The position numbers and the translations under genes are program-made. From positions 1-64,000 of the forward strand of contig CAIQIR010000072.1 of the NCBI GenBank assembly GCA_903871875.1: a stretch of 64,000 nucleotides of DNA, given 5' to 3'. The notes under the pieces are model-generated. The model had not been told where the DNA came from, ran no database searches, and saw only the letters and a program-made list of their open reading frames with translations. Source of the DNA: an uncultured Schlesneria sp. Lineage in GTDB: Bacteria > Planctomycetota > Planctomycetia > Planctomycetales > Planctomycetaceae. Positions 1 to 64,000 of this stretch are shown here, piece by piece (the stretch's first letter is position 1; each line of letters starts with the position of its first letter).

Positions 1-45
1 CGAAAACTGCTGAGGAGGTTGTTTTTTGTCCACGCATTTTGGCGG

Positions 46-255
46 CTACTCATCGATCTCATACACAAAAACCAATGTCAGCCGCGAAACCCGGCTCCGG
101 TTTTCATCTGAATCGACGCACCCCGTCCGCGGAAAATCAGCAGGGCCTTTTTTCAGGGACGACGAAATAGTGTTGAGCCAATAGTTGAGAGGGATTTCAT
201 CTTTGGTCGTGCAGTCATCTCCCCAATGCCGATCTTTGGTGGCTCGTCCTGACGG
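46..255 (-). pseudogene. possible coding remnant at left edge
   Basis: An open stretch of 69 codons on the minus strand ends at a TAG (46-48) and is bounded upstream by a TGA (256-258). It has no ATG start. The translation looks protein-like (pieces such as KDEIPLNYWLNTISSSLKKG and a C-terminal SRLTLVFVYEIDE). The neighbouring frame just upstream (about 250-310, with TAVHHRLDQAIDQLTV) is also open and protein-like. Together these fit a gene broken by a frameshift or lacking its 5' part. I do not recognise the family, and a chance open frame is possible. Confidence 0.25.
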
Positions 256-314
256 TCAGTTGGTCGATGGCCTGATCGAGCCGGTGGTGCACCGCCGTAT
301 CATCTACGACAGGA

Positions 315-2873
315 TCAGATAATCGCCAATGGATTGCGGCGTTCCTCCAGCGTCCCTCGCGTCACGCCGACTCGGTTGGCGGCGTTCAATCGCCGCCAGA
401 CCTCTTCACCGCGGATGCGATCGTGATGCAAGTCGCGGTATAGATGAAGCACTCGTTTCAATTCATCAGGCTGTTCATCGAGGAATTCAATCCGCAGATT
501 GCGAAGCCCCTGTTCCAGCAGGGCCGGGATGACTTCGGCCGCACTTTGTGGTACCGCGTTATACAAAGTGTTGCGACAGCCGACATCGGCCTTCAAGGGA
601 TGCTCGCTGCCGACGCGATCTCTCAGTTGGACCAGATGTGTGTCGCACGGCCGGCCGCAATTCGTCTTGTTCGTCCCCGGGGAAAGCACGGCACAGAAGA
701 CGCAGTGTTCCATATGGAACATTGGCATATGCTGATGAACAACGACTTCCAGATGCGATGCCGGCGCCGACGAAACGAGTTGCTGTAACTGATCTCGATT
801 GAGATCGTACGAGGTCGTGACTCGTTGAGCGCCCTGATCGAGCAGATACTGGACAGTCAATTCATTCGTCGCGTTCAATGAATAATCTGCCACAAACGGA
901 ATCGCGCGATCGGCACAAAATTGCATGCCCGCCAGATTTCGAGCGAGCATGCCGTCGGCGCCGTATTTGAGTAACGCGAGAAACAGTCCCGCTTCGTCCG
1001 GTTTTTGGATTCGAGGTGGTGCCAAATAGATTGACAGTTGCGCTTCATGGGCCATTTCGACAGCGGCCCGGTATTCGCGAAGATCCTGGAAATCAGCATA
1101 AATCAGCGGCTTATCACCGGGATCCTCGAATTGAAGCTCCTCGATCACCGTTTCAATCTGGGCCAAAGTTCGACACAGCAAATGGAGCCGCGGTGGTCTC
1201 TGATTTTGAGGGGCAGACGGGGCGATCTCGTTCTTTAAGGCCTGTCGTGCCGAACCCGTGAAGAGTAATCGTGAGCGTGGCGCCTTGGCCGCCTGATCGA
1301 GTTGAGCGATCAGTTCCTGCCGCAATTTTGACAGGACGCTCAGCGGAATCATGGGACCACCGACGATTTCAGCATCGAGCCGACTCAGTTGATATGCCGT
1401 ATTTCCCAGGCGGCTGAGTTGTTCTTGCAGAAAATCCTGGGTGATGGCATGCTTCGTCGCGACAGCCAGCGGTGTGGCCGATACGACACGAACCACAATT
1501 GGCGAATCTTTGTCGTTCGACGAATCGGAATTCAGCACACCGGTGATTTCAACGGGCTCGCCAGCCACTGCACGCACTCGCACGACGAGTGGCCGCTTCC
1601 GCAACGGATCGGGGCCGGTGAACGTCTTTCGCAATCGAGAGGTCAGTTGGGGATCGTCCGTCTTCCAGACCGATTGCCCGATTTCCACGCGAGAGAAATC
1701 GATCGCATCGTGCTGGAATTCCAGTTCCACCAGCCCACTGGCCACGGTTTCTTCCAACAGCCTGCCATTGCGAAGAACACCGAACAGACGACCACCTTGT
1801 TCTGTCTTCGTTTCGCGATCGCCTTCGAAAACAACGCCGTCCCCACGTGTGACGGGGCCATCCAGCTGAATTTCGACCGCATCCGCGAACACCTGCGCTA
1901 CTGTTCCCAACAACACGCCGCGCTTCGCCGAGGTCAGTCCCGGAACCAGCATTTTATGGTCGTCACCCTGGAGCCAGCCAGGAGAGAATCCCCGCGAGAA
2001 CGACAATTCCATTTCGCGAACTTCGTCCCGAGAAAACTCCACCAATTGGCCGCGCATAGTGGCGTCAATGGCCTCACGATAATGACGAGTGATGTTCGCC
2101 ACATATTCCGGGGTTTTCAGTCGTCCTTCAATTTTGAACGAGGTAATGCCCGCGGCGATCAAATCGGGCGTCAATTCGTAAGCGGCCAGATCCTGGGGAC
2201 TGAGCAAATATTTCTGATCACCCAGATCGACGTCGCTGCCATCACAAATCAGATCGTACGGCAACCGACATGCTTGAGCACATTGTCCTCGATTGGCGCT
2301 GCGGCCGCCGAGCGACTCGCTGGTCAGGCACTGTCCTGAATAGGCCACGCAAAGCGCGCCGTGGACAAAACATTCCAATTCCACCGAAGTCGAATGCCGG
2401 ATCTGAGCAATCTCGCGCAACGACAGTTCGCGAGCCAGCACAACCCGCTCGATGCCCAATTTCTCCGCGACTTGAATACATTCGGCGCTTGTCAGCGTCA
2501 TCTGCGTCGAGGCGTGAATCGGCAGATCGGGACAGGTCAAGCGAATCAGCTTCATCACGCCGATGTCTTGCACCAACACGGCGTCGACATCCGCTCGGGC
2601 GATCGTTCGGATCAACGATTCCAGTTCCGACAACTCATCGGTGAATGCCAACGTATTCAGGGTGACATAACCCTTTACGCCGCGATGGTGCAAGAACTGC
2701 ATGACGTCAGTCAATTCGTTCGTCGCCAGATTTGATGCTCGGGCACGCGCGTTAAAGCCGCAATTCAAACCGAAATAGACGGCATCCGCCCCATTTTCCA
2801 CCGCCGCTCGCATGCATTCTCGGTCTCCTGCGGGAGCCAGAAGTTCGGGGCGAAGAGAAGTGGGTAAAGTCAT
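315..2873 (-). CDS. U32 family protein, RlhA-like (23S rRNA hydroxylation type)
   Basis: This is a U32 'peptidase' with the family opening LRPELLAPAGD and the signature ELECFVHGALCVAYSGQC at about residues 170-190. A middle DUF3656-like region follows, and the C-terminal half carries a second Cys cluster (MEHCVFC, then CGRPC) followed by HPLKADVGCRNTLYN. Members of this family (RlhA, TrhP) are RNA-modifying proteins that hydroxylate rRNA or tRNA bases with prephenate-linked chemistry, not true peptidases. At about 850 residues it is longer than E. coli RlhA (about 650). I chose the ATG at 2873 because family members begin just before the ELLAPAG motif. A GTG at 2900 would add nine residues. 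It stands alone on the minus strand, about 215 bp from the DNA glycosylase gene upstream. Confidence 0.85.
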   Translation of the reverse strand: MTLPTSLRPELLAPAGDRECMRAAVENGADAVYFGLNCGFNARARASNLATNELTDVMQFLHHRGVKGYVTLNTLAFTDELSELESLIRTIARADVDAVLVQDIGVMKLIRLTCPDLPIHASTQMTLTSAECIQVAEKLGIERVVLARELSLREIAQIRHSTSVELECFVHGALCVAYSGQCLTSESLGGRSANRGQCAQACRLPYDLICDGSDVDLGDQKYLLSPQDLAAYELTPDLIAAGITSFKIEGRLKTPEYVANITRHYREAIDATMRGQLVEFSRDEVREMELSFSRGFSPGWLQGDDHKMLVPGLTSAKRGVLLGTVAQVFADAVEIQLDGPVTRGDGVVFEGDRETKTEQGGRLFGVLRNGRLLEETVASGLVELEFQHDAIDFSRVEIGQSVWKTDDPQLTSRLRKTFTGPDPLRKRPLVVRVRAVAGEPVEITGVLNSDSSNDKDSPIVVRVVSATPLAVATKHAITQDFLQEQLSRLGNTAYQLSRLDAEIVGGPMIPLSVLSKLRQELIAQLDQAAKAPRSRLLFTGSARQALKNEIAPSAPQNQRPPRLHLLCRTLAQIETVIEELQFEDPGDKPLIYADFQDLREYRAAVEMAHEAQLSIYLAPPRIQKPDEAGLFLALLKYGADGMLARNLAGMQFCADRAIPFVADYSLNATNELTVQYLLDQGAQRVTTSYDLNRDQLQQLVSSAPASHLEVVVHQHMPMFHMEHCVFCAVLSPGTNKTNCGRPCDTHLVQLRDRVGSEHPLKADVGCRNTLYNAVPQSAAEVIPALLEQGLRNLRIEFLDEQPDELKRVLHLYRDLHHDRIRGEEVWRRLNAANRVGVTRGTLEERRNPLAII

Positions 2874-3088
2874 GCGGCAGCCAATTCGATCAAAAGTCAC
2901 TCGCGGAATCAGAGAGAACTCTGAATCATCGGTCTAACTTCGGGCAGCGTCAACCCGTAAGGTTGATTGAGTAGGAATATGCCGAGTCGAAGCGGATCTT
3001 CGGGGCCAGACGATCGTTTTTCAAATCCCAATGTGCGTTTTCTCTGAACCGTGACCGTCGCAAGAGTCCTTTCTTTTGGCGAAATCCA

Positions 3089-3796
3089 TTAGATGAATGT
3101 CTTCAATTCCAGCTGTGCCTTGGCTCGGGAGAAAACGGCGTCGAGCATCGGTTCGGTCAGGCGGCCTGTGAACGTATTTCGGGGACTCGGGTGAAAACAA
3201 CCGATCAACAAACGGCGATGTTCGTCGAGGGGGGCTTCCACTCCATGACCGAATTTCGGTCGTCGCCCCGTGAGCCATCCCATTGTGCTTGCGTGATCCG
3301 TCACTTTTTGCCAAGCCGTCTGGCCAAGTGCGACGATGACACGAACCGGCAATAGTTCGAATGTCCGCGCAAACCATTCTGAGCAGTTCGCCAATTCTTC
3401 CCTCGCCGGTTTGTTCTCTGGCGGCGCACAATGGCAAGGGTTCGTGATGGCACAATCCGTCAGTTCCAGACCATCATCATTGGAAACGGACGTCGGTTGA
3501 TTGGCGAACCCTGCCTTGTACAGAGCGCGATAGAGCCAGTCTCCGCTGCGATCTCCCGTAAAAACGCGCCCCGTCCGGTTACCACCATGTGCGGCGGGCG
3601 CCAGGCCGACGAGAACCAGCCGGGCCGCGGGGTCACCGAAATTAGGAACAGGCAATCCCCAATAATCCCAGTCCTGGTAGGCGGCCCGCTTCTGTTGGGC
3701 GACTTCCTGACAGTATTGCCGCAATCGCGGACAGCGTTCGCAGGCCACGATGCGCTGGTTCAGGTCGTTCCACGCCCTTCGGTTTGATGATCTCAT
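3089..3796 (-). CDS. family 5 uracil-DNA glycosylase (UDGb)
   Basis: This enzyme removes uracil and other deaminated bases from DNA in base-excision repair. The 235-residue protein has a CERC pair at residues 19-22 and further Cys near TDCAITNPCHC that can hold a 4Fe-4S cluster. The UDGb active-site motif GLAPAAHGGNRTGRVFTGD lies at about 64-83. The second motif HPSPRNTFTGRLT lies near the C-terminus. The polar Asp/Asn of family 1 and the Glu of family 4 are absent from motif 1, which is normal for family 5. Length matches the family. The 197 bp upstream, towards the phosphatase gene, show no other gene. Confidence 0.9.
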   Translation of the reverse strand: MRSSNRRAWNDLNQRIVACERCPRLRQYCQEVAQQKRAAYQDWDYWGLPVPNFGDPAARLVLVGLAPAAHGGNRTGRVFTGDRSGDWLYRALYKAGFANQPTSVSNDDGLELTDCAITNPCHCAPPENKPAREELANCSEWFARTFELLPVRVIVALGQTAWQKVTDHASTMGWLTGRRPKFGHGVEAPLDEHRRLLIGCFHPSPRNTFTGRLTEPMLDAVFSRAKAQLELKTFI

Positions 3797-3993
3797 TGTG
3801 GCGTTATTGTCTCCTCCGAGAGGTCAACGCAGCTTCACGATTCCCTCGGGAAGGCATTCATGGTCCACCAAAACGAGTTTGAAACCTGTTTGCGGCGAGA
3901 GACCAACTTCAATTCGATGCGCTGCCTTCTATCCGTTCGTTACTTGCGCAGCTGGCGGCATTTCCGGGAAAATCACCCCAAACTCGATCGACA

Positions 3994-5784
3994 TCAATGG
4001 GTTCGACGCAAAGCCGTAACACAGATGTCGTCTCGTTGTGATCGGCCTTCGCGAAATGTTTCGACGGCGTCAATCAGCTTGGGAACCAATTCTTCAACGG
4101 ATTCGGGCCCCTCATCGATCACGGTTCTGACCCGCTCTTTGGCGAAGAGCTGGCTGCTGGGGTTCAAGGCTTCGGTGATGCCGTCGGTGTAGAAGATGAC
4201 GGCGTCGTTCGGTTCCAGTCGGATAATGAACGAGTCATATTTCTGGTCGGCCATGACTCCCAGCGGCATTCCCGATTCACGGACGCCGACAAATTCCGAT
4301 CGACGGCCCGGACGGCGGACGATCGGGGGCAAATGTCCCGCGCTGGCCAATTGAATTTCGTGTCGGGTCGGATCAAGAATCGCAATCGATAGCGTAATGA
4401 ATCGATAACCCAGTCCGCTGTCGGACATTTCAAAATTGAGACTCGTCAACGCCCCTTCCGCGGACGATGCACTGAAGAGGTGATAGCGGCAAGAGGCATG
4501 CAGGCGAGCCATCAGGAGCGCTGCGGGGATGCCTTTGCCCGAAACGTCACCGATGACGACGGCCAATCGGCCGTCAGGAATTCGCACATAGTCAAAATAA
4601 TCGCCACCAATGCTTTGGGCCGCTTCGTAGTAATCCGCGAATTCATAACCGGCGACGACGGGCGCCGTACTGGGAAGAAAGCTCAATTGCACCTGAGCGG
4701 CGATTTCCATATCGCGGTCGAAATCTCGCTGCTTCAAGAGCGATTCGTGCATCGCCCCATTTTCCACGGCCAATCCCGCCTGCGCGCCCACGCTGACGAG
4801 CAGGTCAAGATCGTCCGAATTAAACGGTTGCGAAATGTCCAACGTGCTCAGTTGCAAGACTCCCAGCGCCCTTCCCGAAGTGTCGATCAGCGGGGTGCAC
4901 ATCAACGAGCGAAGCTGCATTTCCGCCAGGCTTTCGCTGCTTTGGAAACGCCGATCATCGCCGACATCGGCGCTCAAAATCGCCTGACCACTTTCCATGG
5001 CCTGCCGCACTACTGTCATGCTGACCGGAACATCGTCGTCTTCCGGTCGCCGAGTGTGAGAGGCACGGACTCGCAAGGTGTCAGAATTGTTGTCTTTTAG
5101 CAGCACAAATCCCGAATCGGCCTGCGGGAAAATCTTGAACAGCGATTTCAAGATCACGGGCAGCATGTCGGCCAGTTTCACGACTTTGCCCAGTGCCATG
5201 CTGATTTCCAGAATGGCGCGTAGTTTTGCTTCGGGACGGATGTTGAGCCGCAATCCCTGCTCTGAGGAACCGGCCGACATCGAGGCGAGAACAGCAGAAT
5301 TCTTTAAGGACTCTGCCGCGGCCGGTAAATCCTGGTCCGATCCAGCGAGGTTACCGGCCGCGGAAGGACTGATCTCGACCCCCGCAGGCCCGGCGAATAT
5401 TCGAGAATCTGCTGTGACGGGAATTGAAGGGCCGGAGGCCTTTCGCATGAAGACAAATGCATAGTCGCAAACTCGAATTTCGTCACCTTCGCGTAACTCG
5501 GTACGGCCGCGAATTGATTGACGGTTGACTTGAGTCCCATTGCGACTATGGAGATCTTCCACCAGGAAAATCCCATCATCTTCGACGATTTGGGCGTGTT
5601 GGCGGCTGACGGAGGCGTTGTCGAGTACGATCTGACAAGACGGATGTCGCCCCAGCACCACCTTCCCACCCGTCAGGGCAAGAACCTGGCCTGAAGAACT
5701 TCCTTGGATGACCTTCAGAAATGCCACGGTCGAAAACACCCCGACGATTCGAAAAGATGTTGACGAAATTGAAAAACCACCCAC
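3994..5784 (-). CDS. FHA-GAF-PP2C (SpoIIE/RsbU-type) protein phosphatase
   Basis: A 596-residue signalling protein. An FHA domain (about 22-112, with LGRHPSC and SVSRQHAQI, HSRNGTQVN) would bind phosphothreonine. A GAF sensor domain occupies about 190-350. A PP2C-like SpoIIE/RsbU phosphatase domain runs from about 380 to the end (IGGDYFDYVRI, VIGDVSGKGIPAALLMA, FYTDGITEA), with the metal-binding Asp residues present. Such proteins dephosphorylate anti-anti-sigma factors or partner-switch proteins. No partner is adjacent, so the target is unknown. The first 19 residues may not be translated: a GTG at 5727 also gives a complete FHA domain. Its FHA could read phosphorylation by kinases such as the one at 61144-63351, but that is inference. 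Confidence 0.85.
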   Translation of the reverse strand: MGGFSISSTSFRIVGVFSTVAFLKVIQGSSSGQVLALTGGKVVLGRHPSCQIVLDNASVSRQHAQIVEDDGIFLVEDLHSRNGTQVNRQSIRGRTELREGDEIRVCDYAFVFMRKASGPSIPVTADSRIFAGPAGVEISPSAAGNLAGSDQDLPAAAESLKNSAVLASMSAGSSEQGLRLNIRPEAKLRAILEISMALGKVVKLADMLPVILKSLFKIFPQADSGFVLLKDNNSDTLRVRASHTRRPEDDDVPVSMTVVRQAMESGQAILSADVGDDRRFQSSESLAEMQLRSLMCTPLIDTSGRALGVLQLSTLDISQPFNSDDLDLLVSVGAQAGLAVENGAMHESLLKQRDFDRDMEIAAQVQLSFLPSTAPVVAGYEFADYYEAAQSIGGDYFDYVRIPDGRLAVVIGDVSGKGIPAALLMARLHASCRYHLFSASSAEGALTSLNFEMSDSGLGYRFITLSIAILDPTRHEIQLASAGHLPPIVRRPGRRSEFVGVRESGMPLGVMADQKYDSFIIRLEPNDAVIFYTDGITEALNPSSQLFAKERVRTVIDEGPESVEELVPKLIDAVETFREGRSQRDDICVTALRRTH

Positions 5785-5916
5785 TCAAGCGGAATGCGAA
5801 GAGGCAGCTTGTCTGCAGAGACTAGCACGCACCTGAAACCCCGGCAATCTGGCAGACCGGCTTTTCTGACACTGATCAATCAATAGATTCCTGACAAACC
5901 GAATTGCTGCTCGAAA

Positions 5917-6480
5917 GTGACCGGGATGGTGGGCGAGATTTTAATTCGTTGGACGGCTCGAGCGGCTGTCGCCTGTTATGCGGTACGACTGTGGCGCGAT
6001 GCCGGCGGCGTGGGTACGGACTCGTACAGTCGTCGAACTCGCTGGTGGTGGACCATGGGTTGTGGCTGGTTTGCCGTACATGTGGCCACCGCGTTTCATT
6101 TCGAACACGGCTGGAATCACTCGGCGGCATTCGAATACACCGCCAAGAGAACGGCTGAGATGACGGGTTGGAACTCGGGGGCAGGGCTTTATCTCAACGA
6201 AGCATTTCTATGTCTTTGGTGCGTAGACACGATCTTGTGGTGGAGCAATCTTGCCTGGCCACGCAATCGTCGCGCTTATTGGGCCATCCAAGGGGTTTTT
6301 GCCTTCATGATGATTCAGGCCACGGCCGTCTTCGGCCCACCTCTCTGGAAGCCGCTCGTACTGCTGCTCACAGGGCTGGTAATGTGGCAAATCGTCCGCT
6401 CACGCCGGGGGCGTCGACACGCCAAGTTGTTGGATCCCACCGAATCGCTTCACAGCGGCAATCAGTCATCTGCCGATTGA
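5917..6480 (+). CDS. small multi-pass membrane protein, unknown function
   Basis: Not recognised. The 187 residues contain about four hydrophobic segments (near 45-65, 93-112, 122-140 and 147-163), rich in Trp and His, ending in an Arg-rich, probably cytoplasmic tail. The GTG at 5917 opens the frame, and an ATG three codons later (5926) is an equally good start. It is divergent from the phosphatase gene and its 3' end overlaps the convergent acetyltransferase gene by 19 bp. The hydrophobic pattern and consistent Trp codons argue for a real gene, but I cannot assign a role. Confidence 0.6.
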   Translation: MTGMVGEILIRWTARAAVACYAVRLWRDAGGVGTDSYSRRTRWWWTMGCGWFAVHVATAFHFEHGWNHSAAFEYTAKRTAEMTGWNSGAGLYLNEAFLCLWCVDTILWWSNLAWPRNRRAYWAIQGVFAFMMIQATAVFGPPLWKPLVLLLTGLVMWQIVRSRRGRRHAKLLDPTESLHSGNQSSAD

Positions 6481-7448
6481 GAGGATGGTTCCGCAGGCTT
6501 GCGGTAAACGACGCCGGCATCTACCTGTTGAAATCCGGCTGACTTCAGCACGGCAATCGCTGGCAAATCGGTTTCCAGCGTATGGGCCTCGGCCAATTGA
6601 ATCATGTCTTCTCGGACCCGCCGACAGACCTCGTCGAGCAGCAATTGTCCGTAACCTCGTCGTCGCTGCTGCTCGTTGACTTGCAATCCACGAATGCCGA
6701 TCGCACGGACTTTCCAGCCTGTTGTATAAAGATCCAGGCCGACCACGCATACCCGGGCCATCAGGGAGCCACCGGCCTTGGGTAAAAGGCCGAGGTGCAT
6801 GGAGTCCAGTCGACCATGTCGGGTTGACCACCACCAGTCTTTAGGTTCATAGGCTGCGGCGGCAGCCAGTCGCGATTGGCGTTTGGCATTCAGTAACCGA
6901 ACGCACATCACCTCCGGACCACCCGGTCCGAGGGATCGCTGGAAAACCAAGTGACGTTCGACGGGCAGATAGTGAAGGGCCGTGAAGAACGGGGCCGCTG
7001 CCATATCAGATTCCAGAAATCCTGCTGGCTCGCTTCCGCCGTATAATCCGCAATAAAACGGGTCGCGAGGATCCGCCCCGCCTGCGTAAATCGCTTCCGA
7101 TCCCGACTGCCGCAAATATTCCTCGGCCCGACGGACCAATTCCCGGCCGATTCCCTGTCGGCGATATTCCTTGTCGACGATGACCGCGCAAATCACACCT
7201 TCTTTTTTCGACAAGTGCGATTTGGTTTCGTCTGCGCCAAATCCTGCATGAACGAAGCCTACAACCTTTTGGTCATCGGCGATCGCGAGAATCATCCCGG
7301 CCGGATCGAAATAGGTTTGGGCGATAACCAAGCTGTCGAATTCGTCGCAACTGACGGCTTGCGCCGCGCCTCGTCCTAATCCGGATTCGTTCCAGAGCCG
7401 CAAAATATGCGGCGGATCAGAATTTCGGAATTGGCGATAGGCCACCAC
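6462..7448 (-). CDS. GNAT acetyltransferase with two tandem GNAT domains
   Basis: A 328-residue protein with two acetyltransferase folds. The first (about 1-155) has the acetyl-CoA loop signature VDKEYRRQGIGRELVRRAEE. The second (about 170-320) has VNEQQRRRGYGQLLLDEVC, followed by the typical GFQQVDAGVVYRKP end. Tandem GNAT arrangement is known from MshD-like and other enzymes, but the substrate cannot be read from sequence. It is convergent with the small membrane protein and overlaps its last codons. It ends in a short acidic/serine tail. Confidence 0.8.
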   Translation of the reverse strand: MVAYRQFRNSDPPHILRLWNESGLGRGAAQAVSCDEFDSLVIAQTYFDPAGMILAIADDQKVVGFVHAGFGADETKSHLSKKEGVICAVIVDKEYRRQGIGRELVRRAEEYLRQSGSEAIYAGGADPRDPFYCGLYGGSEPAGFLESDMAAAPFFTALHYLPVERHLVFQRSLGPGGPEVMCVRLLNAKRQSRLAAAAAYEPKDWWWSTRHGRLDSMHLGLLPKAGGSLMARVCVVGLDLYTTGWKVRAIGIRGLQVNEQQRRRGYGQLLLDEVCRRVREDMIQLAEAHTLETDLPAIAVLKSAGFQQVDAGVVYRKPAEPSSQSADD

Positions 7449-7548
7449 GATTCAACAACCTTCCAAATCATTCGGGTCGAACGGAAATGTTGCGACAGTC
7501 GCTATCACTCTATGATCGGCTGAGCCAAGGCAGAACCTGTATTTGCAA

Positions 7549-7581
7549 AAGGAACCCGGTGTCGCAGACACCGGGTTCCTT
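7549..7581 (-). terminator. strong intrinsic terminator after the split transketolase genes
   Basis: A perfect 15-bp inverted repeat (7549-7563 with 7567-7581, core GGAACCCGGTGTC) with a 3-nt loop. On the minus strand it is followed by TTTTGC. It lies 25 bp past the stop of the transketolase C-terminal gene (7606), as expected for a Rho-independent terminator. Confidence 0.8.
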
Positions 7582-7605
7582 CTCATTATATCGGTTAGTC
7601 AATGC

Positions 7606-8568
7606 TCATCGACTTCGAACTTTCTTCACCGCCGCGACGATTGCTTCTGCCGTCAGACCGTATTTTTGTAGCAATCCCAAGGGATCACCGCTTTCCGCGT
7701 AGGTATCACCCACATTGACGAACTCCATGGGAACCGGTTTCGTGCGAGCAACGACGGTTGCCACGGCGGATCCCAAACCGCCGGCCATCAGGTGCTCTTC
7801 CGTCACGACGATCCGTCCTGTTTCCGTCGCCGCCTTGACGATTGCCTCTTCATCCAGTGGCTTGATCGTATGCATATCGAGAACCCGAGCTTGAACGCCC
7901 GTTTTGGCCAAAGCTGCCGCTGCATCCAGCGCGATACCGACCATCAAGCCATTGGCAATGATCGTAACATCTTTTCCCTCTTTCACCGTGTTGGCCTTGC
8001 CAATCTCAAATGGAGAGTCGGCGGTGTAGATTTCGGGAAGCTCAATTCGTCCGCAGCGCAGATACACCGGTCCGACATGTTCCAGCATCGCTCGGGTCGC
8101 TTTTTTTGCCGACATTGCGTCGGCGGGAACCACCACTGTCATGCCGGGCATCGAACAGGCTAATGCCACGTCTTCGATCCCCATCTGCGATGCACCGTCT
8201 TCACCGATTGAGATCCCCGCGTGCGAACCGACCAACTTGACGTTCATGCCGGGATAAGCGATCGACATTCGGATTTGGTCAAAGGCATTGCACAACAGGA
8301 ATGCGGCAAAACTGCTGACGACTGGAATCTTACCGGCAGCGGCCAAGCCACCCGCCACGCCGACCATATTTGATTCGGCAATACCAACATTGAAACCGCG
8401 AGTGGGAAAGGCTTTGGCGAAGACTTCGGTGCGGGTGGAATTGCCCACGTCACCATCGACGGTGACAAGGTTGGGAAACTCGTTTCCCAAATCCTTCAGA
8501 GCGGCACCGAAGGCATCTCGGGTCGCTTTCCCCAGCTTCAAACCAGCCGCTTCGCCAATCGCCATCAT
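7606..8568 (-). CDS. transketolase, C-terminal subunit
   Basis: Carries the pyrimidine-binding and C-terminal domains of transketolase (320 residues): the E1-type glutamate motif NVGIAESNMVGVAGG, then GSHAGISIGEDGASQM and the C-terminal MHTIKPLDEEAIVKA segment. It pairs with the gene 40 bp upstream, which holds the thiamine-diphosphate-binding half. Together they would form a transketolase acting in the pentose phosphate pathway. Split transketolases are established in archaea and several bacterial phyla. Co-transcription from the upstream gene and a shared terminator at 7549-7581 are likely. Confidence 0.9.
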   Translation of the reverse strand: MMAIGEAAGLKLGKATRDAFGAALKDLGNEFPNLVTVDGDVGNSTRTEVFAKAFPTRGFNVGIAESNMVGVAGGLAAAGKIPVVSSFAAFLLCNAFDQIRMSIAYPGMNVKLVGSHAGISIGEDGASQMGIEDVALACSMPGMTVVVPADAMSAKKATRAMLEHVGPVYLRCGRIELPEIYTADSPFEIGKANTVKEGKDVTIIANGLMVGIALDAAAALAKTGVQARVLDMHTIKPLDEEAIVKAATETGRIVVTEEHLMAGGLGSAVATVVARTKPVPMEFVNVGDTYAESGDPLGLLQKYGLTAEAIVAAVKKVRSR

Positions 8569-8608
8569 CAGATTCCATCAGTAAGACTGTTTTCGATTAT
8601 TCGCCGCA

Positions 8609-9448
8609 CTACTTCAGCAACGCCAACGCTTTCTCGGCCAATTCCTTCGAGAGCGGTTTGCCGTGGTAGTTCAGATCGCCCGTCGGTTCCAGCACGGGAA
8701 GAATTCCGAAACCCTTCTTGGTTTGCGAGATGATCGCCGTGGGCCGATCGGTGACGGCTCGTGCTTTTGTCAGAGCTTCGACGACACTTTCCATCGAGTT
8801 GCCTTCAATGACCTGGGTATGCCAGCCAAAGGCGTCGAACTTGGCTGCGAATGGCTTCAGATCGAGAACATCTTTGGTTGCGCCGGTCTGCTGGTACCCG
8901 TTCTGATCGACGATCGCAGTCAGGTTGGCCAGCCGATATTTTTCAGCCGATGCCAATGCTTCCCACACCTGGCCTTCGCCCATTTCGCCGTCACCCATCA
9001 TCACGTAGGTATGTGAATCGAAGCCGTCCAGTCGGCAAGCCAGGGCATGCCCGACGCCAAGCGAAAGACCTTGACCGAGCGAGCCGGTCGACGCTTCCAT
9101 CGTGTCGAGCTGCTTCATGTTCGGATGTCCCTCAAACGGACTGCCCAGCTTCCGCAGAGTCATAATCTGTTCGAAGGTGTAGTAGCCGGCTTGACAGAGG
9201 GCCGAATAAAGCACGGGGACCGCATGTCCCTTGCTCAGAATAAATCGATCTCGCTTGGGATCGCGGGGATTCACTTTGCTGTGTCGCAGAAAACCGCCGA
9301 AATACAAGGCGGTAACGACTTCGACTGCCGACAGGCTGCTGGTCGGATGCCCACTGCCGGCCTCCGTGGTAATTTGAATGATCAGTCGACGAATGGCCTT
9401 CGCCGTCTCCTTCAGTTGATCAATACTCTGTTTCGTCGCGTCGGCCAC
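8609..9448 (-). CDS. transketolase, N-terminal (ThDP-binding) subunit
   Basis: A 279-residue protein covering the N-terminal domain of transketolase. SGHPTSSLSAVEV near residue 32, the SKGHAVPVLY loop and STGSLGQGLSLGVGHA are all present. The thiamine-diphosphate/metal motif GDGEMGEGQVWEALASA is followed by DQN. It is the first gene of a two-gene operon with the C-terminal subunit (40-bp gap). The two halves add to about 600 residues, slightly shorter than a full-length bacterial transketolase (about 660), as is usual for split forms. The 290 bp upstream are shared with the divergent HtrA gene and should hold both promoters. Confidence 0.9.
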   Translation of the reverse strand: MADATKQSIDQLKETAKAIRRLIIQITTEAGSGHPTSSLSAVEVVTALYFGGFLRHSKVNPRDPKRDRFILSKGHAVPVLYSALCQAGYYTFEQIMTLRKLGSPFEGHPNMKQLDTMEASTGSLGQGLSLGVGHALACRLDGFDSHTYVMMGDGEMGEGQVWEALASAEKYRLANLTAIVDQNGYQQTGATKDVLDLKPFAAKFDAFGWHTQVIEGNSMESVVEALTKARAVTDRPTAIISQTKKGFGILPVLEPTGDLNYHGKPLSKELAEKALALLK

Positions 9449-9742
9449 GATTCAATTCCTTGCGTGCGGTTCTCAATGATCGCATGAAAATAGCGAGATT
9501 TTCCGGCAAAAGCCGTGAACGCGCTTCTCGTGTCAAAATGATTCCCAAGGCGGGCGTATGCTACCGATCGGTTTTCGACCCGGCAAGGAACGATACAGGT
9601 TTCTTGCGCTCTGCGAAGGGCGAAACGTTTTTTTTCGGATTAAGCTCTTCCCCACGGGCGTCCGATCAGCGAATCTATTAGATATAACGACGTTGCGTTC
9701 ACTCGAACGGTGACTCGTTATCGGTCGTTCAGAAAGAAATTC

Positions 9743-11482
9743 ATGAAGAGCCTCTCTGGTTTGCTGAGCATCCTGACAGGATTCATTGTCATATCGGGCG
9801 GAGCTTTCGCCGCCGAGCCCGCAGTTCTCCAGGCCGAGCAGACTCGCACCGAAATCGTCAAAAAAGTGGCCCCGACTGTCGTGGCAATTTTTTCGTCGGA
9901 CGGTAATGGTGGTGGCTCAGGAGTACTGATCAGTCCCGACGGCTATGCGCTTTCGAACTACCACGTCACCAGCGCCTGTGGCGATTTCATGAAATGCGGT
10001 TTGAATGACGGCGTGCTCTACGATGCCGTGATCGTGGGAATCGATCCGACCGGCGACGTGGCCCTGATCAAGCTGCTCGGTCGAGATGATTTTCCTAGTG
10101 CACCACTTGGCGACAGTGACGCACTGGTGGCCGGTGACTGGACATATGCCTTGGGAAATCCGTTTCTACTTGCGACCGATTTCCAGCCCACGGTGACATT
10201 TGGAATGGTGAGTGGCGTACACCGTTATCAATATCCGGCCGGGACATTTCTGGAATACACCGATTGCATTCAGGTTGATACTTCGATCAATCCGGGAAAC
10301 TCGGGCGGCCCGCTGTTCAACGCTGCCGGCGAACTGGTGGGAATCAATGGGCGCATTGCTGTCGAGAAGCGGGGACGCGTCAACGTCGGAGCCGGATACG
10401 CCATCTCGATTAATCAGATCAAGCATTTCATGGATCAACTGCGGGGTGGCCATATCGTCGACCATGCCACGCTCGGTGCGACCGTTCGCTCGGGGCCAGA
10501 TCGGATTGTACTGGTGGATTCGATTCTGGAATCTTCGGACGCTTATCGGCGTGGATTGCGTGAAGATGATGAGATCATCTCGTTCGCCGGTCGTCCAATC
10601 GGCAGCGTCAATCAATTCAAAAACATCTTGGGCATCTACCCGAAGGGGTGGTCGCTTCCTCTGGTCTATCGCCGAGACGGCAAAAAGCAGGAAATCATCG
10701 TCGAGTTGCCAGCATTACACGGCAGATCGGAACTGGCACCGTCGGCCGGCCCCAAAACACCACGCCCTCATCGGCATCAACCGAAATCACCCGACGAGAA
10801 AGATTCCGCAGAAGCGAAATTGCCGAAGGACGAATTGCCTGCGGAGTACAAAAAGCTGTTCGAGAAGAAGGCAGGATTCGCCAACTATTACTTCAACAAG
10901 CAAGAGCAACAACGAGTACTGGCAGGATTGGTGCCGTTTGCCGGTTGGCAGGATGCTGCCGGAAAATGGACGTTAAGCGGAAAAAGTGCCGATGGCGACA
11001 ACCTTCAAATTAAATTGTTTCCGCAAGCGCTCAGTGCTCAATTCACCAAGCGAGCCCCCGGATTGCAAAAACTCGACGACACCGACTTTCTTGATGAGCC
11101 TCCCGGTTCGGGCGGGTTACTTGCCGCTCTGTATCAGTTCAAATTGTTGTTGACCGAAGGGGCACCGGCATTCACCGAATTTTCTTATTACGGCAGTCAG
11201 CCGTTGGACGGTCGCGCGACAACCGTCGATGTGCTGATTACCAAGAAATCGACGATCGAATGCCGTTGGTATTTTCGAGTGACCGACGGGGCGCTGGTCG
11301 GGTTCGATTCGTATCTGGGGCCGGACGTGGATGGCTGTGAGATTCGATTTTTGCAATTAGGCGATTTTCAGGGCCGCCGTTTCCCAAATCGTCTTTCTGT
11401 CCGTTACGGCGATACGCAGTATGGGGTGTTCGATTTGCTTTCCATTGAGACGACATCATTGAGTGAAACGAGTAAGCAATGA
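9743..11482 (+). CDS. HtrA/DegP-type serine protease with PDZ and a novel C-terminal domain
   Basis: An exported trypsin-like protease. I start it at the ATG at 9743 (upstream AGAAAG), which gives a clean signal peptide (MKSLSGLLSILTGF... cut after AFA). Counting from there, the triad is His74 (SNYHV), Asp105 (GDVALI) and Ser187 (PGNSGGP), all intact. One PDZ domain follows (about 240-325, RGLREDDEIISFAGRP). After a Pro/Lys-rich linker comes a roughly 190-residue C-terminal region of predicted beta structure (WYFRVTDGALVGFDSYL, FPNRLSVRYGD). I do not recognise this as a standard domain, but it is reminiscent of LolA/RseB-like sheets. The next gene overlaps by 4 bp (ATGA), so the two are probably translationally coupled and work together in envelope proteolysis. 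Confidence 0.85.
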   Translation: MKSLSGLLSILTGFIVISGGAFAAEPAVLQAEQTRTEIVKKVAPTVVAIFSSDGNGGGSGVLISPDGYALSNYHVTSACGDFMKCGLNDGVLYDAVIVGIDPTGDVALIKLLGRDDFPSAPLGDSDALVAGDWTYALGNPFLLATDFQPTVTFGMVSGVHRYQYPAGTFLEYTDCIQVDTSINPGNSGGPLFNAAGELVGINGRIAVEKRGRVNVGAGYAISINQIKHFMDQLRGGHIVDHATLGATVRSGPDRIVLVDSILESSDAYRRGLREDDEIISFAGRPIGSVNQFKNILGIYPKGWSLPLVYRRDGKKQEIIVELPALHGRSELAPSAGPKTPRPHRHQPKSPDEKDSAEAKLPKDELPAEYKKLFEKKAGFANYYFNKQEQQRVLAGLVPFAGWQDAAGKWTLSGKSADGDNLQIKLFPQALSAQFTKRAPGLQKLDDTDFLDEPPGSGGLLAALYQFKLLLTEGAPAFTEFSYYGSQPLDGRATTVDVLITKKSTIECRWYFRVTDGALVGFDSYLGPDVDGCEIRFLQLGDFQGRRFPNRLSVRYGDTQYGVFDLLSIETTSLSETSKQ

Positions 11483-12615
11483 GGCATCGCTGTTCGTCAA
11501 AAAATAATTCCGCCGCCGCTTGCGACAGCGGTCTTCGGCGGATTGAAGGCCCTGTGAATTTTCTGCGCGTCCCGCTGTTTCGATCGCTCATCGTGGGCAT
11601 GAGTGTCTTGGGATTACTGATCGTTGCCAACACGGCGTCGGCTCAGTCGACCTCGGAGACGATTGCCAGCGTATCACCGAAAGTCGTCAAGATCTTCGGT
11701 GCCGGAGGATCGAAGAATCTCTACGCCTACGGTTCGGGGTTTCTGGTGTCGCCACAGGGACATATTGTCACTGTCTGGAGCCATATTTTGGATAGTGACA
11801 CCGTGTCTGTCGTACTCAACGATGGCCGACGGTTCGAGGGCAAGGTCGTGGCCCCGGAACCTCCACTCGATTTGGCCGTGTTGAAAATCGAAGCCGAAGG
11901 CCTGCCTTATTTTGATCTGAATCAGGCGATCAGCGTGGGACCGGGTACGCGAGTTCTTGGTTTCAGCAACGCATTCAAAGTGGCAACGGGAGACGAACCG
12001 GTCTCGGTCATTCACGGAGTGGTCGCCGCGAAGACTTCACTGGCGGCCCGACGTGGGGCTTTCGAATCTCCCTACACCGGTCCTGTTTATGTCGTGGACG
12101 CGGTGACGAATAACGCCGGTGCGGCTGGAGGCGTGTTGACGACATGGGACGGTCGTCTGGTGGGGATGATCGGCAAAGAGTTAAGAAACACGCAAACCAA
12201 TACCTGGTTGAATTACGTGATGCCGATCAGCGAATTGCGGGAAACGGTCGAACAGATCATTTCGGGACGGTTCAATTCGAAAAAGCCCGACGACGATGAC
12301 GATGAAGGGGGGCTGACCAAGAAACGGCCAAATCGCTACGACGCCGCCGATTTTGGGATCATCACCATTCCGGATGTGGTCGCACGAACTCCGGCCTATA
12401 TCGACCGTATTCTTCCCGGATCACTGGCGGAAACCGCCGGGTTACACCCCAACGATCTGATCCTGTTTGTCGGCGAGAATCTGGTTCAAACCTGCCACAC
12501 ATTGAAGGACGAGTTGGGACGGTTGGAAAGCGGCGATCAGTTGAAGATTGTCGTGCGTCGCGACGACAAATTGGTCAGTGTCGTGATCTCGGTTCCGAAG
12601 AAGATGACCGAATGA
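11479..12615 (+). CDS. HtrA-like pseudo-protease with PDZ domain (catalytic Ser replaced by Ala)
   Basis: A second HtrA-fold protein with signal peptide, protease-like domain and one C-terminal PDZ domain (about 285-375). Aligning by eye to its neighbour, His102 (VWSHIL) and Asp131 (PPLDLAVL) are present. The GNSGG serine motif reads NAGAAGG, placing Ala216 at the nucleophile position. It should therefore be inactive as a serine protease and may act as a regulator, scaffold or substrate binder for the active HtrA encoded just upstream. The ATG overlaps the previous stop (ATGA). A GTG at 11554 preceded by GAAGG gives a more usual signal-peptide start. An acidic DDDDDEGG linker precedes the PDZ domain. 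Confidence 0.8.
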   Translation: MRHRCSSKNNSAAACDSGLRRIEGPVNFLRVPLFRSLIVGMSVLGLLIVANTASAQSTSETIASVSPKVVKIFGAGGSKNLYAYGSGFLVSPQGHIVTVWSHILDSDTVSVVLNDGRRFEGKVVAPEPPLDLAVLKIEAEGLPYFDLNQAISVGPGTRVLGFSNAFKVATGDEPVSVIHGVVAAKTSLAARRGAFESPYTGPVYVVDAVTNNAGAAGGVLTTWDGRLVGMIGKELRNTQTNTWLNYVMPISELRETVEQIISGRFNSKKPDDDDDEGGLTKKRPNRYDAADFGIITIPDVVARTPAYIDRILPGSLAETAGLHPNDLILFVGENLVQTCHTLKDELGRLESGDQLKIVVRRDDKLVSVVISVPKKMTE

Positions 12616-12618
12616 AAT

Positions 12619-12640
12619 AGGCGTCCGTGCCGGGACGCTT
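12619..12640 (+). terminator. probable terminator after the HtrA pair
   Basis: Stem GCGTCC/GGACGC (12621-12626 with 12633-12638) extended by A-T and G-T pairs, 6-nt loop, followed by TTTCC. It sits just past the stop at 12615. The U-tract is short, so efficiency is uncertain. Confidence 0.45.
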
Positions 12641-12720
12641 TCCGCAGACGTCAATCTTCCGTAAAGTGGGGCGCTGGAAGGCTCGTCTCCGCTGGATTTC
12701 TTTGGAAAGGTTGACGTACG

Positions 12721-13794
12721 TTGCAAGCTCAAATTGTTCTGCTGCCCGGTGATGGGATTGGCCCCGAAGTTGTCGCTCAGGGTGAGCGGGTATTGCTGGA
12801 TATTGCCAAGAGATTCGGACATACGTTCAAATTCACGACACACCTGATCGGCGGATGTGCCATTGATCAGTGTGGAAACCCACTGCCTGACGATACCTTG
12901 GCCGCTTGCAAAGCATCGCAGGCCGTGCTGCTGGGCGCTGTGGGCGGGCCTAAATGGGACGACCCGAACGCGAAAACGCGCCCCGAAGCCGGGCTGTTGA
13001 AAATCCGCAAGGAATTGGGCCTGTTCGCCAATCTTCGTCCCATTTTCGTTTCGCCACATCTCGTGTCGGCGTCACCACTGAAGACTGAAATCGTTTCGGG
13101 AACGGATATTCTCTTTTTCCGCGAATTGACGGGCGGGATCTACTTCGGTCCCTCGGGGAAAGAGACGATTCCCGGCGGCGAATCGGCCTTCAATACGATG
13201 GTTTACAGCACTCAGGAAGTTGAACGAATCGTTCGTCTGGCCGGTCAGGCCGCACGGGGGCGACGCAAGAAGGTCACTTCGGTCGACAAAGCCAACGTAC
13301 TGGAAGTGTCGCGGCTGTGGCGGAAGACGTTTGAGCGGGTCATGAAGACCGAATTTCCTGATGTGCAGTTTGAAAATGTGCTGGTTGATGCCATGGCCAT
13401 GCATCTGATTTCCAAGCCTCGAAGCTTCGATGTCGTCGTGACGGAAAACCTGTTTGGCGACATTTTGACGGATGAAGGATCGATGCTTCCCGGTTCCATG
13501 GGAATGCTGCCATCCGCTTCGATCGGTTCGTCCGGTCCTGGTTTATACGAACCGATCCACGGCTCGGCACCCGACATCGCCGGCAAGGGGATCGCAAACC
13601 CGCTCGCCACGATCCTGGCATCCGCGATGCTGTTGCGGCATTCGTTGAAATTGGAGGCCGAAGCGGCCTCCATCGAACAAGCGGTCGATCGGGTGCTGGC
13701 CAAGGGGCACCGCACGGCTGATCTGGCGGCCGGTGCGGCCAGTATCGGAACGTCCGAAATGGGATCGCTCGTTCTCGCCGAGCTCAATTCCTGA
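12721..13794 (+). CDS. leuB: 3-isopropylmalate dehydrogenase
   Basis: Oxidatively decarboxylates 3-isopropylmalate with NAD+ in leucine biosynthesis. The 357-residue protein has the family opening [12 protein letters not shown], the substrate-binding [21 protein letters not shown] segment (two overlapping pieces) and the metal-binding [19 protein letters not shown] motif. [17 protein letters not shown] is intact, and length is typical. The start codon is TTG at 12721, preceded by GGAAAGG. No other leu gene is adjacent: leuC lies at 28047-29453 on the other strand and leuA/leuD are not in the window. Confidence 0.93.
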
Positions 13795-13850
13795 GTGCGG
13801 GTGACCGATCGTATTCTGTAAGTGATCTTCCTCCATACTAGGACCATTTC

Positions 13851-14843
13851 ATGCCGAAGGTAGTTTGTACGGCGCTCAGTTCTGGCAGCGGACCGCATTT
13901 TGACATCCTGCAAAAGGCGGGTTTCGAAGTCGTGGAAGTTCGACGAGATGTCGACATTTACCAGGCCGCCAACCTGCTGCCCGCCGTGCGGGACTGCGTC
14001 GCCGTGATCGCCGGTTCAGAGCCGTGGACCGAAGAGTTGCTGGCCGGATGTCCTCAGCTTCGCGTGATTGCACGAACGGGGGTCGGTTTCGACGCCGTCG
14101 ACGTCGCCGCCTGCAATAAACGCCGGGTTGTGGTCGCAACGACTCCGGGCGTCAATCACCATGCGGTTGCCGAACACACGATCGCATTGCTGATGGGGGT
14201 CGCTCGACTCTTCCCCTCGCGAGATCATTTCGTGCGTACCTGTGACTGGCAGCGTTTTTCCTCGCCGCGCGTGATGGGCCGCACGATTGGCATTGTGGGT
14301 CTGGGCCGTATCGGCCGTGCGGTGGCAACACGTGCCGTGGGGCTCGGAATGCGGGTCGTGGCCTACGAGCCGTATCCGCAACGGGAATTCTGCGAACAGT
14401 GGAATGTCGAGTTGGCGTCGTTCGAAGACCTGCTTTCGCAATCGGACTATGTGACGTTGCACCTGCCGATGATGGCCGAAACAAAGCATGTGATGAACGC
14501 CAAAACCTTCGCGAAGATGAAGCAGGGTTCGATTCTGATTAATACCGCTCGCGGGTTGTTGGTAGACGAACCCGCATTGATCGAGGCGTTGAAATCGGGG
14601 CACCTGAGCGGCGCTGGCCTGGACGTGTTTGAAGTCGAGCCGCTACCCAGCACCAGTCCGTTGTTGAAAATGCACAATGTTCTGCTGAGTGGTCATCTGG
14701 CGGGTCTGGACGACGAGTCACAGCGTGATACACTGACAATGTGTGCTGACACAATTATCTCGCTGTCAAAAGGCGGGTGGCCGACCGAAGCGATCCGCAA
14801 TTTGGCCGGTGTCACCGATTGGAAATGGTCTGAAAAGGGCTGA
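13851..14843 (+). CDS. D-isomer-specific 2-hydroxyacid dehydrogenase (phosphoglycerate dehydrogenase-like)
   Basis: A 330-residue NAD-dependent dehydrogenase. It has the Rossmann motif GIVGLGRIGRAVATRA and the catalytic residues of the family: Arg in NTARGLLVDE, Glu in GLDVFEVEPLP and His in LLSGHLAG. It lacks the C-terminal ACT/regulatory domain of long SerA enzymes, so it could be phosphoglycerate dehydrogenase or another 2-hydroxyacid dehydrogenase. It follows leuB by 56 bp on the same strand, and the small Cys-rich gene begins 2 bp after its stop. The three may be co-transcribed. Confidence 0.85.
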   Translation: MPKVVCTALSSGSGPHFDILQKAGFEVVEVRRDVDIYQAANLLPAVRDCVAVIAGSEPWTEELLAGCPQLRVIARTGVGFDAVDVAACNKRRVVVATTPGVNHHAVAEHTIALLMGVARLFPSRDHFVRTCDWQRFSSPRVMGRTIGIVGLGRIGRAVATRAVGLGMRVVAYEPYPQREFCEQWNVELASFEDLLSQSDYVTLHLPMMAETKHVMNAKTFAKMKQGSILINTARGLLVDEPALIEALKSGHLSGAGLDVFEVEPLPSTSPLLKMHNVLLSGHLAGLDDESQRDTLTMCADTIISLSKGGWPTEAIRNLAGVTDWKWSEKG

Positions 14844-14845
14844 TC

Positions 14846-15064
14846 GTGACTGTCGATTGGCAATATGTCGTCGTTTTTGCTTGCGTCTTGTGGGCCGGAG
14901 CCGTGCTCATCCGGCGAAGCTATCGCCTGTTTCATGAACCGCAGGCAGGTGCCTGTGGTTCTGGCGGGTGCCACGGCTGCTCGTCGAATCCTGAGAAGAA
15001 GGCCTCCGGCCTGATTCAATTGCAGATTCCGGCAAGGCCGTCATCCCGTTCCGCTGCCGAGTAA
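14846..15064 (+). CDS. FeoB-associated-type Cys-rich single-pass membrane peptide
   Basis: A 72-residue protein with a GTG start two bases after the preceding stop. An N-terminal hydrophobic helix (WQYVVVFACVLWAGAVLI) is followed by basic residues and a Cys cluster ACGSGGCHGCSS. This layout resembles the FeoB-associated Cys-rich membrane family (PF12669), though no feoA or feoB is nearby. It could bind a metal or FeS centre near the membrane. The assignment is by pattern only. Confidence 0.55.
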   Translation: MTVDWQYVVVFACVLWAGAVLIRRSYRLFHEPQAGACGSGGCHGCSSNPEKKASGLIQLQIPARPSSRSAAE

Positions 15065-15236
15065 CTTCGTCTCGCAAAGAATGGCGGTCGGAGTAGTTCG
15101 CAGGGGCGATGCCAGCCAGTCAACGGGCTCGATTCCTGGGATGAACATCATCGGCATCGGACGACCGCCCATGTCGGCAGAATTTGCCCCCGGACGGTCG
15201 TTCGGAACAGCGGCGCAAGCTGCGAGACGTTTGTGA

Positions 15237-17945
15237 CTACTCGGCCACTTTTTTCTTCGTGGCTTTCTTGGGGGCCTTCTTCGCCGCTTTCTTCACCGTT
15301 GTCGTGGCCGCTTTGGTGGTTCCCGCTGACGAACGTCCGCGTGATTTTTTCGGAGCTGGTCCTCGAGCCACGCGCTCTGCCAGCAATGGTAAGGCCTCCT
15401 CCAGCGTGAAGGCCAACGGATCGCTGCCCTTGGGCAACGTGGCGTTCACCTTGCCATGCTTAACGTAAGCCCCGTAGCGGCCGTCGAAGATTTGGACCGG
15501 TTCTTTATCTTCTGGGTGAGGTCCCAATTCCTTCAAAGGCACCACGACCGCTTTCACTTTGGCTTGAGCCAAGAGCTCGATCGCCCGATCCATGTTGACG
15601 GTCAGCACGTCATCGGTCTTTTCCAGCGACTTGAAGGTCTTTTCATGCTTCACGTAGGGGCCGTACATTCCGACCCCTGCATTGACGACATGCCCGGTGA
15701 CGGGATGTTTGCCCAATTGACGAGGAAGCGACAGGTAAGCCAGGGCTTCGTCGAACGTGATCGTGTTGGGATCGCGAGTCTTCGGTAAAGAAACTCGTTT
15801 CGGTTTGGCTCCGTCGTCGCCTTTCTCTCCCAGTTGCAGATAAGGACCGAAAGGGCCTACCAACAAGTAGATCGGTAAACCCGTTTCAGGATGTTCTCCC
15901 AATGATTGGGGACCTCGCTGCTTCAATTCGATCAGATTGTCGACCATCGCGTTCGTGATGTCTGCCGGAGCGAGACTGTCGGGCAGCGATGCCGTGACCG
16001 TCTCGCCATTTTTTTCGGTTTCGATATACGGACCGAATTTTCCGACGCGAATCCGGGACTCGATTCCGTCAAAGTGCAGCGTGCAAGCCGAACGAGGATC
16101 GATTGATTCTTCATTCGCTTTGACCTGGGCGTCGAGTCCTTCCGCGCCGTTGTAAAACCCTTGCAGATAGGGCAACCGGTCACCTTGACCATTGGCAATG
16201 TCGTCCAGATCCTGCTCCATCTTGGCGGTAAAACCAAAATCGACCAGCTTGGGGAAATAGGTTTCCAGCAACTGATTGACGGCGAAAGCGGTGAATGTCG
16301 GAACAAGCTGCGATCCCATCTTCACGACATAATCACGATCGATAATCGTATCGATGATTGTGGCATATGTACTGGGGCGGCCGATTCCGTCGGCTTCGAG
16401 CGCTTTGACCAGCGTCGCTTCTGTGTATCGAGCCGGGGGCTTCGTTTCATGCCCCACCGGTTCCAACGTCTGACATTTCAATCGATCTTGTTCGCTGAGC
16501 GGAGGCAGTGCCGCTTCCTGGTCATCGAGTGCCGCATCGGGATCGTCGACCCCTTCGACATAAGCACGGAAGAAGCCGGGAAATTCGACATGACGGCCGG
16601 TTGCTTTGAATTCCGCATCTTCCACGGTGACCGTGACGGTTTGAAATCGCAGCTGGGCTTCAGCCATCTGGGTTGCGACGGTTCTTTTCCAGATCATGGC
16701 GTAGAGTGCGGCTTCGCGTCCGGCGAGACCTTGCTCTTCCGCCGTTTTCATCTCGGTACCAGCCGGACGAATCGCCTCGTGTGCCTCCTGGGCATTCTTG
16801 GTTTTGGTCGTGTACTGGCGTGGTTCCGGGCTGAGATAATCTTTCCCGTAGCGGTCGAGTACCGATTTTCTTGCGGCGCTCAACGCCTCTTGAGAAAGAT
16901 TGACGCTATCGGTACGCATGTAGGTGATGTAACCGTCTTCGTACAGACTTTGTGCAATCCGCATCGTATCTCGGGCCGTCAACCCCAGCTTTCGGTTGGC
17001 TTCCTGCTGAAGCGTACTGGTCGTAAATGGCGCATAGGGTTTGCGTGTCTGCATCCGGGTTTCGACGGACGTCACGTCCCAAGGCTGGCTTTGCAAACGT
17101 GCCTGAAGGCGTCGCGCCGTCTCTTCGTCCAGCAGCATGGCCGTCGCATCCGGCTTCAGCTTGCCGGTGTGTTCGTCGAAATCCTTGCCGGTCGCCACTC
17201 GTTGCCCGCCAACCGTCGCCAACGTGGCGTCAAATTCGGTCCCGTCCGCGGTGGCCAGGGTGGACTTCAAATCCCAATAGCTACCGGAACGAAACGCCAG
17301 GCGTTCGAGTTCGCGTCGCACCAAAACCCGCACGGCGACCGATTGAACGCGGCCTGCCGAAAGTTTCGGCCGGACCTTTTTCCAGAGCAGCGGACTTAGT
17401 CGATATCCGTACAGGCGGTCGATGATTCGTCGCGCTTCTTGAGCCGCGACCAGATTCATATCCAACTCGCGGGTGTGCAGAACCGCTTCTTGAATGGCTT
17501 CCTTTGTGATTTCAGAAAAGACCATCCGTTTCACGGGAACTTTGGGAGCCAGCAGTTCGGCCAGGTGCCAGCCGATACTTTCCCCTTCGCGGTCTTCGTC
17601 GGTCGCGAGTAGCAGTTCACCAGCCCCTTTGAGGGCGTCCTTTAATTCTTTGACGAGTTTTTTCTTGCGATCGCTGACGACATACAGTGGCTCAAAGCTG
17701 CCGTCGACGTCCACTCCGTATTTTGCCAGATTCGATTTAGTCTTCTTGATTTCCTCCGGGACATCCTTGGCGCTTTCGGGCAGATCCCGAACATGGCCCA
17801 TGCTGGCCATCACGGTGTAATTGCTGCCGAGATAACCCCCAATTTTTTTGGCTTTTGCAGGGGATTCGACAATTACCAGACGTTTGATCGACTTTTCTGT
17901 CACCGGAAGGCTTTCCGTTTGCGAACACTTTAAACGCGCAAGCAC
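15237..17945 (-). CDS. topA: DNA topoisomerase I (type IA)
   Basis: Relaxes negatively supercoiled DNA by single-strand passage. The 902 residues show an N-terminal TOPRIM domain (LVIVESPAKAKKI; ATDEDREGESIGWHLAE), the type IA core with SAGRVQSVAVR, and the catalytic tyrosine Tyr342 in GYITYMRTDS. The C-terminal part has no Cys4 zinc fingers. It has about four Topo-C repeats (each with GxFGPY/GxYGxYVKH-like cores), then a Lys/Ala-rich histone-like tail (KKAAKKAPKKATKKK). The longest start is given. A GTG at 17903, preceded by GGAAAG, starts 14 codons later and matches family N-termini better. Confidence 0.93.
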   Translation of the reverse strand: MLARLKCSQTESLPVTEKSIKRLVIVESPAKAKKIGGYLGSNYTVMASMGHVRDLPESAKDVPEEIKKTKSNLAKYGVDVDGSFEPLYVVSDRKKKLVKELKDALKGAGELLLATDEDREGESIGWHLAELLAPKVPVKRMVFSEITKEAIQEAVLHTRELDMNLVAAQEARRIIDRLYGYRLSPLLWKKVRPKLSAGRVQSVAVRVLVRRELERLAFRSGSYWDLKSTLATADGTEFDATLATVGGQRVATGKDFDEHTGKLKPDATAMLLDEETARRLQARLQSQPWDVTSVETRMQTRKPYAPFTTSTLQQEANRKLGLTARDTMRIAQSLYEDGYITYMRTDSVNLSQEALSAARKSVLDRYGKDYLSPEPRQYTTKTKNAQEAHEAIRPAGTEMKTAEEQGLAGREAALYAMIWKRTVATQMAEAQLRFQTVTVTVEDAEFKATGRHVEFPGFFRAYVEGVDDPDAALDDQEAALPPLSEQDRLKCQTLEPVGHETKPPARYTEATLVKALEADGIGRPSTYATIIDTIIDRDYVVKMGSQLVPTFTAFAVNQLLETYFPKLVDFGFTAKMEQDLDDIANGQGDRLPYLQGFYNGAEGLDAQVKANEESIDPRSACTLHFDGIESRIRVGKFGPYIETEKNGETVTASLPDSLAPADITNAMVDNLIELKQRGPQSLGEHPETGLPIYLLVGPFGPYLQLGEKGDDGAKPKRVSLPKTRDPNTITFDEALAYLSLPRQLGKHPVTGHVVNAGVGMYGPYVKHEKTFKSLEKTDDVLTVNMDRAIELLAQAKVKAVVVPLKELGPHPEDKEPVQIFDGRYGAYVKHGKVNATLPKGSDPLAFTLEEALPLLAERVARGPAPKKSRGRSSAGTTKAATTTVKKAAKKAPKKATKKKVAE

Positions 17946-18208
17946 ACCCTAACCGCCTGGGCATCTTCCATTCGTTGTCTGAAATGAACAACCCCCCGCG
18001 ACGCAAATGCCGACGGCAGCACGTACTGGGTGATGGATGGAGTTTGGCAATCCCTTGTGTGCCGAGCATGTCTGGCTACAATGCCGACGACTGCACGGGA
18101 GATTCCAATAAGGAATCGTGACAGGGTCTGTCAAGCCTCGGGCTTGGCAGTCACTTCGTCCAGGTCGGCTGGCGGGACGAAGACGTTATCGGTAAAAGGA
18201 CGCCGTTG

Positions 18209-20740
18209 ATGAGTACCAGATTTTTCGCTTCAGTCCGTCAAAATCAAAGACAATGGATGGTCGTGTTGACCATTTTGTCGTTGGTATCTTTCCTGTTTCT
18301 CGATGATTTCGGTCGCGGAAAGGGCCCCATGTCTCCGCTCGGCGGTGGCTTGTTGATCGGGTGTCTTTGTGCCGCCGGCCTGTCGATCATCGGTTACTCA
18401 CGCGGGCTGACAGCCGAATTTGGCGCCGGGGGCTTCGTCGTCGGATTTCTTGCCGGATATCTTGGTTTCGGAGCGATTGGAGCGAACAAGCCCATCGTTC
18501 GTACGTCGATCGGAAATTTCTCACAGGCCGATTTGATCCATTTGTCTCGAGAACGTCAAAAGGCCAATCAGTTCGTGTTTTCCATCAGCCGCAAAACGCA
18601 AAATCCTCAAATGGGATTCGGCGGAGCGGACGAAGATTCGATCATTCAGCACGAGATGCTGTTGGCCGACGCTCGAAAAATGGGGATTCAAGTCTCTGAT
18701 GAACGCGTGAACGAGTATTTGAAGCAAATCAGCCAGGGACGTCTGACACGACAGGATTTCAAAGATAGTCTGCGTGAAGCCAAGTTGGGCGAAGGCGAGA
18801 TGTTTGAGCTGCTGAAAACGGAATTGGCGGCGAATCTGGTCGTCGAATTAACTTCGCCTCCGGCCTATGTTCCTCCAATTGCTCCGGGATTCGAGCGATT
18901 TATCAACCCGCAGGAATCCCCACGCTACATGCAGGAAACGCCCTATCAGCTTTGGACTTCGTTTGAGATGCTGAACGTCAAGGAATCGCTGCAGGCCGTC
19001 GCGATTCCCGCGAAAGAATTCGTCAGCAAAGTCGTCGATCCGTCCGACTCCGAATTGTCCGCGTTTTATGAACAATATAAGAACCGGCGCTGGATCGATG
19101 AATCGCGTCCGGGTTTTGCCAAGATGCCACGCGTTCAACTGGCCTATTTGTCGGCAGACTTTGAAAAGTTCGAGGCAGGTGCCGATCCGACAGACGCAGA
19201 GGTGCAGGAATACTTCGACAAAAATAAAGATCGCTACCGGGCTCCTTTGCCGAAAGAGTCCACCGCGCCTCAGCTTCCCGACGGAGATGCAAACCCGCCA
19301 AAATCGGAAACCCCTGCGGAGCAGCCCCCCAAAACCGACGATTCGGAGAAGCCGAAAGAGCCAGAACCGAAATCCGATCCGGCTCCGGCAGTCGAGGACA
19401 AGAAGCCCGCTGAAGGTGATGTGAAAAAGGACGCACCGGCCGAACCCAAGTCCAATTGCGGCGAGGAAGCGACTGCGACCGAAAAGCCGGCCGACAAACC
19501 GGCCGAAGCGAAAGAGGCTGCGGCCGACCCCAAACCGGAATCGACAGCGGCGGTGGAACCAGCTGCGGAGAAACCGGCTGAGCCGACCGACGCGAAGCCC
19601 AAAGACGAGGACGCTCCCATTGTGCCAAGTCTGAATGCCTCGCCGGAATCATTGCCCGCTCCTAAATATCGCGAAATGAATGACGATCTGAAGCTGGAAA
19701 TTCGCGAGGCAATTCTGCGTGAACGTGCTTACGCTCGCATCACCGCAGAATTGGATAAAGCGTATGACGAAATGGTCAAGCTGGGACTGGACTATGACAC
19801 GACGACTGATGCCGCTCAGAAGGCCGATAAGGCCAAGTCAGTTGCCGAACAATTGAAGGAATATGCTCAGGCTCATAAGCTCGAATACAAAGAGACGCCT
19901 GAAATCACTTTTGAAGAACTGTCTGCAGAACCGATCGGAAGTTCGACCGAAGGGAAAAGCTCGGCCACTGTGGCGAATGATGTCTTTATGCAGTCTGCTA
20001 CGGGTGACGCCCGCCTTCCGCTTTATGCACCTCGTCGAGCCGATTCGAAGTCGCGGAATGCGGCATTTGCATATTGGAAGATCGCCGAATTCCCGGCCGA
20101 AGCTTCTGATCTGAAAGAAGATGCCGTGCGTGCCAAGGTTGCCCTTGCCTGGAAGTTTGATCAGTCTCGACCGCTCGCCGAAAAACGAGCTCAAGAGCTG
20201 ATGGCCAAAGTGAAGGCGGAAGGAAATGATCTTCCCGCCGCGTTGTCGACTGAAACGGTGACTGGTGACAAGAATGATCCCACGATCACCGTGATTGCGA
20301 CTGATGAATTTTCCTGGTTGACCACGGGACGAAGCGTGCCGGGGGGGGCTCAGAACCCCACGATCTCGACGATTCCGCTAATTGACAACATCGGTTACGC
20401 CTTCATGAAGACGGTGTTCGAGGACTTGAAGGATGGCGAAGTCGGGATGGCCCCGGACGAACCGCGATCCGTCTTCTACATTGTCAAGGTTTTGAATCGT
20501 GACACGGCGAGACCGGATGATGGCGGAGTCGAAAAGCACGAACGCCAACAGCGTTTTCTCAAAGAGGAATTTGCCTCGCGGCTCTTCCCGTTGATCAAAT
20601 CTCCGTACCAAGCCTTGGCCCAGTTGCCCCAGCAGCAAATTGACATGCTGTGGCGTCAGAATTTTGGCCAGAATCATAGCGTGGATTGGGATAGTGACCC
20701 CGAGTCGGCGCCCCGGCAACGGCCTCGTCAGCGGCGATGA
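18209..20740 (+). CDS. membrane-anchored SurA/PpiD-like folding factor
   Basis: An 843-residue protein. Its N-terminus is membrane-associated with several hydrophobic segments (VVLTILSLVSFLFL at about 20-35, then two Gly-rich helices up to about 95). A SurA/PpiD N-terminal-like chaperone region follows (about 110-220, VSDERVNEYLKQISQGRLTR). An acidic Pro/Lys/Ala low-complexity stretch spans about 345-485. The C-terminal half is helical and beta-rich, with a parvulin-like ending (FYIVKVLNRDTA), but I see no clear PPIC active-site signature. It probably assists folding of exported proteins in the periplasm. The ATG at 18209 follows GGTAAAAGGA; an in-frame TTG immediately precedes it. It may be co-transcribed with the ABC genes that start 105 bp downstream. 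Confidence 0.65.
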   Translation: MSTRFFASVRQNQRQWMVVLTILSLVSFLFLDDFGRGKGPMSPLGGGLLIGCLCAAGLSIIGYSRGLTAEFGAGGFVVGFLAGYLGFGAIGANKPIVRTSIGNFSQADLIHLSRERQKANQFVFSISRKTQNPQMGFGGADEDSIIQHEMLLADARKMGIQVSDERVNEYLKQISQGRLTRQDFKDSLREAKLGEGEMFELLKTELAANLVVELTSPPAYVPPIAPGFERFINPQESPRYMQETPYQLWTSFEMLNVKESLQAVAIPAKEFVSKVVDPSDSELSAFYEQYKNRRWIDESRPGFAKMPRVQLAYLSADFEKFEAGADPTDAEVQEYFDKNKDRYRAPLPKESTAPQLPDGDANPPKSETPAEQPPKTDDSEKPKEPEPKSDPAPAVEDKKPAEGDVKKDAPAEPKSNCGEEATATEKPADKPAEAKEAAADPKPESTAAVEPAAEKPAEPTDAKPKDEDAPIVPSLNASPESLPAPKYREMNDDLKLEIREAILRERAYARITAELDKAYDEMVKLGLDYDTTTDAAQKADKAKSVAEQLKEYAQAHKLEYKETPEITFEELSAEPIGSSTEGKSSATVANDVFMQSATGDARLPLYAPRRADSKSRNAAFAYWKIAEFPAEASDLKEDAVRAKVALAWKFDQSRPLAEKRAQELMAKVKAEGNDLPAALSTETVTGDKNDPTITVIATDEFSWLTTGRSVPGGAQNPTISTIPLIDNIGYAFMKTVFEDLKDGEVGMAPDEPRSVFYIVKVLNRDTARPDDGGVEKHERQQRFLKEEFASRLFPLIKSPYQALAQLPQQQIDMLWRQNFGQNHSVDWDSDPESAPRQRPRQRR

Positions 20741-20845
20741 ATTGGATTCACTGGAACGCTGGTTGCTGTTATCGTCAAAATGGTATTAGTCTGCCAATTT
20801 GACGGTGTTTCGAATGTCACCACACTTTGAGTGAGATGTGACTGA

Positions 20846-21580
20846 ATGAGTAATTCGTCTGGTGCGATGATCGAGGCGATTGGCCTTAGCAAGTTCTATG
20901 GGTCGTTTGCGGCCACTCAGGATGTTTCCTTTTCGGTTCCTCGGGGACAGGTCGCGGCCTTCCTCGGGCCGAACGGTGCCGGTAAGTCGACGACGATGAA
21001 GTTGTTGACCGGGTTTCTGGCGCCGAGTGCCGGGACTGCCAAAATTGGCGGGATGGACATGTCCACCGACCGCTTGAAAGCCGCGGAAATCCTTGGCTAT
21101 CTGCCGGAGAACGGGCCGCTGTATTTGGAGATGACACCTTCATCGATCTTGCGATTCCTGGGTGAAGCCCGAGGAATGAGCGGGGCTCGATTGAACGAGC
21201 GTCTCGAATATGTGGCGGACAAATGTTCTCTGAAAGGGGTCTGGGGAAAACCGATCGGAAAGCTTTCCAAAGGTTTTCGTCAGCGAGTCGGGATGGCTCA
21301 GGCGTTGCTGCACGATCCCCAAGTGCTCATCCTCGACGAACCGACCAGCGGGCTTGACCCGAATCAAACGCATGACGTGCGCGAGCTGATTCTCAGTCTT
21401 GCCAAGACAAAAACGATTCTGCTTTCAACACATATTTTGACTGAAGTGAAGGCGGTTTGTAATCGCGTGATCTTGATCAATGATGGTCGAATCGTACTGG
21501 ATGGAACCGTTGACGAACTGGAACAAGGCGGCCAGGGAATGGATACTCGATTCCGCCAACTCACGGGAGCCGGGCGTTAG
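20846..21580 (+). CDS. ABC transporter ATP-binding protein, GldA/NosF-like
   Basis: A 244-residue ATPase with Walker A GPNGAGKSTTMKLL, signature LSKGFRQRVGMAQAL, Walker B VLILDEPTSGLDP and switch His in LLSTHILTEV. The sequence around YLPENGPLYLEMT is typical of the GldA-like group that partners ABC-2 permeases. The membrane partner is the permease-GldG fusion gene 283 bp downstream, and a DUF4340 protein follows. In Bacteroidetes the related GldA/GldF/GldG complex supports gliding, but in planctomycetes its role is unknown. Confidence 0.85.
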   Translation: MSNSSGAMIEAIGLSKFYGSFAATQDVSFSVPRGQVAAFLGPNGAGKSTTMKLLTGFLAPSAGTAKIGGMDMSTDRLKAAEILGYLPENGPLYLEMTPSSILRFLGEARGMSGARLNERLEYVADKCSLKGVWGKPIGKLSKGFRQRVGMAQALLHDPQVLILDEPTSGLDPNQTHDVRELILSLAKTKTILLSTHILTEVKAVCNRVILINDGRIVLDGTVDELEQGGQGMDTRFRQLTGAGR

Positions 21581-21863
21581 CGGTCGGACCTGTTCGGATG
21601 GGGATATTGGCAAGGCTGTGATTGCCCGGGATGGCTCCGGTGATATGGTGTCAGCCCCCGCCGATTTAGTCGCAGGGATTGCCCTGCGGTGAAAAAACAG
21701 GCGGAATGGATATTGAAAATAGACAGTTGATCGAATACGGGCTTCGGCCCGATCGGAATTAGAATCGTATCGCGGTGAGTGGCCCGATACACCGGCGAGA
21801 CTTCGTCGGTTCAAGATACTTTTTACGGTAACCGTTTCTCAATTCGACAGGGATCGCTCACAG

Positions 21864-24563
21864 ATGCGCTCGCATGTTGTCCTCGCGGTCTTCAAACGCA
21901 ATTTCTGGAGCTACTTCTCCGGAGTCATCGGCTATCTGTTTATTGTGGTGTTCGTTTTCCTGGGGGCCTTCGCTGCCTTTCAGGAAAAATTCTTCGCGAA
22001 CAACATTGCCAGTTTGGAACAACTGAACGAATGGTTTCCGCAGCTGTTGCTGTTCATCGTCCCGGCGATCACGATGAGTATCTGGTCGGAAGAGCGAAAA
22101 CTTGGCACGGAAGAACTGCTGTTCACATTGCCCGTCTCCGATCTCGAAGTGCTCATCGGCAAATATCTGGCCGTCGCTTCGGTCTATACCGTTGCGCTGG
22201 CCTTCTCATTGACCAACGTGATTAGTCTCAGTTGGATCGGGGCTCCTGATCCCGGCCTCATCTTCACCACCTATCTTGGCTATTGGCTGGCTGGTTGTGC
22301 CTTGCTGGCTGCAGGCATGGTCGCGTCACAGCTGACCAGCAACAGCACCGTGGCCTTCGTGCTGGGTTCTGCGATTTGCGCCATCCCCGTTTTCGCTGGG
22401 CGGCTGTCGTTTTTGCTCAGTTGGTTGATTCCAAGCTCGAGTTTCGACGGTTTGCGGGCCGCGTTTGAAGGATTGAGCCTGTCGTCGCAGTTCAAGCCGT
22501 TTGGTATGGGCCTGATTCCTTCGCAGGGATTGTTCTATTTCCTCGGACTCACGGGGTTAATGCTGTATATCAACTATGTGTTGATTGGCTACCGCCACTG
22601 GAGCGGCGGTGTGAAGGGCACGGACATGGGAGTGCAATACTCCATTCGATCCGTCTCGCTACTGCTGATCCTGATTGGCGTCGGGACGATTTTCGCTCGC
22701 ATCGGTTTCCGATCAGACTTGACCTCGGAAAAGCTGTACTCGTTCAGTCGGACGACGACTGAAGTTCTCAAGAACCTTAAAAGCGATCGTCCGGTGATGA
22801 TCCAGGCCTTTGTCAGCCGGACTCCTCCGCGCGATTACGTTTCGGTGAAAAGCACGTTGCTGGGCTTGCTTGGTCAATACGGTCAGGCCGCTTCGAATGT
22901 GACGGTCCGTGTTGTGGAAGTGGATCCCTCTAGCGAACAAGCCGACGAAGCCAAGCAATTCGGCATCGAAACCCGCGACATTCAATTCGAAATGGATGGA
23001 AATGTGCGGGTCGAAAAGGTCGTCATGGGGGCCGTCGTCAACAGTGGATCCAACGAAGTTGTGATTCCCCATTTCGGTCAAGGAACGCCGATCGAATACG
23101 AACTCACCCGCTCGATTCAGACGGTTGCTAACGAAAAGCGAAAGACGATCGGCATTGTGGAAAGCGATGCGAAAATCAACGGGGGCTTTGATATGTCCTC
23201 GTTTCGCTCGTCACCCGAATGGCGAATCGTTGCCGAATTGAAGAAGTCGTACAACGTCGAGACCATTTCGCCGGCCCAGCCGATTGACGATACGAAGTAC
23301 GACGTGGTGATTTCCGTACTTCCTTCGTCATTGGGTGTCAACGAGCTGAATAATCTGGTTGACTATGTGAAAAAAGGGAAGCCGGCCCTCATTTTGGACG
23401 ACCCACTGCCGGCTTCGAATCCACAACTCGCACCGCGATTGCCCAAGCCCCGCGCCGGCGGCAACCCGATGATGAACATGGGCGCACCCAACGAACCCAA
23501 GGCGTTCGGAGGCAAGACCACGCCGCTGGTTGATCTGCTGGGAATTGAGTGGAATTTCGACGAAATCGTGTGGGACGAGACCTCGCTCTACCTGCATCCG
23601 GAATACGAAAAACTGCTCCGAGAAGAGATCATTTCGGTCAGTCCGAAGAGCGGTAACGCCAAGGCCTTCAATTCCGATAGTTCAGTGACCCGTGGATTGC
23701 AGGAAGTGATGCTGTTCTTCTCGGGATCGATCAAAGAACGCGATCTCAAAAAGGGCGAGACCAAGCGACTCGACTTTCAGCCGCTGCTGGTCACCGGACG
23801 CCGATCGGGGCTCTTGCAATGGGATGATCTGGTCAAGAACAGTATGTTCGGTATCTCAATCGATCCGAATCCCGTTCGCGTGATGGACGACTACGCTCAT
23901 ATTCTCGCGGCCCAAATCGTTTCCGTGAAAGACGCGACGGGTGACAAGGTCAACGTTATCTATGTCGCCGATACCGATGTCGTTTCAGACTTCTTCTTTC
24001 ACCTGCGTGAAACAAAGCAATTCAAACTCGATCTCGACAACGTGACTTTCATTCTCAACGCCGTCGATTCGCTGGCTGGTGACACCGCTACGATTGATCT
24101 GCGAAACCGTCGGCCAAAGCACCGCACGCTGACCTCGGTTGAAGCGCAAACCGGAAAATACGTGGAAGCAGCGAACAACGAACGCAAGAACGCGGCCGAG
24201 GATGCCAAGGAAGCCTTAAAGGAAGCGAAAGCACGGTTGGCCGAAAAGGTCGACAAGATCAAGAATGACGAATCGCTGGACGAGGACAGCAAGGTCCAAC
24301 AGTTGTTCATCGCGCAGCAGGAAGAATCGCGTCGTCTGGAAGTTGCAGAAGCCAATATCAACCAGGCGAAAGAAAAGCGAATCGATACCAGCAAGGCCGT
24401 CATGGATCGTCTGACGCGACAGGTGAAGGATCGATACTACACGGTGGCGCTGCTGGCCTCCCCGATTCCTGCCATCCTGTTGGGGCTGTTCGTCTTGCTG
24501 ATTCGGATCAATAACGAGCAAAAAGATATCGCACCCAGCCGTCGAGCCGGACGAAAGTCTTAG
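21864..24563 (+). CDS. fused ABC-2 permease (GldF-like) and GldG-like auxiliary protein
   Basis: An 899-residue fusion. Residues 1-240 form an ABC-2 permease with about six membrane helices, beginning VVLAVFKRNFWSYFSGVIGY and containing EERKLGTEELLFTLPVS. After another helix near 265-285, residues about 290-780 form a GldG-like (ABC_transp_aux) extracytoplasmic domain (SEKLYSFSRTTTEVLKNL; a DDPLPASNPQ loop). A charged coiled coil follows (about 770-850) and a C-terminal anchor helix (VALLASPIPAILLGLFVLLI). In gliding Bacteroidetes the two parts are separate proteins. The 283 bp upstream carry a small hairpin at 21671-21688 but no gene. It works with the ATPase upstream and the DUF4340 protein 84 bp downstream. 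Confidence 0.8.
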   Translation: MRSHVVLAVFKRNFWSYFSGVIGYLFIVVFVFLGAFAAFQEKFFANNIASLEQLNEWFPQLLLFIVPAITMSIWSEERKLGTEELLFTLPVSDLEVLIGKYLAVASVYTVALAFSLTNVISLSWIGAPDPGLIFTTYLGYWLAGCALLAAGMVASQLTSNSTVAFVLGSAICAIPVFAGRLSFLLSWLIPSSSFDGLRAAFEGLSLSSQFKPFGMGLIPSQGLFYFLGLTGLMLYINYVLIGYRHWSGGVKGTDMGVQYSIRSVSLLLILIGVGTIFARIGFRSDLTSEKLYSFSRTTTEVLKNLKSDRPVMIQAFVSRTPPRDYVSVKSTLLGLLGQYGQAASNVTVRVVEVDPSSEQADEAKQFGIETRDIQFEMDGNVRVEKVVMGAVVNSGSNEVVIPHFGQGTPIEYELTRSIQTVANEKRKTIGIVESDAKINGGFDMSSFRSSPEWRIVAELKKSYNVETISPAQPIDDTKYDVVISVLPSSLGVNELNNLVDYVKKGKPALILDDPLPASNPQLAPRLPKPRAGGNPMMNMGAPNEPKAFGGKTTPLVDLLGIEWNFDEIVWDETSLYLHPEYEKLLREEIISVSPKSGNAKAFNSDSSVTRGLQEVMLFFSGSIKERDLKKGETKRLDFQPLLVTGRRSGLLQWDDLVKNSMFGISIDPNPVRVMDDYAHILAAQIVSVKDATGDKVNVIYVADTDVVSDFFFHLRETKQFKLDLDNVTFILNAVDSLAGDTATIDLRNRRPKHRTLTSVEAQTGKYVEAANNERKNAAEDAKEALKEAKARLAEKVDKIKNDESLDEDSKVQQLFIAQQEESRRLEVAEANINQAKEKRIDTSKAVMDRLTRQVKDRYYTVALLASPIPAILLGLFVLLIRINNEQKDIAPSRRAGRKS

Positions 24564-24647
24564 CGGTTCACAATAAGCTTTGTTTTTTGATCATCTGCGG
24601 ATGACCATCGATTTATCCACCACCGTTTTTTCCGCGAGAGCTTCGTT

Positions 24648-26234
24648 ATGAACGAAACCATGCGAACATCGATTTATGTGGCCGTGGCCTTGGTGTCACT
24701 GATCGGGGCAAGATTTGTGGGGCCGACCGTCCCCAAATCACCGCAAGAGTTCAGCCAGGTTGGCTCACTGTTTTATCCCGATTTCAAGGATGCCAGCGCC
24801 GCCAAATCATTGCGCGTCGTGAATTACAATTCTGACACGGCGGCCGTCCGTGTGTTTGGGGTGGAACAAGGGCCAGATGGTGTTTGGCGAATTCCTTCCC
24901 GCAACAGCTATCCCGTTGATGGTAAGGACCGATTGGCGAAGACAGCGACGTCGGTGATTGGCATCAAGCGAGAATCGCTGGCCGGAAAACGGAAGAGTGA
25001 ACATGTGCAATTCGGCGTGCTCGACCCCTTGGCCGAAAACGTCAGCGACTTCAAAGGTGTTGGAAATCGTCTGACGCTGAAAGACGGGAAAGACGGTAAT
25101 GTTTTGGCCGATCTCATTGTCGGCAAAGAGGTAAAAGGGCGGTCAGGCTACTTTTACGTCCGCAACCCCAAAGAAGAACCTACTTATATCGCGAAGGTCA
25201 GCATCGACGTTTCCACGAAATTCGCAGATTGGATTGAGCCCGATCTGCTGAAGCTCGATGGCAGCAAGTTGCGAACCGTGATCATCGACAAACACAGCAT
25301 CGAGCTGACTCCTGAAGGCGGCAAGCTGACAGGCAAAGAAACAAACAAGTTGACCCGTGCCACGTCCACCGACAAATGGAGTCTAGAGGGACTGGATGAC
25401 GCGACGGAAGAAGTCAACGAAGACGAAGTTCGCAAGATGGTGCAGGCGCTTGATGACCTGAAAATCGTCGGTGTCCGTCCCAAGAGCGAACGATTGAAGA
25501 AGAGATTGCAGGATGACAAAGCGATCGTCCCGGACGATCGTACGCGGTTAGAGATGCAAGATATGGGCTTCTTCTTCGTTCCCACACAAGGCCGTCGTGG
25601 AATGGCCTTGATTTCTCAAGAAGGTGACGTGTTCGCGTACACAGACCAAGGCGTCGTTTACGAACTGCATTTCGGTTCTGTCTTCACCGGTAGTGAAGAA
25701 GAAGTCGAAGCTGGGTTTGTCAAACAGTCGGAAGCGACGGCCGATGGAGAAAAGAAGGACGATCAAGCCGAGACCCAGACCGCGGATCAGCCCAACGCGA
25801 AGAAAATCAAAAGTCGGTACCTGTTCGTTCAAACCCAGTTTGATCCCGAGTCGCTCGGACCAAAGCCCGAAGCACCGCAGCCGCCTGAGGCTCCCGCTGA
25901 TGAAGCCAATGCTGATGCGCCGAAATCGGATCCTCCCGCTGACGCAAATGCCTCGGAAAACGACCCCAACAAAGTCGATCCCAAGAAGGCCCATGCCGCC
26001 GCTATGGCCGTCTACGAAGCTGATTTGAAAAAGCACGAAGGCGATCTGAAAGCCTACGAAGAAAAGGTCAAAGCCGGTGAAAAGCTGGTGAAGGATCTGA
26101 ACCGCCGATTCGCCGACTGGTATTACGTAATCTCGGGTGACAGCTTTGAGAATCTGCGACAAGGCCGAAAGACATTGGTCAAAGAGAAAGCTGCAGCCGC
26201 TGAAAATCCCGCCGATTCAGCTCCACCGAAGTGA
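24648..26234 (+). CDS. DUF4340 domain protein of the Gld-like ABC locus
   Basis: A 528-residue protein with an N-terminal signal anchor (SIYVAVALVSLIGARFVG). A DUF4340-type extracytoplasmic region follows (about 70-330, containing DPLAENVSDFKGVGNRLTL and YFYVRNPKEEPTYIAKV). An Ala/Pro/Asp low-complexity stretch spans about 365-450, then a helical end with DWYYVISGDSFENL. DUF4340 proteins commonly sit next to GldF/GldG-like ABC genes, as here (84 bp after the fusion gene). It is likely the third component of the complex, facing the periplasm. The substrate is unknown. Confidence 0.75.
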   Translation: MNETMRTSIYVAVALVSLIGARFVGPTVPKSPQEFSQVGSLFYPDFKDASAAKSLRVVNYNSDTAAVRVFGVEQGPDGVWRIPSRNSYPVDGKDRLAKTATSVIGIKRESLAGKRKSEHVQFGVLDPLAENVSDFKGVGNRLTLKDGKDGNVLADLIVGKEVKGRSGYFYVRNPKEEPTYIAKVSIDVSTKFADWIEPDLLKLDGSKLRTVIIDKHSIELTPEGGKLTGKETNKLTRATSTDKWSLEGLDDATEEVNEDEVRKMVQALDDLKIVGVRPKSERLKKRLQDDKAIVPDDRTRLEMQDMGFFFVPTQGRRGMALISQEGDVFAYTDQGVVYELHFGSVFTGSEEEVEAGFVKQSEATADGEKKDDQAETQTADQPNAKKIKSRYLFVQTQFDPESLGPKPEAPQPPEAPADEANADAPKSDPPADANASENDPNKVDPKKAHAAAMAVYEADLKKHEGDLKAYEEKVKAGEKLVKDLNRRFADWYYVISGDSFENLRQGRKTLVKEKAAAAENPADSAPPK

Positions 26235-26251
26235 TTCGTGATCTCTAATTA

Positions 26252-26276
26252 TCCCTTCCGCATGCAACGGAAGGGA
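26252..26276 (+). terminator. hairpin after the Gld-like locus
   Basis: Perfect 9-bp stem TCCCTTCCG/CGGAAGGGA with a 7-nt loop, 17 bp past the DUF4340 stop and before the convergent FHA gene. There is no U-tract on either strand, so it may be Rho-assisted or protect an RNA end. Confidence 0.4.
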
Positions 26277-26418
26277 CGGGGCACGACGGGTGTGGCCGAT
26301 TTGTTTGATCTCATTGGCGTGGTGCGTTCGCTCCATTGATGATGGAGGCTGCAAAGCCAACTGAAACGTACCGTCGGGGCGTTGCCAACGAGGGGTGCAC
26401 TCTGAGTCTGAAGCGATC

Positions 26419-27186
26419 TCAGGCACTCGCGCGAAGTTCATTCGGAGGATCGTTCTTCGTCAATTGGTCGAGTATCTGGTCGATTCGCTGCTGCGATTCT
26501 TCCAGGATTGTCGTCGACTCGAGAACGTCCTTCTCCTGATGGCTCAATTCCTTGGTCCGATCGGTGATGGTTTCGCTGAGCGCCTGAATTTCTTCGAGGA
26601 TCGCGTCAAAAACAACCTTCTCATCGTCTGGCTTCGCCGCTTGCTGTTCGACAAGGTGTTCGTTCGCTTGTTCCAGGTCGGCCGCTTCGATGGCCCGCAA
26701 CAAGGCTTCCCAACCAGCACGTTGGCCGTCGACAAATTCTGCCACCATCGATTGTTCGGAGAGAATCCGATCGCATAGCTCTTCGGCGGTCAGCAACGTC
26801 AAATCTTCGCTGATGGTGGCCTGTTCGGTGACTGCTACGGTTTCTGTCGTCATCAGGATTCGGAATTCCATAGAACCGATTTGGAATCGATCGTCATGTC
26901 GCAATGCCATCCGGCGATAGGGGCGATCATTCACGGTCAGCATTGTGTTTTCGTCAGCGGATTCGATCCAGATCGCGCCACCTTGCTGATGAATGACACT
27001 ATGCAAAGCAGGAATGGACGGTTCGTTAATTGTCAGATCACACTGCCGGCTTGCCCCGATGGAAAAGCCATCATGTGTCACCACCACTGACATTCCTGCG
27101 GACTGCAAGGTCAAGACGGAGTTTGTTGAATGATCGATGTTCAACGAATCCTGACCGGGAACTGACGACCGTTGTGGCGTAAACAT
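26419..27186 (-). CDS. FHA domain protein with C-terminal coiled coil
   Basis: About 255 residues from the ATG at 27186 (an upstream in-frame ATG at 27255 adds a poorly conserved-looking, basic leader). An FHA domain covers about 30-115 (FSIGASRQCDLTINEPSIPALHSVI as two overlapping pieces, then NDRPYRRMALRHDDRFQIGS). The rest is acidic and helical, with probable coiled coils. FHA domains bind phosphothreonine, so this would be a reader of Ser/Thr kinase signals. It lacks the usual RNG element in the Asn loop (it has ESADENTMLTVN), so binding should be tested. No kinase is adjacent. Confidence 0.7.
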   Translation of the reverse strand: MFTPQRSSVPGQDSLNIDHSTNSVLTLQSAGMSVVVTHDGFSIGASRQCDLTINEPSIPALHSVIHQQGGAIWIESADENTMLTVNDRPYRRMALRHDDRFQIGSMEFRILMTTETVAVTEQATISEDLTLLTAEELCDRILSEQSMVAEFVDGQRAGWEALLRAIEAADLEQANEHLVEQQAAKPDDEKVVFDAILEEIQALSETITDRTKELSHQEKDVLESTTILEESQQRIDQILDQLTKNDPPNELRASA

Positions 27187-27464
27187 AAATGACCTCGCTC
27201 CAACCTCATGTCGGACGGATGGCCGAAAAAGGCCACTCCCGCGTATCTTCATCATCGAACGGCGATATCCAAAGCCATGATGGAATCATCCGCGTCCTGA
27301 CGAACAAGTGTTGAACCACGTCTCATCGACTGAGACACGCAGGTAAGATTGATCGGTGCGGCAAATTGAAATGGGTAAAATCGGCCGAGATCAGGAGTAA
27401 TGGGTAAAAGAGATAGACTTTACCGGTTGTAGATACCGTGGCGATTTCTGTATCAGGGAATTCC

Positions 27465-27968
27465 CTAGTGGGTTGACTTTTTTGCAGGTGCGGTACCGTA
27501 AGATTTGCCATGCTTTTTCATGGCGGCTTCAAACGCGGCCCTGGCGGTATCCCATGCGGACGCCATCAAGGGGATGTGGCATCCGCCTTGGCCCTTGCAG
27601 TCGTTCATCCCTGGATTCGCTCCGCACCCGCCTTGTCCTTTGCAGTCATTGCTGCCTCCACAAGCGGCATCAGCCATACTTGCGCAGGTTCCTTGTCCGG
27701 CACAGGCGTTGTCCTTGCCACGTCCCAGGCCTTTGCAAGAATTCAGTCCGCGACAAGTATGCGGTTCGTCCATAATCAGCGTTTCCTGGTCAGCGCTCAG
27801 GACCACCGCCACGGGAGTAGTCACTGCCGATGCGGGGGCTGCTGCGGCAGGTTTTGCTGGAGTGGTGCTGCCGTTGCTGCATCCGGCCGCGGTTCCCGCG
27901 ATGACGCCGCTTAAAGCGGCGAATGTCAACTGATGAAACTCGCGTCGATCCATTCCAGGCCCGTTCAT
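27465..27968 (-). CDS. Tat-exported Cys-rich putative lipoprotein with CKGQGGC repeats
   Basis: A 167-residue protein. Its N-terminus combines a twin-arginine pair (MDRREFHQLTF) with a possible lipobox Cys (TAAGC, Cys30). After an Ala/Pro linker come nine cysteines in a Gly/Lys-rich array of HTCRGLNSCKG-like and NDCKGQGGC units, two of the latter nearly identical. The last 40 residues (SAWDTARAAFEAAMKKHGKSY) are helical. The start has an excellent ribosome site (AAAGGA six bases before the ATG at 27968). Similar CKGKGGC proteins occur near DUF692/bufferin-type copper genes in other bacteria, but no such neighbour exists here. Metal binding is therefore inference. Confidence 0.65.
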   Translation of the reverse strand: MNGPGMDRREFHQLTFAALSGVIAGTAAGCSNGSTTPAKPAAAAPASAVTTPVAVVLSADQETLIMDEPHTCRGLNSCKGLGRGKDNACAGQGTCASMADAACGGSNDCKGQGGCGANPGMNDCKGQGGCHIPLMASAWDTARAAFEAAMKKHGKSYGTAPAKKSTH

Positions 27969-28046
27969 ATGTTTCCTTTCAAATGAATTTAGCTGATCGG
28001 TTCATCACGTCAGGGGAAACGAACCCGAACGGCAAAAGCGTTGTGG

Positions 28047-29453
28047 CTAAACCATTTCACGTACGTCGCTGACGCAGCCGGAAATCGCCGCCGCTGCCAC
28101 CATTGCAGGACTCATCAGCAGAGTCCGACCGGTGGGACTTCCCTGGCGACCCTTAAAATTTCGGTTGCTGGACGAGGCACAGACCTCACGCCCTTGAAGC
28201 TTGTCTGGATTCATTGCCAGGCACATTGAGCATCCCGCGCCGCGCCATTGAAAGCCGGCCGCTTCAAAAACCTTATCCAGACCTTCGGAAATCGCTTGCT
28301 CGCTGACCAGTTGAGAGCCGGGCACCACCAGCGCCTTCACTCCAGGGGCGACGTGACGTCCTTTCGCAATGGCCGCCGCTTCTCGCAGGTCAGAGATACG
28401 ACCGTTCGTGCACGATCCGATAAAGGCGACGTCGATTTTAACGCCTCGAATGGGTTGCTGTTCCTTCAGATCCATATATTCAAAGGCGTCGCGAATCCCC
28501 TTTTGATCGTCGGCCGTAAACGTCGCGAGTGCCGGCAGTTTCTCGGTGACGCCGACGGACTGTGCCGGATTAATCCCCCAAGTGACGGTCGGCTCAATTT
28601 GACTGCCATCGAAGGTCACCCGGTCGTCGAATTCGGCGTCTTTCGGTGACGCCAGACTCAACCACCACTGAGCGGCCTGATCGAATGCGGCCCCCTGAGG
28701 CGCGAACGGACGGCCCTTGACGTAGTCAACCGTGGTTTGATCAGGATTGACGTATCCGCAACGTGCACCACCTTCGATACTCATGTTGCAGACGGTCATT
28801 CGCTCTTCCATCGACATGCGATCGAAGACTTCACCCGCGTATTCGTACGCGTAGCCGACGCCGCCTTGAACGCCCAGTTTGCGAATGATGTGCAGGATGA
28901 CGTCTTTGGCAAAGACACCCGGTCGCAATTTGCCGGTGACTTCAATCCGTCGCACTTTGGGACGGCTGAGAGCCAACGTCTGGGTTGCCAGCACGTCCGC
29001 TACTTGACTCGTTCCGATTCCAAAAGCGATCGAACCAAACGCACCGTGCGTGCTGGTATGGCTGTCCCCGCAAGCAATCGTCATACCCGGTTGAGTCAAA
29101 CCCTGTTCCGGTCCGACGATGTGAACAACCCCCTGCCGTTTGTCATCCAAATTGAACAGACGAACACCGAATTCGCGGCAGTTCTTTTCGATGGCCGACA
29201 TCATTTCTTCCGCCAACCTGTCCGCAAAGGGACGCAACTGCACATCAGTCGGAATGATGTGATCAACAGTTGCCAACGTTCGATCGGGATATTGCACCTT
29301 CAGACCGCGATCTCGCAGGATCGAAAACGCCTGAGGGCTGGTGACTTCATGAATCAGATGCAGGCCGATGAACAACTGCGTCTGCCCACCCGCAAGCGAA
29401 CGCACGGTATGCAAATCCCAGACTTTATTGAACAGATTGCGACGGTCAGTCAT
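28047..29453 (-). CDS. leuC: 3-isopropylmalate dehydratase large subunit
   Basis: Aconitase-family enzyme that isomerises 2-isopropylmalate to 3-isopropylmalate in leucine synthesis, using a 4Fe-4S cluster and a small subunit (leuD, not in the window). The 468-residue protein has the family motifs DHIIPTD and [20 protein letters not shown]. Cluster cysteines lie in [15 protein letters not shown] and in [13 protein letters not shown]. Length is typical. It stands about 14 kb from leuB and on the opposite strand, so the leucine pathway is not one operon here. Confidence 0.95.
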
Positions 29454-29570
29454 GGCAAGAAACTCGATTTCCTCAGATGTTAAAACGGATCAAACAGTAT
29501 TCTAGCAACGAATTCGCGGTCGTGCGAATCCGGTCCTGCGACATTCCCAGCGGACGGTCCTGGCAACCGA

Positions 29571-30800
29571 CTATCCCAGCGATCGTTTCAGGCGGTCGAG
29601 GTGATATTGTAGTCGTTGTTCCGACGTCATTTTGGCAAAATCCGGTTTGTCACTGGGGTTCGCCGCCGCCGTAACGACCGGCAATGGAGATGCCATTTTC
29701 GCAGCCGGCACTGGTATTGGCGACGGAGGGACGCTGATTGTCGTGGAACTGCGTCCATAACTCATCACATTCGTCTGTAGAGTCAGATCTTGCTCCAAGG
29801 TTCGCTGTGGAGGCACTCCTAATTTCTGCAAAACCGAGTGATAGGCCCGGACCGCTTCTTCCGGTTCGATCACCCCGTCCGCGATGTATCGCAGAAATTC
29901 AATAAACGCCAACTGGTTTTCCGCTTGATTGATCTTTCGCCCGAACAGGGCGGCGCGACCGCCATATTTCTTGGACTGATAGAGCAGTTGAAACGCATCC
30001 AGCGTCGTTCCGGCCGCTCCTCCCAGGACCCCCACGACCAGATGAGGATCGTAGGCCACCAGTTCTTCCATCGCCTTGGGACCGTGGTAAACGATCTTCA
30101 GGAACACGGGGCGGCCGGCCTGCGCCACCCCCGCCAGCGTTCTGGCGATCAAGTCATTGATAAAACTGGGCAAACTTTCGGGGGCAACGGCGTCAGGAAC
30201 ATTCGGATCGAACACTTCCAAAAAGTGTCGAAACCCTTTCCGCTCGGCCTCTTCACGAAATTCTTTGTAGCGATTCAGCGTCTCGAGATCTCGTTCGAGA
30301 TTGTTGGTCAGCGTAACCGAATACAGGCCCAAATTGGCTCCCAGTTTTCGTTCCGCCGTCGCACAGTCGAGATGCCCGCATTGCATATGATCGATGTGGG
30401 CGGTACGAAACGGTCGTGCTGGTTCGGTATGAATGCTGCCACCGCGCAACACATGCACGTCCGTCGCATCGTTGGCTCGTGCGGCGGGCGTAATGGGCGA
30501 ATTCTCGAAACGCCGTTCATTGATGGCCAATTGTTCGCACGTACTGGCTGACATCAGCACGATGTCCACGATTTGCTGTTCGATCACCTGACGAATCTGG
30601 TCGCGGTATTCGGCGAGTGTTTTGAAGCGAACTTCATTGGCATGCGATTCGGGCGAGGCTCCAGCCCGAGCCAAACCGGGCGACGCGACCCCAAACGCCA
30701 TGTCGGCGTCCTTGGCATCGGCAATAATGAATTCGGGCGAGCCGTGCGGGTCGGCGTGAATCGACCGAAGTTTTTCGTCGAGTGATTTTTTGACTGTCAT
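29571..30800 (-). CDS. class I aldolase-like TIM-barrel protein
   Basis: A 409-residue protein that I place only at fold level. Several segments resemble DeoC/LacD/FbaB class I aldolases: IIADAKDADMAFG near 25-37, a barrel strand with a candidate Schiff-base lysine (VFLKIVYHG, Lys235), VVGVLGGAAGTTLDAFQLL, and the phosphate-loop-like ALFGRKINQAENQ. A Pro/Ala/Ser-rich linker (about 355-390) joins a short C-terminal helical tail (KMTSEQRLQYHLDRL). The reaction and substrate are unknown. It lies 117 bp upstream of leuC on the same strand. Confidence 0.6.
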   Translation of the reverse strand: MTVKKSLDEKLRSIHADPHGSPEFIIADAKDADMAFGVASPGLARAGASPESHANEVRFKTLAEYRDQIRQVIEQQIVDIVLMSASTCEQLAINERRFENSPITPAARANDATDVHVLRGGSIHTEPARPFRTAHIDHMQCGHLDCATAERKLGANLGLYSVTLTNNLERDLETLNRYKEFREEAERKGFRHFLEVFDPNVPDAVAPESLPSFINDLIARTLAGVAQAGRPVFLKIVYHGPKAMEELVAYDPHLVVGVLGGAAGTTLDAFQLLYQSKKYGGRAALFGRKINQAENQLAFIEFLRYIADGVIEPEEAVRAYHSVLQKLGVPPQRTLEQDLTLQTNVMSYGRSSTTISVPPSPIPVPAAKMASPLPVVTAAANPSDKPDFAKMTSEQRLQYHLDRLKRSLG

Positions 30801-31300
30801 TCGTCTGATCCGTACTGGTGGCTTTCATCCAACATGCGAGAATGGATGAACAATAGAGCAGTCGACCGCCCAAGGGAACACTTCTTGTGTCGTTTCTGAG
30901 GTGGAAGAATCCTGAGAATGTTGACATTGATTCCGTCGCATCTTCGCAAAATCGGTGGAATCAGCGGTCAAAAACAAAAAACACCGAACGGCTATCCGTT
31001 CGGCGTAGGAGATTTGGCGCGGTTTTTCCGGGCGTCGGGCTATAAACCCGAGTTTGTGCTTGGCTTTCAACACCCAGTAGTCGGCAGGCGGCTCTGGAAT
31101 CAATCCGTCGCGAATTTCACGAACGGACAGGGCAAGAGTTTTGGGATGTCGGTGTCGGCGGACGATCCGCGATCGACGTCGGGGTCGATCTCGACATGAA
31201 ACCCGGTGCCGTGCACGTTGCCAAATCACGTGTCCTGCTACGGCTGCCCCGTGAATTGGGCGACAATCCCGCACCGTGATGTCGCAGGACGTGACACCGA
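30801..31300. other. 500-bp intergenic region without a supported gene
   Basis: Only short, low-quality open frames occur here. The minus-strand frame around 31020-31200 (REIRDGLIPEPPADYWVLK) looks weakly protein-like but is shifted against the upstream frame and runs through the terminator hairpin at 30984-31003, so I do not call it. It may be a decayed gene. Confidence 0.4.
30984..31003 (-). terminator. intrinsic terminator downstream of the MFS gene
   Basis: Stem CCGAACGG/CCGTTCGG with a 4-nt loop, followed on the minus strand by TGTTTTTTGTTTTTG. The U-rich tail gives it a direction. It lies about 300 bp beyond the MFS stop, so the transcript would have a long 3' region. Confidence 0.75.
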
Positions 31301-32527
31301 TTATTCGGCGGTGACCGCGATCGCTTCCACATCATGGTGTTGTCGAGCGATGATCGAGCAACCGATCGCGGTCAATAAAGCGATTCCGCTGGATGCGCAA
31401 TACATGATGTGGAAACCGAATTGGTCGCTGATTCGACCGAGAATCGGTGCATAGATCAGCGACCCGAAGTCGGCAAAGCCCAGGATGATGGCCGTTCCCG
31501 CGCCGCGACATTCTTTGGGAAACGCGCCGGACCCCAGCGACACCACTGCGGGAAAGAGCAACGCATGACCGAATCCGCAAATGATCGACGGAATAATGAA
31601 CTGCCAGCCGTCGCTCACGAACGCCAACAGGAAATGCCCGATGGTATGGCCCAGTAATCCTCGGACCAGCATCCAGTGTCGACCGATGGTCCGGCTCCAG
31701 TTTTGAACCAATAATCGAAACACAAACGCGGAAATGGCGTATCCGGTGAAGAACAGCCCAATCCCTTCAATGTTTTGCGATGTCGCATACCGGGTCAGAA
31801 ATGTTTGTGTGGCCGTCACCCCCAGCCCCATCGTCATCGCGGCCAAAACCACCGATCCCGGCCAGAAGCGAAACATCAGCCGTAATGCCATCGGCGATGC
31901 GATGCGAGGTTCGACGTCTTCATCGTGGGTGAGGATCAGAACGACGCCGAGATAAAAGATTCCGATTAATCCGGCTCCGCCGAACAGCACAAAAAATTGC
32001 GTTCGCGGTTCGGTGATCGCATACAAAATCCAGTCACCGATATTCGATCCCAAGATCATTCCAACGAAGCCGCTGCTGCCGAGATTTCCGATGATTTCCG
32101 TTCTTCGGTCGGGGGGAACATGATTCTGAATGTGTGTCATCGAACAGGCAAACATGCCGGTCAATCCGACAAAAAAGGCCACGCGAGCCGAATACAGCAA
32201 CCAGACCGCGTGTGTGGCTCCGACGAACATGGCACAGCCGGCGATGAAGACCAGCGAGCAGATCGGCCACAACCGTCGCGTGCCGTAATCGTCGAGGAGG
32301 TGGGAAATGCTGAATCGCAACATCACCGCGACCAGCGTTCCCAAAGCGACGATGTCGCCCACCATGCCTTCTGACCCACCCAGAAAATGCACGAGCTCCG
32401 CAAAACGAAAAGTGAGCGCATTGGCCATGACCAGGGCCGAATTCGCCAGATAGGCCAGCCAGAATGTCCGACCATAAACGCCGGACATCGGCTTGGATTG
32501 TGCATCAGTGGCGGGGGCGATGGTCAT
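31301..32527 (-). CDS. MFS transporter
   Basis: A 408-residue major facilitator superfamily protein with about twelve hydrophobic helices. An early loop contains a motif-A-like element (HLLDDYGTRRLWPI). A second-half counterpart near PILGRISDQFGFHIMYC supports the 6+6 layout. The central loop carries DEDVEPR. Substrate and direction cannot be read from sequence. It is separated by 72 bp from the ABC permease gene upstream on the same strand. A U-tailed terminator lies about 300 bp downstream. Confidence 0.82.
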   Translation of the reverse strand: MTIAPATDAQSKPMSGVYGRTFWLAYLANSALVMANALTFRFAELVHFLGGSEGMVGDIVALGTLVAVMLRFSISHLLDDYGTRRLWPICSLVFIAGCAMFVGATHAVWLLYSARVAFFVGLTGMFACSMTHIQNHVPPDRRTEIIGNLGSSGFVGMILGSNIGDWILYAITEPRTQFFVLFGGAGLIGIFYLGVVLILTHDEDVEPRIASPMALRLMFRFWPGSVVLAAMTMGLGVTATQTFLTRYATSQNIEGIGLFFTGYAISAFVFRLLVQNWSRTIGRHWMLVRGLLGHTIGHFLLAFVSDGWQFIIPSIICGFGHALLFPAVVSLGSGAFPKECRGAGTAIILGFADFGSLIYAPILGRISDQFGFHIMYCASSGIALLTAIGCSIIARQHHDVEAIAVTAE

Positions 32528-32599
32528 AATTTCAAGTTTTGTGATGAGGGCGTTTAAGGCCGCATCATCAGGTTGAACGACGTGGAGCCGGAATCTAAA

Positions 32600-33424
32600 T
32601 CATCCGCCGTAGGCGCTATAGCGTCTTAGCCCTCGAGACAACGCGACTCGATTCAGTACCAGCAAGATCAAGACCCAGGCAAATCCCTGAACTAATTCGA
32701 TGGCCAGTTGCTGATGAGTGTATTTCTGCAGCCAGATGGCTGCGGGCACGAAAGCCAAGTACTTAAATGGCAACAGCCGAATGACGTCGCCGTACGGTTC
32801 CGGCAGCCAATCCAATGGCAGCATATGGCCGGAGAGAAAGTAACTTAGCAACATGTAGACGAAGACCAGCGAACTGACTTCCAGAAACCAAAAGGCGCAC
32901 AGCCCCATCAAGCTTTCGATCAGAAATCCCACCAGAAACGCCAGAATCAATGCCACACCAGCGCCGAGTCCAAGCCAGGGATCGGGCCAACCCCGAAAGA
33001 AATCTCGGCAAAGCCAGAACACCAAGCCAAACGGCAAGAACGCGACAAAATAATAAACCAGCTTATGGGCGACTCGGTGCCAGAACAGATAATCGAGCAA
33101 GTCGATCGGTTGGACCAGGAACTTCTTGATCGCACCATCGCGCACGTCGCGAGCAATCCCCGTGGTCAACCCTGGCATGGATGAGAAGGCCCGTCCCACC
33201 ATGACCAGCAGCGAATAGGCCACCATATCGCCGTAGGTGTATCCGTTGATGACTTTTCCATCACGGGGCCCGGTCGCTTGATAGATCGCCCCCCACAGAA
33301 ACACCTGTGTGATGATGGGGAGAAATCGCACGAGCGTCGCAAAGGCGAAATCGGCTCGATAAACGAGTCGTTCTTCAATCGACGTTCGCAGGATGCACCA
33401 TTTGATGCGAAGGGACGGCGACAT
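32600..33424 (-). CDS. ABC-2 type exporter permease (PF06182-like)
   Basis: A 274-residue membrane protein with about six helices. It opens in the way typical of the ABC2_membrane_6 (DUF990) family ([19 protein letters not shown]) and contains [19 protein letters not shown] and [14 protein letters not shown]. It starts right after the stop of the ATPase gene, so the two form one exporter. In many genomes this family comes as an ATPase with two different permeases. Only one is present here, so it may act as a homodimer or pair with a permease elsewhere. Confidence 0.85.
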
Positions 33425-34408
33425 TCAGCCCTCACCCTTTTTGGCGAATAATTCTGCGATGACATCTTCAAGTGGTCGCTCTTGCACGCCCACATCCTCG
33501 ATGTTGTAGCGATCCAGTAAGGCGGCGAGCACTTTAGGGATTTCTTGTCGGGGAACTTCCAATTTCACTCGCGGAGGGAGCTGTTCCAGTACCTTACCGT
33601 ACCGTTCCAGATCGGGAGGGATTTCCAAGTCTGCGAACTGAAGGTGAATCTGTTTGACGCTGCTGAAGCGGTCGACGATCTCTGCCAGCGGTCCATCGTG
33701 CTTGATTTCACCCTCGTTGATAATGATCGCTCGGCGACAGAGCGCTTCCACGTCCTTCATGTAGTGGCTGGTCAGTAAGACCGTCATTTGCTGTTCGGCC
33801 TGGTAATGCCGCAGGAAGCCTTGAACTTTTCGCTGTGAGACCACGTCCAGGCCGATTGTTGGTTCGTCGAGCAGCAGAACCTCTGGCGAATGAAGTAGCG
33901 AGGCGATCAATTCCATCCGCATTCGCTCACCCAGCGATAATTCCCGAACCGGCTGGTTGACCAGCTGTCGCACGTCCAGCAAGTCGGTTAGCTCGTCCAG
34001 TCGTCGTTGAAAAGCTTGTGCCTCAATCGCGTAGATTTCGCGATGCAAAATGAACGATTCCTGTGCGGGCAGATCCCACCACAGCTGGTTCTTTTGCCCC
34101 ATTACCAGCGAGAACCGCTTGCGATAGGCGTTGGTCCGTTGCCATGGGACAAAGCCCAGCACCGTCGCGGTGCCGGAAGTCGGATAGATCAATCCAGAAA
34201 GTAGTTTCAGGGTCGTGGTTTTTCCCGCGCCATTTGGGCCTAGAAAGGCCACCATTTCGCCGCGTTCGATCTGAAAGCTGACTTCCTTTACCGCGCGAAC
34301 GACATTGTATTCGCGGTGGAACAAACCGGTGACGGATGCCAACCAGCCCGCGTTTTTTCGATAAACCTGATAGTGCTTGGCGAGATTCTTAACTTCGATG
34401 ATGGCCAT
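33425..34408 (-). CDS. ABC exporter ATP-binding protein
   Basis: An ATPase of about 327 residues with Walker [16 protein letters not shown]-loop [10 protein letters not shown], signature [11 protein letters not shown], Walker [14 protein letters not shown] and switch His in [10 protein letters not shown]. It has a C-terminal extension of about 90 residues typical for partners of PF06182 permeases. I start it at the ATG at 34408 (MAIIEVKNL). The longer frame to 34477 would run through the terminator hairpin at 34439-34467 and adds a non-conserved leader. The permease gene follows without a gap. Confidence 0.88.
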
Positions 34409-34438
34409 GGGCGGGAAGTATAGCAGGGAGAAAAAGGG

Positions 34439-34467
34439 AACGCTCGGCACCGATGGTGCCGAGCGTT
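34439..34467 (-). terminator. intrinsic terminator of the Prc-type protease gene
   Basis: Perfect 13-bp stem (34439-34451 with 34455-34467, core CGCTCGGCACC) and 3-nt loop, followed on the minus strand by CCCTTTTTCTCCC. It lies 27 bp beyond the protease stop (34495) and just before the ABC ATPase start, so it separates the two transcription units. Confidence 0.8.
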
Positions 34468-34494
34468 CAGAATTCATTGTCGCCCGATTCTGCC

Positions 34495-36549
34495 TTAACG
34501 AGCGGCGGCTGTTTTCTGAGCTCTGAGCAAAGCGGCGTAGTCGACTGCGATCGACAACAGCTCGCCGTTGTATTCAGACTTGGCCAGCACCGGAGCTTTT
34601 TCGCTCTTGGTTTCGTGTTCTTCTTCTTCCTTCTCCACGTCTTTGGCCGCCTTATCCTCGTCTCGCTCACTTCGCAATGTTTCTTCGTTCAGCGAAACCG
34701 ACTTACGGCTTTTACGAAGCAGGTACCGATCGATGTCCTTCAGCGTTTGCTGAAATTTGGGATCGGCCGCCACACGGCGTTGGCTGCTTTCTCTAAGTGA
34801 CGTGACGATTTGCGGATTCACATAACCGTACATCGCGTGACGAGCGGCGCTGATGTGATCGAAAGCCAGAGCGTTGTCCAAGAATGACTCGCCCAAGTCC
34901 ATGTGGTCAATCAGCGACGGCAACACGACGTCTGATTCGACACCGCGATTTTGAGTGCTGTCACCATTGACGCGATAGAATTGGTTAATGGTCAGCTTCA
35001 ACGCACCGCGGTCTTTTTGACCCGGCAGAATCTTGAACATGGAACTGCTGACCGGCATCACATTTTGAACCGTGCCTTTGCCATGTGTGGTGGTGTCACC
35101 CACGATGATTCCGCGTCCATAATCCTTGATGGCCGCAGCAAAAATCTCTGAGGCAGAGGCGGAAAGCCGATTACAGACAACAATCAGCGGTTCCAGCGAT
35201 TCCGCGCCATCTTCTTCGTCGTCATGGCTCTTGATGCGGCCATTTTGTTCCTTGACCTGAACAACAGGTCCTTTGTCGATGAACAGTCCGGTGACTTCGA
35301 TGGCTTCGCTGAGAGCACCGCCCCCATTCATCCGCAGATCGATCATGATCGCATCGACGCCGCCTTTGGCCCGGAACTCGCTGAGAACTTTGGAAACATC
35401 ACGGGCCGTACTTTTGAAATCGTCTTTCCCTTGCTGTGCGCCGCCAAAATCGCGGTAGAACGACGGAATGTTGATGACACCGATACGTCCTTTTCCTGCA
35501 GCTCCGAAATCACTGGCCTGAATGATTTCGCCTTTTACTTCGGAGGCATGCAACTCGACCGTTTGTCGCACCAACTCGATCATCAGCGTTTCACCAGCCG
35601 CTCGAAGAATTCGCAGGCGGACCTTGGTGCCCACTTTGCCGCGGATCAAGCGAACCACCCGGTTCAACCGCATTTCGACAACATCTTGAAAATCGCCATC
35701 CTCCTGGCCCACTCCGACGATCTTATCGCCAACCTTCAGCCGGCCGTCTTTTTCCGCCGCACCACCGGCCACGATTTGGGCTACGGTGGTCATGCCGTCT
35801 TCCGATCGCAACGCTGCTCCAATCCCCTCGAGGCTCAGACGCATCTGGATCTGGAAATCTTCCAGTGTTTGGGCCGACATGTAACTTGAGTGTGGATCGT
35901 AACAGTGAGCGACGGACGAGAGGAACCGTTCCAATACCTCACCCTCTTCGGTGTCGTGTTCGTATCGCCGGAATGTCTCGTATCGTTTGTGCAGTCGCTT
36001 GCGGGCTTCGTCGCTTTCAGTCTTGTCCAGTTGCAATGACAACAACTCGTACTTGATTCGTTTTCGCCAGCGTTCATTCAATTCGTCATTGTTTTCCGAC
36101 CAAGCCAGTTGGTCGCCGTCGACAATCATTGATTCGTCGATTGAGAAGTCCTGTGGCTGGTCAATCAAGCGGTTGGCCACGGCCACTCGTTCGTCCAGTC
36201 GCTTCAAGTACAGTCCCCATACTTCGTGAGCGAAATTGGCTTGCCCCAATTTGAGCAGATCGTCGAGTTGTGCGCGGTACTTGCTAAACGAATCGATGTC
36301 AGACTTCAGAAAGTACAGCTTTTGCGGGTCGAGATCTTTGATGTATCGTTGCAAGATCATGCCAGAAATGCGGTCGTCGAGCGGCTTCTGGCTGATGTGA
36401 TATTTCATCATTTCGGCCACAAGCTTGACCGTCTGCTGCTCCGATGCCTGCGCTCCCCCGAATTGCTGGGCGAAGATCGTGGTGGCGACAAGAAAGACGG
36501 CTCCGGCGGAGATGACTCCGACGGTTCTTGACGGAGCTTGCAACTTCAT
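34495..36549 (-). CDS. prc: C-terminal processing (tail-specific) protease, Prc family
   Basis: A 684-residue periplasmic S41 protease, almost the length of E. coli Prc. The ATG at 36549 gives a signal peptide ([20 protein letters not shown]). An upstream frame to 36732 is open but not signal-like. From that start, a helical N-terminal domain is followed by a PDZ domain (about 235-335, [10 protein letters not shown]). The S41 protease domain has the catalytic Ser465 in [12 protein letters not shown] and Lys491 in THGKGTVQ. The C-terminal region is of DUF3340 type with a Lys/Glu-rich segment. In E. coli, Prc trims or degrades envelope proteins including peptidoglycan hydrolases. No NlpI-like adaptor is adjacent. 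Confidence 0.9.
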
Positions 36550-37254
36550 ATGAGGTATCCGCTTGAAAGAGGAATTTTTCAGAACCACTTGGTTCTGAGT
36601 GTGTCGGACGCCTCGTGGTCCTTCCTTGACCTGACGTTGCCTCCGTCGATCCGAATCGTAGCGGAACCCTAAAATCCCGACAAGAGGCATCAATTCTCCC
36701 CTTGCGGCGAAGGACTTGGCCGAGCTGGACACTTGAAAATGTCCACGCTTCCCAGGAAATCGCCGCCATCGTGATGCCCCTGAATTGGGTGGGGGACGTT
36801 CGCTGCCCAGTCCTTTCTCCGCCGAATGTCCCTAAAGACTGACGTCAGCCATGACAATGTGGCCCCGATTTCGTGGAGAAAATCGAAGACCGGCCGTTCA
36901 AATTAATCGCCTTAAAAATCAGGATCCCAGATTGAACGCCACCGCTCCGTCGATCAATCTGACCCCTTGTTTCAAGTCATGTCTAATCGGTCTGTCCGGC
37001 CAATTAGAAAAAAGTAATTCATCTGCTATTAGCATTTGAATTAGAACGACGTGATGGATATGGTTGGCATTCACGTCTCCCGCAACATAAATGAGCCCTC
37101 TTTGAAAGGCTGTCGCCATTTCTTGTCCCTGGATCTCTCGTCCGGCGATCAGGGTCAGTCAATGCACAGTGCCACTCGAAGTTTCGTTTAAAAGCGTGCA
37201 GGCGGTTGCATGAAGCACTGAATGATCTGCATCTTATGTGGAGTAGAGGTCAGT
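36550..37254. other. 700-bp divergent intergenic region
   Basis: Separates the minus-strand protease gene from the plus-strand coiled-coil/HTH gene and should contain both promoters. The only candidate gene is a 66-codon minus-strand frame (36919-37119, MATAFQRGLIYVAGDV) with AGGGACAAGAA before its ATG. It is not recognised and is uncertain. No RNA gene or long repeat is visible. Confidence 0.35.
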
Positions 37255-37647
37255 ATGGCAAAAACGTCCGGTGTGATGAGCGTCGCGGAACTGGAGCAAA
37301 TCCTCGATGATCGCAAGGTAAAAGCCCTGGAATTAGGCAAACGCCGCGAAGAACTTCAGAAACAACTCGACGAAATCGATCGACAAATTCTGGAAGTCAT
37401 GGGCGACAACCGGGTCGTCCGACGTCGTCGCCGACGCCTCAAAAATGATATGTCGTTGCGATCTCACGTACTGGAGTTGTTGGGAAAGAGCAAAAAAGGG
37501 TTCTCCATGGCGGACTTGACGACCAAGATCATTGATGCCGGCTACAAATCGTCCAGTCGTAATTTTCGCAATGTGCTTTACCAATGCCTCTATAACACCC
37601 AAGGCGTGACCTTCGATCAGGCGACCGGTTGTTATAAATTAAAATAA
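37255..37647 (+). CDS. coiled-coil, Arg-cluster and C-terminal winged-HTH protein (nucleoid/regulator-like)
   Basis: About 130 residues from the ATG at 37255 (GAGG upstream; an in-frame ATG at 37222 is less likely). Residues about 8-48 form an amphipathic coiled coil (LGKRREELQKQLDEIDRQI). A basic patch VVRRRRRRLKND follows. The C-terminal domain (about 62-130, LRSHVLELLGKSKKGFSMAD, YKSSSRNFRNVLYQCLYNT) resembles HARE-HTH/winged-helix DNA-binding modules. The layout (oligomerisation helix, Arg cluster, DNA-binding domain) recalls H-NS-like or other nucleoid proteins. Function is inferred from architecture only. Confidence 0.6.
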   Translation: MAKTSGVMSVAELEQILDDRKVKALELGKRREELQKQLDEIDRQILEVMGDNRVVRRRRRRLKNDMSLRSHVLELLGKSKKGFSMADLTTKIIDAGYKSSSRNFRNVLYQCLYNTQGVTFDQATGCYKLK

Positions 37648-37814
37648 CTAACAATTGTCAAATTTGCCGGCATGGAGGCCGCTTGGTGGCTCGTCACACC
37701 CTCAATGTCCGCCTGGCGAACGCCAGTGAATTCGGCGGACATCGCACAGTCGTGGAAACGTTGCAGAACCCTGGTGTACTGAATCCAGTCCACTGAATTG
37801 ATGTGCAGATCGAT

Positions 37815-40800
37815 CTACTTCTGGTCGCGAACCTCACTCGGTGGCGGTATCAGTAATGTCGGGGGTGGGGCTGTGTCCCCCATCCAGATCTGTTGGCGTC
37901 CCGCCACTTTGGGGTCGACGATTGTCAGCGGGCGTTGGGCGAGAATTTGCGTCAGGATCGACCAATAAAGTTGCTGGCTGGTTAATTGCGGCTGTCGGAG
38001 GAATTCTGCGAAGAGGTTTTCGAATCTCTGCGCAGCCCCTGTCGCGGCCATTTCGCGACGAACGCTGGCCAAATGGCCCTCTGAAAGAATCGCCGCCGCT
38101 GATCCCGACAATCGGTTCTGTTTTTCGGGGTTTTCCGTAACCAGTTGTTGCCAAAGCTCATCGCTCAAATGCCAGTCGGTGCGGCTGGGAGAATTCGTCA
38201 CTTCGGGTGATTGCTTTTGGGCCGCGGACTGCAGGACCGCCAGGGCCTCGCTTCCGATGGCCGCCAACAACGTTCGCGATGCGTAGGCTTCGGCCTCATT
38301 GATCAATAATTCTCGCTCTTCCATTGCGTCGGCGACCTGCCGATAGGCCGGCACAACGGGTTGTGGAGGATGGACATCCAGCCACTGCAGGTCAACGACT
38401 TCAATTCCCAAGCCGTATTGTTCCAGCCGCTGCCGAAGCTTTTTCAGTGATTGTCGTTCGAGTTCGGCCCGTTGGTCAGTCAACAAGTTGTCCAGCGGTG
38501 CTCCGGCCGCGACCTCACGCAAGACACCTTCCGCGGTCGCCCGCAAGACGTCGTTCGGTCGTTGTGGGCCGGCGAAAACGAACTTGCGTAGATCGCGAAT
38601 ACAATATTGGACTTCGGCCATCAATTCGACCGGGACTTCGTCTGCCGTCAGCATGACAGATTCGTCAGCAATCGTGGCATGATCGGGATCGTCGTGTGAG
38701 CTTGTCCAATCGACCAGCGGAAGATTCTCAAGCGGTCGTGGTGCGCTCGACGCCAGCCCCAGGAAGCCGAATCGTCGTTTGTTCGTTTCCTCGCCGCTAC
38801 GATTCGAGAGCAAACGACTTTCGATGGATCGTGGGCCACGGTTGGTATTCGTTTCGTTCTGTTGTCGGTAACCAATGGCAACGCTGCGAATCAATCCCAT
38901 TTTTTCGCGGGTCAATTGCTCCAGGGGCCACGGCCAGCGCCAATGCATCCCCGCGGTGAGCGTGGTTTCAAAACGACCGAACCGGGTCACGACAGCTTGT
39001 TCGTCCTCGGTCAACAGTGCGATTCCCGAAACGAACCAGGCGGCGATGAAGGCCGCACCCGCGAGTTTGGCGGCCAGCCGCCACCGCGCGAGGCACCAGA
39101 AAACCCATTGCGACGGCGAGGCGTTAGCGGCCAACCAATCGGCGGTCGTCAACGTGCGGTCCAGCCAACGAACCGTTATCGACGACGACCAGCCTTCGAA
39201 CCAAAGCAGCCTCGTCGCGTTCGCCATCACGGCCAGCGACGCGATTTCGTGAAAGATCGCTCCGCCAATGGGATCCAGCCAACGTAGTGAACAGGCGAGA
39301 ACGCCCAGTCCATTCAGTCCGAATGCAAACAGCAAAATACTTTGCCAGATATTTTGCACCAGCGCTCGCGACAATCGGACGAGTCCAGGCAGGGGGCGCA
39401 AGGGATCGCCCAATAAAATAATATCGCCCGCCGACGCTGCCAGATCGCCTCCCGCTCGGCCCAATGCGAGTCCGACATCGGCTGACGCCAGAGCGGGGGC
39501 ATCGTTGATCCCGTCACCGACCATCGCCACCTTTCGTCCAGCTTGACGTGACGATTCAATCCAATGGGATTTGTCCGCTGGAAGTTGCTCGGTGGCCACG
39601 TATTCAAACAGACCAAGCGATTTCACCACGGTGTCCGCCGATTGCGGGCGGTCGCCAGTCAGCAAGGCGAAGTGGGAAATTCCGATTGCGCGTAATTCTT
39701 CTAAAACGTGCTGGGACTCGGGACGAATCGTTTCCCGTACACCAATGACGCCAATCACGACACCATCGACGGCCACCACCAATGGTGATTCACCTGCCGC
39801 TTCCCGCTCTTTCAGTAGCAGCGCCACATCCTGTGAAAACGCGATGTCACCCCGATCCAGAGCGCGGCGATTGCCCACCATGATCGCCGCCAACCGCGAA
39901 TTCGATTCGGTCATCTGTCCACTGCTCATCGGGACGTAGGCCGGGCGACCATCGATTTCGCCCGACAGTTCGTCGACGGGAATTCGGGCTGTCACCCCGG
40001 CCCCGGCAATGGCGTTGAATTCGGCCGGAAGCGGAACTGCCAGACCGCGTTCCTCGGCTGCCGTGACGAGAATCCTGGCCAGCAGATGCTCACTGTTCCG
40101 TTCGGCAATCGCGGCAACGCGAAGGATGGCATTGGCCGTCATCCCCGTCGTCGGAATGATTTCTCCGAGCGCCAACGCTCCCTGGGTCAACGTACCTGTC
40201 TTGTCGAACGCAAAGGTATCGACCGTCGCCAACCGTTCGAGCACAGCAGAGCCTTTGACCACAACTCCGCGTCGCGCCAGCCAGGCCAATGCGGCCATCA
40301 CTGCGCAAGGAGTCGCCAGGATCAATGGGCAAGGGCAGGCAACGACAAGCACGCCCAGGGCAGGCAAATAGCCGCTATTCCAGGAACCCGTCGCCACTCG
40401 CCAACCAACCAGGGTGGCTGCGGCGGCCGTCAGGACTGCGGGCAGAAACCATTTTGCCAGTCGATCCGCCGTTCGCTCCAATTCGGCTTTGCGTTTCGTG
40501 GCTGTGCCGACCAATTGGGCGACACGTGCGAGTGCCGTGTGATCGCCAATGGACTCGGCAACGATCGTCAGCGCACCGTGCTGGTTGAGCGTCCCTGCCA
40601 GTACTTTGTCGCCTGCCTCCTTATCAATCGGCAGACTTTCACCCGTGAACGGGCTTTGATCCACCACGGACGAACCGGCGACGACCTGCCCATCAACAGG
40701 GATCCGTTCGCCCGGTCGAACGGTGACGATATCGCCGACGCGAACGTCTTCGACGGGGATGTCCTGTTCGCGACCGTTCTCCTGGCGATGAGCGATTTCC

Positions 40801-41297
40801 GGCCAGAGGGCAAACGTCTGTCGTACGGCCCATCGTGCTCGATCGACCGTGTAACCTTCGATGCTTTCGCCAATCAGTGAGATCAGAACCACCAGCCCCG
40901 CCGTCTGATGCTCACCCAGGGCGATTGCTGCCAGGCATGCGAGCGTCAACGCGAGATCCGCTCCGACTCGTCCAGACAACAGGCCGTCGAGCGAATGGTA
41001 CAGGATCCGGGCGCCACCCAACACGGCGGCCAACAGGGCGAAACGATAACCAAACAGCGTCGCACCGGTGGTTGTAGAGGCGGAGAGCCCCCAATCGGCA
41101 ATCAGCAGTCCGGCAACGGACAGCGTCAACAGGTACAGAGGAGCCGATTGATAATGAAAGCTTGGCCGGGTCACGACACCGCAGGACGTGTCGCCCCGCA
41201 GCATTTCGGATGCCGATTCAGGAATGTAATGCATCTCACTCAATTCTCTCGCGGAAGCGCGACCGTAGATAGTGACACGCGCGCCGGGCGTTGCCAA
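37815..41297 (-). CDS. P1B-type heavy-metal ATPase fused to an HflK-like SPFH domain
   Basis: One uninterrupted 1160-codon frame with two unrelated parts. Residues about 50-700 are a P1B-type cation ATPase: TGES actuator motif (218-221), transport-site CPC (321-323, VVACPCPLILATP), phosphorylation site DKTGT with Asp365, GDGIND at 594-599, and the end helices HEIASLAVMANATRLL. It has no N-terminal HMA domain, and the usual SEHP motif reads SEHL. After a transmembrane helix (about 742-762), residues 763-1160 match HflK: VVTRFGRFETTLTAGMHW, ESVMLTADEVPVELMAEVQY, LLTDQRAELERQ and a helical end with LYWSILTQILAQRPLTIVDP. HflK normally pairs with HflC to regulate FtsH; no hflC is nearby. A second start at 41234 is possible. 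It lies 24 bp after the photolyase gene. Confidence 0.85.
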   Translation of the reverse strand: MATPGARVTIYGRASARELSEMHYIPESASEMLRGDTSCGVVTRPSFHYQSAPLYLLTLSVAGLLIADWGLSASTTTGATLFGYRFALLAAVLGGARILYHSLDGLLSGRVGADLALTLACLAAIALGEHQTAGLVVLISLIGESIEGYTVDRARWAVRQTFALWPEIAHRQENGREQDIPVEDVRVGDIVTVRPGERIPVDGQVVAGSSVVDQSPFTGESLPIDKEAGDKVLAGTLNQHGALTIVAESIGDHTALARVAQLVGTATKRKAELERTADRLAKWFLPAVLTAAAATLVGWRVATGSWNSGYLPALGVLVVACPCPLILATPCAVMAALAWLARRGVVVKGSAVLERLATVDTFAFDKTGTLTQGALALGEIIPTTGMTANAILRVAAIAERNSEHLLARILVTAAEERGLAVPLPAEFNAIAGAGVTARIPVDELSGEIDGRPAYVPMSSGQMTESNSRLAAIMVGNRRALDRGDIAFSQDVALLLKEREAAGESPLVVAVDGVVIGVIGVRETIRPESQHVLEELRAIGISHFALLTGDRPQSADTVVKSLGLFEYVATEQLPADKSHWIESSRQAGRKVAMVGDGINDAPALASADVGLALGRAGGDLAASAGDIILLGDPLRPLPGLVRLSRALVQNIWQSILLFAFGLNGLGVLACSLRWLDPIGGAIFHEIASLAVMANATRLLWFEGWSSSITVRWLDRTLTTADWLAANASPSQWVFWCLARWRLAAKLAGAAFIAAWFVSGIALLTEDEQAVVTRFGRFETTLTAGMHWRWPWPLEQLTREKMGLIRSVAIGYRQQNETNTNRGPRSIESRLLSNRSGEETNKRRFGFLGLASSAPRPLENLPLVDWTSSHDDPDHATIADESVMLTADEVPVELMAEVQYCIRDLRKFVFAGPQRPNDVLRATAEGVLREVAAGAPLDNLLTDQRAELERQSLKKLRQRLEQYGLGIEVVDLQWLDVHPPQPVVPAYRQVADAMEERELLINEAEAYASRTLLAAIGSEALAVLQSAAQKQSPEVTNSPSRTDWHLSDELWQQLVTENPEKQNRLSGSAAAILSEGHLASVRREMAATGAAQRFENLFAEFLRQPQLTSQQLYWSILTQILAQRPLTIVDPKVAGRQQIWMGDTAPPPTLLIPPPSEVRDQK

Positions 41298-41321
41298 GGT
41301 CCTTCTGCAGATTTGCGACGG

Positions 41322-42770
41322 TTAACGTTTCGTGCGGATCTGCCGCAGTGATTCGAGCGCGAGGCGTCGCGCCTCGCCGTGATCGACGATTGGATGCGGG
41401 TACGTCTGGCCCAGGCGAACACTGGCCCGGTCCAGTTCACTTTCCGGCGCTGTCCAGGGAGCGTGGATCCAGTCCGCCGGCAGTTGTTTCAATTCGGGCA
41501 GCCACTGGCGAAGGTACAAGCCCTGTGGATCGAACTTTTGCGATTGAAGCACGGGATTGAGCACGCGGAAGTACGGCGCGGCGTCGGCACCGCAGCCCGC
41601 AGTCCACTGCCAGCCCAGCGTGTTACTCGCCAAATCGGCATCGATCAGAGTTTCCCAGAACCAGGCCGCTCCCTTTTGCCAGGGAATCAACAGATCCTTG
41701 GCGAGAAATGACGCCACGATCATCCGAACGCGATTATGCATCCAACCCGTCGTCCACAGCTCTCTCATTCCCGCATCGACAATCGGATAGCCCGTCTTGC
41801 CTCGCTGCCAGGCACGCAATTGCTTGGCGTCGTCTCGCCAGGGAAATCGAGCGAATTCGGCACGTAAGGGCTCCGTCGCCGTCTGCGGAAAATGAAACAG
41901 CAGATGATGGGCGAACTCGCGCCACCCGATTTCGCGCTGGAACGATTCGATTCCCTGCTGCGCCGATTCCGTTGGCCGTCCTCTTATTGCCCGTAGCGTC
42001 TGGTGCCAAATCGTCCGCGGGCTGATCTCCCCAAAATGGAGATGGGGTGACAATCGCGACGTCCCCCGTTCTGCGGGAAGATCTCGCGAGGTTTGATAGG
42101 CGGACACGCTGGATTGGAGAAATCGGTGCAATTCCGTCACTGCCGATTTCGCTCCGGGTTGCCAGGCGGCTTTCATACCTGTGTCCCAGGCGACTTTGGG
42201 TTCCAGCTCCAGTTCTTCCAGCGTCAGTGATGCCGGCCAAACGTGCGGCTGGGGGATTTGCTGCGGCGCGGGCTCCGGTTCGAGCGGTGCTTTCCGCGTC
42301 AGGCAGGATTTCCAAAATGCGGTGAAAACCTGATAGGGGCATCCATCCTTCGTTTGAATTTCCCAAGGCTCAAACAGCAATTGGCCATTGAAAACTTCGG
42401 CCGCCACGTTGTGCTTGAGCAGTTCAGATCTCACCTGGGAATCGCGTTGGATCGCGGCCGGCTCGTAACGACGGGTCCAATAGACTGCCGCCGCATTCGT
42501 TTGTTCGACCAGCGAAAGCATTGCCGGTAACGCGTCGCCGCGACGAACGATCAATCGGGAACCCATTTCTGATAGTTGCCGATCAAGCTGGCCCAGCGAC
42601 TGATGCAGCCACCAACGGCTCGCTGCACCGGCCGCCCAACTCTGTTCTTCCTCGGGCGACCAGATGTAGACAGGAATCACCGGCGCACCGCGGGCGACGG
42701 CGGCCAAAATTGCCGGCTGGTCATCCAACCGCAAATCTTGTCGAAACCAGACCAAGCTTGGTTGTGTCAT
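41322..42770 (-). CDS. phr: deoxyribodipyrimidine photo-lyase (class I cryptochrome/photolyase family)
   Basis: Repairs UV-induced cyclobutane pyrimidine dimers using FAD and blue light. From the ATG at 42770 the 482-residue protein begins [19 protein letters not shown] (antenna-binding Rossmann domain). Its FAD domain has [51 protein letters not shown] and the ending [20 protein letters not shown]. The open frame extends upstream to 42902 but that part overlaps the previous gene and is not conserved-looking. It lies between the Tat-signal protein (25 bp) and the P-type ATPase fusion (24 bp), so co-transcription is likely. Confidence 0.92.
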
Positions 42771-42795
42771 CGTACTCCGAACGATCTTGGCGCGA

Positions 42796-44067
42796 TCAGC
42801 CGTCTGAAAATGTCGACTCGCGCGGCGCCTGATATTGGATGGCGAGATGCGGAGTTTCGATGCGTTTCTGGCCTGTTCCCACAGAACGAACGCCCGCTTC
42901 AACCAGCCCGCTGGTCAGCAATGTCCGTTCGATCGGATAGGGAGACTTTCCGGTGAGAAAAGTTTCTTCCGCTTTCGACATCAGTGCCGCCGAGTAGGTG
43001 ACATTGGGATTCGGCGGCAAATAGAACAGCGTCGACAGAGGCTCGTCCTTTCCTTTCAGTCGAGCGGCGAAGGTGAAATCGCCGACCAGACCGTTCATTA
43101 GCAACATCGTTGCCTTCGTCCCGTCGGTGTACTCGATTCGATAGGCAATCGGGTCGGTGACCCACTCGCGAATTTGTGCTTCGGTCGGATAGCGATCACT
43201 AAAGGTCTTGGGCTGGCTCAGGGTCTGGGTCCGAGTCAGGCATGCTTCGAACAATTTGGGATCCCATCCGCCTGCATTCCAATTGCCGGCCGCCATCGCC
43301 TTCCACACTGCGTCACCGCGCAGCCCTTGAATGGCGGACACACCCGTTTCACCGCCTTTTCGCCGCTCGGCCATGCACTGAATGACTTCCAACGCATGAA
43401 AATCGTAGCTGTCCATTGCTCCGATCGCGACGCACATCATTTCCGAGACTTCCGCGTCATATGGCAGATCGATCGATGGCATGCGCCAGGTGACAGGCAA
43501 TGACGATCCGGCCGTGAATGCAAACTTCAACTCGCGCGAGATATCGACCATCTCTTTGGCCCAATCCCATTTCCATGACAGATGTTTGTCATTGAAAACA
43601 GGCACGGCGCGACCATCCTGACGGAAGACATCAGTCGTCTGCTTGAAGAATTCGTATCGGGGATACTTCGTCTGGCCGTATTCGCTGAGCGGATAGGTAC
43701 CGTGTTCGCCAATGATCAGCACCGCATCCACAGCCATTTTGTTTCCGCCGCAGCGAAGTGTTTCGGCGACGGTCGGATAAATGGGGAAACCGAATTCTTC
43801 GGATCGTTGTCGGCTGAGGTCATTTTCGGGCTTTTGATCGACATAGGCCGCGACGACATCGAACGGAGGTCGATGCCAGTGACCATTGATGGGGTAGCCG
43901 ACAAGAAACCGCTCGCCCATGTGCCAGGCGTGCGAATGGTATCTCCATTCGGTCGTGATGATCGCCAGCCGTTTACGTCCGGTCGCATTGGTCGGCTGGG
44001 CAAATGCCAACGGACCTGTCATCAACCCCGCGCCGACAGCACCCAGAAACGATCTTCTTGTAAACAT
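42796..44067 (-). CDS. Tat-signal hypothetical protein (planctomycete-type secreted family)
   Basis: 423 residues beginning with a twin-arginine signal ([14 protein letters not shown]... cut after AFA). The mature part starts like a Rossmann-type fold ([20 protein letters not shown]), has [19 protein letters not shown] in the middle and a C-terminal beta-rich segment ([20 protein letters not shown]). I recall similar proteins in planctomycetes and acidobacteria annotated only as hypothetical, often near other DUF1501/DUF1552-type secreted proteins. Function unknown; perhaps an oxidoreductase-like or sugar-acting enzyme. Its gene follows the DUF1552 gene by 47 bp and precedes the photolyase gene. 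Confidence 0.65.
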
Positions 44068-44114
44068 GCTCTGTCGATTCTCCCTAACCCCTATTTTTCA
44101 GGGCTTTTTGGCGT

Positions 44115-45446
44115 TCAAAGGCGATCCAGTTGACGATCCGCGTCGCCGAACTGGGCCTGTTCCACACCCATTCGATTCAGGATCGAATGGTACAGGCTGC
44201 AAAGTTTGCGTTTGTCATCTCCGTTGTCGGCAAAATCCAGCACGCGGCCGGTTTCCAGCGTTCCACCGAGCCCACCGGCCAGCAGCAGCGGCACTTTACT
44301 GGAGTCGTGCTGGCTGCCCGACCACATATTCGAAATGAACATCAAGCACGAATTGTCCAGCACCGTTCCTGCACCTTCCGGCATGGCTTCCAGTCGAGAC
44401 GCCAAGTAGGCCAACTGGCTGACGTAATAGCGAGAGACCCGTTCGTAGGCGTCAGAGAGATCATCGTGCGAGGCGGGATGATGCGCGGCACGCACATCCA
44501 GGAAAGGATAAAACAGTCCCGACAGATCGCGACAGAGCAGGACCGTTGCCACTCGCGTTTTATCGGTTTGGAAGGCCAAAGCGACGATATCACACATTAA
44601 TCGCATATGGTCGCGAATGTCTTCGGGCAACCCATTGTCGGGCCGCTTCATGCCCAGTGCCTGCCGGCCGCGATTTCGAGCATTCGTGTCGGCGCGGTCT
44701 TTCGTCGCCCGCGTGCGTTCAATCTGCTTTTCGACCTCACGCACACTGGTCAGGTATTCGTCGAGTTTCGCCTGATCTGCATGGCTGATTTGACGATTCA
44801 AATGAGCGGCATGCTCTTTCACCCGATCAAGCAGGCATTTCGTTCGCTTGCTTCCCTGGTCGTCGAACAGGCTGTCGAATGCGAGAGAAGGATAGACCTC
44901 CATGGGAACAGGCGAATTCGCGTCCTGCCAGGAGATATGCGAGCTGTAGGCCATCGAAAAATTGGATTCGTGGTAGCCGGTGATCGGCTGCTCGCAACCA
45001 AGGATCAGGCTCGCTTGCGGAGTCTGGTCACCGAAATGATGGGCCAGCACCTGATCCATGCTGATCCCTCCTTTCAGCACCGAGCCCTTTTGCAGGGCCG
45101 CGCCTGAAAGGATGTTGCCGGTCTGTCCGGGGTGAATTCCCACCCCGGTAGCCTGCTTGTTGAACAGGCCATTGATCACGTTCAGTTTCGTTTTCAGCGG
45201 CTCGAGTGGCTTCAGGCTTTCGCTCAGTTCCATCTGGGCACCGGTGCCTTTTGCCCACCAGTGTTTGGAATTGATGCCATTGCCCATAAAGAGCGCGGCG
45301 AATCGCTTGGGAAGCGGTTGCGGCGAACCAACTGCTACGGAATTGTCGCCCCAGACGGGAATCGATTCGAGCCATGGCAGCGCCATGACCACTCCCACGC
45401 CACGCAGCACCGTGCGTCGATCAATTCGTGATTTGTCCGATACCAT
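44115..45446 (-). CDS. DUF1552 domain protein with Tat signal
   Basis: 443 residues. A twin-arginine signal (IDRRTVLRGVGVVMALPWLE) is followed by the DUF1552 region: RFAALFMGNGINSKHWWAKG, then HPGQTGNILSGA and MSMDQ-like segments, and the conserved tail with DNSCLMFISNMWSGSQHDSS and PLLLAGGLGG. DUF1552 proteins are abundant in planctomycetes and usually pair with DUF1587/1592-type cytochrome-like proteins; that partner is not intact here. Function is unknown, presumably periplasmic. Its ATG lies 2 bp after the stop of a small upstream frame (45449-45592). Confidence 0.85.
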   Translation of the reverse strand: MVSDKSRIDRRTVLRGVGVVMALPWLESIPVWGDNSVAVGSPQPLPKRFAALFMGNGINSKHWWAKGTGAQMELSESLKPLEPLKTKLNVINGLFNKQATGVGIHPGQTGNILSGAALQKGSVLKGGISMDQVLAHHFGDQTPQASLILGCEQPITGYHESNFSMAYSSHISWQDANSPVPMEVYPSLAFDSLFDDQGSKRTKCLLDRVKEHAAHLNRQISHADQAKLDEYLTSVREVEKQIERTRATKDRADTNARNRGRQALGMKRPDNGLPEDIRDHMRLMCDIVALAFQTDKTRVATVLLCRDLSGLFYPFLDVRAAHHPASHDDLSDAYERVSRYYVSQLAYLASRLEAMPEGAGTVLDNSCLMFISNMWSGSQHDSSKVPLLLAGGLGGTLETGRVLDFADNGDDKRKLCSLYHSILNRMGVEQAQFGDADRQLDRL

Positions 45447-45448
45447 CG

Positions 45449-45592
45449 TCAGATCCCCTGGTACATCAGCCCGCGTAATCTAGCATGGATCTCGTGGAAG
45501 AACACGGCATCGCCGCCGATTCGAGATTCCCGTTTCGAGACGCGGCGACCACATGGCTCGGAAGGAATCAATTTGTCACCAGGGAATTGCAT
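45449..45592 (-). CDS. possible 47-codon gene or gene remnant upstream of the DUF1552 gene
   Basis: Reading upstream from the DUF1552 start, an open frame ends 2 bp before its ATG with the residues GDAVFFHEIHARLRGLMYQG and an Ile. An ATG at 45592 would give 47 residues, and the frame stays open further upstream without another ATG. The tight spacing suggests translational coupling or the leftover 3' end of a larger gene such as the usual DUF1592-type partner. The family is not recognised and chance cannot be excluded. Confidence 0.3.
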   Translation of the reverse strand: MQFPGDKLIPSEPCGRRVSKRESRIGGDAVFFHEIHARLRGLMYQGI

Positions 45593-46330
45593 TTCCGCGT
45601 GTGTACCAGGGGGGAACAACGCTTCAGCGACCCGAAGTCTGCGGTGAACACTTTTGATTCTGACTCGGATCGGTGGTTTCCGAAAACAGGAGATTTGAGC
45701 GAGGTGGAATCACCGCTGTCCACACGATCAACACACGAAGTCTGCCGTTGCCGAAGCGTGTTCTTCCGACTGGCCATCGACAGCCACTTTTGGGAATCCT
45801 CGGGTTCAAGGTGACTCCGGGATCAATCAAGCCTTTTGTCGATCAGAAATCGCATTAACTGCTGAAACGGGTGTTAAACATTCTTATCAATTTCGACCAA
45901 GACGGACGTCAATCATTCTGACGCCGTTGCGAATCGATCCGTCGACCGGCGACGACCGGTCTTCGTATCCGATCGCCAATCGGTCACAAAAACGACCCAT
46001 ACTGCTCGGCTAGACCCTCGTACAGAGCTTGAAAACGCCTGTTTTATAGGGAGAAATAACACCCTAAGGCCGATTGTCATGATTTTTGAAATTCGTCTGT
46101 ATTCAACTTTACAACGAAGGCAACCTGGGTAGTATGGAAAGTCACTACTTTCAGGCAGTTTCAGTGGTTTGGATACAGATTCTCAACACGATTTCGTTGT
46201 TGATTACGCGTGTTGACCATCGTCACGAAATTTTTTCGTGGTCGATCGTCATCCGGTCATTGGATTCTCCCGTTCGTTTTTCTGGCAACAGATTAGCAAT
46301 CGACGCGGATTTTGTCGGTTGACCGCACCA
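45593..46330. other. 740-bp divergent intergenic region upstream of the giant Ig protein
   Basis: No convincing gene. The short frames here lack family resemblance. The segment about 45990-46330 is more AT-rich than the surroundings and ends at the Ig-protein start, so it likely holds that gene's promoter and a long leader. No hairpin or direct repeat stands out. Confidence 0.4.
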
Positions 46331-49300
46331 ATGGAGACTTGCAACGTGTTGAGCACCTTCTATCGACTTTTGGGACTGTTGACCCCGGAACGGATCACTC
46401 GTCGACGCGTGCGGGCGTCGGCCTCAACAGTGGCGGCCTTGGTCGAAGAGCTTGAGTCTCGCAAGATGCTCAGCGCCATTACCATTAACACGAATCCGGT
46501 TAGCCAAAGCATCAACGCCGGAGAAACAGTGACATTTACGGCGACCGCCTCGGGGACGCCGACTCCGTCGCTTCAGTGGCAAATCAGCACCGATGGCGGA
46601 ACGACCTTCACGGATATCGCCGGTGCGACATCGACGCCCTACAGTTTCAATGTGACACCGAGCCAAAACGGATACGAATTCCGCGCCGAATTCACCAACT
46701 CGAGCGGTACCGTAACTACACAAGCCGCAACGCTGACGGTCTTGCCGATTCTCGTGACCACTCTGACAGACGAAAACAACGGCACGGTTGATCCCTCCTT
46801 TGGGACGGGTACCAGCCTGCGAGAGGCCATCAATTTCGCCGACAGCCAAAATGGCCCTCAGACGATCCAGTTTGCTGCTGGTCTGACCGGGTCAATCTTG
46901 TTAACGATGGGTGAATTGCCCGTGATCACCGGCAACGTCACGATCGATGGCCCTGGAGCCCCAAACCTGACGATCAATGGTCAAGGGACCAGCCGCGTGT
47001 TTGAAGTGGCGAGCGGCGCGACGGCCGATCTGATCGGCCTGACCATCGCCAATGGAAACGGAACAGGAGCCAACAGCGGAGACCTCGTCAATGGCGGAGG
47101 CATCCTGAACGCGGGGACGCTGACAATTGAAGAAAGCTCCCTGTCGGCCAATACGAACAGCGGCAATCCGAATCAAGGCAGTGGCTACGGCGGAGCCATT
47201 GATAACACCGGCACTCTGACCGTGATCAGCAGCACGTTTGCCTCGAACAATGTCTTGTCGGGAGACGGCGGCGGCATCGCCAACTTTGGCACACTGTCGG
47301 TGACGAACACCACCTTCTCCAGCAACGTGGCTGGATCCGGTGGTGCCATCGAAAACTTCGGCACGGCGACGGTGACTGACACCACCGTCTATAACAATAC
47401 CGTGGTGGGTGCTTCCTCGTTGGGTGCCGGCATTTTGAACCAGGGTGGATCGCTGTTGTTGAACAACACGATCGTCGATAGTCTCAATTCGGTCGGGACA
47501 GGCGCCGTGCTGAATGCGGCAAGTTCCCATAACTTGTTCGTGAACGGTGGCAACGGCGTGCCGACCAATGGAGTGAATGGGAATATCGTCGTTGCGTCTT
47601 CCGGCGCTCTCAACCTCGGTACCTTAGCCAATAACGGCGGTCCGACAACAACCGTCGCCGAATTGGCGGGCAGTCCGGCCATCGGAGCTGGTCTGGCGAA
47701 CGGCGTTTTGACGGATGAACGCGGTTACACGCGACACAGCACGCCCGATATTGGAGCCTTCGAGTTGGTGCCGACGGGAACGCTGGTCATCGTGACCAAT
47801 CCCGTCAGCCAGTCCGTCAACGCGGGACACACGGTCTCGTTTACGGCCGGAGCCAGCAGCAATCCGATCGCCACGGTCCAGTGGCAAGTCAGTACTGATC
47901 TCGGCGCCAGCTTCTCGAATATCATTGGTGCCACGTCGACCACCTACAGTTTCACCGCCACGCTGGGCCAGAGCAGCGATGAATATCGAGCCGTTTTCAC
48001 CAACAGCAGTACTAACGCCACGGCAACGACTCAAGCCGCGACTCTGACGGTGACCCCGGTGTCAGCGGCCCCCGTGATCACGTTGAATCCAACCAGCCAA
48101 AGTCTGGTCGTGGGACAAACGGTGACGTTTGCGGGAGCGGCCAGCGGAACTCCGACACCCACCGTCCAATGGCAGCTCAGCACGGATGGTGGCGTGACCT
48201 TCGCGAACATCACCGGCGCGACGTCAACGACCTACAGCTTCACGGCATCGCTTGCTCAGAACGGCGATGAGTACCGAGCGGTGTTCACCAACACTCAGGG
48301 AACGGCCACCACGTCCGCCGCGACTTTGTCGAATTCCTCGTTGTTGGCCCCTCCGGTCGTGACCTTGAATCCGTTAACTCAAAGCATTAACGCCGGCTTG
48401 CCTGTTTCGTTCACGGTGGCTGCCAGCGGCAGTCCTACGCCGACAGTACAATGGCAAGTCAGTACCGACGGAGGACTGACCTATGCAAACATCTCCGGCG
48501 CCACATCGACAACTTACAGTTTCACCGCGACCGGCGTTCAAGACGGCTTTGAATACCGAGCGATCTTCACGAATCTCGAAGGCACTGCCACAACGGCCGC
48601 AGCGTTTCTCTTCGTACAAACGGCCGCCGTTTCTCCTGTCGTCACGTTGAATCCCACAAGCCAAAGCGTTCCTCAGGGCAACACCGTCACGTTCACTGTT
48701 GCTGGCACTGGTAATCCCGCGCCAACGGTTCAATGGCAGATGAGCACCGACAACGGAGCGACATTTACAAATATCACCGGTGCGACCTCGACGAGTTACA
48801 GCTTCACTTCGGCCGCAAGTCAGAATGGCTATGAATATCGTGCCGTTTTCACCAATGCCATAGGCACCGCGACGACCACGGCCGCGATCTTGACCATTCT
48901 GCCGCCCTCGAATTTGCCCGTGATCACGTTGAATCCGACGAGTACCACCATCGTGACTGGGCAAACGGTCATCTTCACCGCCCTGGCCACCGGTTCGCCG
49001 TTCCCAACGGTCCAGTGGCAAGTCAGTACGGACCTGGGGCAATCGTTTAATAACATTCCTGGTGCGATCTCCCGACAATACAGCTTCACCGCGACATTGA
49101 GTCAGAGCAGCAACGAATATCGGGCCGTCTTTACCAATTCGAATGGCTCGACGTACACGACAGTCGCAACATTGATCGTGACGCCGCCAGCGCCACCGCT
49201 AGCTGCGCCGGTCATTACGCTCGATCCGATCAGCGAGTTCGTCTTTCCGAATGCAAGGGTCACATTCGCCGCACTTGCCTCTGGTAATCCGACACCCACC

Positions 49301-52000
49301 GTGCAGTGGCAAGTCAGTACGGATTTTGGAGCCTTCGTCAATATTCCCGGTGCGACATCGACGACACTCACCATCACCGCCCCCACCTCGGCCAGTATCT
49401 TTGAGTATCGAGCAGTCTTCACGAATTCACAGGGGACAGCGACGACCGCGGCAGCGTTTTTGGAAATTCAAATTCCGACCGCCGTTCCTGTCGTCACTAC
49501 GGATCCCTCGAATCTGACCGTCAATGCCGGCCAGACAGCGACCTTCACGGCCGCTGCCACTGGGGGACCGATTCCCACAGTGCAGTGGCAGGTCAGTACC
49601 GATGGCACCACATTTACGAATATTCCCGGTGCCACCTCGACGACTCTCAGTTTCGTCGCCACGGTTGCTGAGAACGGCTACAAGTATCAAGCCGTCTTTA
49701 CAAACGGGACGGGTACCACAAATACTGTGACGACGAAAGTCGCGACCTTGACGGTTCTCGGCGCGCCGGTGGTGATCACCAATCCGACCAGCCAAACGAT
49801 CATCGCGGGTCAATCGGTCACCTTCACGGCCGCGGGCGCAGGTAATCCCACGCCAACAGTGCAATGGCAAATCAGTACTGATGGGGGGGCGACCTTCACA
49901 GCCATCAGCGGGGCAACCACGGCGGCTTACACCTTTACCGTCGCAGCTGGCCAAAACGGTTACGAATATCAAGCGGTCTTCACGAACTCGGCCGGTGTCG
50001 CGACGACAAGTGCTGCCACTTTGACCATTGGGGTTGCTCCTGTTGTCACAATAAATCCTCTCAACCAGTCGGTCAATGCGGGACAGACAGTCACGTTTAC
50101 TGCCGCGGCGAGTGGCATTCCTGTTCCCACCGTTCAATGGCAAGTGGGGTCAGGTACCACATTTACCAACATCCCCGGTGCCACGTCGTTGACTTACAGT
50201 TTCGTCGCCCAGGCGACTCAAAACGGACTTCAATACCAGGCGGTCTTTACCAACTCACAAGGTGCCGCGACAACGACTGCCGCGACCCTCACGGTTTTCT
50301 CCGCACCGGTCATTACGACGAATCCCACGAACCAGGTTGTCGGAGTCGGGCAGACCGCGACATTCACGGCAGCAGCGGCCGGCAACCCCACTCCCACCGT
50401 TCAGTGGCAAGTCAGTGTCAACGGGCAGGCATTCACCAACATCACTGGTGCAACATCGGCAACGTACAGCTTTACGGTGGCTAACGGTCAAAACGGGTCC
50501 ATCTATCAGGCCGTCTTCACCAATTCAGCAGGTTCCGCAACAACCATTCCCGCGATATTGACGACGGTAGCGGCCCCCTTCATCACATTGAATCCCGTGG
50601 ATCAAAGCGTGATCGTGGGACAAACGGTCATCTTCACCGCTGCCGCCAGCGGTTTGCCAACTCCGACTGTTCAATGGCAAATTAGTATCGATGGTGGGAA
50701 CAGTTTCGCCAACATCTCTGGAGCGATTGCTTCAAATTATAGTTTCGTCGCGACCAGCAATCTAAATGGTGACATTTATCGGGCCGTGTTCCTGAATGCG
50801 TCGGGTGCGGCCGTTACGCTGAACGCGACATTGACCGTTTCGTCCGCGGCGTCCGGGTTGGCCGTGACCGGAAATCCACTGAGTCAGACTGTCACGGCAG
50901 GCAAGACGGTCACCTTTACGGCCGCGGCGGGAACATCCTCGTCAACCGGACATGTCGCGACCGCCAGTAGCGTACCCGCAGCGACGGTTCAATGGCAGAT
51001 TAGTACCAATGGAGGGGCGAGCTTCACAAACGTCGCCGGCGCGACATCGGCCACGCTCAACTTCACCACGACGGCCACTCAGAACGGAGATAAATTCCGT
51101 GCGGTGTTCACCAATTCCAAGGGATTTGTGACCACGACCGCGGCCACTCTGACGGTGGCTTCGAGCGGAATTCCTGTCGTCACCACAAATCCAACGAATC
51201 AGAGTGCGATTGCCGGCCATACCGTGACCTTCACGGCCGCGGCCAGTGGCAATCCCGCTCCGACGGTTCAATGGCAGATCAGTACCAATGGCGGAACGAC
51301 CTATACGAACATCTCCGGGGCCACGTCGACCACATTGAACTTCACCACGACGGCCACTCAGAACGGTGATCGATTCCGGGCCGTGTTCACCAATTCGCTC
51401 GGAAAAGTGACCACGACCGCGGCCACTCTGACGGTTACCGTGGCGACGGCTCCCGTCGTGACAACGAACCCGACCAATCAAAGTGCGATTGCCGGCCATA
51501 CCGTGACCTTCACGGCCGCGGCCAGTGGTAATCCCGCTCCGACGGTTCAATGGCAGATCAGCACCAATGGCGGAACGACCTATACGAACATCTCCGGGGC
51601 CACATCGGCCACATTGAACTTCACCACAACCCTCGCTCAAAATGGCGCGAAATTCCGAGCAGTCTTTACCAATGCACAAGGAACGATCACCACGACGGCG
51701 GCGACGCTGACGGTGACTGCTCCCGTGGCTCCCACGATCACGACGAATCCCACCAGCCAGACAGCGACAGCCGGCCATACCGTGACCTTCACCGCCGCGG
51801 CCAGTGGCAATCCGACTCCCACGGTCCAGTGGCAAATTAGTACTGACGGCGGAAAGACGTTTACGAACGTGTCTGGAGCAACGTCGCCGACGCTGAACTT
51901 CACCACGACGGCCGCAGAGAATGGCGACAAATTCCGAGCGGTCTTCACGAATCCACAAGGCACCGCGACAACGGCGGTGGTGACCCTCACGGTGCACTGA
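46331..52000 (+). CDS. giant secreted Ig-like repeat protein with choice-of-anchor Q/beta-helix insert
   Basis: About 1889 residues from the ATG at 46331. The N-terminus (RRRVRASASTVAALVEELES then RKMLSAI) fits the planctomycete extracellular motif of the Planc_extracel/LEPR-XLL kind found on huge surface proteins. One Ig-like module follows. Next comes a roughly 340-residue Asn/Gly-rich parallel beta-helix segment (46745-47775: TSLREAINFAD, GGGILNAGTLTIEESSL) closing with the choice-of-anchor Q ending (NNGGPTTTVAELAGSPAIGA, PDIGAFE). Then come fifteen tandem Ig-like modules of about 90 residues, each with TVQWQ(V/I)STDGG and (E/F)YRAVFTN cores. Total sixteen Ig-like copies. Almost no Cys. 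A cell-surface adhesive or structural role is inferred. No dedicated anchor is seen at the C-terminus, which ends on the last module. Confidence 0.85.
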   Translation: METCNVLSTFYRLLGLLTPERITRRRVRASASTVAALVEELESRKMLSAITINTNPVSQSINAGETVTFTATASGTPTPSLQWQISTDGGTTFTDIAGATSTPYSFNVTPSQNGYEFRAEFTNSSGTVTTQAATLTVLPILVTTLTDENNGTVDPSFGTGTSLREAINFADSQNGPQTIQFAAGLTGSILLTMGELPVITGNVTIDGPGAPNLTINGQGTSRVFEVASGATADLIGLTIANGNGTGANSGDLVNGGGILNAGTLTIEESSLSANTNSGNPNQGSGYGGAIDNTGTLTVISSTFASNNVLSGDGGGIANFGTLSVTNTTFSSNVAGSGGAIENFGTATVTDTTVYNNTVVGASSLGAGILNQGGSLLLNNTIVDSLNSVGTGAVLNAASSHNLFVNGGNGVPTNGVNGNIVVASSGALNLGTLANNGGPTTTVAELAGSPAIGAGLANGVLTDERGYTRHSTPDIGAFELVPTGTLVIVTNPVSQSVNAGHTVSFTAGASSNPIATVQWQVSTDLGASFSNIIGATSTTYSFTATLGQSSDEYRAVFTNSSTNATATTQAATLTVTPVSAAPVITLNPTSQSLVVGQTVTFAGAASGTPTPTVQWQLSTDGGVTFANITGATSTTYSFTASLAQNGDEYRAVFTNTQGTATTSAATLSNSSLLAPPVVTLNPLTQSINAGLPVSFTVAASGSPTPTVQWQVSTDGGLTYANISGATSTTYSFTATGVQDGFEYRAIFTNLEGTATTAAAFLFVQTAAVSPVVTLNPTSQSVPQGNTVTFTVAGTGNPAPTVQWQMSTDNGATFTNITGATSTSYSFTSAASQNGYEYRAVFTNAIGTATTTAAILTILPPSNLPVITLNPTSTTIVTGQTVIFTALATGSPFPTVQWQVSTDLGQSFNNIPGAISRQYSFTATLSQSSNEYRAVFTNSNGSTYTTVATLIVTPPAPPLAAPVITLDPISEFVFPNARVTFAALASGNPTPTVQWQVSTDFGAFVNIPGATSTTLTITAPTSASIFEYRAVFTNSQGTATTAAAFLEIQIPTAVPVVTTDPSNLTVNAGQTATFTAAATGGPIPTVQWQVSTDGTTFTNIPGATSTTLSFVATVAENGYKYQAVFTNGTGTTNTVTTKVATLTVLGAPVVITNPTSQTIIAGQSVTFTAAGAGNPTPTVQWQISTDGGATFTAISGATTAAYTFTVAAGQNGYEYQAVFTNSAGVATTSAATLTIGVAPVVTINPLNQSVNAGQTVTFTAAASGIPVPTVQWQVGSGTTFTNIPGATSLTYSFVAQATQNGLQYQAVFTNSQGAATTTAATLTVFSAPVITTNPTNQVVGVGQTATFTAAAAGNPTPTVQWQVSVNGQAFTNITGATSATYSFTVANGQNGSIYQAVFTNSAGSATTIPAILTTVAAPFITLNPVDQSVIVGQTVIFTAAASGLPTPTVQWQISIDGGNSFANISGAIASNYSFVATSNLNGDIYRAVFLNASGAAVTLNATLTVSSAASGLAVTGNPLSQTVTAGKTVTFTAAAGTSSSTGHVATASSVPAATVQWQISTNGGASFTNVAGATSATLNFTTTATQNGDKFRAVFTNSKGFVTTTAATLTVASSGIPVVTTNPTNQSAIAGHTVTFTAAASGNPAPTVQWQISTNGGTTYTNISGATSTTLNFTTTATQNGDRFRAVFTNSLGKVTTTAATLTVTVATAPVVTTNPTNQSAIAGHTVTFTAAASGNPAPTVQWQISTNGGTTYTNISGATSATLNFTTTLAQNGAKFRAVFTNAQGTITTTAATLTVTAPVAPTITTNPTSQTATAGHTVTFTAAASGNPTPTVQWQISTDGGKTFTNVSGATSPTLNFTTTAAENGDKFRAVFTNPQGTATTAVVTLTVH
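51203..51627 (+). repeat. near-identical adjacent Ig-module repeats (279-bp period)
   Basis: Modules 14 and 15 of the Ig-like protein share 146 bp (51203-51348 and 51482-51627) with only four mismatches by eye. Other modules differ much more. This marks a recent in-frame duplication or gene conversion within the array. Confidence 0.85.
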
Positions 52001-52023
52001 CAAGCGTGAAAGAATGAAACGTG

Positions 52024-53460
52024 TCAGCCGCAAAGTTCGGCGATCGGCTGACCCTGATCGATGACGAATCGCGGACGACCCCGATTGTCCAAGTAAGTCG
52101 TCTCGCGGGGGACACCCATGTGATGGAAAATTGTCGCAGCCAGATCGCCGGGAGTCACCGGACGCTCGCTGATCTGGCCGGCATCGCGTTCCGTCGCCCC
52201 AATCACCTGTCCATGCCGGAATCCTCCGCCGGCCACGGTCATCGACATCACAACCGGCCAGTGATTGCGTCCGTCGGTACTGCCCTGCGTACCGATCTGC
52301 GGCGTGCGACCAAACTCGCCCATGGCCAGCACCAAAACATCATCAAGCAGGCCTCGTTCCTCCAGATCCGCGATCAAGGTCGTCAGCAGGCGATCGAACA
52401 CGGGAAGCAGCGGGCGCAAGCCATTCCAGATTCCTCCATAGGGCGGAATATTATCGCCATGTGTATCCCAGGTTCCCGAACTACCATGATTGCTCAGGTC
52501 GATCGTCACGAAACTGACTCCCGCTTCGACCAGTCGCCGGGCGAGTAACGCCTGTCGGCACCATTCATGGTCGCCGTATCGCTGGCGCACCGCTTCCGGT
52601 TCTTGTCCGATATCAAACGCCGTTCGAGCTCGCGTGCCGGTCACCATATTCACTGCTTGACGAGTAAAGCGATTGGTCGCTTCCATCGAACCAGACAGAT
52701 CAAGATCGCGACGCATCCGATCCAAGTCGGCTGTCAATAACTGACGAGACTGCAATCGATCCGCCGTCAAACCTGTGGGGAACGAAAACAGTTTGCCCAC
52801 GTCGTGGCCCAAAAACGGATCGTACGAATGTCCCAGATACCCACCCCAGGCCACGTGCGATCGCGATTTCATATTCAGCACAACATACGGCGGCATATCC
52901 GGTACGGCTTCCAGACGTTGCCGGGCTATGATCGACGCCAATGCGGGGAATTTTTCGGCCTCGCGATTGATGCGGGGTTCCGCATCTCGATTGGCCGTTT
53001 GCATCACCATGTTCGGTTCATGGTTTGAGAAACGACAATCGACCGAGCGAATGATTGTCATTTTGTCGAGCATCGCCGCCTGCCGCGGCAGGAATTCGCA
53101 AATCTGAGTGCCAGGCAACGCAGTCGCGATCGGCTGAAACGGACCTCGAATCTCGACGGGCGCGGCCGGTTTCAGATCCCACATATCGATATGGCTGGGA
53201 CCGCCCGTCATCCAGATCAAGATGACACTCTTCTGCCGCACCACATTCTTGTGCGAAGCGAGCGATTGTTCCTGGGCCGCAAGCAAACGCGGTAGCGACA
53301 GACCCGCCATCCCCGCCAATCCGGCTTTCAACATGCTCCGCCGACCGAGAACGGTGACGCCTTCCAGCTCCCGAGGTCTCCATGACAAAAAAGCGTGTTG
53401 AGCGCTGTGTCGATGAACCGGCATGGGCGGAATCTCCAAATCGCGTATCGCGGGTGCCAT
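52024..53460 (-). CDS. DUF1501 domain protein with Tat signal
   Basis: 478 residues with a twin-arginine signal (LGRRSMLKAGLAGMAGL). The DUF1501 (sulfatase-like fold) region follows: SVILIWMTGGPSHIDMWDLK, FSNHEPNM, DDVLVLAMGEFGRTPQIG and the conserved ending DNRGRPRFVIDQGQPIAEL. These secreted planctomycete proteins are often paired with DUF1549/DUF1553 cytochrome-like proteins, absent here. The substrate is unknown. The start may be the ATG at 53424 (MPVHRHS). It is convergent with the giant Ig gene (23 bp between stops). Its upstream neighbour on the same strand is the SDR gene, 190 bp away behind a terminator. Confidence 0.88.
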   Translation of the reverse strand: MAPAIRDLEIPPMPVHRHSAQHAFLSWRPRELEGVTVLGRRSMLKAGLAGMAGLSLPRLLAAQEQSLASHKNVVRQKSVILIWMTGGPSHIDMWDLKPAAPVEIRGPFQPIATALPGTQICEFLPRQAAMLDKMTIIRSVDCRFSNHEPNMVMQTANRDAEPRINREAEKFPALASIIARQRLEAVPDMPPYVVLNMKSRSHVAWGGYLGHSYDPFLGHDVGKLFSFPTGLTADRLQSRQLLTADLDRMRRDLDLSGSMEATNRFTRQAVNMVTGTRARTAFDIGQEPEAVRQRYGDHEWCRQALLARRLVEAGVSFVTIDLSNHGSSGTWDTHGDNIPPYGGIWNGLRPLLPVFDRLLTTLIADLEERGLLDDVLVLAMGEFGRTPQIGTQGSTDGRNHWPVVMSMTVAGGGFRHGQVIGATERDAGQISERPVTPGDLAATIFHHMGVPRETTYLDNRGRPRFVIDQGQPIAELCG

Positions 53461-53596
53461 CGTCCCGATCGTCGCCGAACGTCATTGCCACCAACATTCT
53501 GGATCATATCGACTTTATTGCACCGATGGCGATGGAAGAACAGCCAGGAACGTTAAAGGTCCTCTCAAATAAGAGGTCAGTCCCTGCAAAAAGAAA

Positions 53597-53631
53597 AGGC
53601 GTCGCCGAACTCGTTAAGATCGACAACGCCT
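53597..53631 (-). terminator. intrinsic terminator after the SDR gene
   Basis: Inverted repeat AGGCGT/ACGCCT with additional internal pairing (53597-53631). On the minus strand it is followed by TTTCTTTTTG. It lies 23 bp past the SDR stop at 53654 and ends the AhpD-like/SDR unit. Confidence 0.65.
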
Positions 53632-53653
53632 GCAAGGAGTAATCTAACAAGAG

Positions 53654-54388
53654 TTAAACTTGAGCCATGCCGCCATCGACATACAGCTCGACACCCGTGA
53701 TGTAGCTTGAATCGTCCGAAGCCAGGAACACCGCTGGTTTGGCGATTTCGTCAGCGTCTCCGATGCGACCCAGTGGAACCGCCGATGCGAATCCATTTTT
53801 TGCTTCCTGGGGAACCTCACCCAGCAAGGGCGTATCGATGGGGCCTGGGCTGATCACGTTGACGCGAATTTTCCTCGCCTTCAGATCGACCGTCCAGGTT
53901 CGAGCGAACGAACGAATGGCCGCTTTGGTCGCGTTATAGACTCCAAAGGTTCCCAGTCCTTTGCTGCCGGCGACCGAACCGGTCAGAATGATGGATCCCC
54001 CGTCTTTTAGCAGCGGCAAGGCCTTTTGAACGGTGAAAAGAGCCGCTTTCACGTTCAGGTTGAACAGTTTGTCAAAATGCTCATCGGTGATTTCACCAAT
54101 CGCGGCGAATTCTCCATACCCGGCATTGGCAAAGACCACGTCCAGTTGGCCTTTTTGCGATTTGATGGTGGCATACAGCCGATCCAGGTCCGCCGGCTTG
54201 GTGACGTCGCCTTGGACCGCGGTGACATTCCGCCCGATCGCTTTGACCGCCGCGTCCAGTTCCGCCTGTCGGCGACCGGTGATGAAGACATAGGCGCCTT
54301 CTTCAACAAATCGTTTGGCTGTTGCCAGGCCAATACCCGTGCTGCCACCCGTAATGACAGCAACTTTTCCTTCAAGTTTTTTCGACAT
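53654..54388 (-). CDS. SDR family oxidoreductase
   Basis: A 244-residue classical short-chain dehydrogenase. Cofactor motif GGSTGIG (14-20), NAG at about 88, and the catalytic set Ser138, Tyr151 and Lys155 (YNATK) are intact. The C-terminus SSYITGVELYVDGGMAQV is typical of 3-oxoacyl reductase/glucose dehydrogenase-like members. ITGRR after the second strand (in place of an acidic residue) suggests NADP(H) preference. The substrate is unknown. It follows the AhpD-like gene by 114 bp, which includes a hairpin. Confidence 0.88.
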   Translation of the reverse strand: MSKKLEGKVAVITGGSTGIGLATAKRFVEEGAYVFITGRRQAELDAAVKAIGRNVTAVQGDVTKPADLDRLYATIKSQKGQLDVVFANAGYGEFAAIGEITDEHFDKLFNLNVKAALFTVQKALPLLKDGGSIILTGSVAGSKGLGTFGVYNATKAAIRSFARTWTVDLKARKIRVNVISPGPIDTPLLGEVPQEAKNGFASAVPLGRIGDADEIAKPAVFLASDDSSYITGVELYVDGGMAQV

Positions 54389-54449
54389 TTTCCGATTCCT
54401 TTAAATTGAGGGTTAACAATTGATTGGCGTAAGCGCCAGAAGACCTGAT

Positions 54450-54490
54450 CTTGTTCCCGGCCGGTTCACAGGCCGCCGACCGGGAACAAG
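54450..54490 (-). terminator. 11-bp inverted repeat between AhpD-like and SDR genes
   Basis: Perfect arms CTTGTTCCCGG and CCGGGAACAAG (54450-54460 and 54480-54490) with a GC-rich 19-nt centre that can pair further. There is no U-tract. It lies 13 bp past the AhpD-like stop and could attenuate transcription into the SDR gene or stabilise the RNA. As a near-palindrome it might instead be an operator. Confidence 0.5.
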
Positions 54491-54502
54491 AGAATTTGCC
54501 AG

Positions 54503-55045
54503 TTACAAGTTGACTGAAACCTTGGGGAAGTCGACATCCGTATGTGCGACGTTGTTCAAAAAGTTCGTCAGGACCATCACGGCGATGTTTCCTACTACTT
54601 CGACCATTTCTGCTTCGTTGACACCCGCTGCTCGAGCCTCAGCAAGTTGCTCGTCCGAAACATTCCCTTTTCGTTCCAGGATGTTTTGTGTCAGCATCAA
54701 GACCGCTTGGGCCTTGGGATCGTTGGCTTTGCCGCGGCGAGACGCCACGATCTGATCGGGCTGAAGACCTGCCAGTTTGCCGGTCAACGAGTGAGCCGAA
54801 AGACAATACTCACAACCATTGGTCTGGCTGACCGTCAATGCGATCTGTTCGCGAACCTTGGCCGGCAACACCCCCTTGGCCAAAGCACCATTCAGCGACA
54901 GATAACCCTCTAAGACGGCCGGGGCCTGAGCCATCGTCTTCAACGCGTTGGGCACCGTGCCAAATTTCGATTTGACCACGCCCAACAATTCTTTGGTCTG
55001 GCCTTCTGCGAGGCCCACATCGACGGGAGAGATTCGAGCAGTCAT
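54503..55045 (-). CDS. carboxymuconolactone decarboxylase/AhpD-like protein
   Basis: 180 residues of the alkylhydroperoxidase D-like fold. The redox motif CEYC with following His (Cys78, Cys81, His85 in TNGCEYCLSAH) is intact, and the helical bundle ends with FLNNVAHTDVDFP. This points to a peroxidase or disulfide role rather than lactone decarboxylation. It is divergent from the RND pump gene (264 bp between starts) and is followed by the SDR gene on the same strand. Confidence 0.85.
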   Translation of the reverse strand: MTARISPVDVGLAEGQTKELLGVVKSKFGTVPNALKTMAQAPAVLEGYLSLNGALAKGVLPAKVREQIALTVSQTNGCEYCLSAHSLTGKLAGLQPDQIVASRRGKANDPKAQAVLMLTQNILERKGNVSDEQLAEARAAGVNEAEMVEVVGNIAVMVLTNFLNNVAHTDVDFPKVSVNL

Positions 55046-55309
55046 GACAAACTCCTTCTTGATTCAATCGTTACGAAATTCAAAACACCGTTGCCCGGTG
55101 ATCAGTTTCACGTTCTCAGACGATCGCATCGTTGCATCCGACACAGGGACATACCGGTCTCGTGCCCGACCCTTACACGAATTCGAGATTTTGTCCGTTT
55201 TTGTCTCGTCTCAGCCAAATTCCTCATGAATCTGCGGTGGCGCGTAAGGTTGTCTTGGCTCGCCGGTAGTTGCCTTCGTGAATCGGTCACTCTTACGAAG
55301 GATGAAATC

Positions 55310-58300
55310 ATGTGGATCGTTAAGCTGGCCTTGAAGAGTCCTTATACATTCGTCGTCATGGCCATGTTGATCGTGGTTCTGGGCGCCACTTCGATCAGCC
55401 AGATGCGGACCGATATCTTTCCGGAAATCGATATTCCCGTGGTCACCATGATCTGGACCTATAAAGGAATGGAAACCAGCGAGGTCGAGCGACGGATCAC
55501 CACCTATTCCGAATACGCCGTCACTTCGAATGTCAACGACATCAAGCGTGTCGAATCTCAAACGCTGAACGGAGTGTCCGTCATCAAGATTCACTTTCAC
55601 CCGGGAGTGAATATCGGCACGGCTCTTTCCCAGGTCACCTCGGTCGGCCAGTCGATTCGCGCCTTGATGCCGCCGGGGACTCAGCCGCCAATCATCATCC
55701 GCTTTAACGCGTCGAGCGTACCGATTCTGCAAATCGGCTTGAGCAGTCAGACCATGTCGGAAGAAGAGGTCTATGACTATGGCCTGTACGTCCTGCGAAC
55801 ACAGCTTTCGACCGTTCAGGGGCTGACAATGCCCACTCCTTACGGCGGACGGGAACGTCAAGTGATGGTCGATATCGACCCCCAGTTGCTGCAAGCCAAA
55901 GGCATCTCACCGAAGGAAGTGGCAGATGCAATCACGGCCTACAATCTGGCCTATCCGACTGGCGTGGCTCGCATCGATACTCACGAATATCCGGTCACCC
56001 TGAACAATACTCCGCTCACTCCAGAAAGCTTCAACCACATTCCGATCAAAGTCGTCGGAAACGCGACGATTTACATGCGCGATGTTGCTCAGGTTCGCGA
56101 TGGCAGCACGTCGCAGTCGACTGTTGTTCGCCGTAACGGCGAGCGCGGGGCACTCGTGACGCTGCTGAAGAATGGCAACGCCTCGACCCTGGATATCGTG
56201 AACCAAGTCAAAAAGATCATGCCGCAGATCAAAGCTGCGGCTCCGGCGGATCTGAAAATCGATCTCTTGTTCGATCAATCGATCTTTGTAACGGCCGCCA
56301 TCGAAGGGGTCGTCAGTGAAAGCCTGATCTCTGGCCTGCTGACCGCCGCCATGATCCTGATTTTTCTTGGCAGTTGGCGCAGCACGTTGATCGTCGCGGT
56401 CTCAATTCCGCTGGCGATCTTGTCGTCGATCGTGATGCTGTATCTGCTGGGGCACTCACTGAATGTGATGACTCTCGGTGGTTTGGCGCTGGCGGTGGGA
56501 ATTCTGGTGGATGACGCGACAGTCGAAATCGAAAACATTCACCGCAATCTCGGATTGGGCAAACCCTTGCGACAGGCGATCCTTGATGGGGCCATGCAAA
56601 TCGCCGGTCCGACCTTCGTGTCGACTCTGACGATCAGCATCGTCTTCGTCTCGGTACTGTTTCTGGATGGTCCACCCAAATACCTGTTTACGCCGCTGGC
56701 CCTGGCCGTGGCGTTTGCCATGCTGGCGTCGTACCTGCTTTCGCGAACGATTGTGCCCACGATGGTCGATTACCTGTTACCCGCCGAACTGAACGGTCAC
56801 TCGCACACCGCCGGGGCTGACGCTGATGATCGATCTGAACCGCGGGGCTGGTTTGCCCGGTTGCATCAGGGATTTGAACGCGGGTTCGAACGGTCGCGCG
56901 ACGCCTATGCCGCACTGCTCGATTGGAATCTGACTCATCGCAAAACGGTCTTCGGATTGTTCACGGGCGTCGTGGTCAGCGGAATTGTGGTTTTGCCCTG
57001 GGTGGGACGAGACTTCTTCCCCACCGTCGACACCGGCCAATTCCGACTGCACGTGAGATCGCCTGCCGGGACGCGCATCGAGCAAACCGAGCGTGACTTC
57101 AGCCAGGTGGAAAATGCGATCCGGGAAACAATTCCCGCAACAGAAGTGGAATTGATCCTGGACAACATCGGCCTACCGAATCGGACCTATGCCATGGCAT
57201 TTGGCGACAGCGCAACGACTGGAATGGCAGACGGGGAAATTCTGGTGGCGCTCAGGCATCATCGGACGCATTCGACTCCGGAATACATCGCCAAGTTGAG
57301 ACAAGATTTGCCTCGCCGGTTTCCTCATTTGACCTTCTTTTTTCAGCCGGCTGATATCGTCAGCCAGATCTTGAACTTTGGTCTGCCCGCTCCGATCGAT
57401 ATTCAAATCGCCGGCCTGAGTCGTCAGGCGAATTACCAAATGGCCACGGAAATCGCTGACCAAATTCGGCAGATTCGTGGCGTGCAGGACGTCCATTTGC
57501 ACCAGGTCATGAACGTTCCCAAGCTGCATGTCGAGGTCGATCAAACCCGAGCCCGCGAATTAGGCCTGACTCAGCAAGACGTGGCGAACAGCCTGCTGGT
57601 GTCGTTGTCGGGCAGTGGGCAAGTGCAACCGAACTATTGGGTCGATCCAAAGATGGGAATCTCGTACCTTGTTGAAGCGCGGACCCCGACCTATCAGCTG
57701 GATAGCGTCGAATCGATCAATGGCTTGCCTTTGACTTCCCAGTGGTCAGCCGGAGTGCATCTGCTGTCCAACGTGGCCACTGTCGAACGTGGTGTGACTT
57801 CGGAAGTGGCCAATCATACAAACGTGCAGCCGACGTTTGATGTTTATGCCAATGTGCAGGCTCGCGACCTGGGCAGCGTGGCGGATGAAATCAATCGGCT
57901 GTTGGAAATCTACCGTGCCAAACTCGCTCCCGGTAATACCATCGTGATGCGAGGCCAGGTGGAAAGCATGGAATCGGCCTTCTTCCGACTTGGATTAGGG
58001 CTGATCTTCGCTGCAGTGCTGGTGTATCTGCTGATGGTCGTCAACTTTCAAAGTTGGTTGGATCCATTCATCATCATCACGGCGTTGCCCGGAGCTTTCG
58101 TCGGGATCGTCTGGTCGCTGTTCCTCTGGCAGACAACGTTCAGTGTGCCGGCTCTGATGGGAGCCATCATGTCGATCGGCGTGGCAACCGCGAACAGTAT
58201 CCTGCTGGTGACGTTTGCCAACGAACAATTGGCGGAAGGCAAATCGGTTTTCCAATCCGCACTCGAAGCGGGTCGGACGCGAATGCGTCCCGTGTTGATG

Positions 58301-58492
58301 ACGGCAGCGGCGATGATCATCGGCATGTTACCCATGTCATTGGGGCTGGGTGAAGGGGGCGAGCAGAATGCGCCGCTGGGGCGAGCCGTTATCGGTGGTC
58401 TCTTCGTCGCGACGCTGACGACGCTGTTATTTGTACCGGTCGTCTTCAGTACGCTGCGTCGGGATCAGGTGACATCGTCGGATCGCGCCTAA
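55310..58492 (+). CDS. RND efflux transporter permease (AcrB/MdtB-like)
   Basis: 1060 residues from the ATG at 55310 (AAGGATG upstream). The open frame extends further 5' but is not protein-like there. The layout is standard for RND pumps: helix 1 (YTFVVMAMLIVVLGATSI), large porter loop, helices 2-6, second loop, helices 7-12. The proton-relay Asp pair of helix 4 is present in ILVDDATVEIEN. The helix-10 Lys of AcrB (AKNAIL context) aligns with Ala in VATANSILLV. It exports substrates together with the adaptor 211 bp downstream. An outer-membrane channel gene is not in the window. Substrate unknown. Confidence 0.9.
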   Translation: MWIVKLALKSPYTFVVMAMLIVVLGATSISQMRTDIFPEIDIPVVTMIWTYKGMETSEVERRITTYSEYAVTSNVNDIKRVESQTLNGVSVIKIHFHPGVNIGTALSQVTSVGQSIRALMPPGTQPPIIIRFNASSVPILQIGLSSQTMSEEEVYDYGLYVLRTQLSTVQGLTMPTPYGGRERQVMVDIDPQLLQAKGISPKEVADAITAYNLAYPTGVARIDTHEYPVTLNNTPLTPESFNHIPIKVVGNATIYMRDVAQVRDGSTSQSTVVRRNGERGALVTLLKNGNASTLDIVNQVKKIMPQIKAAAPADLKIDLLFDQSIFVTAAIEGVVSESLISGLLTAAMILIFLGSWRSTLIVAVSIPLAILSSIVMLYLLGHSLNVMTLGGLALAVGILVDDATVEIENIHRNLGLGKPLRQAILDGAMQIAGPTFVSTLTISIVFVSVLFLDGPPKYLFTPLALAVAFAMLASYLLSRTIVPTMVDYLLPAELNGHSHTAGADADDRSEPRGWFARLHQGFERGFERSRDAYAALLDWNLTHRKTVFGLFTGVVVSGIVVLPWVGRDFFPTVDTGQFRLHVRSPAGTRIEQTERDFSQVENAIRETIPATEVELILDNIGLPNRTYAMAFGDSATTGMADGEILVALRHHRTHSTPEYIAKLRQDLPRRFPHLTFFFQPADIVSQILNFGLPAPIDIQIAGLSRQANYQMATEIADQIRQIRGVQDVHLHQVMNVPKLHVEVDQTRARELGLTQQDVANSLLVSLSGSGQVQPNYWVDPKMGISYLVEARTPTYQLDSVESINGLPLTSQWSAGVHLLSNVATVERGVTSEVANHTNVQPTFDVYANVQARDLGSVADEINRLLEIYRAKLAPGNTIVMRGQVESMESAFFRLGLGLIFAAVLVYLLMVVNFQSWLDPFIIITALPGAFVGIVWSLFLWQTTFSVPALMGAIMSIGVATANSILLVTFANEQLAEGKSVFQSALEAGRTRMRPVLMTAAAMIIGMLPMSLGLGEGGEQNAPLGRAVIGGLFVATLTTLLFVPVVFSTLRRDQVTSSDRA

Positions 58493-58641
58493 CTGATTTG
58501 TGAGAAACCCCTTGGCGGACGAGGCAACAGCTTCGCCCGTCTTTCTTTTTTGTGACGCTCTAATCGACAGACACAAATTCTTGCTCCGCCGTGAGTTCCG
58601 ACAGAAACCTCGCGGGCAATCGCAGAAAACGTCACCCGATC

Positions 58642-58661
58642 GCCTGACGAACAGGCTTTTT
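58642..58661 (+). terminator. weak intrinsic terminator after the RND gene
   Basis: Short stem GCCTG/CAGGC with a 5-nt loop followed by TTTTTC, about 150 bp past the RND stop and 42 bp before the adaptor frame. The short stem suggests partial termination, allowing readthrough. Confidence 0.4.
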
Positions 58662-58703
58662 CAAAAAACGTGTAAGAAATCGCGGATTGAGTGGTAATTC
58701 CTG

Positions 58704-60212
58704 ATGACAGTCATCGACACGATCAGACAAAAGGGATTTATCATGCGAACCGCCGTGCTGGACCGAACCCGTCAATTTTTCGGTATTGATGACGGATCCA
58801 TCTTCGCCGCGTTTCAGGCCCCCATCCAACGGCTACTGGGGTCGGTTGGCTCTTCAAACCGAAGCCGCAATTCGTCACCGTCGCAGCCACCTCGGAAAAA
58901 CACATATTGGCTAATGTCAGCGGTCCTGGCACCGGCAGCCATCGGAATCGCCTACGAACCCTGGAAAGATTACGAACCCTGGAAAGATGTGGTTCACGGC
59001 TCGGCATCGACCGAAGTGTCGAAGAAAGTTGACGCTCGGTCGGTGACGGTTGACCGCCCCACCCATGTTGCGACGGCGAGTGTGGTCTTGCCCACCACGT
59101 TCCGACCATGGCAAACGACCACCTTGCATTCACGCGTCAACGGCTATCTGGCCGCCTGGAAATTTGACCTGGGCCAAACAGTGAAAGCGGGCGAGGTCAT
59201 GGCCGAGATTGAAACCCCTGAACTTGATCAGGAACTGGCCACGGCCGAGGCACTCGTACACGAAGCGTTTGCCGCTACCGCTCAGGCCAAAGCCGAACGG
59301 GTGGAGGCGGAAGCCGATTTGAAAGTGGCGGAAGCACAACTGGTTCGAGCCCAGGCCGAAGTCGGTCTGACGAGAAGCCAATTGGTCCGCCGAAAAGAAC
59401 TGCTCACGAAGAGTGTGGTCAGCCAGGAAGATTACGAGACATTCTCGACGCAGGTGGATACGCGAGCGGCGGAAGTGGCTGCCGCGGAATCGGATCTGGT
59501 CCGTCGCCGTAAAAATCTGGACACGCGCTCGGCCGTCATTGACGCCCGCGAAGCGACAGCCCAAAGCCGACAGGCCAACGTTGATCGGCTGCGACAGTTG
59601 CAATCGTTCAAGTGGATCACCGCACCGTTCGATGGTGTTGTCACGAAGCGCTGGACCGAAGTGGGCATGCTGATCACGGCAGGGCAGTCATCGCTCTACG
59701 TCGTGGAAGATCTCAGCCGCATCCGCGTGCAAATGAACGTTCCACAAACCTACGCGCTGCAGACCACCGTCGGGTCCACCGCGACGATCCGCGTGCCCGA
59801 ATCAAACGGAATTGTCGTTCAAGGAGCGATTACTCGGATTGCCGAATCACTCGATTCCACCAACCGGACGATGCTGGCCGAAATTGAACTCGAGAATTCG
59901 TCCCGTCGATTCCAGCCGGGGATTTACGCCCAGGTGACGCTCAGTACGACGCAAAGTGGCGATTCATGGACGATTCCAACAAATACCGTCTCGATGAAAG
60001 TGGAAGGGCCGCACGTGGCGATTGTGAACGAACAGGACCAAATCGAAATTAAGCGAGTCAGCCTGGGACGAGATCTGGGCAACCGGGTCGTGGTACTGGA
60101 AGGGATTCGCGGCGATGAACGGCTGGTGGTGAATCCGAGTGACGATCTGGTCCCTGGATTGCCCATCCAAGTTCGCCCAGGTTCCTCGGAAGAAGAGGTC
60201 GCCCGACGCTAG
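58704..60212 (+). CDS. RND/HlyD-type periplasmic adaptor (membrane fusion protein)
   Basis: 502 residues. A roughly 85-residue N-terminal region leads to a membrane-anchor helix (WLMSAVLAPAAIGIAY). The adaptor core follows: lipoyl half (LHSRVNGYLAAWKFDLGQTV), a long coiled-coil hairpin rich in Ala/Glu (about 175-295), the second lipoyl half (WITAPFDGVVTKRWTEVG), and beta-barrel and membrane-proximal domains to the end. It bridges the upstream RND pump to an outer-membrane channel. Just after the anchor the protein repeats YEPWKD twice because of an 18-bp tandem duplication. A second ATG at 58743, preceded by AAAGGGA, may be the real start. Confidence 0.85.
   Translation: MTVIDTIRQKGFIMRTAVLDRTRQFFGIDDGSIFAAFQAPIQRLLGSVGSSNRSRNSSPSQPPRKNTYWLMSAVLAPAAIGIAYEPWKDYEPWKDVVHGSASTEVSKKVDARSVTVDRPTHVATASVVLPTTFRPWQTTTLHSRVNGYLAAWKFDLGQTVKAGEVMAEIETPELDQELATAEALVHEAFAATAQAKAERVEAEADLKVAEAQLVRAQAEVGLTRSQLVRRKELLTKSVVSQEDYETFSTQVDTRAAEVAAAESDLVRRRKNLDTRSAVIDAREATAQSRQANVDRLRQLQSFKWITAPFDGVVTKRWTEVGMLITAGQSSLYVVEDLSRIRVQMNVPQTYALQTTVGSTATIRVPESNGIVVQGAITRIAESLDSTNRTMLAEIELENSSRRFQPGIYAQVTLSTTQSGDSWTIPTNTVSMKVEGPHVAIVNEQDQIEIKRVSLGRDLGNRVVVLEGIRGDERLVVNPSDDLVPGLPIQVRPGSSEEEVARR
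58953..58988 (+). repeat. 18-bp perfect tandem duplication inside the adaptor gene
   Basis: TACGAACCCTGGAAAGAT occurs twice without a gap (58953-58970 and 58971-58988), adding six residues (YEPWKD) in frame after the membrane anchor. It is likely a recent slippage event. Confidence 0.95.
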
Positions 60213-60533
60213 ATGATTTGCCGGAATCCTTCCTGGCAAAAAGAGTTATTGAAATTCACGATACGACGGATTCGTCAAGATCGGATAGCCGAAGTTTCAC
60301 AAGATGGAAATAACAGCCTGCACCTGCTGAAAGCCATCCGCGGTGGATCAACGATTGAACAAACATCCATCTGAATCAGAAATCAGCCATCATGTTTCAA
60401 GACCTGAAGAAATTTTCGAACCTTGCCGTCACTGGTCCGCTCCACTCATGCGGCATATCATCTTGTGTCAACTTGGGGACGCGAGTGACGCGGATCCGAT
60501 CCACGACCGTGAACGGTATCTTCAGGTGCTACA
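60213..60533. other. 320-bp intergenic region upstream of the ECF sigma gene
   Basis: No gene supported. An imperfect hairpin TTTGCC...GGCAAA (60217-60240) just past the adaptor stop may help end that transcript. The rest should contain the promoter of the sigma-kinase unit; I cannot assign -35/-10 boxes with confidence. Confidence 0.35.
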
Positions 60534-61142
60534 TTGGCAGTCAACGACTCACCCCTCACTCGAGCCAGTCTGCTGTTGCAGATCCGCGATGGATCGAATC
60601 ACAGCGCCTGGCGAGAGTTCATGGATCTCTATGGCCCGGTGGTCTACGGGTTCGCGCGCAAGCGGGGCCTGCAGGACGCGGACGCAGCCGATTTGATGCA
60701 AGACGTGATGCGGTCGGTGGCGTCAGCCATTGGGCAATTGAATTACGACCGTTCGCGCGGGTCATTCGGCGGTTGGCTGTTCACCATCACTCGCAACAAG
60801 ATTTTCAGTTTTCTGTCCGCCCGCCGTATTCGACCTCAGGCGGCTGGCGACACGGCGACAAATCAGATGCTGAATTCGCATCCCGAAGCGACCGACGGTT
60901 CGGAGACCTGGGAACTCGAGTACCAGCGGCGGATCGCTTCGCTGGCGATGGAACGAATCAAACACGAATTCCAAGAGACCACCTGGCAGGCCTTTCGACT
61001 GACAGCCATGGAAGGGGTCCCGGCACCCGACGCCGCTCGGCAGACCGGTCTTTCGCCGGGAGCCGTTTATGTCGCCAAAAGCCGAGTATTGGCTCGCTTG
61101 AAGGACGAAGTGGAAACGATCCGGCGACAGGAAGAAGGTTAA
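60534..61142 (+). CDS. ECF-type RNA polymerase sigma factor
   Basis: A 202-residue sigma-70 family factor with a TTG start at 60534. Region 2 (LYGPVVYGFARKRGLQDADA, DLMQDVMRSVASAI, RGSFGGWLFTITRNKIFSFL) and region 4 (FRLTAMEGVPAPDAARQTGL then SPGAVYVAKSRVLARLKDE) are both clear. It directs polymerase to a specific promoter set. Its stop is one base before the start of the kinase gene, so the two are co-transcribed and probably coupled. The kinase carries an N-terminal zinc anti-sigma-like motif, suggesting that it controls this factor by binding, phosphorylation or both. Confidence 0.92.
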   Translation: MAVNDSPLTRASLLLQIRDGSNHSAWREFMDLYGPVVYGFARKRGLQDADAADLMQDVMRSVASAIGQLNYDRSRGSFGGWLFTITRNKIFSFLSARRIRPQAAGDTATNQMLNSHPEATDGSETWELEYQRRIASLAMERIKHEFQETTWQAFRLTAMEGVPAPDAARQTGLSPGAVYVAKSRVLARLKDEVETIRRQEEG

Positions 61143-61143
61143 C

Positions 61144-63351
61144 ATGAAATCCGAATCCTCTTGTCCGCCGGCGGACGAACTGCGTCAATTACTCGACGGT
61201 ACGCTGTCTGGTGAGCGGCAGCAGATCTGCACTGACCATATGGGCGTTTGTGTGGGTTGTCAGTCTAAACTGGAAGGAATTGCCACCCAAGGCACGAATT
61301 TGTCGAGCGTTGTCGAAAGTTTGCACGAATCACAACTGCCGGCGAATTCGGGATATTGGGTTGCCGCCCAGGCGCTGGAAGCCGCGGTCGAAGAAACGTT
61401 CATTCCCCGGTCGTCGACGCGGCGCAGCGACATGTCGTTGAATTTCCTCGAAGCACCGAGTGATTCGGCCTATCTGGGACGTCTGGCACAATTCGACGTG
61501 ATGCGCGTGCTGGGACGAGGAGGGATGGGCCTGGTGCTCGAAGCTTTCGATACCCGATTGCAGAGAAACGTTGCGCTGAAGGTTCTGGATCCGGAACTGG
61601 CGAACGACGATGTCGCGCGGCAGCGGTTCTGCCGTGAAGCCCGCGCCGCAGCCTCGATCACGCATGAAAATGTCGTGGCCGTGCATCAAGTTGAAAAATC
61701 GGGTGATGAAGGCTTGCCGTATCTCGTCATGCAACTCATCGCCGGTGAATCTCTCGAACAACGATTGACGCGACTCAACAAGTTGCCCCTGCGAGAGGTT
61801 GTGCGGATCAGCATGCAGATCGCGCACGGTCTGGCAGCCGCTTACTCACAGGGATTGATTCATCGCGATATCAAGCCCGGCAACATTTTATTGGAAGAAG
61901 CCCACGACAGCGTCAAGTTAACCGATTTCGGCTTGGCCCGAGTCGCAGACGACGTGAAACTGACGCGAACCGGATTCGTTTCGGGCACGCCCATGTACAT
62001 GGCCCCCGAACAGGCAATGGGCGAAGAAGCCGATCATCGATCGGACCTCTTCAGCCTGGGCGCCATCATGTATGAAATGTGTGCTGGCCAACCGCCATTC
62101 ATGGGCAATTCGGCGCTGCTCATTCTCAAGCAGATTACCGATGCCAAACATCGTCCCCTGCGCGAGCTGAATCCTCAGATCCCCGAATGGTTGGCCGAAA
62201 CCATCGATCGATTGCTGGCCAAGAATCCTGCCGATCGAATTCAGTCGGCCACACATCTGGCCGAGTTACTCGAGTTCCAACTGGCACTGATGAAAACTTC
62301 GGAAGATCTGCCAACGGTCTGCAAGATCGAAGCCGCGAAAGAGGCCAAGCGGAACCGCTTAATCGGGACCGCAATTGGAGTCAGCTTTCTCGCCGTGGGA
62401 TTAATGGCCGGCATCTTCCTGGCCAATCGTCCCAAACCGGAAGTTGCTGTGGTTCCGGCCGACGCCCCCCCCGAGATTAAGCCTGTCGCGATTCTCAGCG
62501 CCAATGCCGGAACAGTCTGGTCTGTGGCGTTCGATCGAACCAGCCAAATGGTCGCCATGGGCGTGGAAGACGGTTCTGTCCGATTGTGGGATTTGCCGAC
62601 CAAAACGGTGAAGGCAACACTCAACGCGCACCGGGCCGCCGTCTGGTCATCGCAATTCGCTCATCAAGGTGAGTTGCTGGCCACCGCTGGTGATGATGGC
62701 TTGATCAAGCTGTGGAACCCGCCTGCCGCCGAGCCGTTCAAAACCTTGAAGCACCCCAATGCGGTGCGTGGTCTGGCGTTTTCGCATGACGACAAACTGC
62801 TGTATGCCGGCGATCGCGAGGGGGGCCTGCGTGCCTGGTCGCTGGAGACCGATCAACCTGTCGCCGAAGCACAACAGCCGAGTGCCGTCTATTCCATCGC
62901 CATTTCCCCCGATGACGAAACCTTAGCCACGGCGGGCAGCGACAAAACGGTGCGGTTGTGGAATGCCAAAACGCTGGCGATGAAATTGCCCTTGGACGGG
63001 CATTCGGGACCGGTTTACGGAGTGTCGTTCAATCATGATGGGCATCGATTGGCTTCGGTCGGCTGGGACAAACAGGTGCGACTCTGGGATACCAGCAGTG
63101 GCCTATTGGTTAAATCGTGGGACGGCAACAGCAACGACATTTGGGGAGTTGCCTTCTCTCCCGATGGCTCCAAACTCGCTACCGGTGGGCACGACGGAGC
63201 CGTCAAGTTGTGGGACGCACAGACCGGCGAACTTTTATCGAGTTATCTCGGCCACAAAATCGCCGTACACACCGTGGCGTTTAACAACGACGGAAGTCTA
63301 CTCGCTTCCGGCGGCCGAGATGGCTCGGTCAGAGTCTGGAAAAATGAGTAA
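61144..63351 (+). CDS. transmembrane Ser/Thr protein kinase with N-terminal anti-sigma-like zinc motif and seven WD40 repeats
   Basis: 735 residues. The N-terminus has an anti-sigma-like zinc motif (His32, Cys36, Cys39 in DHMGVCVGC). The Hanks-type kinase domain (about 117-380) has Gly loop GRGGMG, Lys146 (VALKVLD), HRDIKPGN (241-248), DFGLA (261-265) and GTPMYMAPEQ, all intact. A transmembrane helix (about 406-428) leads to seven WD40 blades (about 450-735, each ending in a LWD/LWN/VWK-type motif) that can form a full propeller outside the cytoplasm. The gene starts 1 bp after the ECF sigma gene. A signal sensed by the propeller could change kinase activity and release or modify the sigma factor; this is inference. 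Confidence 0.92.
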   Translation: MKSESSCPPADELRQLLDGTLSGERQQICTDHMGVCVGCQSKLEGIATQGTNLSSVVESLHESQLPANSGYWVAAQALEAAVEETFIPRSSTRRSDMSLNFLEAPSDSAYLGRLAQFDVMRVLGRGGMGLVLEAFDTRLQRNVALKVLDPELANDDVARQRFCREARAAASITHENVVAVHQVEKSGDEGLPYLVMQLIAGESLEQRLTRLNKLPLREVVRISMQIAHGLAAAYSQGLIHRDIKPGNILLEEAHDSVKLTDFGLARVADDVKLTRTGFVSGTPMYMAPEQAMGEEADHRSDLFSLGAIMYEMCAGQPPFMGNSALLILKQITDAKHRPLRELNPQIPEWLAETIDRLLAKNPADRIQSATHLAELLEFQLALMKTSEDLPTVCKIEAAKEAKRNRLIGTAIGVSFLAVGLMAGIFLANRPKPEVAVVPADAPPEIKPVAILSANAGTVWSVAFDRTSQMVAMGVEDGSVRLWDLPTKTVKATLNAHRAAVWSSQFAHQGELLATAGDDGLIKLWNPPAAEPFKTLKHPNAVRGLAFSHDDKLLYAGDREGGLRAWSLETDQPVAEAQQPSAVYSIAISPDDETLATAGSDKTVRLWNAKTLAMKLPLDGHSGPVYGVSFNHDGHRLASVGWDKQVRLWDTSSGLLVKSWDGNSNDIWGVAFSPDGSKLATGGHDGAVKLWDAQTGELLSSYLGHKIAVHTVAFNNDGSLLASGGRDGSVRVWKNE

Positions 63352-63370
63352 CCGACACGGACGGTCTTTG

Positions 63371-63398
63371 CTCACCGTTGTTGTCAACGAACGGTGAG
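63371..63398. terminator. bidirectional hairpin between convergent genes
   Basis: Perfect 9-bp stem CTCACCGTT/AACGGTGAG with a 10-nt loop, placed between the kinase stop (63351) and the convergent membrane-protein stop (63412). There is no strong U-tract on either strand. Confidence 0.55.
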
Positions 63399-63411
63399 TT
63401 GGCCTCTGACG

Positions 63412-63876
63412 CTATTCAACCGGTTTCGGCGAAGGTTCTGTCCTCGCACGTGGCCGATGTTGGCAGACAATCAAAGCCACGACCACAACGGAACTGACGA
63501 GCATTCCGATCGAGAGCAGGGCCAATAATGACATCCAGGCAGGATCGTGGAATCCATTTCCGGCCAGATAACACAACGTCGTCAAAACGGGGCCGATGAT
63601 CATCAAGAGGACCTGCTGATATCTACGAAAGATGATCAGCAGCGCCGTCAGAATCGAAAACACGTCGAACAACACCGAGAATGTTTCCGAGACTCGATTC
63701 ACGCCATCAAATGCGTCGGGGCGGCTGTAACCCTCGGTCTGTACTGATAACCAGGTTTTCAGATCGGGCTGAGCTACGGACAGCAGGCAATGAAACCCAA
63801 CCGCAGGCAGTAACACCATCAACGCGATGGCGATGCGAACAATGGTCGTCCAGATCTTTAGTGACCGCGACGACAT
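63412..63876 (-). CDS. small four-helix membrane protein, unknown function
   Basis: 154 residues with hydrophobic segments at about 10-32, 65-82, 87-106 and 113-137, an extracytoplasmic loop between the first two (QPDLKTWLSVQTEGYSRPDA) and a basic, Pro-rich C-terminal tail. The family is not recognised. Convergent with the kinase gene. Upstream, 65 bp away, lies the end of an EF-hand gene on the same strand. Confidence 0.6.
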   Translation of the reverse strand: MSSRSLKIWTTIVRIAIALMVLLPAVGFHCLLSVAQPDLKTWLSVQTEGYSRPDAFDGVNRVSETFSVLFDVFSILTALLIIFRRYQQVLLMIIGPVLTTLCYLAGNGFHDPAWMSLLALLSIGMLVSSVVVVALIVCQHRPRARTEPSPKPVE

Positions 63877-63941
63877 GGGGTCTGATCCTTGAAAAGAAAA
63901 TGGTCGGTCCTGCTAGGGCCGATCATGGCGAGTTATTGGCA

Positions 63942-64000
63942 CTAGCCCATGATTGCATTCGCTGCGTCGGCAGAAAGCAACCCATCCCAGTTGCTGTCGA
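63942..64000 (-). CDS. 3' end of an EF-hand/dockerin-like protein (partial, runs off the window)
   Basis: The last 18 codons before a TAG at 63942-63944 read DSNWDGLLSADAANAIMG. This matches an EF-hand calcium loop (D-x-N-x-D-G-x-L-S) near the C-terminus of a protein that continues beyond the right edge. The identity of the full protein cannot be judged. Confidence 0.5.
   Translation of the reverse strand, partial: DSNWDGLLSADAANAIMG

Follow-up and report, generated by a model that had tools for sequence, protein, structure and literature searches.

A P1B-type heavy-metal ATPase and an HflK-type SPFH protein are encoded as one continuous chain in the 64,000-nucleotide stretch of DNA analysed here (the window; positions 1 to 64,000 of contig CAIQIR010000072.1, assembly GCA_903871875.1, from an uncultured Schlesneria sp.), and the same join recurs in related genomes throughout the class. 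HflK/HflC cages are known to house a protease, and SPFH proteins are known to organise patches of membrane. The class-wide recurrence of a pump and an SPFH subunit in one chain is evidence from nature that a P-type ATPase can serve as a functional component of an assembly of this kind. Taken together with relatives that encode these parts in neighbouring genes, the recurrent fusion suggests that such pumps work within a scaffold assembly. A pump gene beside SPFH genes is a known neighbourhood, in which the SPFH genes have been read as FtsH modulators; we argue that the fusion points instead to the pump as a subunit and consider, with moderate confidence, that this P1B heavy-metal pump belongs to an HflK/HflC-like SPFH assembly as one of its subunits.

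Structure of the fusion gene

The fusion gene and its parts are the following (residues refer to the 1160-residue frame):

37815..41234, minus strand: fusion gene, P1B-type ATPase, TM9 and HflK-type SPFH protein, 1139 residues from ATG
39192..41234, minus strand: P1B ATPase part, residues 22-702
40329..40337, minus strand: CPC metal-site motif in TM6, residues 321-323
40191..40205, minus strand: DKTGT phosphorylation motif, residues 365-369, invariant in 34 of 34 fusions
39501..39518, minus strand: GDGIND motif, residues 594-599, GDGxND invariant in 34 of 34 fusions
39237..39254, minus strand: FHExxS in TM8 (F682, H683, E684, S687)
39009..39179, minus strand: junction, predicted linker helices with a conserved S-P, then TM9, residues 707-763
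38283..39008, minus strand: SPFH / Band_7 domain, residues 764-1005
37815..38282, minus strand: HflK-type C-terminal helices and LTIVDP-type end, residues 1006-1160

The frame (37815..41297, minus strand) is open for 1160 residues from a TTG codon and, from stop to stop, spans 1168 residues with no stop. The first-pass annotation had taken all 1160 residues as the gene; the frame stands, but the TTG start at 41297 does not, since a conserved MHYxPES favours the ATG 21 codons downstream, at 41234 (residue 22, MHYIPES), as the most likely start, as judged from the alignments. In this motif M, H, Y, P, E and S are invariant in the 19 fusions first aligned; when the alignment is widened to 34 fusions, M, Y and P remain invariant, and conservation of H, E and S is at least 90%. 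Of the 55 named loci where a fusion was called, truncated ones among them, 43 have the motif.

Pfam matches to E1-E2_ATPase (165-343), Hydrolase (359-607) and Band_7 (764-1005) are all above cut-off, PF01145 scoring 78.1 bits on the SPFH part (cut-off 23.6), and NCBIfam TIGR01525 (ATPase-IB_hvy) reaches 508 bits (cut-off 346.25). TIGR01933 (hflK), at 149.6 bits, falls just below its cut-off of 159.4, and we therefore call the SPFH part HflK-type rather than HflK; its fold matches the SPFH domains of HflK and stomatin. These matches, with the CPC, DKTGT and GDGIND motifs and the LTIVDP-type end, bear out the earlier description of a P1B pump and an HflK-type SPFH protein in one frame.

The CPC residues (C300, P301 and C302, numbered from the MHY start) are invariant in all 34 fusions, as are N641, F661, H662, E663 and S666 in the same numbering, and FHExxS of TM8 and the asparagine of TM7 (N662 of the window frame) are candidate metal ligands. 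Hydropathy and the predicted model agree on eight transmembrane helices in the ATPase part, hydropathy additionally marking two segments inside the cytosolic ATPase domains. Profile, domains, motifs and helix number thus identify the window protein as a P1B-type ATPase with a putative role in metal transport.

The caveat originally attached to the frame, that a stop might be hidden between residues 700 and 750, is very unlikely to apply, and an artefact (frameshift or hidden stop) was ruled out, because the open junction is repeated across many independently assembled genomes. Fusion with the upstream photolyase was also ruled out, this being a separate gene with its own stop, and an apparent triple fusion in another locus (L122, 1595 residues) was rejected, its extra N-terminal stretch being an open frame ahead of an MHYLPES start.

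Distribution of the fusion

The fusion was found in 52 of 99 related genomes (list compiled by hand from the match table), belonging to five family-level groups of the class, and in all 15 genomes of the genus. This gives the genome count proposed as a check by the first-pass annotation, whose statement that such proteins are not normally joined was overstated, as P1B-HflK/HflC gene neighbourhoods also exist. Among the matches listed from 294 phylum-wide genomes, a sample in which few of the listed genomes belong to the class, those starting in the ATPase come from the window genome, G039 and G253, the last lying outside the class. In the plasmid collection, the SPFH part of the window matches 57 records; the best 30 of these have 22.5-28.3% identity, and 27 of the 30 are annotated hflK. 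We found no description of the fusion in the openly accessible literature searched, as far as that text extends, and a study of SPFH evolution (PMC2636767) contains neither the word "P-type" nor "ATPase".

HflC and HflK2 partners

When all frames were searched at the 55 named fusion loci, HflC-type and HflK2-type genes were found on the same strand as the fusion in 35, one of the two in 2 and none in 18 (29, 8 and 18, respectively, with a simple gene caller). Six of the 18 partnerless stretches stop no more than 80 bases past the fusion; the other 12 of the 55 loci are partnerless although the stretch continues beyond it. Two further loci (L069 and L095), in which no single fused gene was called and which are outside the 55, both hold HflC and HflK2. 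The first-pass annotation had noted that no hflC lies beside the gene, which is correct for the locus but not for the genome: an HflC/HflK2 pair is present on contig C68, and this pair adjoins the fusion in close relatives. The HflC ortholog is kept in all 15 genomes of the genus, in 8 of them on a different contig from the fusion.

HflC of this type also co-occurs with the fusion, being found in 36 of 52 fused versus none of 47 non-fused relatives at E <= 1e-100, in 48 versus 3 at E <= 1e-58 and in 51 versus 18 at E <= 1e-20, with a profile built from HflC proteins of fused operons, which favours fused genomes at the strict limits. In one fused genome (G028, 78% complete) HflC was not found.

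The window genome's HflC partner has a single histidine in its N-terminal tail, and at most one is present in 46 of 48 HflC-type genes of planctomycete loci; in L112, the HflC protein that accompanies the fusion has a tail with 22. No metal gene was observed among the annotated neighbours of fused operons, few of which are annotated, and counts of 8-letter words in the upstream regions of 43 fused operons revealed no regulatory site, the best word occurring in 12 of the 43 against a shuffle maximum of 7. By eye, the frequent upstream words are confined to one group of related loci.

Unfused operons and phylogeny

The same parts are also encoded separately. An unfused HflK1-HflC-HflK2-ATPase operon lies on contig C18 of the window genome; this gene order was also observed in another genome (G073) and in all eight proteobacterial plasmid loci opened, five of which are from Rhizobium and hence not independent. 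The Klebsiella-type ATPase is matched by 10 plasmid records at E <= 1e-100, and the set matching its HflK1 at E <= 1e-10 consists of exactly these 10. Histidine-rich N-terminal tails (at least 7 histidines in 30 residues) are present in seven of the eight HflC proteins of these loci. Among five unfused planctomycete SPFH triples examined, an ATPase is absent from the stretch read in two (L105 and L111), and a third (L121) has a different gene order. A copper chaperone, PCu(A)C, is encoded near the unfused operon in L127, and a NicO-type gene near that in L106. An ATPase and three SPFH types stand together unfused on C18 and in fused form at 35 of the 55 named loci; at the window locus they are not together, the HflC/HflK2 pair being on C68.

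In the SPFH tree, the partners of the fusion and the genes of unfused operons fall in one common HflC line and one common HflK2 line, and the fused SPFH parts form no clade with HflK1. This tree omits thirteen neighbours, including L112_p1 (later assigned to the HflC type) and a Band_7 protein of the window genome (C142), and retains L077_p1 as a long misplaced row. In a quick tree, ATPases of fused and unfused operons form two separate clades, and a sister relation was not seen.

A proposed role of the pump as subunit of an SPFH assembly

That the fusion brings the pump into an SPFH setting, the first idea of the first-pass annotation, agrees with the reading that we prefer. As the ATPase has eight predicted transmembrane helices, its end would lie in the cytosol. 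The ninth helix would then take the chain out, placing the SPFH domain and the long helices in the periplasm, as in HflK. We propose that the fused chain would replace one HflK-type subunit and co-assemble with an HflC-type partner and a second HflK-type partner (here from contig C68). A single SPFH ring or cage would then have several pumps tethered round its base, and metal would be moved between the cytosol and the space beneath it. P1B pumps usually export; HmtA of Pseudomonas aeruginosa is said to be an importer. By analogy with the hmtA locus of that species, zinc or copper would be the likeliest cargo.

A more specific version, which we put forward tentatively, is that the SPFH cage of fused chain, HflC and HflK2, its base lined by a ring of P1B pumps, forms a closed periplasmic metal chamber, and that the proteobacterial hmtA-linked Hfl proteins put this same machine together out of individual chains, histidine-rich HflC tails feeding metal from the cytosolic side.

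The SPFH part could alternatively be a tag for localisation or stability only (microdomain placement or protection from FtsH), transport being independent of assembly. SPFH proteins are, in fact, described as membrane-microdomain organisers and FtsH partners in the accessible text of PMC13220708, and other scaffolds cluster metal pumps, as PacL1 does with CtpC, flotillin being unneeded (accessible part of PMC9374683). Nevertheless, we consider this rather unlikely, given that the C-terminal part is conserved (43% mean column identity over 34 fusions), that the HflC partner is retained even when unlinked and that the histidine-rich tails of some HflC proteins hint at metal handling on the SPFH side.

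Control of the zinc protease FtsH by metal level, the pump domain sensing or delivering metal and the SPFH part gating proteolysis, appears improbable. It is close to the published reading of the hmtA-linked Hfl genes, PA2437-PA2439 being linked to FtsH in the available portions of PMC9431628 and PMC11761036, and ftsH-type frames occur in the window genome, two of them full, besides a short third match; but the full frames lie on other contigs (C149 and C120), our data lend no support to the coupling with FtsH-type proteolysis suggested at first, and no ftsH is among the genes listed in the annotated plasmid stretches, to which this observation is limited. That the halves are joined for co-expression only, the chain being cut after synthesis and its parts acting separately, is very improbable: the stretch after TM8 is poorly conserved and a rhomboid-protease gene adjoins the L050 operon, but the S-P of the junction is conserved, a pair of helices is predicted there, and the join is repeated in five family-level groups.

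Comparison with known systems

In the E. coli HflK/HflC-FtsH complex (7wi3, 9cz2, 7vhq), an N-terminal tail of approximately 75 residues precedes the transmembrane helix of HflK, whereas in the fusion a whole P-type ATPase replaces this tail. Compared with the solved P1B ATPases (7qbz, cadmium-translocating; 4umv, zinc-transporting; 7r0g and 3rfu, copper-transporting), the window protein has a ninth helix and an SPFH domain in addition and no N-terminal metal-binding domain by Pfam. Its TM8 carries FHExxS, in contrast to LADTGAT in E. coli ZntA and MALSS in CopA, and the fused ATPases likewise differ from the operon ATPases of Klebsiella, Rhizobium and Paraburkholderia, which have LHN. The PacL/CtpC system of Mycobacterium tuberculosis resembles the fusion in that a scaffold, the product of a neighbouring gene, keeps a P1B pump within a membrane assembly; unlike an SPFH scaffold, PacL1 is a DUF1490 protein, and its foci form without flotillin (PMC9374683, in part). 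An SPFH protein together with a membrane transport protein is found in the entry for aquaporin 1 bound to stomatin (PDB 9zd2, according to its title).

The closest arrangement is the P. aeruginosa hmtA locus (PA2434-PA2439), which, in the accessible parts of the publications, encodes the zinc/copper P-type ATPase HmtA and the HflC/HflK-family proteins PA2437-PA2439 and is up in zinc depletion (PMC4542158, PMC11761036, PMC9431628). In the same partial sense, the PA2439 promoter is shifted by Zur and hmtA mRNA is constantly low, without repression by zinc (PMC8531726), and Zur binding was found at zinc-uptake promoters except that of hmtA (PMC10393844). According to its published gene order, this locus is like the plasmid operons in bringing together three Hfl-family proteins and a metal ATPase, with an HflK-type gene first. 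PA2436 separates hmtA from the Hfl genes there; in the window, the ATPase and one SPFH protein are a single chain. The likeness of the window fusion to this locus is one of arrangement, and orthology is unproven, because the ATPase clades are separate and the fused SPFH parts stand apart from HflK1; the separate ATPase clades also mean that the fused pump may work like HmtA but should not be said to be HmtA. Within these limits, the fusion offers a concrete reading of why HmtA is encoded with three Hfl-family genes, otherwise referred to FtsH modulation in the text available, and makes this puzzle testable with one gene.

The fusion gene

The genome to which the window belongs (7.6 Mb, the window lying on its contig C72) has nearest named relatives that are mostly labelled Schlesneria, a planctomycete. 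The first-pass annotation had described a P1B-type metal pump and an HflK-like protein in one open frame, and the domains of both parts were found there:

37815..41297, minus strand: fusion frame, open over 1160 residues

The frame contains E1-E2_ATPase, HAD hydrolase and Band_7 domains, with a heavy-metal ATPase score of 508 bits (cut-off 346.25) and an HflK score of 149.6 bits, under the cut-off of 159.4. The start is likely the ATG of MHYIPES at window position 41234, since fused homologs align there, which would give a protein of 1139 residues. Further along the window, on the plus strand, we observed a planctomycete frame of 1920 residues with many immunoglobulin-like stretches (46238-51997; Ig_3 12, I-set 9) and an RND-type efflux pump (55091-58489; ACR_tran, 672 bits) with more frames behind it. 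An additional heavy-metal-type ATPase, with TPC in TM6, is present on contig C10 (locus L138) of the same genome.

Recurrence of the fusion

With a profile of TM7-TM8 plus the SPFH part, in which a match must begin in the ATPase and run into the SPFH domain, the fusion was identified in 52 of 99 related genomes (35 in f1, the family-level group of the genome studied, 11 in f3, four in f2 and one each in f6 and f8), among them all 15 of the genus. These matches across both parts rule out a sequencing accident; the first-pass annotation had named an error hiding a stop between residues 700 and 750 as a refutation. Apart from G002, G026 and G033, whose copy of the gene is divided between two contigs, all of the 52 have a fused frame of more than 1000 residues. 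A scan of named genome contigs, made with planctomycete peptide patterns and so not reaching distant fusions, gave 57 loci, whose titles are all planctomycete except two that read just "bacterium". Among the matches listed for 294 genomes across the phylum, those starting in the ATPase were in the genome studied, G039 and G253, the last from outside the class.

Partner genes

The window fusion has no SPFH neighbour (a photolyase lies upstream and a 141-residue frame downstream), so the earlier statement that no hflC lies beside it stands for this locus; it does not stand for the genome, where the suggested search for hflC elsewhere found HflC together with HflK2 on contig C68 (80 and 69% identity, respectively, to the pair of L039). 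This pair is directly upstream of the fusion in L039-L041 and L044, which are close relatives. A fusion was called in 55 of the named loci; a search of all frames found HflC-type and HflK2-type genes on the fusion's strand in 35 of these, one of the types in 2 and neither in 18, where a simple gene caller gave 29, 8 and 18. Six of the 18 partnerless loci stop at most 80 bases from the fusion, and 12 continue without a partner, three of these being cut on the upstream side. All 15 genus genomes have this HflC (68-100% identity to the one on C68, which is itself included), in eight of them on a different contig from the fusion, and not adjoining it where checked.

An HflC profile matched 36/52 fused vs 0/47 non-fused genomes at E <= 1e-100, 48/52 vs 3/47 at E <= 1e-58 and 51/52 vs 18/47 at E <= 1e-20, counts for which Fisher's p is not to be taken at face value, because the profile was built from fused-operon HflCs and the 99 genomes share kinship. 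Some non-fused HflC-bearing genomes, G073 for example, have an unfused operon. At L050, a rhomboid-family gene (13719-14948, plus strand) directly follows fusion-HflC-HflK2, and several related loci have genes of similar length at this position.

Unfused operons

Contig C18 of the same genome ends in an unfused operon, in which HflK1 (568 residues before the contig breaks off) is followed, with overlaps, by HflC, HflK2 and a free-standing P1B ATPase (640 residues). This order recurs in G073; in G290 the ATPase is placed first, and beside the SPFH triples of L105 and L111 no ATPase was found within the stretch read. Plasmid tblastn searches with the Klebsiella ATPase (E <= 1e-100) and HflK1 (E <= 1e-10) returned the same 10 records, and all eight loci opened have the HflK1-HflC-HflK2-ATPase order. 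A PCu(A)C copper chaperone gene is near the unfused operon in Paraburkholderia and a NicO-type gene near that of G073. In TM6 of the ATPases of C18 (L107) and G073 (L106), CPG replaces CPC, possibly reflecting a changed cargo or lost transport; CPC is kept in G290 and in the three proteobacterial operon ATPases compared. The triples of L105 and L106 are near transglutaminase-type genes, and close to the L106 triple there are genes for a MoxR-type AAA ATPase and an ArsP_1-type permease as well.

Several HflC proteins have very His-rich N-terminal tails:

L112, 5487-6911, minus strand: beside a fusion
L125-L127 and L148-L151: beside P1B ATPases

At least 7 His per 30 residues occur near the N-end, expected on the cytosolic side, in 7/8 plasmid-operon HflC proteins, five of the eight coming from Rhizobium. 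The L112 protein, partner of one planctomycete fusion, has 22 His in its tail; of the 47 further HflC-type genes in the planctomycete loci, 46 encode no more than one and that of L095 encodes 4.

In a quick ATPase tree, a branch with support 87, rising to 99 when the distant G253 is removed, sets the 24 fused rows apart, and another with support 100 does so for the six unfused operon ATPases. Neither set groups with E. coli ZntA or CopA, and no sister relationship between the two was recovered. In an equally quick SPFH tree, fused and unfused operons have in common one HflK2 line (81) and, one misplaced long row excepted, one HflC line that includes the E. coli protein (100), and a clade of fused SPFH rows with HflK1 was not recovered. 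By these trees, the two systems have two of three SPFH types in common; their pumps and remaining SPFH proteins are so distinct that the fusion may have solved the same coupling problem independently.

A proposed pump-bearing SPFH subunit

Proteins that are fused in one lineage and encoded by neighbouring genes in others are commonly taken to form a physical complex, and as pump and SPFH protein show this pattern, we infer such a complex. We lean towards the fused chain being a pump-bearing SPFH subunit that would assemble with HflC and HflK2; our confidence is slightly reduced by the twelve partnerless loci and by the exception of hmtA, in a review, from the promoters bound by Zur (PMC10393844). 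The main rivals are that the SPFH part is merely a localisation tag for the pump, and that the fusion is linked to FtsH. In P. aeruginosa, one report ties PA2437-2439 to FtsH and lists them with the zur regulon (PMC9431628). Cutting of the chain after synthesis, with halves acting apart, seems very improbable. Within the subunit reading, a cage of fused chains with HflC and HflK2, its base lined with metal pumps, is a tentative and rather doubtful extension.

Comparison with the hmtA locus

No description of the fusion or of the complex it implies was found in the open-access literature searched, and we consider its novelty moderate. By analogy with the P. aeruginosa hmtA locus (PA2434-PA2439), the metal of the fused pump is probably zinc or copper. 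In the accessible parts of the literature naming both HmtA and HflK, no physical complex of the two is proposed. Among the published sources, a review states that HmtA import needs confirming (PMC10393844); hmtA mRNA is constantly low, without repression by zinc, and the PA2439 promoter is shifted by Zur (PMC8531726); PA2437-2439 are slightly up with N-acetylcysteine (PMC9431628); in a znuA mutant genes of the hmtA cluster are up 5.6- to 14.4-fold, with no more than a weak putative Zur site (PMC4542158); and the cluster's proteins are elevated under zinc depletion, a rise given as significant in the case of PA2438 and PA2439 (PMC11761036). The order PA2439 (HflK family), PA2438 (HflC), PA2437 (HflC family) and PA2435 (HmtA) resembles that of the unfused operons, and the neighbourhood of a pump and SPFH genes is already known and zinc-responsive.
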